This document shows, piece by piece, positions 1-34,128 of a stretch of DNA of 34,128 nucleotides. Position 1 is the stretch's first letter; each line of letters starts with the position of its first letter. The translations under genes and the position numbers were made by a program. A model generated the notes under the pieces. The model searched no databases. It saw only the letters and a program-made list of their open reading frames with translations, and was not told the origin of the DNA. The DNA is taken from NCBI RefSeq assembly GCF_007692535.1, contig NZ_REBW01000112.1, positions 1 through 34,128 of the forward strand, written 5' to 3'. Origin of the DNA: Thioalkalivibrio sp. GTDB taxonomy: Bacteria; Pseudomonadota; Gammaproteobacteria; Ectothiorhodospirales; Ectothiorhodospiraceae.

Positions 1-4
1 TGTC

Positions 5-95
5 TGGCGGAGAGAGAGGGATTCGAACCCTCGATACGGGATTACCGTATACACACTTTCCAGGCGTGCGCCTTCAACCACTCGGCCACCTCTCC
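5..95 (-). tRNA. tRNA-Ser (anticodon GGA)
   Basis: Read on the minus strand the segment folds as a class II tRNA. The acceptor arm GGAGAGG pairs with the 3' strand, followed by discriminator G and an encoded CCA (positions 7-5). The D-arm contains GGCCGAGTGGTTGAAGG, the anticodon loop is CTGGAAA with anticodon GGA, there is a long variable arm (TATACGG/CCGTATC) and a TTCGAAT T-loop. The long variable arm and GGA anticodon identify a serine tRNA reading UCC/UCU. It is the last gene of a minus-strand run behind the DUF1820 gene. No integrase or att-like duplication accompanies it. Confidence 0.97.
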
Positions 96-98
96 GAA

Positions 99-137
99 AA
101 CCTCGCGCGCAGGGACGCGGCCCGTGTTCGCGAGGTT
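99..137 (-). terminator. Inverted repeat with T-run between the DUF1820 gene and tRNA-Ser
   Basis: AACCTCGCG (137-129 on the minus strand) pairs perfectly with CGCGAGGTT (107-99), giving a 9-bp stem around a 21-nt GC-rich loop. It is followed at once by TTTTC and then the tRNA 5' end at 95. It could be a Rho-independent terminator of the upstream genes or a processing structure 5' of the tRNA. The sequence does not tell which. Confidence 0.4.
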
Positions 138-193
138 GCGCAGGTTAAACCAGAGCATACCAAACCGCAATTCCGCCCGTGGAGATAAATGCC

Positions 194-529
194 CTATTTT
201 CCCCGGCCCGAGCCGGGCGGCAGCACACCGGGGAAGACGTGCACGTTCCCGCCCGGGCTCATGTCGCGGATCCGCGCCGTGCCGACCTGCTCCACTTCAT
301 CAATGCGGATCACGGAGTGGAGGGGAATGTGAAAGCGCTGGACTCCCTCGAACTCGTGGCGCAGCCGTTCCTCGCTGGGATCGACCACCACGCGCGAGCG
401 TTCACCGAACAGCAGTTCCTCCACCGTGACGAACCCGTAAAGCTGATCCTGATAGACCTCCCGGGCGAAGATTTCGTAGACCTTGCCCTGATTGATAAAG
501 GTCACACGAAAGCGCGTTTCATCCGTCAT
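194..529 (-). CDS. DUF1820 family protein
   Basis: A 111-residue soluble protein starting MTDETRFRVTFINQGKVYE, which I recognise as the DUF1820 family, a small conserved gammaproteobacterial family with no assigned biochemical function. It has alternating beta-type segments, a charged core (EELLFGERSRVVVDPSEERLRHEFEG region split around residue 50) and a glycine/proline-rich C-terminus ending near HVFPGVLPPGSGRGK. There is no signal peptide or membrane segment, so it should be cytosolic. It lies 68 bp downstream of purU on the same strand and may be co-transcribed with it, although a small hairpin lies between them. The ATG has only a weak GACGG-type ribosome site. The family call is fairly safe; the function is unknown. 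Confidence 0.8.
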   Translation of the reverse strand: MTDETRFRVTFINQGKVYEIFAREVYQDQLYGFVTVEELLFGERSRVVVDPSEERLRHEFEGVQRFHIPLHSVIRIDEVEQVGTARIRDMSPGGNVHVFPGVLPPGSGRGK

Positions 530-558
530 GCCGTCATCATGCGGGCACGCCCCGAAAT

Positions 559-576
559 TGCAAGCCGGCGCTTGCA
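559..576 (-). terminator. Short hairpin between purU and the DUF1820 gene
   Basis: TGCAAGC and GCTTGCA form a 7-bp perfect stem around a 4-nt loop, and on the minus strand are followed by ATTTC. It lies right after purU. It may be a weak terminator or attenuator; there is no proper T-run. Confidence 0.35.
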
Positions 577-597
577 GTCAGCCCGTGCTCGTTCCGT

Positions 598-1470
598 TCA
601 ATCGAATACGATGGTTTTGTTGCCATGGGTCAGCACCCTTCCTTCGAGGTGATAGCGCAGCCCGCGCGCGAGAACCCAGCGCTCGACATCTCGACCCTTG
701 CGGACCAGATCGGCCACCTGGTCATCGTGGCGGATCCGTGCAACGTCCTGCTCGATGATCGGACCTGCATCCAGATCCTGGGTCACGTAGTGACAGGTTG
801 CCCCGATCAGCTTCACGCCCCGTGCAAAGGCCTGGTGATAGGGGCGCGCGCCCACGAACGACGGCAGGAAACTGTGATGGATGTTGATCACCCGCTGCCG
901 GAATTCCATGCAAAGGTCCGGCGGCAGGATCTGCATGTAACGGGCCAGGACCACGGTGTCGGTCTCCAGGTCGCGCAGATGCTCCTGCAGTCGCAGGAAG
1001 GCTTCGTCGCGTGTCTCTGGCATCACGGGGATGTGAATGAACGGGATTCCGTAGCAGGTCGCGACCTCCTCCAGCAGGCGATGGTTGGAAATGATCGCCG
1101 GAATCTCCATCGGCATTTCGCCGGAGCGCCAACGCGCCAGCAGATCCGTCAGGCAGTGCGGCTCTTTGCTCACCAGAATCACGACCCTGGGCCGCGCCTG
1201 GGCGCTCATCAGCGACCATTGCATATCGAGCTCGGGGGCCAATCCCTCGAAGCGCCCGGCCAGATCGGCATCGCCGCCGTCCGGCAGCGAGAATACCCAG
1301 CGCATGAAGAACCAGTGGGCCTCGGTATCGGTGTGCTGCGCCGCCTCCGTGATCCATCCTTCGGCATCGGCGATCAGCCGTGCCACTCGGGCAACGATAC
1401 CCATGCGGTCCGGACAGGAGACGGTCAGGCGGAATTCGGAACGCTCGTTCATCGGCGTGGCTCGCGACAT
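598..1470 (-). CDS. purU: Formyltetrahydrofolate deformylase PurU
   Basis: PurU hydrolyses 10-formyl-tetrahydrofolate to formate and THF, balancing one-carbon units and feeding formate to PurT-type purine synthesis. An N-terminal ACT domain (about residues 7-85, with LTVSCPDRMGIVARVARL) is followed by a formyltransferase-fold domain. That domain carries the NIHHSFLPSF motif with the catalytic His and the downstream DLDAGPIIEQ motif with the catalytic Asp. The length of about 284-290 aa matches the family. Two in-frame ATGs are possible, at 1470 (MSRATPMNERS) and 1452 (MNERSEF). The second fits family N-termini well, and neither has a strong Shine-Dalgarno. It is separated from upstream phaC by a repeat-rich 248-bp stretch, so it is probably transcribed independently. 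Confidence 0.93.
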   Translation of the reverse strand: MSRATPMNERSEFRLTVSCPDRMGIVARVARLIADAEGWITEAAQHTDTEAHWFFMRWVFSLPDGGDADLAGRFEGLAPELDMQWSLMSAQARPRVVILVSKEPHCLTDLLARWRSGEMPMEIPAIISNHRLLEEVATCYGIPFIHIPVMPETRDEAFLRLQEHLRDLETDTVVLARYMQILPPDLCMEFRQRVINIHHSFLPSFVGARPYHQAFARGVKLIGATCHYVTQDLDAGPIIEQDVARIRHDDQVADLVRKGRDVERWVLARGLRYHLEGRVLTHGNKTIVFD

Positions 1471-1554
1471 TGCGGGGCAGCGTCGCAGTGTACTTTGGAC
1501 CACCGGGCGCTTGAAGGCCTGATCGGCACGGGCGGCAATCCAGACCAGAGGCCG

Positions 1555-1709
1555 GATCGCGGCTGGAAGACGCTCCTACGCCACCCAGGGGCATGAGCGA
1601 CCTCTGTGGTCGCGATCCCGGCCTGGAAGGGCGAAAGCGCGGCTGGAAACCGCTCCTACCGGGGGGCCCGTTGTAGAAGCGACCTCCGGTCGCGATCGCG
1701 GCTGGAAGG
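1555..1709. repeat. Cluster of degenerate REP-like repeats between phaC and purU
   Basis: Four related fragments recur here. Copies at 1555-1579 and 1638-1659 share CGCGGCTGGAA...CGCTCCTAC. Copies at 1595-1627 and 1671-1709 share AGCGACCT...GGTCGCGATC followed by a CGG(C)CTGGAAG segment. Joined, they give a palindromic unit of the form GTAGnAGCGACCTCnGGTCGCGATCGCGGCTGGAAnCCGCTCCTAC, resembling REP-type elements dispersed in gammaproteobacterial genomes. No coding gene is visible in 1471-1718. The repeats may also end phaC transcription. Confidence 0.6.
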
Positions 1710-1718
1710 ATGGGGGCT

Positions 1719-2786
1719 TCAGGTCCGCTCGTCGATCCACTTTCCGATCGTCGGCGGCACCTCCTTCTGGGCGCGGCCGCTGACGTAGATCCCGATATGC
1801 CCGCCCTTGAAGGAAATCTCGCTGTAGTCCTTGGTACCGACCAGCTTCTTCAGGGCCTTGGAGGCGTCCGGCGGGACCAGGTGGTCCTGCATCGCAAAGA
1901 TATTCAGCACCGGCATCGTCACGTTCTTCAGGTCCACCTCGTGCGGGCCGATCCGCAGTCCTCCCTCGACCAGCTTGTTCTGCTGGTAGAAGTCCTTGAT
2001 GAACTGCCGGTAGGCCTCACCGGCCTGGTCCGGACTGTCGAAAATCCACTTCTCCATGCGCAGGAAGTTCGCCACCTGGTCGGGATTGTCGAGCACGTCC
2101 ACCATGTCGAGATACTTCTGCCCCATCAGCCGGTACGGCTTCAGGTTCAGGAAGGTCCAGTTCAGCATCTCCCCCGGGATGTTGCCCAGGGCTTCCACGG
2201 TCAGGTCGACGTCCAGGTACTTCACCCACTTGGACAGCATGTTGTCCGGGGTCTGGAAATCGACCGGGGTCACCATGGTCACCAGGTTGGCGACCTTGTC
2301 CTGGTGGGTCGCCGCATAGCAGAGGCTGAAGGTCCCCCCCTGGCAGATTCCCAGCAGGTTGATCGCGTCCAGCCGATGCCGTTTCCGGATCACGTCCACG
2401 CAACGGTCCAGGTAGCCGTTGATGTAGTCGTCCAGCGTCAGGTATCGGTCCGAGCGGTCCGGATAGCCCCAATCGACCAGGTAGACGTCCATGCCGGCGT
2501 CCAGCAGGCCCCGGACGGTGGACCGGTCCTCCTGCAGATCCGCCATGTATGGGCGGTTGACGAGCGCGTATACGATCAGAATCGGGACGGTGTTCTGCAC
2601 CACGCTCGCCGGCGCCTGAAAGCGATAGAGCGTCATCTTGTCTTCCTGATAGATGATCTCCTTCGGCGTCACTCCAGTGGTGATGTCGTCGGTGTCCATA
2701 AGGTTCTGGACACCGTGGGTCAATTTGGCCTGGAACTTGGTCAGCTCGTCGAGGGCTTCGTCGGGTCGGATCTGGATCGGGCTCAT
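1719..2786 (-). CDS. phaC: Class III poly(3-hydroxyalkanoate) synthase, PhaC subunit
   Basis: PhaC is the catalytic subunit that polymerises 3-hydroxyacyl-CoA at the granule surface. At 355 aa it has the short class III length rather than the roughly 590 aa of class I. The lipase-like box GICQGG puts the nucleophile at Cys148. The other triad members fit Asp301 (MQDHLVPP) and His330 (FKGGHIGI), each one residue from the numbering of the Allochromatium enzyme. The fold is alpha/beta hydrolase with no signal peptide. The ATG overlaps the phaE stop by 4 bp (ATGA), so the two subunits are translationally coupled, which fits their assembly into one complex. The 3' end runs into a REP-like cluster before purU. 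Identification is secure. Confidence 0.97.
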   Translation of the reverse strand: MSPIQIRPDEALDELTKFQAKLTHGVQNLMDTDDITTGVTPKEIIYQEDKMTLYRFQAPASVVQNTVPILIVYALVNRPYMADLQEDRSTVRGLLDAGMDVYLVDWGYPDRSDRYLTLDDYINGYLDRCVDVIRKRHRLDAINLLGICQGGTFSLCYAATHQDKVANLVTMVTPVDFQTPDNMLSKWVKYLDVDLTVEALGNIPGEMLNWTFLNLKPYRLMGQKYLDMVDVLDNPDQVANFLRMEKWIFDSPDQAGEAYRQFIKDFYQQNKLVEGGLRIGPHEVDLKNVTMPVLNIFAMQDHLVPPDASKALKKLVGTKDYSEISFKGGHIGIYVSGRAQKEVPPTIGKWIDERT

Positions 2787-4042
2787 GACTGGGTCTTCCT
2801 CCGCGTAGTGCTGGGCTTCCGGGTGGTGGTGCTGGCGGTCCGTGCGCGCTTGGGCGCAGCCTTTTTGGCTGTTTCGCCGGCGGCGGGCTTGTCATCGCCC
2901 TTCCCCGCAGTTGCGGACTTCCCCGCGGCTTCCGTCTTGGTTTCGGCATGGGTCTCAGCCTTGGGCGCGGCCTTCGAGGCCATCGCCTTGACCTGCTTGC
3001 GCAACTCCGCCATCTCGGCCCGCAGTTCCTCGACCTCGCTCCCGAGTCCGGCCATTGCGTCCAATTCGGCGCGCATCGACTCGCTCTGCACGCGGAGTCT
3101 CTGGTATTCGGCGCGGGTGTCGTGCAGGCGCCGCTGGACCGTTCCCAGGTCACCACGTGTCGGCATGTTCATGGCCTCCAGCCACTCGTCCACCAACTGC
3201 GCACCCTGGTGTTTGACCGCCATCAACGCATTGACCATGCGCCCGTACCGGCGGGCATACTCATCGGACATCGCGTAATCCGCGTAGACCTCTTCGCAGG
3301 CATCCACCCAGATGTTGAACACCTCGCGGATCGAGTTCACCGGACCGCCTTCCTGCGCCCGATCCTCGAGCCGCTTCTTGAAGGCTTCCATCGAACGGGA
3401 CCCGAGGCCACCGAAGCCGGCCTGGTACTCGCTCATCGCCTGTTCGTATTCAAAGAGCAGGCGGGTGAACTTCTGGTGCTGCTCCTGGGACTCGCGGGCA
3501 TAACCGAGTGCAGGAGCGGACAGCATCCGATCCATCTGTTCGCGCACGTCGGTGGGCCGCTCGACCTCGAAGGCCTTCATGAAGTCGCCCGGGAACGGCA
3601 TCCCGGCCGACATCGTGCGCGACACGGTGTCGAAGGGCAGATCCCAGAAGGCGAGGCCCTGCCGACCGGCCTTGCCCGCCACTGCGGCGAAGGGGTTCAT
3701 TCCCTGGCTGGCGCTGCTGAATGCCTCGGTCATCATCCGCGTCCAGTTCTCCACGATCTGCGTGGTATCGGTGGCCGGATCCATCTTCCCAAGGCCCTCG
3801 GCCATCGAGAAATAACTCTTGCCCAGGTTGACCATCTGCCCGAGCAGGTCCTGCGCGGGCTTGGGTGTAGTCGGCGCAACCGACTTCCACCACTGTTCCA
3901 TCGCATCCGCCCAGGGATTCGCCGAGGCCTTTTGTGCCGGGGTCGCTGCATCGAGGCCGCGGCGGGTCATGTCCATCCATGCGTCCCAATAGCGCCGTTG
4001 TGCTTCCAGCCACTGGTCGCCGGTCGAATCCGAATCAGCCAT
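2783..4042 (-). CDS. phaE: Class III PHA synthase, PhaE subunit, with Ala/Lys-rich C-terminal tail
   Basis: PhaE is the non-catalytic partner needed for full class III synthase activity. The 419-aa protein starts MADSDSTGDQWLEAQRRYW and contains conserved PhaE segments such as FWDLPFDTVSR and the helical region near residues 200-280. Residues of about 295-355 are strongly heptad-like (RLHDTRAEYQRLR, EVEELRAEMAELRKQV) and should form a coiled coil. From about residue 358 to the end the sequence is an unstructured Ala/Lys/Thr/Arg tail (KKAAPKRARTAS, TTTRKPSTTRRKTQS), making it longer than the roughly 350-360 aa I expect for PhaE. This tail resembles the DNA-binding tails of PhaF and PhaM. A good AGGAG site precedes the ATG. 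It is divergent from phaA across 268 bp. Confidence 0.93.
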   Translation of the reverse strand: MADSDSTGDQWLEAQRRYWDAWMDMTRRGLDAATPAQKASANPWADAMEQWWKSVAPTTPKPAQDLLGQMVNLGKSYFSMAEGLGKMDPATDTTQIVENWTRMMTEAFSSASQGMNPFAAVAGKAGRQGLAFWDLPFDTVSRTMSAGMPFPGDFMKAFEVERPTDVREQMDRMLSAPALGYARESQEQHQKFTRLLFEYEQAMSEYQAGFGGLGSRSMEAFKKRLEDRAQEGGPVNSIREVFNIWVDACEEVYADYAMSDEYARRYGRMVNALMAVKHQGAQLVDEWLEAMNMPTRGDLGTVQRRLHDTRAEYQRLRVQSESMRAELDAMAGLGSEVEELRAEMAELRKQVKAMASKAAPKAETHAETKTEAAGKSATAGKGDDKPAAGETAKKAAPKRARTASTTTRKPSTTRRKTQS

Positions 4043-4204
4043 CTTTTTCTCCTGATAGTTGCCACGCGCAGCGGTCTTGCGCTCTTCCGAATACTAGAAC
4101 CTCTTGACGATACTAGCACGGGTTTTGTGCGACGCACCATTCCGTCGCGGCGCCGAAGTTACTGCCGTATTGGCAATCTGGCGTCCAGGCAATGCCCACG
4201 GCGC

Positions 4205-4235
4205 TTGAGGCACGCGGGCTTAAGCATGCCATAAT
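4205..4235 (+). promoter_or_regulatory. Candidate sigma-70 promoter for phaA
   Basis: TTGAGG (4205-4210) and CATAAT (4230-4235) are separated by 19 bp. The -10 is preceded by TGC, forming an extended -10 (TGCCATAAT), which can offset a long spacer. It is about 75 bp upstream of the phaA ATG. Within the same 268-bp divergent region the heptamer ATACTAG occurs at 4091-4097 and 4110-4116 (19 bp apart), nearer to phaE. It may be an operator but matches nothing I can name. No gene is visible between 4043 and 4310. Confidence 0.45.
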
Positions 4236-4310
4236 CGGCGGCACATTGGCCCCCCAGGCCCTGGGCGCGCAAGACCCGCAGAGGGCAGACATCCAGAGGA
4301 GAAGCAGGAG

Positions 4311-5498
4311 ATGAGTGAAGAGATCGTAATCGTCGGTGCCGCACGCACGCCGGTTGGAACCCTGCTGGGTTCACTGGCTGATATCCCCGCAAGCAAGCTC
4401 GGCGCCACAGTCATCCGCAGCTTGCTCGAACGCTCGGGTGTAAAGCCCGAACAGGTGAGCGAGGTCATCCTCGGGCAGGTTCTGACCGGCGCGGCGGGAA
4501 TGAACCCTGCGCGACAGGCCGCTCTCGAGGCAGGCATCCCGCACACGGTTCCGGCGATGACCATCAACAAGGTCTGTGGCTCGGGCCTCAAGGCGGTGCA
4601 TCTGGCCTGGCAGTCGATACGCTGTGGCGATGCGGAGATCGTGGTGGCTGGTGGCCAGGAAAGCATGAGCCTCGCCCCGCATGCCCTGCCCCGCTCGCGT
4701 TCGGGTGTGAAGATGGGTGAGTGGGCAATGAAGGACACCATGATCAACGATGGGCTCTGGTGCGCGATCACTGACGTCCACATGGGCAATACGGCGGAAA
4801 ACATCGCCAGGGAATACGACATCAGCCGCGAGGAACAGGATGCGTTCGCAGCGCAATCGCAGCAGCGCGCCGAGGCGGCGATCCGCGACGGCGTCTTCCG
4901 CGACGAGATCGTCCCGATCGAGATCCCGCAGCGTAAGGGTGACCCCAAGATCTTCGATACCGACGAGTTTCCCCGGGCCGGCGTCACCGCGGAAGGGCTT
5001 GGCAAACTCCGCCCGGCGTTTGCCAAGGATGGAACGGTCACCGCGGCCAACTCGTCCGGAATCAACGACGGCGCGGCTGCGGTCATCGTCATGACTGCGA
5101 GCAAGGCCAAGGAACTCGGGCTGAAGCCCATCGCGCGAATCGTTGCCTTCTCCGCTGCCGGGGTCGATCCATCGATCATGGGGACCGGCCCGATCCCGGC
5201 CACCCGTGACTGCCTCGAAAAGGCCGGCTGGAGCCCCGCAGATCTCGATCTGGTGGAATCCAACGAGGCGTTTGCAGCGCAGGCGATCTCCGTGAACAAG
5301 GCCCTGGGCTGGGATCTGTCCAAGGTCAACGTCAGCGGCGGCGCCATCGCCATCGGGCACCCGATCGGCGCCTCCGGCGCCCGCGTACTGGTCACCCTCC
5401 TGCACGGCATGCGTCGGCGCGACGCCAAACGTGGGCTGGCGACACTCTGCATCGGAGGCGGACAAGGCGTTGCGATGGCCCTCGAACTCGTCGAATAG
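4311..5498 (+). CDS. phaA: Acetyl-CoA acetyltransferase (beta-ketothiolase) PhaA
   Basis: PhaA condenses two acetyl-CoA to acetoacetyl-CoA, the first step of PHB synthesis. The 395-aa sequence has all thiolase signatures: the acyl-accepting Cys89 in [11 protein letters not shown], His350 in [14 protein letters not shown], and the proton-shuttling Cys380 in TLCIGGGQG. Length and motif spacing match the biosynthetic tetrameric thiolases. The ribosome site is AGAGGAGAAGCAGGAG before the ATG. It heads the plus-strand phaA-phaR-phaP-phaB set, divergent from the synthase genes, which supports the phaA name over a fatty-acid-degradation thiolase. A GC-rich hairpin follows the stop. Identification as a thiolase is certain; the PHB role rests on context. 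Confidence 0.96.
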
Positions 5499-5514
5499 CC
5501 TGTTTGGCCCCGCC

Positions 5515-5545
5515 CCCCGCGCGTCCCGTTCTGTGGCGCGCGGGG
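5515..5545 (+). terminator. GC-rich hairpin after phaA
   Basis: CCCCGCGCG (5515-5523) pairs perfectly with CGCGCGGGG (5537-5545) across a 13-nt loop, 17 bp after the phaA stop. No T-run follows, so at most it is a partial terminator or an mRNA-stabilising structure. phaR begins 76 bp further on. Confidence 0.4.
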
Positions 5546-5621
5546 AGGTTGTCCGCGAGCCGGAAAAACACCCCGTCATCGTGTAGAATCAAGGGATAAA
5601 AGGCTGACAGGGGCAGCGTTT

Positions 5622-6125
5622 GTGACCGACCCACGACTGATCAAGAAATACCCGAACCGTCGGCTGTACGACACCGAGGAAAGTCGTTACATCACATTGA
5701 TCGATGTGCAGCGACTGGTGCGCGAAGGGACCGACATCAAGGTCGTGGACACGCAGAGCGGCGATGACATCACCCGCGGCATCCTGATCCAGATCATCAC
5801 CGAGCAGGAGGCTGGCGGCAACCCGCTGTTCACCACCGACATGCTCACCCGCTTCATCCGCTTCTACGACGAATCACTGCAGGACGCCTTCTCCAGTTTT
5901 CTCGATCAAAGCCTGAGGCTTTATTCCGAGCAGCAGGAGCAGATGCGAGCGCAGCTCGACGAGATGGTTCCGGGCGACGCGCTGCAGACCTGGACCGAGT
6001 TGACCGAACGCAACATGGAGCTCTGGCGCGAGATGCAGGACAGCTTTTTCCGCGCGGCCAACCTGCCCGGGATCGGCCGTTCGTCGCAAGCCCAGGAGAA
6101 GTCTGAGGCTGAGCGAAAGAAGTAG
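5622..6125 (+). CDS. phaR: Polyhydroxyalkanoate synthesis repressor PhaR
   Basis: PhaR binds DNA at pha promoters and is released when it binds nascent PHA granules, so phasin is made only when polymer is present. The 167-aa protein has the N-terminal PHB/PHA accumulation regulator domain (residues 4-65, with LIKKYPNRRLYDTEESRYIT). The second conserved region follows at about 70-110 (NPLFTTDMLTRFIRFYDESLQ), then a helical, charged C-terminus ending KSEAERKK. The start is GTG, supported by an AGGGG site 8-10 bp upstream and by family N-termini. It sits between phaA and phaP, as in Allochromatium-type pha loci. A TGC-rich palindrome and repeats downstream are candidate binding sites. Confidence 0.93.
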   Translation: MTDPRLIKKYPNRRLYDTEESRYITLIDVQRLVREGTDIKVVDTQSGDDITRGILIQIITEQEAGGNPLFTTDMLTRFIRFYDESLQDAFSSFLDQSLRLYSEQQEQMRAQLDEMVPGDALQTWTELTERNMELWREMQDSFFRAANLPGIGRSSQAQEKSEAERKK

Positions 6126-6143
6126 CTCCCGTAGCCACCGGCC

Positions 6144-6159
6144 GGTCGGACCTCCGACC
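6144..6159 (+). terminator. Small hairpin after phaR
   Basis: GGTCGG (6144-6149), loop ACCT, CCGACC (6154-6159) lies 18 bp after the phaR stop. The stem is short and has no T-run, so it is only a possible transcription end. The rest of 6126-6431 holds no gene but carries a palindrome at 6235-6250 and the phaP promoter. Confidence 0.3.
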
Positions 6160-6234
6160 CGACACCGGACGCTACCCCATCCCACCAGAACTCACACTCG
6201 AGCGGCTCACTTCCTGCCCATACGCCGTACGCGG

Positions 6235-6250
6235 GCGCTGCATGCAGCGC
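6235..6250. promoter_or_regulatory. Perfect 16-bp palindrome GCGCTGCATGCAGCGC, possible PhaR site
   Basis: The sequence is exactly self-complementary and contains CTGC-AT-GCAG. PhaR proteins of Paracoccus and Rhodobacter are reported to prefer TGC-rich dyads of the CTGC-N(3-4)-GCAG kind (recalled, not checked). It lies about 92 bp upstream of the phaP -35. It could equally be a simple hairpin. Confidence 0.35.
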
Positions 6251-6341
6251 ATTCGGGTCCTGACCAGCCTTCGGTGGTCCGGGTGCATGCCAGGATCCGA
6301 ACCCATACTTCCTTCATCCTGCCGAGAACCTCTCACCGGGC

Positions 6342-6370
6342 TTGACATTGCCTGCGGGCTTGCTTATGCT
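6342..6370 (+). promoter_or_regulatory. Strong sigma-70 promoter of phaP
   Basis: A perfect -35 TTGACA (6342-6347) is followed after exactly 17 bp by TATGCT (6365-6370). It lies about 60 bp upstream of the phasin ATG at 6432. This is the best promoter match in the window and fits the high expression typical of phasins. Confidence 0.75.
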
Positions 6371-6393
6371 GCAACGCAACAATGCTGCACTGC
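6366..6393 (+). promoter_or_regulatory. TGC-rich direct repeats overlapping the phaP start region, candidate PhaR operator
   Basis: ATGCTGCA occurs at 6366-6373 and again at 6382-6389 (16-bp period), extended by CTGCAC at 6388-6393. The first copy overlaps the -10 hexamer and the second covers the expected transcription start, so a protein bound here would block RNA polymerase. TGC-rich sites at phaP are the known targets of PhaR in Paracoccus. The repressor gene is immediately upstream. Confidence 0.55.
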
Positions 6394-6431
6394 ACCAAAC
6401 GGGTGTGGTGGCATTTGACGGAGAGATAATC

Positions 6432-6821
6432 ATGCAAAACCAGATGTTCGATGCTTATAATGAAATGGCCCAGAGCAGCTTCGAAGCGATGCGTAAGCTG
6501 GGTGAAATCAACATGCGCGCCACCGAGCGGCTGTTCCAGCAGCAACTGGACCTGACCAACACCATGCTGGAGACCAGCGCCAAGGGTATGGAAGGCACGA
6601 CCAAGGCCAAGGGCTACCAGGAGTTGGTGACCAGCCAGGCCAAGCTGACCCAGGAATACGGTCAGGAGTGGCTGAAGAACTACCGCAGTGCGATTGAAGT
6701 ACTCACCGAGGCACGCGATTCCGCCGCCGACGTGATGGACAAGCAGATGCAGCTCGCCAGCAAGAACATGCAGGAAGCCGGCGAAACCGTGAAGAAGGCG
6801 GCGGCCAAGGCTACCGCGTAA
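6432..6821 (+). CDS. phaP: Phasin (PHA granule-associated protein)
   Basis: This is a 129-residue, all-helical amphipathic protein (MQNQMFDAYNEMAQSSFEAM...) of the phasin_2 type. Phasins coat PHA granules, controlling granule size and number. Conserved features are the aromatic N-terminal helix, the Q-rich central helix (TERLFQQQLDLTNTML), the YGQEWLKNYR segment near residue 80 and a short basic/alanine tail (VKKAAAKATA). The ATG at 6432 is preferred over an in-frame ATG at 6342, because 6342 lies inside the promoter and GGAG sits 8 bp before 6432. phaB follows after 85 bp, probably on the same transcript. Confidence 0.9.
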   Translation: MQNQMFDAYNEMAQSSFEAMRKLGEINMRATERLFQQQLDLTNTMLETSAKGMEGTTKAKGYQELVTSQAKLTQEYGQEWLKNYRSAIEVLTEARDSAADVMDKQMQLASKNMQEAGETVKKAAAKATA

Positions 6822-6906
6822 ATGACAGCAAACCGGCCGGGAGCAGCCGGGTCGGGCCTGGAGGGTCCGCCCCGGCTAGCTCCGACAGGCCGCCAACGGA
6901 GGATTC

Positions 6907-7653
6907 ATGGCTGAACGTATTGCATTAGTGACCGGGGGTATCGGCGGCATCGGATCGGCGATCTGCGTCGAATTGGCTGCCAAGGGCTTCAAGGTCGTCG
7001 CCGGCTATTACCCGGCGGAAAAGGACGACGCCGAGGCTTGGCAGGAAAAGCAGCGGGCTGAAGGCAATGTGTTCGAGATTGCCTCCGGTGACGTCTCCTC
7101 TTTTGAATCCTCCAGCGACATGGTCAAGGACATCGAGGCCCGTATCGGTCCGATCGACGTCCTGATCAACTGCGCCGGGATTACCCGGGACAAGACCTTC
7201 CGCAAGATGGAACCTGACCAGTGGAAGGCGGTTATGGCAACCAACCTCGACAGCCTGTTCAATGTAACGCGCCAGGTCGTCGACGGGATGACCGAACGCG
7301 GCTGGGGACGCATCGTGAACATTTCCTCGGTGAACGGCCAGCGCGGACAGTTCGGCCAGACCAACTATTCCGCGGCGAAGGCCGGGGCGCACGGCTTCAC
7401 CATGGCCCTGGCGCAGGAAGTCGCGCGCAAGGGGGTCACGGTCAACACCGTCTCTCCGGGCTACATCGCCACCGAGATGACCAAGGCCATGGCCGAGGAA
7501 GTCCGGGAACAGATCGTCGCCCAGGTGCCGATGTCACGCATGGGTGAGCCGGATGAGGTCGCCTATCTGGTCGGCGTGCTCTGCGATGATCGCGCCGCAT
7601 ACATCACGGGCGCGAACTACGAGTTGAACGGCGGGCTGTTCATGAGCTTCTGA
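6907..7653 (+). CDS. phaB: Acetoacetyl-CoA reductase PhaB
   Basis: PhaB reduces acetoacetyl-CoA to (R)-3-hydroxybutyryl-CoA with NADPH, supplying monomer to PhaCE. The 248-aa sequence is a classical short-chain dehydrogenase: the cofactor loop is TGGIGGIG (residues 9-16), NCAGI is at 88-92, and the catalytic set is Ser141, Tyr154 and Lys158 (NYSAAKAG). A C-terminal SPGYIATEM substrate-lid segment is present. It opens with GGAGG 6 bp before the ATG. It is the last gene of the plus-strand pha set and is closed by a very strong hairpin. Related FabG reductases share these motifs; the pha context decides the name. Confidence 0.94.
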   Translation: MAERIALVTGGIGGIGSAICVELAAKGFKVVAGYYPAEKDDAEAWQEKQRAEGNVFEIASGDVSSFESSSDMVKDIEARIGPIDVLINCAGITRDKTFRKMEPDQWKAVMATNLDSLFNVTRQVVDGMTERGWGRIVNISSVNGQRGQFGQTNYSAAKAGAHGFTMALAQEVARKGVTVNTVSPGYIATEMTKAMAEEVREQIVAQVPMSRMGEPDEVAYLVGVLCDDRAAYITGANYELNGGLFMSF

Positions 7654-7659
7654 ACGGCC

Positions 7660-7707
7660 CCCCCTGGAGGGGGAGGCCGGCCCCGGCCTCCCCCTCCAGG
7701 GGGATTT
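7660..7707 (+). terminator. Rho-independent terminator after phaB, 21-bp perfect stem
   Basis: Positions 7660-7680 and 7683-7703 are perfectly complementary (CCCCCTGGAGGGGGAGGCCGG type arms) with an apical CC, followed by ATTTT on the plus strand. It starts 7 bp after the phaB stop. The rest of 7708-7808 shows no gene. Confidence 0.85.
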
Positions 7708-7808
7708 TCAGTTTCCGCCACCCACGTCGGACCGTCGCAGACCGCCACATTTCCTGCACCGCCCATCGGCTTCGACGCAGGCCCGGGACCGGGCTATGAT
7801 CCCGGCTT

Positions 7809-9266
7809 ATGCTCTGGCAATCCCATCTTCGTCCCCGCAACAGCCTGCGCCGCCGGATCGAGATCGGCGTCTTCGCTTTTCTGTTGTCGGGGATCCTGAT
7901 CTGGGCCTGGCAGTACACTCCTTCCGCCCTGGGCCTCGCGCTGCACAAAAAGGAACTCCGCGCGGCATTGGTCAGCCACCCGCACGACCTGACGTTCATG
8001 GATATGAACAACGGTTCGGACCAGTTCGAACTCGTGCTTCTGCGCGGATTTTCCGAACACATTGGCGCCCGGCTTCAACTCCACCCGGTCACGGGTCCTG
8101 ATGAAGCCCATCGGCTCCTGCATTCGCGCCGCGTCGATATAGCCGCCGGATTTCTGACCGAACCGAGGGACGACTTGGGTATCGCGGTCGGTCCCGAGGT
8201 CCTGCCGATCCAGAAGTCACTGGTGTATTGGCAGGGATACGGAGGTGTCGTCACTGCGATCTCCGACCTTCCGGATGGCACTCGGATCGGCGTGACCTCC
8301 AGTCACACTCTGCCCGACGAACTCAGGGCAATCTCCACCACGGTGGGTCAGGAACCGCGCGTGGAATTCATCCATTACGCCGACGGCCCGGAACTGGTCT
8401 TTGCCCTGAGCCGGGGGTACGTCGACTACGGGCTCCTGACCTCGATCGAGTTGAGCCGCCTGCGCCGGGTCCATACGGAATTGCGCAGGGCCATCGCGCT
8501 GGAAAGCCGAGCCTCGGTGGTCTGGCTGTTTCCTCCGGGTCTGGACGACAGCCTGATCGACTCCGCACATGCCTACCTGAACATTCTTCGCACCGGGCGG
8601 GAATTCGACTTGCTCTTCGACCGCCATTTCGGGCACCTCGACGTGCACGATCTGGTGGACGTCATCAGTTTTTCGCGCCTCGTGGAGGAGCGGCTCGACC
8701 AGTTTCGGCCGCTGTTCGAGGAGGTGGCGCTCGCTTACGGGCTGGACTGGCGCTTCCTCGCTGCAGTGAGCTACCAGGAATCGCTGTGGGATCCGACGGC
8801 CGTATCTGCAACCGGCGTACGCGGTCTGATGATGCTGACCAACGCCACTGCGCAATCGCTGGGTGTTGCCGACCGCACCGACCCCCACGAGAGCGTGGAC
8901 GGCGGGGCCCGCTACGTCCTGCAGATGCTGGAGCGCCTCCCGAAAGGGATCACCGAGCCCGACCGGACCTGGATGGCCCTCGCCTCCTACAACGTCGGCC
9001 TGGGGCACCTGCTCGACGCCCGCAGGCTCGCCGAGGCGGGTGGCGACGATCCGAACCTCTGGCTGGACGTCATGGCCTGGCTCCCCAAACTGGCGCAGCG
9101 CGAGTGGCACCAGCAAACCCGGTACGGTTACGCCCGCGGCTGGGAACCCGTCATCTATGTTCAGAACATCCGGAGCTATTACGACTGGCTCGTTCACCTG
9201 TTCCCGCAGCCAAACGATCATCCGGACCGCAGCCCACTCTATCTGAGCCTGCCGCTGGCCTTATAG
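7809..9266 (+). CDS. mltF: Membrane-bound lytic murein transglycosylase F (MltF-like)
   Basis: MltF cleaves peptidoglycan glycan strands to 1,6-anhydro-muropeptides in the periplasm. Residues 17-37 form a membrane anchor after an Arg-rich start. Residues of about 50-275 are a periplasmic solute-binding-like (SBP_bac_3) domain. Residues of about 300-450 are an SLT lysozyme-like domain with catalytic Glu324 in SYQESLWDP, then GVRGLMML and the ASYNVGLGHLLDAR motif. At 485 aa it has the family length. The anchor is an uncleaved helix rather than a lipobox. The ATG follows a TATGAT element by only 8 bp and has no clear ribosome site, so the mRNA may be nearly leaderless or start further upstream. 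It is convergent with tadA across 42 bp. Confidence 0.92.
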   Translation: MLWQSHLRPRNSLRRRIEIGVFAFLLSGILIWAWQYTPSALGLALHKKELRAALVSHPHDLTFMDMNNGSDQFELVLLRGFSEHIGARLQLHPVTGPDEAHRLLHSRRVDIAAGFLTEPRDDLGIAVGPEVLPIQKSLVYWQGYGGVVTAISDLPDGTRIGVTSSHTLPDELRAISTTVGQEPRVEFIHYADGPELVFALSRGYVDYGLLTSIELSRLRRVHTELRRAIALESRASVVWLFPPGLDDSLIDSAHAYLNILRTGREFDLLFDRHFGHLDVHDLVDVISFSRLVEERLDQFRPLFEEVALAYGLDWRFLAAVSYQESLWDPTAVSATGVRGLMMLTNATAQSLGVADRTDPHESVDGGARYVLQMLERLPKGITEPDRTWMALASYNVGLGHLLDARRLAEAGGDDPNLWLDVMAWLPKLAQREWHQQTRYGYARGWEPVIYVQNIRSYYDWLVHLFPQPNDHPDRSPLYLSLPLAL

Positions 9267-9308
9267 GGCTAGTGGGCCATGCGGAAAGCGTGGTATCAGA
9301 TCGCGGCG

Positions 9309-9806
9309 CTAGCCACGCCGGGCGCGAAAGAACCCGCGCAGCAGTTCCGCCGCACGCTCGCCCTCGACCCCTCCGGTCACGATCAGGCGATGGTTGTGCG
9401 ATGGGTGCGACACCAGGTCCAGCGCGCCGCCGGCCGCCCCGGTGCGCGGGTCACTCGCGGCGTAAACCAGCCGGGCGACCCGGGCGTGAATCATCGCCCC
9501 GACACACATCGGGCAGGGTTCCAGCGTCACGTACAGCGTCGTGCCCGGCAGCCGGTAGTTGCCGACGCGGCGAGCGGCCTGTCTCAAGACGCGGATCTCG
9601 GCATGGGCGGTCGGGTCACGCTCGCCGATCGGGGCATTGTGGCCACGCGCCAGGCACTCGCCATCGCGAATCAGGACCGCCCCGACCGGAACCTCGCCGG
9701 CCCGTGCCCCCTCCGCCGCCTCTTCCAGCGCCAGCAGCATCCAGGAGCGGTCGGCCTCGGCCTGACCGAGCGCCTCGGGCACCGGGTTGCCGGACATTGC
9801 CATCAT
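9309..9806 (-). CDS. tadA: tRNA-specific adenosine deaminase TadA
   Basis: TadA converts A34 to inosine in tRNA-Arg(ACG). The 165-aa protein has the zinc-dependent deaminase motifs: HAE (His68, catalytic Glu70) and PCPMC (Cys98, Cys101), plus VPVGAVL upstream. The ATG at 9806 overlaps the glutathione peroxidase stop by 4 bp (ATGA); a second ATG at 9803 directly follows. GGGGGAG lies about 14 nt upstream, so translational coupling is likely. It is the last gene of the mlaE-mlaF-mlaD-lipoprotein-gpx operon, an unexpected place for a tRNA-editing enzyme. It faces mltF with no obvious terminator between. Confidence 0.93.
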   Translation of the reverse strand: MMAMSGNPVPEALGQAEADRSWMLLALEEAAEGARAGEVPVGAVLIRDGECLARGHNAPIGERDPTAHAEIRVLRQAARRVGNYRLPGTTLYVTLEPCPMCVGAMIHARVARLVYAASDPRTGAAGGALDLVSHPSHNHRLIVTGGVEGERAAELLRGFFRARRG

Positions 9807-10330
9807 GGAAACCCGAGACTCCCCCAGCCGTTCTGCGGCCCCGTCACCTGCAGCGCCTTCTCGATCGCCCCGGTCAGGTCCTCGGGACGCGTGGTGGGCG
9901 AGAATCGCCCGACCACGGCTCCATCCCGACCCACCAGAAACTTCGTGAAGTTCCACTTGATGGCCTGCGTGCCGAGGGCACCAGGCGCGGCCTGTTTCAG
10001 AAAGCGGTACAGCGGGTGTGCGTCACTGCCATTCACCTCGATCTTGGCAAACAGTGGGAAATCGACCCCGAAGCGGCTGCTGCAGAAGCTGGCGATCTGA
10101 TCCGGATCACCAGGTTCCTGGCCGCCAAATTGATTGCACGGAAAGCCAAGGATCTGGAAACCCTGGTCGGCATAGGTCTCCTGCAATACCTGCAGGCCCG
10201 CATATTGCGGCGTGAATCCACATTCGCTGGCGACATTCACCACCAGGAGAACCTGCCCTCGGTACGCCGAGAGGTCCTGCGGGGCTCCGTCCAGGCGTTG
10301 GGCACTGAAGTCATGTACGGTGGTGGTCAT
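9803..10330 (-). CDS. Glutathione peroxidase-family thiol peroxidase
   Basis: This enzyme reduces hydrogen peroxide or lipid hydroperoxides with thioredoxin or glutathione. The 175-aa thioredoxin-fold protein has the family tetrad: Cys37 in NVASECGFTPQY, Gln71 in FPCNQFGGQEP (68-73), and Trp127-Asn128 in KWNFTKFLV. It uses cysteine in place of selenocysteine. Cys83 (SFCSSRFG) is a possible resolving Cys, as in thioredoxin-dependent members such as BtuE. No signal peptide is present, so it should be cytoplasmic. It starts 3 bp after the lipoprotein stop with GGAG 9 bp upstream and overlaps tadA. Its place in a lipid-transport operon suggests, but does not prove, a lipid-peroxide role. Confidence 0.92.
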   Translation of the reverse strand: MTTTVHDFSAQRLDGAPQDLSAYRGQVLLVVNVASECGFTPQYAGLQVLQETYADQGFQILGFPCNQFGGQEPGDPDQIASFCSSRFGVDFPLFAKIEVNGSDAHPLYRFLKQAAPGALGTQAIKWNFTKFLVGRDGAVVGRFSPTTRPEDLTGAIEKALQVTGPQNGWGSLGFP

Positions 10331-10333
10331 CGG

Positions 10334-10924
10334 TCATTCTCCAAGACGTCGTTCGAGATCTTCGAAAAGGCGGGCCATGCCCGCGGAAAGCGCCGCGACC
10401 AGCGCCTCCGGGGTTCGTGCACCCAGTTCCACCTGCTGCGCCAGTTCCCATAGCTGCGCACCGTCCGCACCCTGGGCGAATACCCGCAGGCCCACCCGTG
10501 CCAACCCCGGACCCTCGACGTCCAGATCCCCGTGCAGGGCCGTGACCAGGACGTCGAGTTGCCGCGCCTGCGGATGTGCCCGGGCATCGGGGATCAAGGT
10601 GACGGGCCCGCCCTCGCGGGTCCAGCGCTCGCGCAGCAGTTGCTCGACGTGCTCGCGGGGATTCAGGAACCATTCGTTGTAGAAGTCCGACTCGTAGCGA
10701 TAGGGACCCAAGCGGTAGACCAGCCCCTTGCCCGCAAACGCCGGGGCGACCCGAACAGTGTCCAATTCGACCAATGAACCCGGCGGCTCCGACGGCGCGG
10801 CCTCGGGCACCTCGAGCAGGAACCAGGCCCGGTCGACGGCCGGCTGTTCGGGCAACAGGGTGCAGCCACTCCCCAAGGCCGCAATCAATGCGAACGCGGC
10901 CCATCGTCCGGGGATTCTGTTCAT
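10334..10924 (-). CDS. ABC-type transport auxiliary lipoprotein (PqiC/ABC_trans_aux family)
   Basis: This 196-aa protein has an N-terminal signal (MNRIPGRWAAFALIAALGSGC) that should be lipidated at Cys21. The lipobox is slightly unusual, with Leu at -4 instead of -3. The mature part matches the PqiC/ABC_trans_aux family: a RAWFLLEVP strand, VRVAPAFAGKGLVYRLGPYRYESDFYNEWF, and LRERWTREG, ending in a helix LVAALSAGMARLFEDLERRL. Such lipoproteins sit in the outer membrane and cap MCE-protein tunnels that carry phospholipids across the periplasm. Its ATG overlaps the mlaD stop (TGATG). It replaces the separate periplasmic MlaC carrier of Mla operons here. Confidence 0.85.
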   Translation of the reverse strand: MNRIPGRWAAFALIAALGSGCTLLPEQPAVDRAWFLLEVPEAAPSEPPGSLVELDTVRVAPAFAGKGLVYRLGPYRYESDFYNEWFLNPREHVEQLLRERWTREGGPVTLIPDARAHPQARQLDVLVTALHGDLDVEGPGLARVGLRVFAQGADGAQLWELAQQVELGARTPEALVAALSAGMARLFEDLERRLGE

Positions 10925-11940
10925 CAGCGACTCCGTTCAATCGTGCTTCGCGGCGGTGGGGCGCCGAAGATGGTCCCCGCCGGGTTGCGGCGCGCATCCT
11001 CTGTCAGGGACCGCAGCGTACCGGTGGCTGCCTGCAGGTCCGCCAGGGTCGCGGCAAGTCGTTGCTCATTGATATCGAGCCCGCGATCCAACCGGACCAC
11101 GACCCGCTCGATCTGGGCAACCAGGTCGCCGATGTCGGCCTCCGCCAGTGTCCCGCGCACCGACTGCAGGGTGGCGCGAGTTTCGCCGGGTAGCGCCAGG
11201 ATGTCTGGGTCCTGCAGCAGGCGCTCCGCGGCCTGCAGCAGCTGCCGGCTTTCGACAGCGGTCTGCTGCAGTTGCTCTGACAATTCAGCCGCATGGCGGT
11301 TGAAGCCCTCGGGGTCCAGCATCGCCACGGTACGCTCGAGCGTGTAAAGCGCCGAAATCGTGCCGTCGACGACTCCCTCGATGTCAAGCAGGTCGAGCCG
11401 GCGCAGAAGATTCTCGGCGTACTCCAGAAACTGGACAGCGATGCTCGGGGCCGAGGGAATGTACACGTTGCGCGGCTCCCATTCGATCGGCAGGGCCGGG
11501 TGGGTCTCGGGATCCACGAAGTCCAGTTCCAGGAAGTTGATTCCAGTGATGCCCTGGGCCGCCATGCGTACGCGCAGCCCCGCGGCGACGAGGGGTCCCA
11601 ACAGGTCTTCATTGAACAGACCTTCGCGGGCGCTGGAGGCAAACCGGTCTGGGCGCACACGCCCCTCCACAAGCACGTAACGCTTGCGTTCCGCGGGCGG
11701 TGCGTCGTCCTGGTATTCGACGGCTGTGAAGCCAAGCCGGGTCACGTCGCCAATGGTCACACCCCGGAACTTGATCGGTGCGCCCACATCCAGGCCCTGT
11801 ACCGACCCGTCGATATAGGTCTCGATCATCACCGTGGGCCGCAGCAGGTTCCCGGTACCGATCACGGTGAGCCCGATGATGAGGGCCGCGATGGCGCCGA
11901 GAATGAACAGGCCCAGGCGAAAATGATGTACGGCGCTCAT
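10924..11940 (-). CDS. MCE (MlaD-family) lipid-transport protein
   Basis: This is a 338-aa inner-membrane-anchored protein. One N-terminal transmembrane helix (residues 9-29) is followed by a single MCE domain (about 35-125; VQGLDVGAPIKFRGVTIGDV is its hallmark). A long helical C-terminal region (about 165-320) ends in a proline-rich FGAPPPRST tail. MCE proteins form hexameric rings or tubes that pass phospholipids between membranes. The long helical extension, unlike short MlaD of E. coli (about 180 aa), fits a tube reaching the outer-membrane lipoprotein encoded next door. The start ATG overlaps the ATPase stop by 4 bp. The family call is secure; the exact substrate is not known. Confidence 0.9.
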   Translation of the reverse strand: MSAVHHFRLGLFILGAIAALIIGLTVIGTGNLLRPTVMIETYIDGSVQGLDVGAPIKFRGVTIGDVTRLGFTAVEYQDDAPPAERKRYVLVEGRVRPDRFASSAREGLFNEDLLGPLVAAGLRVRMAAQGITGINFLELDFVDPETHPALPIEWEPRNVYIPSAPSIAVQFLEYAENLLRRLDLLDIEGVVDGTISALYTLERTVAMLDPEGFNRHAAELSEQLQQTAVESRQLLQAAERLLQDPDILALPGETRATLQSVRGTLAEADIGDLVAQIERVVVRLDRGLDINEQRLAATLADLQAATGTLRSLTEDARRNPAGTIFGAPPPRSTIERSR

Positions 11941-12746
11941 GCCGGTAAGTCCTCTGTTTCCGATCGGCGCAGGAAACGCCGCACCCAGGGGTGATCGTTG
12001 GTATCGCGCAGCACCCTGGGGTCCCCCTCCGCAATGATCGAACGTGTCTCCTTGTCCAGCATAATGACCCGGTCGGCGATCGCAAAAATGCTCGCCAACT
12101 CATGGGTGACGACGACAAGCGTCATGCCCAGGCTGGAGGCGAGCCGCCGAATCAACTGATCCAGTTCCGCCGAAGTGATCGGATCCAGGCCCGCCGATGG
12201 CTCGTCGAGAAACAGGACCTGGGGATCCAGCGCCATGGCGCGCGCGATGGCCGCGCGTTTCTGCATCCCGCCGCTGATTTCCGCCGGCATGAAGTCGCAA
12301 TACTCCGCGAGTCCCACCAATTGGAGCTTTGCACGGGCAATTCGGTTCATTGCCTCCAGCGGCAGATCCGTGTGCACCTCCAGCGGCAGGCGCACGTTCT
12401 CCAGCAGGCTCATCGAACCGAACAGGGCACCCATCTGGTACATCACGCCCACCTGCCGCAGGATGTTCTCGCGTTCGGCGCCCTCGGCCCGCGCCATGTC
12501 CGCTCCGCCGATCAGGATTCGGCCGGCGACCGGCGAATACAGGCCGATCATGTGTTTGAGCAGGGTGCTCTTGCCGCTCCCGGATCCGCCCAGGATGACG
12601 AAGATTTCGCCCGCGCGCACGGTGAAGTCAAGATTTTCCATGATCACCATGGAACCGAAGCCCATGGTCAGGCCCTCGACCCGGATCACGACGTTGTCGT
12701 CGCCAATCGGGTCGGCGTCTCCCCTGTTCAGATCAACCACAATCAT
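11937..12746 (-). CDS. MlaF-type ABC transporter ATP-binding protein
   Basis: This 269-aa ATPase energises the MCE lipid transporter. Walker A is GGSGSGKST (residues 53-61), the ABC signature ISGGMQKR (157-164), Walker B VLFLDEPSAGLD (177-188), and a switch His lies in VVVTHELASIF. The variant signature ISGGMQKR is typical of MlaF/MKL-type importer ATPases. It overlaps the permease gene by 4 bp upstream and mlaD by 4 bp downstream, so all subunits are made together. There are no extra domains beyond a short N-terminal extension (MIVVDLNRGDADP). Confidence 0.93.
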   Translation of the reverse strand: MIVVDLNRGDADPIGDDNVVIRVEGLTMGFGSMVIMENLDFTVRAGEIFVILGGSGSGKSTLLKHMIGLYSPVAGRILIGGADMARAEGAERENILRQVGVMYQMGALFGSMSLLENVRLPLEVHTDLPLEAMNRIARAKLQLVGLAEYCDFMPAEISGGMQKRAAIARAMALDPQVLFLDEPSAGLDPITSAELDQLIRRLASSLGMTLVVVTHELASIFAIADRVIMLDKETRSIIAEGDPRVLRDTNDHPWVRRFLRRSETEDLPA

Positions 12747-13885
12747 ATCCCAAGGTGATAGAAAAGGACTGCGAAAAGGCCGTCCGCGATGACGATCAGG
12801 ATGATCGCACTGACCACCGCGCTGGTCGTGGACCGACCGACGGCCGCCGCTCCGGTCCCCGTCTGCAGGCCACGCAGGCAGCCGACGCTGGCGACCAGCA
12901 GGCCAAATACCGCCGCTTTGAACAGACCCGACATCAGGTCGGTCAGGTCCACGGCGCCACTGACCTGGTTGAAGAACGCGACCATCGGAATTCCGAAACC
13001 CCGCATCACCAGTGCCGCCCCCAGCAGGCCGATCAGGTTCGCATACAGCGTCAGCAGCGGCGCCACGAAGACGCCGGCGAGGATCTTGGGCACCACGAGG
13101 AAGCGCACCGGGTCGAGCCCCATGGTGGTCAGGGCATTGACCTCCTCGTTGACTTTCATCGTCCCGATCTCGGCGGCAAAGGCCGCACCCGAGCGGCCGG
13201 CAAGCAGGATCGCCATCATCAGCGGAGCGAGTTCCCGCAGCAGGGAAATGGCGACCAGGTCGGCGACGAAGATCTCCGCTCCGAACTGCTGCATCGCGAT
13301 CGCCGACTGGAAGGCAAGGATCACACCGAGCAGAAAGGCGATCAACGAAACGATGGGCAGCGCCTGGAAACCCGCCGCCTCGGCGACACGCAGCGTGTCG
13401 CCCCAGCGGACCCGGCGCGGATGGCGAATGGCAAGCAGCAGGGCCTGGCCATACTCTCCGATGAAGGCGATCTGGGCAAAGATCTCATGCCCCACCGAAC
13501 TCACACCCGCACGCAGACGCTGCGTCCACGGGATATCCTGCGGGGGACGGGCCGAGACCACGGTCTCCGCCTCGCGATAGGGTTTGAGATGCCCCTCGAT
13601 GGCCCCGGTCACGCCGTGCAGGCGCACAGCGCCGCCCCGCTGCGTTGCCGAATGTTCAAGGCTGTACAGCAACGCAGCCCCGGCGCCATCGCAGTAAGAC
13701 ACGTCGGAGAGGTCGACCACCAGTTCGTCGGCACCTGCCACCCGCGCAGCCGCCTCGAGTACGGACGCCCACACGGGGCCGACGCTGTAGGCATCCATGC
13801 GGCCGGCAAAGACCACGCGGCCGGGGGTACCCTCCTGCGCCGAATAACGCAACATCGAGTCCGCTGAATGCTCCCGCTCAGCCAT
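12743..13885 (-). CDS. MlaE-family ABC permease with N-terminal STAS domain
   Basis: This 380-aa inner-membrane permease belongs to the lipid transporter. Residues of about 8-105 form a STAS (MlaB-like) domain (RVVFAGRMDAYSVG, ELVVDLSDVSYCDGAGAALL). Residues of about 130-380 form the MlaE/permease domain with five to six membrane helices and the conserved motifs SLIAFLLGVILAFQSA, RELAPLMMAILLAGRSGAAFAAEIGTM and EEVNALTTMGLDPVRFLV. In E. coli the STAS protein MlaB is a separate gene; here it is in cis. At the usual D-S/T-x-G position the sequence reads CDGAG, so the Ser/Thr is a Gly. CGGAAG lies 6 bp before the ATG. It is the first gene of the operon and divergent from moxR. Confidence 0.92.
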   Translation of the reverse strand: MAEREHSADSMLRYSAQEGTPGRVVFAGRMDAYSVGPVWASVLEAAARVAGADELVVDLSDVSYCDGAGAALLYSLEHSATQRGGAVRLHGVTGAIEGHLKPYREAETVVSARPPQDIPWTQRLRAGVSSVGHEIFAQIAFIGEYGQALLLAIRHPRRVRWGDTLRVAEAAGFQALPIVSLIAFLLGVILAFQSAIAMQQFGAEIFVADLVAISLLRELAPLMMAILLAGRSGAAFAAEIGTMKVNEEVNALTTMGLDPVRFLVVPKILAGVFVAPLLTLYANLIGLLGAALVMRGFGIPMVAFFNQVSGAVDLTDLMSGLFKAAVFGLLVASVGCLRGLQTGTGAAAVGRSTTSAVVSAIILIVIADGLFAVLFYHLGI

Positions 13886-13929
13886 TGGCGCTTCCGGACG
13901 ATCCAGGGTTCATTTTGGAATCAACGGTC

Positions 13930-13955
13930 CATAATAGGTTCCACACTGGGGAACC
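13930..13955. promoter_or_regulatory. Divergent promoter core with inverted repeat between mlaE and moxR
   Basis: CATAAT (13930-13935, plus strand) and TATTAT (13936-13931, minus strand) are overlapping -10-like hexamers pointing at moxR and mlaE. Next to them GGTTCC (13937-13942) and GGAACC (13950-13955) form a perfect 6-bp inverted repeat with a 7-bp spacer. Clear -35 boxes are missing on both sides, which suggests activator dependence or another sigma factor. The whole gap 13886-14001 is otherwise empty. Confidence 0.4.
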
Positions 13956-14001
13956 CCCGGTTGGAATCCGACTCAACAGGCAGGACAAACAAGGATACCG
14001 C

Positions 14002-14934
14002 ATGAACAGTCCGGCAGAACGCATGATTCGGCCTACCCTGATCCGTGTGGAGGAAACCCTGAACCGCATCCTCCTGGGCAAGCCGGAAGCTGTACGGCTG
14101 GCTCTCGTCTGTCTGCTCGCCAACGGACACCTGTTGATCGAGGATTTGCCGGGGGTGGGCAAGACCACCCTCGCCCACGCCCTCGCACAGGTACTGGGCC
14201 TGGACTACCGGCGCATCCAGTTTACCAGCGATCTCCTGCCCGGGGACGTCGTGGGTGTCTCGGTCTTCGAGCAGGCCCGTGCCCGGTTCGAGTTCCACCC
14301 TGGACCGATCTTCGCGCAGGTCCTGCTGGCCGACGAAGTCAACCGTGCTCCGCCGAAGACCCAGAGTGCGCTGCTCGAAGCCATGCAGGAGCATCAGGTG
14401 AGTGTCGATGGACGCACCTACGATCTCCCCAAGCCGTTTTTCGTGATCGCGACCCAGAATCCGGCCGAGCAGGTCGGCACGCATCCCCTCCCGGAGTCGC
14501 AACTCGACCGCTTCCTGATGTGCATCGAGTTGGGATTCCCGGACAGCGCCGCAGAGCGGGCATTGCTGGAAGGCTCCGGCAGGGGTGATGCCACCACTCC
14601 GCTGGCGGCCGAGGCCGGACCCGAGGACCTGATGGCCTGGCAGCGCGAAGTGTCGGCCGTCAGTGCGCGCCCCGCGCTGCTCGACTATGTGCAGGCGCTG
14701 TTGCGCGGCAGCCGCGACCCGGCGCTGTTTCGCAGCGGACTGTCACCGCGGGCGGGACTCGGCCTGCTCCAGGCGGCGCGCGCCTACGCCCTGATCGACG
14801 GCCGGGGCTTCGTGACGCCGGACGATGTACGCGCGGTCCTGCCCTCCGTCGCCATCCACCGTGTCGCTTCGCGTGAGTCGCAGCCCGGCGCGGCCACCAT
14901 TGCCCGGCTGCTGGAATGCGCTCCGGCAAATTGA
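14002..14934 (+). CDS. MoxR-family AAA+ ATPase
   Basis: This 310-aa MoxR ATPase is a chaperone-like AAA+ protein usually encoded with DUF58 and transglutaminase or VWA proteins. Walker A is LPGVGKTT (49-56), Walker B VLLADEVNRAPPK (Asp111, Glu112), sensor-1 VIATQNP, and the arginine-finger region SQLDRFLM; the C-terminal lid holds LSPRAGLGLLQAARA. The ATG at 14002 has AAGGA 6-10 bp upstream. Longer upstream readings in this frame lack a start signal and run over the promoter. It overlaps the DUF58 gene by 19 bp. The partner whose assembly it helps is not evident from the sequence. Confidence 0.93.
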   Translation: MNSPAERMIRPTLIRVEETLNRILLGKPEAVRLALVCLLANGHLLIEDLPGVGKTTLAHALAQVLGLDYRRIQFTSDLLPGDVVGVSVFEQARARFEFHPGPIFAQVLLADEVNRAPPKTQSALLEAMQEHQVSVDGRTYDLPKPFFVIATQNPAEQVGTHPLPESQLDRFLMCIELGFPDSAAERALLEGSGRGDATTPLAAEAGPEDLMAWQREVSAVSARPALLDYVQALLRGSRDPALFRSGLSPRAGLGLLQAARAYALIDGRGFVTPDDVRAVLPSVAIHRVASRESQPGAATIARLLECAPAN

Positions 14935-15935
14935 ACCTGGCTCGCGATCACGGCCTGCGCGCCCGGTGGGGGCGGCTGCGCGAGGACTTCGTGCGCTGGG
15001 TGACGCGACGGCACCAGACCGACGGACGGCGCGCGCGGGTGACCCGCGACCGTGTCTACATCCTGCCGACCCGCCAGGGGTACATGCTGCTTCTGATCCT
15101 GCTGGTGATGCTCCTGGGTTCGATCAACTATTCGAACAACATGGCCTTCCTGCTGACCTTTCTGATCGTCGGAATCGGGCACAACGCGATGTGGTACACG
15201 CACCGCAACCTGCTCGGACTGAAGGTCACCGTCCTACCGGTGAAACCGGCGTTCGCCGGTGCCCCCCCGGTGCTGGCATTGCGCCTCGAAGAGCCGGATG
15301 GCAGACCGCGCGAGGCGCTGCGCCTGGCAGCGGGGGGACGGGAAAGTCCACCAGCCTTCCTGGAGCCGGGGGCATCGGTGGATGTCGCGATTGCGCTGGA
15401 GGCGCGCCCGCGTGGAATCTACCGCCTGCCCCGCCAGCGCCTCTCCACCCGCTATCCGCTGGGCCTGCTGGAGGCCTGGACCTGGCTCACCCTCGACACC
15501 GAGGTCGTGGTCTACCCGGTGCCCATCCCGGCGGATGCCATGCAGGCTGCCGCAACGGACGGTGATGGCGAAGAGACGACTGTACCCGCTGCCAGGGACG
15601 CCCTCCCGGATGAGATCCGGGACTATCGGCCGGGAGACTCCCCCAACCGGATCGCATGGAAGGCCGTCGCCCGCAGTGGCCGCCTGTTCGTGCGGGATTC
15701 CGCCGGCGGTGAGGCTGCACCGACATGGCTGGACTGGGACGCTGTGCCCGGTGCTGACCCGGAATATCGCCTCTCGGTTCTCTGCCATCTGGTATTGGAA
15801 GCGAATGCCGCGGGCCAGCCCTTCGGGCTGCGGCTTCCCGGCCAACGGCTGGGGCCGGACGCCGGACCGGATCACCTGGGCCGCTGCCTGCGCGCGCTGG
15901 CCCTTTTCGGTCTCCCGGGACGCAACCCGGCGTGA
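14916..15935 (+). CDS. DUF58 domain protein
   Basis: This is a 339-aa membrane-anchored protein. After a basic N-terminus (about 50 aa) come two adjacent transmembrane helices (residues 57-90, YMLLLILLVMLLGSINYSNN and AFLLTFLIVGIG). A large soluble part follows, with the DUF58 signature LPDEIRDYRPGDSPNRIAWKAVARSGRLFVRD split around residues 227-265. DUF58 has a VWA-like fold and typically accompanies MoxR ATPases. Its reading frame begins inside the end of moxR and its stop overlaps the next start (TGATG), so the three genes form one translationally linked operon. The family assignment is firm; the molecular role is unknown. Confidence 0.9.
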   Translation: MRSGKLNLARDHGLRARWGRLREDFVRWVTRRHQTDGRRARVTRDRVYILPTRQGYMLLLILLVMLLGSINYSNNMAFLLTFLIVGIGHNAMWYTHRNLLGLKVTVLPVKPAFAGAPPVLALRLEEPDGRPREALRLAAGGRESPPAFLEPGASVDVAIALEARPRGIYRLPRQRLSTRYPLGLLEAWTWLTLDTEVVVYPVPIPADAMQAAATDGDGEETTVPAARDALPDEIRDYRPGDSPNRIAWKAVARSGRLFVRDSAGGEAAPTWLDWDAVPGADPEYRLSVLCHLVLEANAAGQPFGLRLPGQRLGPDAGPDHLGRCLRALALFGLPGRNPA

Positions 15936-17926
15936 TGGCATTGCTCACACGGACCCCGGCGCACCCTCCCGAACTGCTCGGTCTGTGGCTGCTGCTGGCC
16001 GCGGTACCCGTTGCGGCCCTGCCCCACGCCTGGGAACAGCCGCCCTGGGTCTTCGCGGTCCTGCTGGCGGCATGGCTGTGGCGTGTCATGATCCACGCCG
16101 CCAATACCCAGCTGCCCCCGCGCTGGGTGATGGTCCTGCTGGTCCTGGCGGGCGGTGGGCTGACGTTTGCCGAGTTCGGCACGGTCTTCGGGCAGCAGGC
16201 CGGCACCGCCCTGCTGCTGGTGATGGTCGCGCTGAAGCTCCTGGAAATTCGCTCGCAGCGTGACATCGTGGTGTCCCTGTTCCTGGCCTATTTCGTCGTG
16301 GTCACCACCTATTTCTTCAACCAGTCGATCCTGATCGCCGCGTATTCCCTGCTCTCCGCCTGGCTGATCACCGCCGCACTCATCCAGGTGCACAGCGGCC
16401 GGGTGCTGCCGCTCGCGCGGCTCGCGCGGTCGTCGGGCCTGATGATGGTGCACGCATTGCCGATCATGCTGATTCTGTTCCTGGTCTTCCCACGCATCCC
16501 CGGGCCGATCTGGGGCAGTCCCCACGAGGACCCGGTCGGACAGACCGGCCTGTCCGATCGCCTGGAATTCGGCGACATCGCGCAGTTGCTGGAAAACGAG
16601 GCCACCGCCCTGCGGGTCCGCTTCGAGGGCCCTGTCCCGCCCTCGAGTCAGCAGTACTGGCGCGCGCTGGTCATGAGCGATTTCGACGGCCGCGGCTGGC
16701 GGGTCGACCGCGGACGCCCGGAAGTGCCCGCAGACGGCGACGGCCCGGGCGACATCGCATATACCGCGACGCTGGAACCCACCCGCGCACACTACCTGCC
16801 CGTACTGGATTTTCCCGTCGGGATTCCCGATCAGGGCCGCCTCCTCGACAATCTGCAGGTGCTGACGTCCAGGCGGGTCGACAGCCGGCTGCAGTACTCG
16901 GGCCGCGCCCGCCTGGACGCCCCCCCGGCATGGCCGCTGTCTGCGGAGGAGCGGACCCGGGCGCTCGCGCTTCCCGCCGCGGCCGCGCCTCGGGCGCGGG
17001 TCCAGGCGGGGCTCTGGCGCGCCGCCCACGGCGACGACGATACGGCCATTGTCCAGGAGGCGCTGCGGCTCTTTGCCGGGGAACCCTTCCGTTACACCCT
17101 GCGCCCGCCCCTGCTGCGGGGTGACCGCACCGATGCATTCCTGTTCGAGTCGCGGGCCGGCTATTGTGAGCACTACGCCTCCACCTTTGCCGTACTGATG
17201 CGCGCCGCGGGCATACCCGCGCGCGTGATCACCGGCTACCAGGGCGGACAATGGATGGATGCCGGCAACTACCTGCGCCTGCGCCAGGCCGATGCGCATG
17301 CCTGGACCGAGGTCTGGCTGGAGGACCGGGGCTGGGTCCGGGTCGACCCCACCGCCGCGATCGCCCCGGAGCGCATCGAGACCGGCCTGAGCGGGTGGTT
17401 CGGCGAGGACATCGATGCGCCGGCATTCCTGCGCCGTTCCGGCCTGCCCTGGACGGTGCAGTGGCGCCTGCGGATATCGGACTGGCACGACGTCGCCACT
17501 TTCCGTTGGGAGAGCCTGGTCCTGGCCTTCGACCCGGAACGCCAGCGCGAATTGTTCGCACGCTTCGGGCTCGATGCCACCGACTGGCGCAGTGTCCTGA
17601 TCGCGCTGGCCGTCTCCCTGGGCGGCCTGGGCGTGCTGGCGGGGTTGATCGCGCTCTTGCGCCGCCCTCGGGACCGCCGGGATCCGGCACAGCGGGCGTT
17701 GGACCGGCTTTCACGACGGCTGCGCCGCCACGGCCTGGCGCGTGAACCCCACGAGACCGCCGCGGCCTACGCCACCCGTGTCCGTGACGCTCGTCCCGAA
17801 TTGGCCGGCCCGCTGGCGGACTTCGCGCAGGCCTACACGCACCTGCGCTATGCCGACCTCGATGCGCAGGAGCGGGAGCAATTTCAGCGCCAGCTGTGGC
17901 GTGCCCTGGGCGAAGCGAAGGGCTGA
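15935..17926 (+). CDS. TgpA-like membrane transglutaminase (DUF3488 / TGc / DUF4129)
   Basis: This is a 663-aa inner-membrane protein. Residues 1-190 carry several membrane helices (DUF3488 region, with LLVMVALKLLEIRSQRDIVV). A periplasmic transglutaminase-like domain follows with the catalytic triad Cys411 (GYCEHYAS), His455 (DAHAWTEV) and Asp471 (VRVDPTAA). One more helix lies near residues 548-570, and a C-terminal cytoplasmic DUF4129-type tail (about 580-663) holds HETAAAYATRVRD. TgpA of Pseudomonas aeruginosa is essential and encoded in the same three-gene order. Either ATG 15935 or GTG 15932 can start; ATG forms TGATG with the DUF58 stop. The natural substrate is unknown. Confidence 0.92.
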   Translation: MALLTRTPAHPPELLGLWLLLAAVPVAALPHAWEQPPWVFAVLLAAWLWRVMIHAANTQLPPRWVMVLLVLAGGGLTFAEFGTVFGQQAGTALLLVMVALKLLEIRSQRDIVVSLFLAYFVVVTTYFFNQSILIAAYSLLSAWLITAALIQVHSGRVLPLARLARSSGLMMVHALPIMLILFLVFPRIPGPIWGSPHEDPVGQTGLSDRLEFGDIAQLLENEATALRVRFEGPVPPSSQQYWRALVMSDFDGRGWRVDRGRPEVPADGDGPGDIAYTATLEPTRAHYLPVLDFPVGIPDQGRLLDNLQVLTSRRVDSRLQYSGRARLDAPPAWPLSAEERTRALALPAAAAPRARVQAGLWRAAHGDDDTAIVQEALRLFAGEPFRYTLRPPLLRGDRTDAFLFESRAGYCEHYASTFAVLMRAAGIPARVITGYQGGQWMDAGNYLRLRQADAHAWTEVWLEDRGWVRVDPTAAIAPERIETGLSGWFGEDIDAPAFLRRSGLPWTVQWRLRISDWHDVATFRWESLVLAFDPERQRELFARFGLDATDWRSVLIALAVSLGGLGVLAGLIALLRRPRDRRDPAQRALDRLSRRLRRHGLAREPHETAAAYATRVRDARPELAGPLADFAQAYTHLRYADLDAQEREQFQRQLWRALGEAKG

Positions 17927-17961
17927 CGCGCGGCACCCAGGAGGGTGAAAACGGAAACGCC

Positions 17962-18046
17962 TATGGAGTGCGGCGGCTCGCCGCCGCTGTGGGTAGCTGG
18001 GTGATTCCCGGCGCCCCATAGCGGGAGCAAGCTCCCGCACTCCATA
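17962..18046. repeat. REP-like palindromic unit (paired hairpins)
   Basis: TATGGAGTGCGG (17962-17973) is the exact reverse complement of CCGCACTCCATA (18035-18046). Inside lie two shorter hairpins, CGGCGGC/GCCGCCG (17971-17986) and GCGGGAGC/GCTCCCGC (18021-18038). The arrangement looks like a BIME or MITE-like element. The full 17927-18228 gap is non-coding and contains this unit, a related degenerate copy at 18111-18136 and the iscR terminator. Confidence 0.6.
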
Positions 18047-18110
18047 TGGCTGCTGGGCGTAGTAATGGGCTTCCGCAATTCTGATTCGTCGCTGCACGAG
18101 CGTCCGCCCC

Positions 18111-18136
18111 TATGGAATGCGGCGTCAAGCCGCCGC
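18111..18136. repeat. Degenerate copy of the TATGGA(G/A)TGCGG repeat
   Basis: TATGGAATGCGGCGTCAAGCCGCCGC shares the TATGGA-TGCGG head of the 17962 unit with one base change, followed by a short GCGGC/GCCGC hairpin. Flanking it, AGGGCGAAAACAGATACGCC (18155-18174) matches AGGGTGAAAACGGAAACGCC (17942-17961) at 17 of 20 positions. The repeated block is therefore larger than the palindromes alone. Confidence 0.5.
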
Positions 18137-18166
18137 GTTTCATGCCGGACCAGCAGGGCGAAAACA

Positions 18167-18194
18167 GATACGCCGGGCATGAGCCCGGCGTATC
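18167..18194 (-). terminator. Terminator of iscR, 12-bp perfect stem
   Basis: GATACGCCGGGC (18167-18178) and GCCCGGCGTATC (18183-18194) pair perfectly around a 4-nt loop. Read on the minus strand the hairpin comes 34 bp after the iscR stop and is followed by TGTTTTC. It also faces the convergent tgpA transcript. Confidence 0.65.
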
Positions 18195-18228
18195 GTGACA
18201 GCAAACCGTGGACGGACTGCCGATGCGG

Positions 18229-18705
18229 TCAGGCGGCGTCGTGACGGAAGATGAAGTGATGCCGCGCCCGGCGCTCGTCCTGGCGTCGCGCAACCTTCTG
18301 CACCTCCGGCCGGTTTGCGAACTGGGCGAGCGTGATGCCATCGAGGAAGTCGTACAGTTGCTGGCTCAGATCATCCCACAACTCGTGCGTCAGGCAGCGT
18401 TCTCCCTGCTGACAGTCCTTCTGCCCCTTGCACCGGGTAACGTCTACGGACTCATCGACCGCCATGATGATGTTGGCGATGCTGATCTGGTCCGCCCGCT
18501 TGGCGAGTCGGTAGCCACCACCCGGGCCACGTACGCCCTCCACCAGGCTCGCCTTGCGCAGCTTGGCGAACAGCTGCTCAAGGTAGGACAGGGAGATGCC
18601 CTGACACTGGGAGATGTCGGCCAGGGTGACGGGACCGATGCGGTCGTGGATGGCCAGGTCCATCATGGCGGTGACCGCGTAGCGGCCTTTGGTTGACAAC
18701 TTCAT
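18229..18705 (-). CDS. iscR: Fe-S cluster-sensing Rrf2 regulator IscR
   Basis: IscR is a [2Fe-2S]-sensing repressor/activator of iron-sulfur biogenesis genes. The 158-aa protein starts [18 protein letters not shown], with the Rrf2 winged helix over residues 1-80. The cluster ligands fall at Cys92, Cys98, Cys104 and His107 ([20 protein letters not shown]), the same numbers as in E. coli IscR. The ATG at 18705 is preferred to 18711 because GGAGG then sits 8-9 bp upstream. No iscS, iscU or iscA follows: downstream lie the terminator, the repeats and convergent tgpA. So iscR is monocistronic here, an arrangement that differs from the usual iscRSUA operon. Confidence 0.92.
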
Positions 18706-18836
18706 ATACATCGCCTCCGGGCATTGCTGCTATGGATGTGTAAGGCCTTCCGTTTCGGCTCGTGCTTCCATTCCGTTTTCTTGACCATCCCACTCAGGAA
18801 TAATTCCATCATTCTGACAGGCTAATGACGAAAGCC

Positions 18837-18868
18837 CCTACCTATTGTAGGTCCTATTCTCGGGTCAA
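18837..18868 (-). promoter_or_regulatory. Palindrome and TTGACC box upstream of iscR, candidate operator/promoter
   Basis: ACCTATTGTAGGT (18840-18852) is a perfect 5-bp inverted repeat with a 3-nt centre. On the minus strand, TTGACC (18868-18863) lies 10 bp upstream of it. A good -10 at standard spacing is not evident. The site is about 135 bp upstream of the iscR ATG, in a 239-bp gap (18706-18944) that holds no gene, and could be an autoregulatory IscR site. It does not match the E. coli type 1 or type 2 consensus closely. Confidence 0.35.
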
Positions 18869-18944
18869 TCGAGCGCGAAGCAGGGGGTCGTGTCTCCTCC
18901 GCGCGTGGGACGAGCGGCACGCGTCCGCGTGAGCACGCCAAGCC

Positions 18945-19508
18945 TCAGGGCACGCGCTCGAGGATCACGACCAGCGAATGGAGGGGCACCTGGGGAAACA
19001 ACCCGATCAGGTCCTGATTGCGCATTCGGATGCAGCCATGCGATGCGGGCGAACCGATCCGCCCCTCCTCGTCGGTGCCGTGGATGTAAATGTACCGGGC
19101 GAAGCTGTCGACATCCCCGCCCCGGTTGATGCCAGGTTCCAGGCCCTCCAGCCAGAGAATGCGCGAGGTGATTCGGTCGCCCGTACCAAGTGCAGCGGGG
19201 TCGGTCAGGATCTCCGCGATTGCGCCGGTGTCGCTCCGACCGCGGAAGATGGCCCCGGCAGGCGCCGCATCGCCGATCCGCTGCGCGACCCAATGCAGGC
19301 CGCGAGGCGTCTGCAGGCTTCCGTCGCGGTTGCCGATACCGCGGGCCGACGTGGACACCTGGAAGACCTGAGGCACCCGCCCAGCCTCGCAGACGTAGAG
19401 TCGCTGCCTGTCCGCGCACACGATCAGCACCGGCCGGCCCCAGCCCTGCGGTTCGCGGACCAGGGCATCGGCGACGACTGCGTCCAGCCATTCAGGCGGC
19501 TCTACCAT
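18945..19508 (-). CDS. L,D-transpeptidase (YkuD) family protein without signal peptide
   Basis: This 187-aa protein has a YkuD catalytic domain covering residues of about 26-185. The conserved pair is His143 (YIHGTDEEGR) and SHGCIRM with nucleophile Cys159, in the standard HX15SHGCIRM-type spacing. YkuD enzymes form 3-3 peptidoglycan cross-links or attach proteins to peptidoglycan in the periplasm. The N-terminus (MVEPPEWLDAVVADALVREP) is charged and has no hydrophobic signal, so export is unexplained. The upstream frame offers no obvious longer start. GGGGTG precedes the ATG. It lies between purF and iscR on the same strand with gaps on both sides, so it is probably its own unit. Confidence 0.87.
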   Translation of the reverse strand: MVEPPEWLDAVVADALVREPQGWGRPVLIVCADRQRLYVCEAGRVPQVFQVSTSARGIGNRDGSLQTPRGLHWVAQRIGDAAPAGAIFRGRSDTGAIAEILTDPAALGTGDRITSRILWLEGLEPGINRGGDVDSFARYIYIHGTDEEGRIGSPASHGCIRMRNQDLIGLFPQVPLHSLVVILERVP

Positions 19509-19578
19509 CCATCACCCCAAGATCCGCGGCTGCCCGCGGGACGTGGACACCCACCCCCCACAGTCCGCGGGACGGCCA

Positions 19579-21090
19579 CTACTTCTTGTTCGCCAGGTCC
19601 AGGACCTCGCCGGCCACGGGCTCCGCCTCGGGCATGCCCACATCGGCGCGCAGAGAGGCCAGGTAGTCCAGGTAGTCCGGCGCCAGCCCGGTCACGTACT
19701 CGCCGGTGAACACCGAGCAGTCGAATTTCTCGATGGAGCGGTTGCCCCGCTGCACCGCGGCGACGAGGTCGTCCAGGTCCTGATAGATCAACCGATCGGC
19801 GCCGATCGCGGCACAGACCGCATCCTCGTCGCGATCGTGGGCGATGAGTTCGCTGGCGGCGGGCATGTCGATGCCGTAAACGTTCGGGAATCGCACCGGC
19901 GGCGCCGCCGATGCAAAATAGACCTTGCGTGCGCCCGCTTCCCGCGCCATCAGCACGATCTCACGCGAGGTGGTTCCACGGACGATCGAATCGTCCACCA
20001 GCATCACGTTCTTGTCCCGGAACTCCAGCCCGATCGCGTTCAGCTTCTGCCGCACCGATTTTCGCCGCCGGGTCTGCCCCGGCATGATGAAAGTGCGGCC
20101 GATATACCGGTTCTTGATGAACCCCTCGCGGTACTTGATGCCGAGCTCGTGGGCCATCTCCAGGGCCACGGTACGCCCGGTATCGGGGATCGGCACGATG
20201 ACGTCGATGTCATGGTCCGGCCAGATGCGCCGGACCTTCTGCCCCAGCCGGGTGCCCATACGCATCCGCGCCCGGTGCACGAAGACGTTGTCGATCACCG
20301 AATCGGGGCGCGCGAAATAGACGTGCTCGAAGATGCAGGGGTTGAGCGTCGGATTGGGCGCACAGCTGCGCGTTGCGACCTCACCGTCCGGGGTGATGAA
20401 GATGCCCTCTCCGGGGGCCAGGTCACGCACGAGTTCGAAGCCCAGCGAATCCAGCGCCGCGCTCTCGGAGGCCACCATCCACTCCACGCCATCCCCGGTC
20501 TCCCGACGGCCGTAGACCAGCGGCCGGATACCGAACGGATCCCGGAACGCCACCAGCCCGCGCCCGGCGATCATGCCCACGACCGCATACGCACCCTGGG
20601 CGCGCTGGTGGACCCGGGCGATGGCGTTGAAGACGGACTCGGCGTTCAGGCCATTGTCCAGGAAGCGCAGCAGTTCCTGGGCGAAGACGTTGAGCAGGAT
20701 CTCCGAATCGGAGTCGGTATTGATGTGCCGGCGATCGGTCGCGAACAGGGCCTGCTTCAGCTCCCGCGCATTGATCAGGTTGCCGTTGTGACCCAGCGTG
20801 ATACCGAAGGGGGAGTTCACGTAAAACGGTTGCGCCTCGGCGGAACTCGAGGTTCCGGCAGTCGGATACCGTACATGCCCGATACCCATGTTGCCGATCA
20901 GACCCCGCATGTGCTGCGCGTGGAACACGTCCCGCACCAGACCGTTGTCCTTGCGCAGGTGGAGGCGCCCCTGTTCGTCGGAGGTCACGATACCGGCGGC
21001 ATCCTGTCCCCGATGCTGGAGCACCAGCATCGCGTCGTAGAGCAGCTGGTTCACCGCCGCGGTACCGACTACGCCGACAACTGCACACAT
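19579..21090 (-). CDS. purF: Amidophosphoribosyltransferase PurF
   Basis: PurF catalyses the first committed step of purine synthesis, turning PRPP and glutamine into phosphoribosylamine. The 503-aa protein begins MCAVVGVVG, and Cys2 becomes the N-terminal nucleophile of the class II glutaminase domain (about residues 2-235, with HNGNLIN). The C-terminal phosphoribosyltransferase domain has the PRPP loop [18 protein letters not shown] (about 360-377). Length matches the E. coli enzyme. TGGAG precedes the ATG, and cvpA ends 20 bp upstream, forming the well-known cvpA-purF pair. Purine-repressor control is possible, but I see no clear PurR site. Confidence 0.97.
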
Positions 21091-21110
21091 AGCAGAACTC
21101 CAGGAAGTCT

Positions 21111-21632
21111 CTAGCTGCCCTGTCCGGGATCGACTTCATCGGGAAGGTCGCGCAGACGTTCCTGGATCCCCTCCGGCAACAGGTCCAGCACCCAACCCAC
21201 GATACGTTCGAATTCCGGAACCAGCCGGCTCTCCTGCCACCAGGGCTCCTCGGGTATCAGCGTCAGCGAGGCGACGAAGACCAGAAGCGCCACGATCAGC
21301 ACCCCCCGCAGCAAGCCGAACACGACCCCCAGCGAGCGGTCGGTACCGCTCAGGCCGGTGCCCCGTACCAGGCGCGTGGCGATGATACCGGCAATGCCCC
21401 CCACGATCAGGACCAGGATGAACAGCACCGCGAACGCGATCCCCAGGCGCAGGGTTTCGTCGCTGACTGCGGCCGGCAGGTAGGCGGCGGCATCTCCGGA
21501 AAAGCGCACGCCCACCCAGATCGCCACGATCCAGGTCGCCAGCGAGAAGACCTCACGCACGAAACCGCGATAGAGGCTGAGCAGCCCCGAGAGGGCCACC
21601 AGCGCGATGAATACGAAGTCAATCCAGTTCAC
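21111..21632 (-). CDS. cvpA: CvpA family membrane protein
   Basis: This 173-aa inner-membrane protein with four predicted helices starts [20 protein letters not shown] after a GTG start codon (21632). It carries the family motif [19 protein letters not shown], then [12 protein letters not shown] and [19 protein letters not shown]. CvpA was first found through colicin V production and is now linked to envelope stress tolerance. It precedes purF by 20 bp, as in other gammaproteobacteria. The ribosome site is weak. The upstream gap 21633-21808 shows no gene, only promoter-like TATA fragments on the minus strand. Confidence 0.92.
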
Positions 21633-21808
21633 GTCGTCCGACTCTCGTGTGCATGGCTGTCACTGTGCCCACCCGCCGCCTGTCCGCGCGCATTCCGCTG
21701 CGATCCGAGCGCGGCAGCCCGGGAGCGCGCTAGTCTACCCCAGACCCCGGGCATAGTATCGCCCAGCGGGCGGCCCATCGGTCGATGTCGCGCCGATTCC
21801 GAGGGCCA

Positions 21809-22414
21809 TCAGGGATGCGCGATCACAATTCCGGAGACGTCCATTCTGCGCTGCACCTCGTCCCGCAGACGCAACGCCTCGTCGCGCTGGGCCCGCGGAC
21901 CGACCTTCACGCGCCATACTCCGCGGCCATTCGCGCTGGCGCGCTCGACAAACGCCGGGAAGCCATCGGCGCGCAGCCGCTGCGCCTGCTCGCGCGCATT
22001 CTCCTCACGGCCGAAGCTGCCGACCTGCACAGCCCAGCCAACCGCATCGGGCCCAGGCTCGGTCGCCGCCGGTGTCCTGGGCCGGGAAGCCTCCGGTCCG
22101 GCGGCGCGGGCCGGCGCAGCAGGCACGGTATCCGCCGGGCGCTGCGCCTCTGGGGCGGGAACTGGCGCTGGCTCCGCGATCCGCACCTCGCCCCCATCCC
22201 GGCCCTCGTCGGCGCGCTGATCGATCGGCGCAGGCACTGGGGCGCTAGGCGTCTGCGGCACGGCGAATTCAGGCCGCTCGGGAACGGGTTGTTCAAGCCC
22301 CTGCATGGACTCGTAACCAGCGCCGTCGAACATCCAGGGAAGAACGAGAACGGCGACAAAGATCAGCACGATCGCGCCGACCATCCGGTACCGCAGGGGA
22401 GCTTCCATCGACAT
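21809..22414 (-). CDS. SPOR domain protein (DedD-like)
   Basis: This 201-aa bitopic inner-membrane protein has a short basic N-terminus and a transmembrane helix (about residues 10-28, MVGAIVLIFVAVLVLPWMF). A long Pro/Ala/Glu-rich periplasmic linker leads to a C-terminal SPOR domain (about 122-198, AVQVGSFGREENAREQAQRL ... WRVKVGP). SPOR domains bind denuded glycan at the septum; DedD is a divisome member. The gene order folC - SPOR gene - cvpA - purF is the usual dedD position. Starts at GTG 22420, ATG 22414 or ATG 22408 are all possible, with no decisive ribosome site. The 218-bp gap upstream to folC (22415-22632) shows no gene. Confidence 0.88.
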   Translation of the reverse strand: MSMEAPLRYRMVGAIVLIFVAVLVLPWMFDGAGYESMQGLEQPVPERPEFAVPQTPSAPVPAPIDQRADEGRDGGEVRIAEPAPVPAPEAQRPADTVPAAPARAAGPEASRPRTPAATEPGPDAVGWAVQVGSFGREENAREQAQRLRADGFPAFVERASANGRGVWRVKVGPRAQRDEALRLRDEVQRRMDVSGIVIAHP

Positions 22415-22632
22415 CGGCACTCAGTGGGTCCGGACCTGAGAAGACCGTGACACGCGCGCCCCGGCGGGGAGGGATCGGAACTTGATGGCTGAAGGTGAAA
22501 CGATCATCGGAGGCTGGCACCCAGTTTGCAGCGTCATTCGGCGCCCGACAGCCTATGCCGCCGGAGGGAGAGAGTATAACGATCCATCGAGAGTTTTTCC
22601 GCGCAGGCCCATGCAGGGAACACGGCGCCAGG

Positions 22633-23919
22633 CTAGACCCTCTTCACACCCGCGGGCTGCAGCCGCTCCAGGATCGCCTGCACGGTCAAGAAGGAACCGA
22701 AGACCACGACGCGCCCGGTCGGCCCGGCATGCTCCACGGCCATGGCCATCGCAGCCCCCGGTTCGTCCGCAAGGATGACGCGGCTCCCCGGCAAGGCGCC
22801 CAGTTCCCGCGCGAGTTCGTTCGCGGCCAATGCACGCCGCGACGGGATGGGCACCGGCAGCCAGACATCGATCTCCGGGTCCAGCGCCGCAAACATGGGG
22901 CCGCGTTCCTTGTCGGCCATCACCGCCACGATCGCCACCACGGGTCCCGGCACGGGGTGCCGAGCAAGCCAACCTGCGAGTTCCCGTGCCGACTGGGGAT
23001 TGTGGGCCACATCCAGGAGCCACTCCGGCGTACCGGGAACGCGTTGCAGGCGCCCGGGCGGGGTGGCGCCGAGACCGATCTGGAGCACCTCCCCGCTCAG
23101 GCGACCCTCAAGGCGAAGCAGATGGAGGACCGCAAGCGCCGTCGCCGCGTTCTGCCCCCGGGCGCCGGACAATGCCGCGGTCAGGTCGGGATCGAGTCGC
23201 AGTTCCCTGGAACTGCCCGCCCAGGACCAGCGTCCCCCGGCCACCGAGGCATCGAACAGGAAGTCCTGACCGAAGCGGGCCAGGGGCACGCCCAGCCTCC
23301 GCGCCTCGCGCAGAACCGAAGCCGGGGGTCCCGCATCCCCCAGCACCGCCGGCAGCCCCGGCCGCAGAATACCCGCCTTCTCCCAGCCGATCCGTTCCCG
23401 GTCGTTGCCCAACCAGGCCTGGTGATCGAGATCGACGCTGGTGATCACGGCGACATCGGGGTCCCAGACATTCACGGCGTCCAGGCGCCCGCCCAGACCA
23501 ACCTCCAGCACCTGGAAATCCACCCCGCTCTCCCGAAACAGCCAGACAGCGGCCAGAGTGCCGAACTCGAAATAGGTCAGGGAATGGGGACCGCGCGCGG
23601 CATCCGCAGCGGCAAAGGCCCGGCAGAGATCGTCGTCAGAGACCGGCTCGCCGTCGATGGATACCCGTTCGTTGTAGCGCAGCAGATGGGGAGACGTATA
23701 GAGCCCGACCCGGAATCCCAAGGCCCGCAAAAGGGCAGCGACCACCGTGGCGACCGTCCCCTTGCCGTTGGTCCCGGCGACGGTGATGGTCGTCGGGACC
23801 TGGGTACGCAGCTGCAGGGCATCGGCGACCGCGGCCACGCGCTCAAGCCCCAGGTCGATCGCCTTGGGGTGCAGGGTCTCCTGCCAGTCGAGCCACTGCT
23901 GCAGCGTCTGGAAGCGCAT
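22633..23919 (-). CDS. folC: Bifunctional folylpolyglutamate / dihydrofolate synthase FolC
   Basis: FolC adds glutamate to dihydropteroate and then to folates, using ATP. The 428-aa protein starts MRFQTLQQWLDWQETLHPKAIDLGLERV. The P-loop is GTNGKGT (49-55), the FEFGTLAAVWLF and LEVGLGGRLDAVN motifs mark the Mur-ligase-type central domain, and LLDVAHNPQS marks the C-terminal domain. It overlaps nothing and lies 107 bp after accD. A TTG at 23955 and a GTG at 23943 are in frame upstream, but the ATG matches the E. coli N-terminus relative to the LHxKxIDLGLERV block. The accD-folC-SPOR order is conserved. Confidence 0.95.
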   Translation of the reverse strand: MRFQTLQQWLDWQETLHPKAIDLGLERVAAVADALQLRTQVPTTITVAGTNGKGTVATVVAALLRALGFRVGLYTSPHLLRYNERVSIDGEPVSDDDLCRAFAAADAARGPHSLTYFEFGTLAAVWLFRESGVDFQVLEVGLGGRLDAVNVWDPDVAVITSVDLDHQAWLGNDRERIGWEKAGILRPGLPAVLGDAGPPASVLREARRLGVPLARFGQDFLFDASVAGGRWSWAGSSRELRLDPDLTAALSGARGQNAATALAVLHLLRLEGRLSGEVLQIGLGATPPGRLQRVPGTPEWLLDVAHNPQSARELAGWLARHPVPGPVVAIVAVMADKERGPMFAALDPEIDVWLPVPIPSRRALAANELARELGALPGSRVILADEPGAAMAMAVEHAGPTGRVVVFGSFLTVQAILERLQPAGVKRV

Positions 23920-24026
23920 CGGGGACGTGTTCGAGGCCGTCACTCGGTCACGCAACCGGTTTCGGATCCGCAGTCAATCCGGCCAGCGTCGGGCGCCAGT
24001 CGACCGCTGGGTCCTGTCATGCGCGC

Positions 24027-24992
24027 TCAGCCCGGGTTCCTGGTATCGCCGGGAACGTGGATCTCGCCGTGGAATGGCCCGCCTCCGTGCTCTCCGGAGG
24101 GCGCGGAGGTGGACGGGTCATGGATGGCGGTGGCAGGTGAGATGTGATGGGTCAACAGCGCCAGCAGCGAGGCGAGCCGCGCCCGCATCTCGCGGCGGTC
24201 GATGATCAGGTCGATCGCGCCGTGCTCGAGCAGGAATTCCGCCCGCTGGAACCCCTCCGGCAAGGTCTCGCGTACGGTCTGCTGGATGACCCGCGGCCCT
24301 GCGAAACCGATCAGCGCCTTGGGCTCGGCGGCGTTGATGTCGCCGAGCATGGCCAGGCTGGCCGAGACGCCGCCCATGGTCGGATCGGTCATCACGGACA
24401 CGAACGGCACACGCTCCTCGCGCAGGCGCGCCAAAGCGGCACTGGTCTTGGCCATCTGCATCAGCGAGAACAGGGCCTCCTGCATGCGCGCCCCGCCACT
24501 GGCGGAGAAACAGACCAGGGGAATACGCTCCTTCAGTGCCCGCTCCGCGCCCCGGACGAAGCGCTCGCCGACGGCGGAGCCCATGGATCCGCCCATGAAA
24601 AAAAAGTCGAAGGCGGCCGCAACGATGGGGGACCCCTCCAATTCGCCGCGCATCACCAGCAGCGCATCCTTTTCGCCCGTGGCCTTCTGGGCCGCCGCAA
24701 GCCGATCCTTGTACTTCTTGCTGTCCCGGAATTTAAGGACATCGGAGGCCTCGACCCCGGAACCGATCTCCTCGCGTGGACCCTCGTCGAGGAAGATTTC
24801 CAGGCGCCGGCGCGCGCCGATGCGGCGGTGATACCCGCACTTCGGACACACGTCCAGGTTCCGCTCCAGTTCCGGCCGATACAGCGTCGCATCGCAACCC
24901 ACGCAACGCACCCACAGGCCCTCGGGCACCGTACGCTTGGTGGCGTTATCGGTACGGATCCGCGAGGGCATCAACTTCTCGAACCAGCTCAT
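24027..24992 (-). CDS. accD: Acetyl-CoA carboxylase carboxyltransferase subunit beta
   Basis: AccD with AccA transfers carboxyl from biotin-BCCP to acetyl-CoA, making malonyl-CoA for fatty acids. The 321-aa protein has an N-terminal zinc ribbon (Cys30, Cys33, Cys49, Cys52; WVRCVGC and CPKCGY). The crotonase-like carboxyltransferase domain includes [20 protein letters not shown] and [12 protein letters not shown]. Past residue of about 285 it carries a Gly/His/Pro-rich tail ([13 protein letters not shown]) that makes it slightly longer than the 304 aa of E. coli. It starts 34 bp after trpA, so it is probably part of the trpF-trpB-trpA-accD-folC run seen in many gammaproteobacteria. Confidence 0.96.
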
Positions 24993-25026
24993 GCGTCAGT
25001 CCTGTCTTGGGTGCGCCATCCTGTGC

Positions 25027-25860
25027 TCAGACCGGAGCCGGGGCCTCGGCCATGCGCGCATCGTCCATTGCCGTGCGCATCTCGCGAACGAGGGCCGAAG
25101 CCGCCGCACGGAACTGATCGGGCGCTTCCGGAAACTGCTCGACCAGGCGGACGATCGCGCTACCCACCACCACGGCATCGGCCACCCTGGCCACCTGCGC
25201 CGCAGTCTGCGCATCACGGATGCCAAAGCCCACGCCCAGCGGCAGCTCGGTCAGTGCGCGGATGCTACTCAGCCGGGCGCCCAACTCGGCCGGGTCCAGG
25301 GCCTGCGATCCCGTCACACCTTTCAGGGAGACATAATAAATAAATCCACGCGCGGCGGCCGTGACATGCTCCAGGCGCCGGCTGGATGTGGTCGGCGCCA
25401 CCAGAAAGATCGGATCGATGGCCACCCGGGCGAGCACGCCGGTCAGCTCGTCGCTCTCCTCCGGGGGCAGGTCGACCACCAGCACGCCGTCCACCCCGGC
25501 CGCACCCGCGGCCTCCGCAAAGGTCTCGGCACCCATGCGTTCCACCGGATTCAGATAGCCCATCAGAATGACGGGAGTCTCGCGGTCCCGCTCCCGGAAG
25601 GCAGCCACCATGGCAAGCACGTCGCGCAGGCTGGTGCCATGCGCCAGGGCCCGCTCGCAGGCCAGCTGGATCACCGGACCGTCGGCCATCGGGTCGGAAA
25701 ACGGTACGCCGAGTTCTAGGAGGTCGGCGCCGGCAGCCACCAGGTCGTGCATCAACGCCACGGTCACTCCGGGGGCGGGATCACCGGCGGTCACGTAGGG
25801 GATCAGCGCCGCACGGCCACTGGCGCGGGTCTCGGCAAAACGTTTCGCGATCCGGCTCAC
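25027..25860 (-). CDS. trpA: Tryptophan synthase alpha subunit
   Basis: TrpA cleaves indole-3-glycerol phosphate to indole and glyceraldehyde-3-phosphate and channels indole to TrpB. The 277-aa TIM barrel starts (V)[18 protein letters not shown] with catalytic Glu49 ([11 protein letters not shown]) and Asp60 (MADGP), the same numbering as in E. coli. [12 protein letters not shown] and [11 protein letters not shown] supply the later loops. The start is a GTG overlapping the trpB stop (GTGA, 4 bp). The open frame continues upstream inside trpB, but that part is an overlap artefact. Coupled translation suits the alpha2beta2 complex. Confidence 0.96.
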
Positions 25861-27077
25861 AACTCGATCCCCTCGAGACGGGCGATGGTATTCAGGTCCT
25901 TGTCGCCGCGCCCGGACAGATTGATGATCACACTCTGGTCCGTGCGCATGCGCGGCGCCAGGTCGAGCACGTGGGCAACGGCATGGCTGGTCTCCAACGC
26001 GGGAATGATACCCTCGGTGCGGGTCATCCGGTGAAAGGCCCGCAGCGCCATGTCGTCGGTCACCGAGACATAGCTCACACGCCCGATGTCCTTCAGCCAG
26101 GAATGTTCCGGCCCCACACCGGGATAGTCGAGCCCTGCCGAGATGGAGTGCGTCTCGATGATCTGGCCGTTGTCGTCTTCCATCAGGTAGGTCCGGTTGC
26201 CGTGCAGCACTCCCGGACGCCCTGCGCACAGTGGCGCCGAGTGCCGACCGGTGGCGACGCCGTCACCGCCCGCCTCGACCCCGATCATAGCCACAGACTC
26301 GTCCGCAAGGAAGGGATGGAACAGGCCGATGGCATTGGAACCGCCGCCGACGCAGGCCACCAGGGCATCCGGCAGGCGTCCCGTCATCTCCAGATGCTGG
26401 GCGCGCGCCTCGCGGCCGATCACCGACTGGAAGTCTCGGACCATCGCCGGATAGGGATGCGGCCCCGCCACCGTACCAATGATGTAGAAGGTGTCATCGA
26501 CGTTGGCCACCCAATCCCGCATGGCCTCGTTCAGTGCGTCCTTCAAGGTCCGCGAACCCGATTTGACCGCCACCACGTCGGCTCCCAGCAGGCGCATCCG
26601 ATAGACATTCTGGGACTGGCGCTGGATGTCCTCCGCGCCCATGAATACGACGCATTCGAGACCGAGACGGGCGGCCACCGTGGCCGTTGCGACCCCGTGC
26701 TGCCCGGCCCCGGTCTCGGCGATGATGCGGGTCTTGCCCAGCCGCTTCGCCAGCAGTGCCTGGCCGATGGTGTTGTTCACCTTGTGCGCGCCAGTATGGT
26801 TCAGGTCCTCGCGCTTCAGGTAGACCTGCGCGCCGCCGAGTTCCCGCGAAAGGCGCTCGGCGTGATAGAGCGGACTCGGCCTGCCGACGAAGTTCTGGAG
26901 GTCCGCATCCAGCTCGGCCAGAAACTCCGGATCCTTCATGTATTTTTCATAGACCGCCTGGAGTTCGTCCAGCGCGCCCATCAGGGTCTCGGCCACGAAC
27001 CGACCGCCGTACGGTCCGAAGTGCCCGCGCGCATCCGGAAACGCCGCCCACTCGACTGCCTGCTTCATCTCACTCAC
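25857..27077 (-). CDS. trpB: Tryptophan synthase beta subunit
   Basis: TrpB condenses indole with serine using pyridoxal phosphate. The 406-aa sequence has the PLP lysine Lys99 in [19 protein letters not shown], the phosphate-binding GGGSNAIG loop, and [16 protein letters not shown]. The family length is about 400 aa. A GTG at 27077 (with AGGTGG about 5 bp upstream) and an ATG at 27068 are both possible starts. With the GTG the gene overlaps trpF by 8 bp; with the ATG it starts just after the trpF stop. It is tightly linked to trpA and trpF in one operon. Confidence 0.97.
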
Positions 27078-27696
27078 GTTCCACCTGCCTCACCGACTCA
27101 ACGAAGTCCCGGACCAACCGGGGATCCTTTTGCCCGGGCGTGGACTCCACGCCCGAACTGACATCCACGCCATAAGGGCATGCTAGCGCCAGCGCCTGCC
27201 TGACATTGCGCGCATCCAGCCCACCGGCCAACAGCCATGGGCGCTCCAGGGGGCCCGGAATGCTGCGCCAGTCGAAGGCCTGGCCCGACCCCCCCATCTT
27301 GCCGTCTGCGTGGCTGTCGAGCAGAAAACCCCGTGCCTGCGGATGGGCATCCATCTCCGGCCGGGGGTCACGCCCGCCCCCCATCGCAATGGCCTTCAGG
27401 TACGGCAGCCCGAAGCCCGCGCAGAAAGCTGCGGTCTCCGCGCCATGAAACTGCAGAAAGTCCAGCCGACACCGATCCAGGACCGTTTCGACCTCTCCGA
27501 CCGCGGGGTCGACGAAAAGCCCGACGGTGGCGACGAAGGGCGGCAGTGCGGCAGCGATTGCAGCAGCCTGCTCGATGCCAACGGCCCGGCGACTTCGCGC
27601 GTAGAAGACCAGCCCGATGGCATCGGCGCCGGCTCTCGCGGCGGTCAGTGCCTGACCCGCGTCGGTCAGGCCACAGATCTTGATTCGATAGCGCAT
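27070..27696 (-). CDS. trpF: Phosphoribosylanthranilate isomerase
   Basis: TrpF carries out the Amadori rearrangement of phosphoribosylanthranilate in tryptophan synthesis. The 208-aa TIM barrel begins [12 protein letters not shown], with catalytic Cys8. It has [25 protein letters not shown] and LQFHGAE, and ends with the phosphate-binding [16 protein letters not shown]. It heads the trpF-trpB-trpA-accD run, separated from truA by 51 bp. trpE, trpG, trpD and trpC are not in this window, the split-trp arrangement usual for Pseudomonas-like gammaproteobacteria. Confidence 0.96.
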
Positions 27697-27747
27697 GATA
27701 ACCGGCGAGGTTACCAGAACAAGCCGGCGCGGGTCGGCGGCCAGCGC

Positions 27748-28602
27748 TCAGGACCCACCGGCCGGAACCATCCCATCCGGTCCGGGCCTGGCTGGCACGA
27801 TGGGCCACACGGGCTGCTGCGCCGCCTGGGGTAGCGAGAAGACCGGATCATAATCCACACCGACCAGATACAGGCCGCCGGCAGGGGCGGTGATTCCCGA
27901 CGCCCTTCGATCGCGGCTTTCCAGCACTTCCCTGACCCAATCGGCTCCACGCTTTCCCTGGCCGATGGGTATCAGCACGCCGGCGATGTTGCGCACCATG
28001 TGATGCAGGAAGGCATTGGCATGGACGTCGAGCACGACGTGACGCCCCTGCCGGCTGACGCTGATCGAATGGATGGTCTTTACCGACGACTTGGCCTGGC
28101 AGGCCACTGCACGGAGGCTGGCGAAATCGTGCCGGCCCACCAGCGTCTGCGCCGCATCGTGCATTCGCTGTGCATCCAGCGGATAGCGCCACCAGGCCAG
28201 TCCACTGGCCTGAATCGCCGGTCGTACGGCCTGGTTGGCGATCACATAGCGGTACCGCCGGGCCTGTGCCGAGAAGCGCGCGTGGAAGCTGCGGGACACG
28301 GGGCGCGCCCAGAGTAATGCCACGGATTGCGGCAGGCGCGCGTTGGCGCCCAGGAGCCAGTTGCGTTCCTCCCGAACGGCCATTGTGTCGAAGTGGATGA
28401 CCTGGCCCACAGCGTGAACGCCGGCGTCGGTACGCCCGGCGCAATGCAGGTCCACGGCGTGTCCGGCGACGAAGCCGAGAGCCTGCTCGACCGCCGCCTG
28501 CACGCTGGGACCATCCTTCTGCCGCTGCCAGCCGACGAAACCACTGCCGTCGTATTCCACCCCCAGGGCCCAGCGCTGGGTGTGTACCGAGGCGTTCGAC
28601 AT
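27748..28602 (-). CDS. truA: tRNA pseudouridine(38-40) synthase TruA
   Basis: TruA modifies U38, U39 and U40 in the anticodon arm of many tRNAs. The 284-aa protein starts MSNASVHTQRWALGVEYDGSG, with the catalytic Asp59 in CAGRTDAGVHA. FHARFSAQARRYRYVI and FLHHMVRNIAGVL are further family motifs. The ATG at 28602 is supported by an AAGGGGG site 8 bp upstream; a longer in-frame reading upstream would overlap the preceding gene. A 25-30-residue Pro/Gly-rich tail extends past the core. It follows the CbiQ-like membrane gene by 13 bp. Confidence 0.95.
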   Translation of the reverse strand: MSNASVHTQRWALGVEYDGSGFVGWQRQKDGPSVQAAVEQALGFVAGHAVDLHCAGRTDAGVHAVGQVIHFDTMAVREERNWLLGANARLPQSVALLWARPVSRSFHARFSAQARRYRYVIANQAVRPAIQASGLAWWRYPLDAQRMHDAAQTLVGRHDFASLRAVACQAKSSVKTIHSISVSRQGRHVVLDVHANAFLHHMVRNIAGVLIPIGQGKRGADWVREVLESRDRRASGITAPAGGLYLVGVDYDPVFSLPQAAQQPVWPIVPARPGPDGMVPAGGS

Positions 28603-28615
28603 CAGGACGCCCCCT

Positions 28616-29344
28616 TCATCCGGCGACCCGGATCGCCAGCGCCACCAGAACAGCGATCCAAAGCAGCGCGACCTGCCAGGAAAGTTCTCCCGCGGCGTCC
28701 TGGGATTTCCCCGTTCCGGTCTCTCCCGGCATGGCCTGACGACCCGCGGGAGCCGCACCGGCCAGCGCGCCTTCAAGGCCGCTGATCAAAAACTCCCGGC
28801 CCGCCTTCAGGCGACCCCGGCGGGAACCACGGATCCGCTCCCGGAACTCGAGATAGTCGGCGCGTTGCGCCTCGAAGTAATCGAGCGCCAAAAACAGCCG
28901 ATTTGCGAAGACCTCGCCGCGCAGACCCAGTGGCCGCAACAAGGACAACCAACGCGCCAACCCCTGGATCTGGGCATTGCGATCGAAAACGCCGGTAAGC
29001 CAGGCCACCCAACAGACGATCAGCACCAGTGCCGCGATACGCATCGCGGCCTCGCTCAGCCCTTCTGGGGAAGGAAGAAGGCGCTCCCAGCCCCAAGGTC
29101 CGGCACCCGGGTACCACCAACCGAAGAAGAACAACAGGGAGAGGAAAAACCACTTGAGACGCCAGGCCAGGGCAAGGCCCCGGCGAAGCGGACAGGCACC
29201 GGTCAAGGTGAGTATCCCGAGTGCCAGAAAACCGGGCACCAGCGCGGGTGCCATCGGATTCACCAAGACGGACGACATCAACACGATCCCTGCCACCGCG
29301 AGGCTCGCCAAACCGTCAATGGAGATCAGCGTGGTGATCCGCAA
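28616..29344 (-). CDS. CbiQ/EcfT-like transmembrane protein of unknown function
   Basis: This is a membrane protein of about 242 aa with four or five hydrophobic segments: near GLASLAVAGIVLMSSVLV, ALVPGFLALGILTL, LKWFFLSLLFFFGWW, MRIAALVLIVCWVAWLTG, and a C-terminal VALLWIAVLVALAIR. A middle cytoplasmic-type helix region (LSLLRPLGLRGEVFANRLFLALDYFEAQ split) resembles the coupling region of CbiQ/EcfT subunits of ECF transporters. The partner ATPases and S component are absent nearby. The start is uncertain: TTG 29344 follows the fimV stop (29391), while an ATG at 29515 would overlap fimV by 125 bp. The stop is 13 bp before truA, so co-expression is likely. Function is unknown. Confidence 0.55.
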   Translation of the reverse strand: MRITTLISIDGLASLAVAGIVLMSSVLVNPMAPALVPGFLALGILTLTGACPLRRGLALAWRLKWFFLSLLFFFGWWYPGAGPWGWERLLPSPEGLSEAAMRIAALVLIVCWVAWLTGVFDRNAQIQGLARWLSLLRPLGLRGEVFANRLFLALDYFEAQRADYLEFRERIRGSRRGRLKAGREFLISGLEGALAGAAPAGRQAMPGETGTGKSQDAAGELSWQVALLWIAVLVALAIRVAG

Positions 29345-29390
29345 TGGCCTGCGCGGCGAGCGCTCCCGGGCGACTTTTGCCCAGATCCGC

Positions 29391-31763
29391 TCAGTCCGCG
29401 GTGTCCCCGATCTGCTTCCGGAGCTGCTCCGCTTTGGCGGCCTGTTCAGCGGTCGCGCTGGGCATGACCTCATCGAGCAGCGCGAGCGCCCCCTCGGGAT
29501 CCCCCATTTCGACAAAAGCCTCCGCCAGGCTGAGCTTCATCCCGTTTTCCGAGGTGTCACTGTCGCCAGCTCCCTGAAGCCCGCCAGACGAACCGGTTGC
29601 GTCCGCTGTCTCGAAATCCGGGAGTTCCAGCATGGGCAAATCGTCCTGTTCTGCGCCGCCCGCAGGTTCGCCCGCTTCAGAAGCCTCCAGAATCGCCCCC
29701 CGCTCCCCTCCGTCATCGAGGTCGTCGAGGTCGAAACGGAGAAGGTTTGCATCGTCCTGGCCTGTTTCGACTGTTCCCGACCCGGCCGCATCGCCGCCGG
29801 CCGGTGGCTCAGGCGCCTCGAAGACCTCGAACTCGAGCGAGTTTGTTCCGGTACCCGTCCCGTCGCCGGACGCGGAGACCTCCGCCTCGGCAGCGGCGAT
29901 ACGCTCGCGCAGTTCGTCGTCCCCCGGACCCAGCCGTTCGCGCAGCACAGCCGCATTGCTACGCACCGCTTCACCGTCATCGCTGGCCGCATAGGCCTCG
30001 ATCAGACGCATGCGGTACTCGGGATGGTCCCGGCCGTCCCTGATCGCGGTCTCCAATGCGGAAATCGCCTGTTCGTTCATGCCGTAGGCCAGATAGAGGT
30101 CGACATCGGCCAGGAGGTCGTCTTCCCCGCTCTCACCGACGTCGATGTCGCCTGACGGCTTTGCGGTCGCCGACTCTCGGTTCTTCGTTGCCGCGCCGGC
30201 TACTGTGGCCGCACTGGCTGCGGCAGCCGACATCCCGGCGCCTGCGGCCCCGGCACCGCCAGGGGTGCCGGGTGCGGCTCCGCCAGTCCGGTTCGCGTCG
30301 GCCGCTTCACCGGCCGGATCGGCCACTCCACGGGCCGGTTCGGCCGCACGGGCCACGGGCGCCGCCACCGGAGGTTCCGGTTCCCGGCGCGCGGGCATGG
30401 GCTCCGTGACCGCCGCCTGACTGCGAAGGGGACGGAACAGAGACACCAGGAGCAGAAGGAACAACAGAACCGAGGTCGCCGCCAGCAAGAGCAGAAGAGG
30501 ATCGGCGAGAATCCTCTCGTGCATGGCCATGGCGGAAGTGCCGCCGGGAGAGCCGCCTTCGCGCTGCTGCTGAAGCTCCCGCATGCGCTGCTCCAGTTGC
30601 GCAAGCTCCGCATTCACGACACTGATCATCTGGTCGCGTTCGGTCAACTCGGAGCGCAGCGAGATCAACTCCTCCCGCAATTCGCTCACCGCGGTCTGCT
30701 GGGACAGCAGCGCCTCCTCCATGACCTGGGCGCTCGCGCCATCGCTTGCACCCAGCCCGTGATCCAAGTCGCCCAGAATCTCCAGCCGGTCCGTGCTCGC
30801 AAGCTCCGGATCGTCCAAAACGGTTGCGGCAGCCTCATCCTCGCGATCGTCTGAGGGGGCTGCCGGTTCGGGTTCTTCTGCTGTGGAGGCTGGATCGGGT
30901 TCGGTTTCGGGAGCTGCATCTTCGGGAGGGGCCGTTTCCGCAGGGGCTGTTTCCGGAGATGCTGCCTCAGCCACTTGCGTCGGGGTTGGCGGTGGAGATC
31001 GTGGCGCCGTTCGGTCCCGCCACTCGGCGGTCTGTCGCTGGATTTCCTCCCGCGCCGCCTGAGAACTGAGGCGCGCCAACTGCTCCTCACTTGGCATGGC
31101 CAACTGCGCCCCGGCCAGCAGCTGGTTCACGTTACCCCCCATGAAGGCCCGCGGATTCGCCTCCAGGATTGCGAGCATCGCCTGTTCCGCAGTGACGTCC
31201 GCATACCCTTGGCGCCGCACGATGGCCCCGAGGCTGTCACCGGGACGAACCGTATACGTTCCCGCCATGGGCCGGGGCCCGAACTCGGTGCGCGCGGTCG
31301 GGGCCGGCGCCGGGCTGGGCCGTGGCGCAGGCTCCGCGGATCGGCTGATCACCGGCGCAACGCTGCGCTCCGGCGCAAAGGCCACCGGCGGGTCCAAAAG
31401 GATCGTGTATTCCCGCAGTACCCGCCCGGCGCCCCATCGTGCCTCGAGCAGTAGGCCAACGTAGGGCTCACGCACGGGCCTCTGGGTGGTCAGCCGGACG
31501 ATGCGGCTGGTGCCCGTGCCTTCCAACTCGATGGCGAGATCGGCGGGCACCGCCCCACGGGTCAGGCCGGCTCGCCGATAAGCGTCCTCCGATGCAAGCC
31601 GGATTTCCAGGCGGTCGTCGGTCAGCGCGCTTCCCTGGACCCTGATCTGCGCCTGCAGCGGCTGATTGAGGTAGGAACGAACCTCGATCTCGCCAAAGCT
31701 GACACTCGCCATCGCGGGTGCGCTCAACATGATCAAGAGCAAAAACGGGATGATTCTGTGCAC
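29391..31763 (-). CDS. fimV: FimV/HubP-type polar scaffold protein with LysM domain
   Basis: FimV/HubP proteins are inner-membrane polar organisers needed for type IV pili, twitching and cAMP signalling. The 790-aa protein has a signal peptide ending AMA (residue 19), then the FimV N-terminal domain (to about 130; SFGEIEVRSYLNQPLQA). A LysM domain follows (about 168-225; TYTVRPGDSLGAIV), then an acidic Pro/Glu/Ala linker. Next come a coiled coil (about 348-402), a transmembrane helix (about 422-443) and a cytoplasmic acidic, Ala/Gly-rich region with TPR-like helices (about 550-610). The C-terminal FimV motif is KLSLAEAFVEMGDPEGALALLDEV. The GTG at 31763 is chosen because AGAGGGGG lies 8 bp upstream and it directly precedes the signal peptide. 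asd is upstream. Confidence 0.93.
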   Translation of the reverse strand: MHRIIPFLLLIMLSAPAMASVSFGEIEVRSYLNQPLQAQIRVQGSALTDDRLEIRLASEDAYRRAGLTRGAVPADLAIELEGTGTSRIVRLTTQRPVREPYVGLLLEARWGAGRVLREYTILLDPPVAFAPERSVAPVISRSAEPAPRPSPAPAPTARTEFGPRPMAGTYTVRPGDSLGAIVRRQGYADVTAEQAMLAILEANPRAFMGGNVNQLLAGAQLAMPSEEQLARLSSQAAREEIQRQTAEWRDRTAPRSPPPTPTQVAEAASPETAPAETAPPEDAAPETEPDPASTAEEPEPAAPSDDREDEAAATVLDDPELASTDRLEILGDLDHGLGASDGASAQVMEEALLSQQTAVSELREELISLRSELTERDQMISVVNAELAQLEQRMRELQQQREGGSPGGTSAMAMHERILADPLLLLLAATSVLLFLLLLVSLFRPLRSQAAVTEPMPARREPEPPVAAPVARAAEPARGVADPAGEAADANRTGGAAPGTPGGAGAAGAGMSAAAASAATVAGAATKNRESATAKPSGDIDVGESGEDDLLADVDLYLAYGMNEQAISALETAIRDGRDHPEYRMRLIEAYAASDDGEAVRSNAAVLRERLGPGDDELRERIAAAEAEVSASGDGTGTGTNSLEFEVFEAPEPPAGGDAAGSGTVETGQDDANLLRFDLDDLDDGGERGAILEASEAGEPAGGAEQDDLPMLELPDFETADATGSSGGLQGAGDSDTSENGMKLSLAEAFVEMGDPEGALALLDEVMPSATAEQAAKAEQLRKQIGDTAD

Positions 31764-31877
31764 GCTTACCCCCTCTCGCGACAAACCGAGGCTACGGACC
31801 CAGGTCGAAGACACCGTCCGCAGCACCCCCTCTGGCAGTCTACGAACCCCCTAAAGATTAACAGAGATTTACGTGCA

Positions 31878-31893
31878 TGTGACCCAAATCACA
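31878..31893. promoter_or_regulatory. Perfect CRP/Vfr-type palindrome TGTGA-N6-TCACA upstream of fimV
   Basis: TGTGACCCAAATCACA matches both half-sites of the CRP consensus exactly. Its flanks are AT-rich on the 31894 side. It overlaps the asd stop codon (31889-31891), and its centre is about 122 bp upstream of the fimV GTG, so fimV is the plausible target. The gap 31764-31888 holds no gene. Confidence 0.6.
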
Positions 31894-32914
31894 AATATTC
31901 CCCGGCAAGGACCTCGGCAATCTGAATGGTGTTCAGCGCGGCCCCCTTGCGCACGTTGTCGGACACCACCCAGAGGTTCAAACCGCGCGGATGCGATATG
32001 TCCTCGCGGATGCGGCCGACGAAAACGCCGTCGCGCCCGCTGCTCTCGGTCACGGCAGTCGGATAACCGCCCGGCTCCCGCTTGTCCAGCACCGTCACAC
32101 CCGGCGCGCTCGAGAGCAGCTCGCGTGCCGCTTCCGCGCTGATCTTCTCCCGCGTCTCGATGTGCACCGCCTCGGAATGGCCGTAGAACACCGGCACACG
32201 CACCGTGGTCGGATTCACCATGATCGTTTCGTCGCCGAAGATCTTCCGGGTCTCCCAGACCATCTTCATTTCTTCCTTCGTGTAACCGTTGTCCATGAAG
32301 GCGTCGATATGCGGCAGCACGTTGAATGCGATCTGCTTCGGATAGACCTTGCACTCCACCGGCTTGCCGTTCAGCAGGGCCGCGGTCTGGTGGGCCAGTT
32401 CCTCGATCGCGTCCTTGCCGGTGCCGGACACGGCCTGGTACGTCGCGACATTGATGCGCTCGATGCCAACGGCGTCATAGATGGGCTTCAGCGCCACCAG
32501 CATCTGAATGGTCGAGCAGTTCGGGTTGGCGATGATTCCCCGCTGGGTGTACTGCGCGATTGCCTGAGGGTTGACCTCGGGCACCACCAGGGGAATATCG
32601 TCGTCGTAGCGGAACTGGGAGGTGTTGTCGACGACCACGCAGCCGGCGGCCGCGGCCTTCGGAGCGTATTGCGCCGAAACGGACGCGCCGGGGGAAAACA
32701 GACCGATCTGCACCTTCGCGAAGTCGAAGTCCGCGAGATCCTCGACCACCAGTTCGCGGTTGCCGAAGGCCACTGTCTTGCCCGCTGAGCGCTCGCTGGC
32801 CAGGGCGTAGACCTTGCCCACGGGAAACTTCCGCTGCGCCAGGATCGACAGCATCGTCTCGCCCACGGCTCCGGTGGCACCCACGACCGCAACGTCAAAC
32901 GTTTTTGCATTCAT
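31889..32914 (-). CDS. asd: Aspartate-semialdehyde dehydrogenase
   Basis: Asd reduces aspartyl phosphate to the semialdehyde, the branch point to lysine/diaminopimelate, threonine and methionine. The 341-aa protein begins with the NADP-binding VVGATGAVGE (10-19). The catalytic nucleophile is Cys133 in NPNCSTIQ, and the acid/base His lies in the GHSEAVHIE motif (246-251). It belongs to the form with GHSEAV, common in Pseudomonas and Gram-positives, rather than the E. coli form. It starts 30 bp after the leuB stop; GGCGG precedes the ATG. The leuB-asd-fimV order is conserved in gammaproteobacteria. Confidence 0.96.
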   Translation of the reverse strand: MNAKTFDVAVVGATGAVGETMLSILAQRKFPVGKVYALASERSAGKTVAFGNRELVVEDLADFDFAKVQIGLFSPGASVSAQYAPKAAAAGCVVVDNTSQFRYDDDIPLVVPEVNPQAIAQYTQRGIIANPNCSTIQMLVALKPIYDAVGIERINVATYQAVSGTGKDAIEELAHQTAALLNGKPVECKVYPKQIAFNVLPHIDAFMDNGYTKEEMKMVWETRKIFGDETIMVNPTTVRVPVFYGHSEAVHIETREKISAEAARELLSSAPGVTVLDKREPGGYPTAVTESSGRDGVFVGRIREDISHPRGLNLWVVSDNVRKGAALNTIQIAEVLAGEYL

Positions 32915-32944
32915 TACATTACCGCCATTTTATGAACTATTGTG

Positions 32945-34015
32945 TCAATTCAGGGCCGCGACCAGCGCATCGCCCATCGCCTTGCCTCCGACCAGCGTGC
33001 AGCCCTCGGACTGGATATCTGCCGTGCGCAATCCCTGGTCGAGAACCCGCCCGACCGCCGCCTCGATCCGGCGCGCGCCTTCCTCCTGCCCGAGGCTGTG
33101 CCGGAGCATCATCGCAACGGACAGCACGGTGGCGATCGGATTGGCCTTGTCCTGCCCAGCGATGTCCGGAGCCGAGCCGTGAATCGGCTCGTACAGGCCG
33201 GCGCCGGTCGCATTCATCGACGCGGACGGGAGCATGCCGATCGACCCGGTAAGCATCGCGGCGGCATCGGAGAGGATGTCCCCGAAGATGTTTCCGGTCA
33301 CCATCACATCGAACTGCTTGGGCGCCCGCACCAGCTGCATCGCCGCATTGTCCACGTACATGTGGGAGAGCTCTACCTCGGGGTATTCCTCGCCGACGCG
33401 GATGACCACCTCGCGCCACAGCTCCGAGACCTCCAGCACGTTCGCCTTGTCCACCGAACACAGACGGCGATCGCGCTTCATGGCCGCCTCGAAGCCTACA
33501 CGGGCGATCCTCTCGATTTCGGATTCGCTGTACACGGCCGTGTTGAAACCCACGCGTTCGCCGTCGCGCAGCTCGATGCCGCGCGGATGCCCGAAATAAA
33601 TGTCGCCGGTCAACTCGCGCACGATCAGCAGATCCAGCCCCGCGACCACCTCGGGCCGCAGCGTGGAGGCCGATGCGAGTTGCGGATACAGAATCGCCGG
33701 GCGCAGGTTCGCGAACAGTCCAAGGTCGGAACGAATGCCGAGCAGCCCGCGCTCCGGCCGCAGCTCGCGCTCCAGGGCTTCATACTGCGGTCCACCCACG
33801 GCACCCAGCAGGATGGCATCCGCCTCGCGCGCCATCACCCGCGTCGCCTCGGGATAGGGGTGGCCCACCGCGTCGTAGGCGGCCCCGCCGATCAGGCCCT
33901 CGTCGATCTCGAGATCCATTCCCTCCAACTCGGCCACTCGGTCCAGGACCTTCAAGGCCTCGTTGACAATCTCCGGGCCGATCCCATCGCCCGGCAACAC
34001 CAGAATCCGTTGCAC
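32945..34015 (-). CDS. leuB: 3-isopropylmalate dehydrogenase
   Basis: LeuB oxidatively decarboxylates 3-isopropylmalate in leucine synthesis with NAD+. The 356-aa protein starts (V)[16 protein letters not shown]. It includes ELTGDIYFG and [17 protein letters not shown] (metal-binding Asp region), and the cofactor loop [18 protein letters not shown]. The GTG at 34015 is preferred because GAGGAG lies about 9 bp upstream and homologues begin here. An in-frame ATG at 34111 would add 32 residues that look untranslated and contain a hairpin. leuC and leuD are probably just outside the window, which cannot be seen. Confidence 0.95.
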
Positions 34016-34087
34016 CCAGTCTTCTCCTCGTTTCCACGCAAACCCATTCGCATGAGGCTGCGAACCCGACTGTCCGCCGGCGGGTGT

Positions 34088-34107
34088 CGGCAGCAGGGAT
34101 GCTGCCG
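34088..34107 (-). repeat. Short hairpin upstream of leuB
   Basis: CGGCAGCA (34088-34095) and TGCTGCCG (34100-34107) form an 8-bp perfect stem around GGGA. A partial echo of its loop (CATCCCTG) lies just outside, at 34117-34124 on the minus strand. It may end the preceding gene or be a REP-like fragment; there is no T-run. Confidence 0.4.
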
Positions 34108-34128
34108 TCAAGCCTACAGGGATGTATT

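Follow-up and report, generated by a model that had tools for sequence, protein, structure and literature searches.

Putative nucleoid anchor in the basic C-terminal tail of the class III PHA synthase subunit PhaE of a Thioalkalivibrio

The pha locus

The window, that is the whole stretch of 34,128 nucleotides of Thioalkalivibrio sp. DNA that was analysed, opens with a cluster of class III pha genes on both strands:

1719..2786, minus strand: phaC, class III PHA synthase catalytic subunit, 355 aa (TIGR01836, 561.4 bits, cut-off 365.3)
2783..4042, minus strand: phaE, class III PHA synthase subunit, 419 aa (PF09712 over aa 10-317)
4311..5498, plus strand: thiolase (phaA-type), divergent neighbour (PF00108 and PF02803 over cut-off)
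5622..6125, plus strand: phaR repressor (TIGR01848, 146.5 bits, cut-off 109.45)
6342..6821, plus strand: phasin (Phasin_2; PF09361, 59.2 bits)
6907..7653, plus strand: short-chain dehydrogenase, phaB-type reductase by context (PF00106, 205.9 bits)

The product of 2783..4042 scored 284.8 bits against PF09712 (cut-off 25.7) and 246.7 bits against TIGR01834 (cut-off 154.95) and, with both family models above their curated cut-offs, is assigned by sequence to the class III synthase subunit PhaE. It is the only product in its own genome that matches PF09712, it is up to 95% identical to PhaE in the nearest named (Thioalkalivibrio) records, and its gene adjoins the class III phaC with an ATGA overlap, as expected for PhaE. 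PhaC binding and activation are established functions of the PhaE body in this family. A search of the same genome returned one Phasin_2 match. The phasin ORF at 6342..6821 is listed with a TTG start, and the real start may lie further in.

Anatomy of the PhaE tail

An AlphaFold2 model of PhaE, built on an alignment of 40 PhaE sequences (mean pLDDT 69.8, pTM 0.52), together with charge counts along the chain, delineates the following elements at the C-terminal end:

3155..3169, minus strand: NMPTR codons, aa 292-296, a conserved turn preceding the long helix (PhaE alignment)
2972..3157, minus strand: long helix, predicted coiled coil, aa 296-357 (AlphaFold2)
2879..2971, minus strand: disordered linker, aa 358-388, about neutral (pLDDT <50; charge count)
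2786..2878, minus strand: disordered basic tip, aa 389-419, net +9 (AlphaFold2 and charge count)
2798..2803, minus strand: CGGAGG, the codons of R414-R415 and the likely phaC Shine-Dalgarno sequence, 11 bases 5' of the phaC ATG

Residues 296-357 form a 62-residue helix with pLDDT mostly about 90, followed by 62 residues (aa 358-419) with pLDDT below 50 and devoid of secondary structure. A tail after a coiled coil had been proposed in an earlier sequence-only reading of this DNA; the tail is confirmed as genuine, its boundary in the model coincides with the one given there (window 2786-2971 plus the stop codon), and the motifs KKAAPKRAR and TTTRKPSTTRRK are found in it as described. The 62 residues comprise 10 Lys and 5 Arg against 2 Asp and 4 Glu (net +9), and their pI is 10.56, compared with 5.04 for aa 1-357. 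The charge is distributed unevenly, with a net value of 0 for aa 360-388 and +9 for aa 389-419, implying that the strongly basic part spans about 31 residues rather than 60. The earlier description of the last ~60 residues as strongly basic therefore holds for the length of the tail and is too generous for the charge.

Rarity of the tail within the genome

To place these values, we used 164 genes of the same genome, called by a simple ORF and codon-position heuristic over 232,769 bases (the window and 20 further stretches). The last 60 residues of PhaE have the lowest entropy and the lowest hydrophobic fraction of all 164. A charge of +9 in the last 30 residues is reached by two genes, PhaE included, and the same charge in the last 60 by seven, whereas the combination of a hydrophobic fraction of at most 0.12 with a last-30 charge of at least +5 is found in PhaE only (1/164). 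Tail charge alone is thus uncommon and not unique, and it is the pairing of charge with low complexity that is unique in this sample.

Conservation among PhaE relatives

Of the 47 family genomes, 30 encode PhaE: 13 of the 30 genomes from the window's genus and all 17 from the four other genera. A net charge of at least +3 in the last 30 residues was found in 26 of the 30 proteins, and all 13 from the window's genus reach at least +7. Three Ectothiorhodospira proteins have a last-30 charge of only +2, and PhaE of Thiorhodospira (L025/L046) has an acidic linker with a short basic tip only, giving a last-30 charge of −2. Absence of the tail from close relatives, which had been named at the outset as grounds for giving up a tethering role, was not seen within the genus, though Thiorhodospira keeps the short tip alone.

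Wider sampling combined 60 named loci with a class sample (PhaE matched in 50 of 276 genomes, over the cut-off in 48) and a phylum sample (44 of 348 genomes, 42 over the cut-off). The 175 loci searched gave 148 distinct PhaE-family C-termini. Almost all come from Pseudomonadota, with Nitrospira in the title of one record; they are related to each other and phylogenetically uneven and so do not count as independent trials. Cyanobacterial and haloarchaeal PhaE lie outside this sampling, and Allochromatium vinosum, whose PhaE has been studied biochemically, is absent from the 60 named loci. Last-30 charges of at least +3 were found in 123 of the 148 and of at least +5 in 99. The comparison of tail length and charge among relatives that had been suggested for this protein shows the basic composition to be kept both in the family and beyond it, and the tail is a general trait of PhaE rather than a peculiarity of the protein in the window. 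A joint test, requiring a last-30 charge of at least +3 and a hydrophobic fraction of at most 0.15 in the last 40 residues, was passed by 108/148 PhaE C-termini and by none of the 85 non-identical PhaC C-termini drawn from comparable loci as a control, even though 33 of those 85 reach +3 in the last 30 residues.

The remaining 25 PhaE C-termini fall below +3, eight of them at 0 or below; two of these eight have helix-hairpin-helix-like ends and six are simply not basic there. Several PhaE carry no tail, e.g. L068, L119, L145, L147 and L148, and many tails of Pseudomonadota outside the window's class are weak, between +2 and +5. At the other extreme, the tails of some relatives, L084 and L107 among them, are clearly histone-like with KKAAAKK sequences, and the PhaE of L084 carries a net charge of +31 in its last 62 residues. 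The sequence and length of the tails vary greatly, with many indels, and no motif is conserved across genera.

Tail charge does not simply follow base composition. Across bins spanning 34-78% gene G+C, a last-30 charge of at least +3 was found in 7/9, 25/31, 39/47, 39/42 and 13/19 C-termini, the outermost bins corresponding to genes below 45% and above 68% G+C. The correlation of charge with G+C is weak (Spearman 0.22, p 0.006), and with rising G+C, Lys is replaced by Arg.

The likely phaC ribosome-binding site within the tail codons

The 3' end of phaE reads ...ACG CGG AGG AAG ACC CAG TCA TGA, with the phaC ATG inside it, and the terminal RRK of PhaE is encoded by CGG AGG AAG, at the position that the phaC ribosome-binding site has to occupy given the overlap of the two genes. 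CGG AGG is invariant in 13/13 distinct PhaE of the window's genus, while in the remainder of these 13 phaE genes AGG encodes 14 of about 380 Arg residues and the Arg six codons upstream is encoded variously by CGC, CGG or CGT. Comparison of 92 phaE-phaC junctions, for which the best Shine-Dalgarno-like match was taken even if weak (several of the matches inside phaE are weak, and the phaC starts of L087, L088 and L091 are clearly miscalled), revealed an RR in the last eight PhaE residues in 18/42 junctions with the best match inside phaE and in 0/50 otherwise (Fisher p 6e-8). After removal of the window's genus, the counts were 5/29 and 0/50 (p 0.005). The RR codons themselves constitute the Shine-Dalgarno-like site in 17 of the 18 RR junctions; the exception is L114, where RR is encoded by CGC CGC beside the site and not in it.

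The association with the site, together with codon invariance, suggests that the closing TRRK of PhaE is probably conserved for translation. For the terminal Arg-Arg, which the sequence-only reading had included in the basic tail, the better explanation is translation, in the frame of PhaE, of what is mainly a ribosome-binding site for phaC; its conservation is probably at the DNA level. The last 31 residues retain a net charge of +6 without RRK, and lineages with the site behind the phaE stop codon keep basic tails, e.g. L044 and L050. For experiments, this overlap means that simple truncations of the PhaE tail would lower PhaC and so mimic a granule defect.

Comparison with known granule tethers

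PhaM of Ralstonia eutropha (Cupriavidus necator) activates PHA synthase and attaches granules to the nucleoid through a basic C-terminus with PAKKA motifs (PMC9049629). PhaE belongs to a different family, as the PhaM model NF043076 is absent from the matches of the window PhaE at E<=1, and whereas PhaM is distinct from the class I synthase on which it acts, PhaE is a standing subunit of the class III enzyme. Considering that PhaM already combines synthase activation with DNA binding, the idea that one protein may do both is new for PhaE and not new as a principle. The pseudomonad phasin PhaF consists of a helical granule-binding part, a coiled coil and a basic disordered DNA-binding end (PMC5658603, PMC9049629), an order shared by PhaE, in which the basic end is a putative DNA binder, although PhaF is not a synthase subunit and has a longer end that contains eight AAKP-like repeats (PMC5658603). 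The window PhaE scored 12.3 bits against the PhaF-type model TIGR01837 (cut-off 94.7, E 0.14), far from membership; its tail contains six overlapping four-residue matches to a loose AAKP/PAKKA-type pattern, the same number as the PhaF-like protein of L128.

The proposed likeness to PhaM and PhaF tails was assessed with two PhaM-like and two PhaF-like proteins from two other lineages. It stands for the last 31 residues, where the charge is similar (+9 in PhaE and +9 to +12 in the comparison set), and weakens over 62 residues, where PhaE remains at +9 and the others range from +10 to +17.

A different solution is found in the Caulobacter phasin PhaH, whose C-terminal helix-hairpin-helix binds DNA and places granules (PMC13052382); the same source describes how PhaM and PhaF, through histone-like ends, and PhaH, through this domain, hold granules to the nucleoid. 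No helix-hairpin-helix family appears among the matches of the window PhaE at E<=1, so that the PhaH type of C-terminus recalls PhaE of two other genomes (G084 and G652) and not that of the window. The class III subunit PhaC of Haloferax mediterranei is reported to combine a disordered end with a helix-hairpin-helix whose role is not understood (PMC12028471), the domain being located on PhaC there and on PhaE in G084 and G652.

Helix-hairpin-helix-like ends in other PhaE

In two lineages, comprising five species, a helix-hairpin-helix-like segment replaces the basic tail of PhaE. The PhaE C-termini of G084 and G652 match HHH_5 with 31.0 and 28.1 bits, respectively (cut-off 27). G084 PhaE scores 218.7 bits against PF09712, its gene is followed by phaC and a divergent thiolase adjoins it; G652 represents a second species, with 63% identity to G084 PhaE over query residues 8-452, and a third genome searched in the same order (G210) gave no match. 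The second lineage consists of 3 of 41 genomes of another order (G182, G689 and G688), in which PhaE-like proteins with weak PF09712 scores of about 40 bits have ends of helix-hairpin-helix pattern whose matches to helix-hairpin-helix families lie below the cut-offs. For G652, G689 and G688, the neighbouring thiolase and phaC genes were identified by visual inspection; in G182, the one locus of the second lineage read, there is no phaC directly downstream of the PhaE-like gene. Helix-hairpin-helix scores above the cut-off are limited to L113 and L213.

PhaE therefore ends in the same two kinds of module as PhaM/PhaF, on the one hand, and PhaH, on the other. This analogy with established tethers is the strongest hint that the PhaE end may bind DNA.

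Candidate separate tethers and fold searches

Profile searches of the 47 family genomes gave no match to TIGR01837 and none to the PhaM model NF043076, own genome included. The PhaM model also gave no match in the control genomes, but found PhaM in 3 of the 276 class genomes, twice over the cut-off; none of the three is PhaE-positive, and the number is too small to weigh. TIGR01837 was over its cut-off in seven of the 276, five of which have PhaE, indicating that PhaE does not strictly replace PhaF and that the two do not simply exclude each other. Among these five, G056, G192 and G287 are alike in that the TIGR01837 protein has no evident basic tail and PhaE has one (L120, L114 and L107), while in G106 and G223 PhaE is short and tailless (L148 and L145); this pattern is suggestive only.

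Around the NMPTR turn, PhaE aligned with PhaF-like sequences over 40 columns (hhalign probability 78.0%, E 1.8e-5), the comparison set consisting of five sequences caught by pattern from nine loci tried, with coiled-coil bias possible. TIGR01837 also matched inside PhaE of G204 (1.0e-6), G249 (3.3e-5), and G192 and G262 (7e-4), in all cases below the curated cut-off. We set aside a claim of homology between PhaE and PhaF, given the short alignment, its probability, the small set and the possible bias, and regard the weak sequence similarity of PhaE to PhaF-type phasins near the turn as a lead.

Against solved structures, phmmer with the window PhaE returned unrelated proteins alone (E >= 0.099); a match to histone H2B at E 0.15 was taken as shared low complexity. 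Searching with a profile built from 40 PhaE sequences yielded nothing at E<=0.1, and Foldseek with the PhaE model nothing at E<=0.001, the weaker matches being helical bundles only. No solved relative of PhaE was found by these routes, and the fold search was uninformative.

Interpretation and alternative explanations

We consider it probable that the PhaE C-terminus is a non-specific nucleoid anchor carried by the class III synthase. The long helix would project a disordered arm beyond the PhaC-binding body, and the basic last ~31 residues would attach to the chromosome through their charge. Nascent granules would then form on the nucleoid and be shared out with it through the tail, in parallel with the action of PhaM on the Ralstonia class I synthase. 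That the tail binds DNA, tethers granules and helps them segregate is what we infer from its composition, its conservation and its likeness to known tethers. The wide recurrence of basic tails, the helix-hairpin-helix-like replacements, the lack of PhaM or PhaF-type matches in the 47 family genomes and the single phasin of the genome speak for such an anchor; PhaE with weak, non-basic or missing tails and the co-occurrence of PhaE with PhaF-type domains in other genomes speak against it. In our best reading, PhaE would work like PhaM without belonging to the PhaM family. More tentatively, and with somewhat less than an even chance of being right, the PhaE family as a whole may represent an integral counterpart of PhaM within the class III synthase, with interchangeable C-terminal DNA-binding modules. 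The module would be the basic tail for most of the Pseudomonadota sampled and a helix-hairpin-helix for a few, while haloarchaea would have a helix-hairpin-helix on PhaC. Polymerisation would then start on the chromosome, and granules would segregate without a separate tether.

The tail could instead be an arm that interacts with polyanions or surfaces in general and takes no part in tethering: it would contact RNA, polyphosphate, the acidic surface of PhaC or the granule, or keep the complex in solution. A low-complexity tail in which charge is the kept feature, with no common motif between genera, agrees with such an arm, as does one of the few other low-hydrophobic tails in the genome sample, an Arg-rich end in L197 (net +9 in the last 60 residues), which implies that tails of this kind are not specific to DNA. 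The helix-hairpin-helix-like replacements, however, fit nucleic-acid binding better than a solubility role, and tethering to DNA is what PMC13052382 and PMC5658603 describe for the best-studied granule proteins that have tails of this sort; on balance, we judge a general arm unlikely.

Two further explanations take the protein sequence to be incidental. The end of the tail might be kept chiefly as DNA, i.e. as the ribosome-binding site and overlapping start of phaC, with the amino acids as a by-product. This would account for the invariant CGG AGG of the genus, which persists despite the rarity of AGG while the upstream Arg codon varies, and for the confinement of RR to junctions with an internal site, but it covers the last few codons only, leaves the +6 outside RRK unexplained and does not extend to L044 and L050, where the site lies behind the stop codon; as an explanation of the tail it is very improbable. 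Neutral drift, in which high G+C fills a C-terminal overhang with Ala, Arg, Lys and Thr, agrees with the variable, indel-rich sequences and with the weak correlation between charge and G+C. Persistence of positive charge at low G+C (7/9 below 45%) and the near absence of comparable ends among PhaC of the same loci (0/85) and genes of the same genome (1/164) speak against it, and we give this explanation the least credence.

Significance

What PhaE does is still regarded as unclear in PMC12028471, and the known granule tethers treated in PMC13052382, PhaM, PhaF and PhaH, are all outside the class III synthase. The sequence-only reading knew of no described PhaE with a DNA-tethering role, in agreement with the titles and abstracts found, none of which links PhaE to DNA or the nucleoid; subscription journals are mostly outside this coverage, and a report elsewhere is possible. 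If the PhaE tail binds DNA, bacteria with a class III synthase would possess a built-in means of placing granules and sharing them out. The recurrent coupling of granule proteins to interchangeable DNA-binding ends would then become a rule, testable by tail swaps.

Variation of PhaE and its C-terminus

PhaE, the class III PHA synthase subunit, is encoded in 13 of the 30 sampled genomes of the window's genus, compared with all 17 genomes from the family's remaining four genera. Alignment A1 of the PhaE proteins indicates that in the window's genus the tail is preceded by some 20–30 coiled-coil residues additional to those in the other genera:

aa 326–357, window 2972–3067, minus strand: stretch of PhaE with the extra coiled-coil residues

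In two relatives, the plain basic tail is replaced at the C-terminus by a helix-hairpin-helix, as identified by matches to the HHH_5 profile (cut-off 27 bits):

L113 (genome G084) 1189–2550, minus strand: PhaE with C-terminal helix-hairpin-helix, 31.0 bits
L213 (genome G652) 1540–2856, plus strand: PhaE with C-terminal helix-hairpin-helix, 28.1 bits

The PhaE-like proteins of L153/L231 (G182), L215 (G689) and L216 (G688) are divergent, matching the PhaE family PF09712 at about 40 bits, and their C-terminal segments are helix-hairpin-helix-like, with scores below the Pfam cut-offs; at L231, phaC does not directly follow the PhaE-like gene.

Other ends were also observed, with the basic stretch of PhaE followed by a hydrophobic C-terminal cap, the terminal GMIELKF in L117 and L118 and GMIVIKI in L061. 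The gammaproteobacterial proteins of L134 and L135, weak matches to the PhaF-type phasin model TIGR01837, carry a long histone-like, KKA-rich stretch N-terminal to their phasin-like part, an order reversed relative to PhaF.

Likely phaC ribosome-binding site in the tail codons

The codons for R414-R415 of PhaE hold the likely ribosome-binding site of phaC (window 2798–2803, minus strand), which a truncation of PhaE would also delete.
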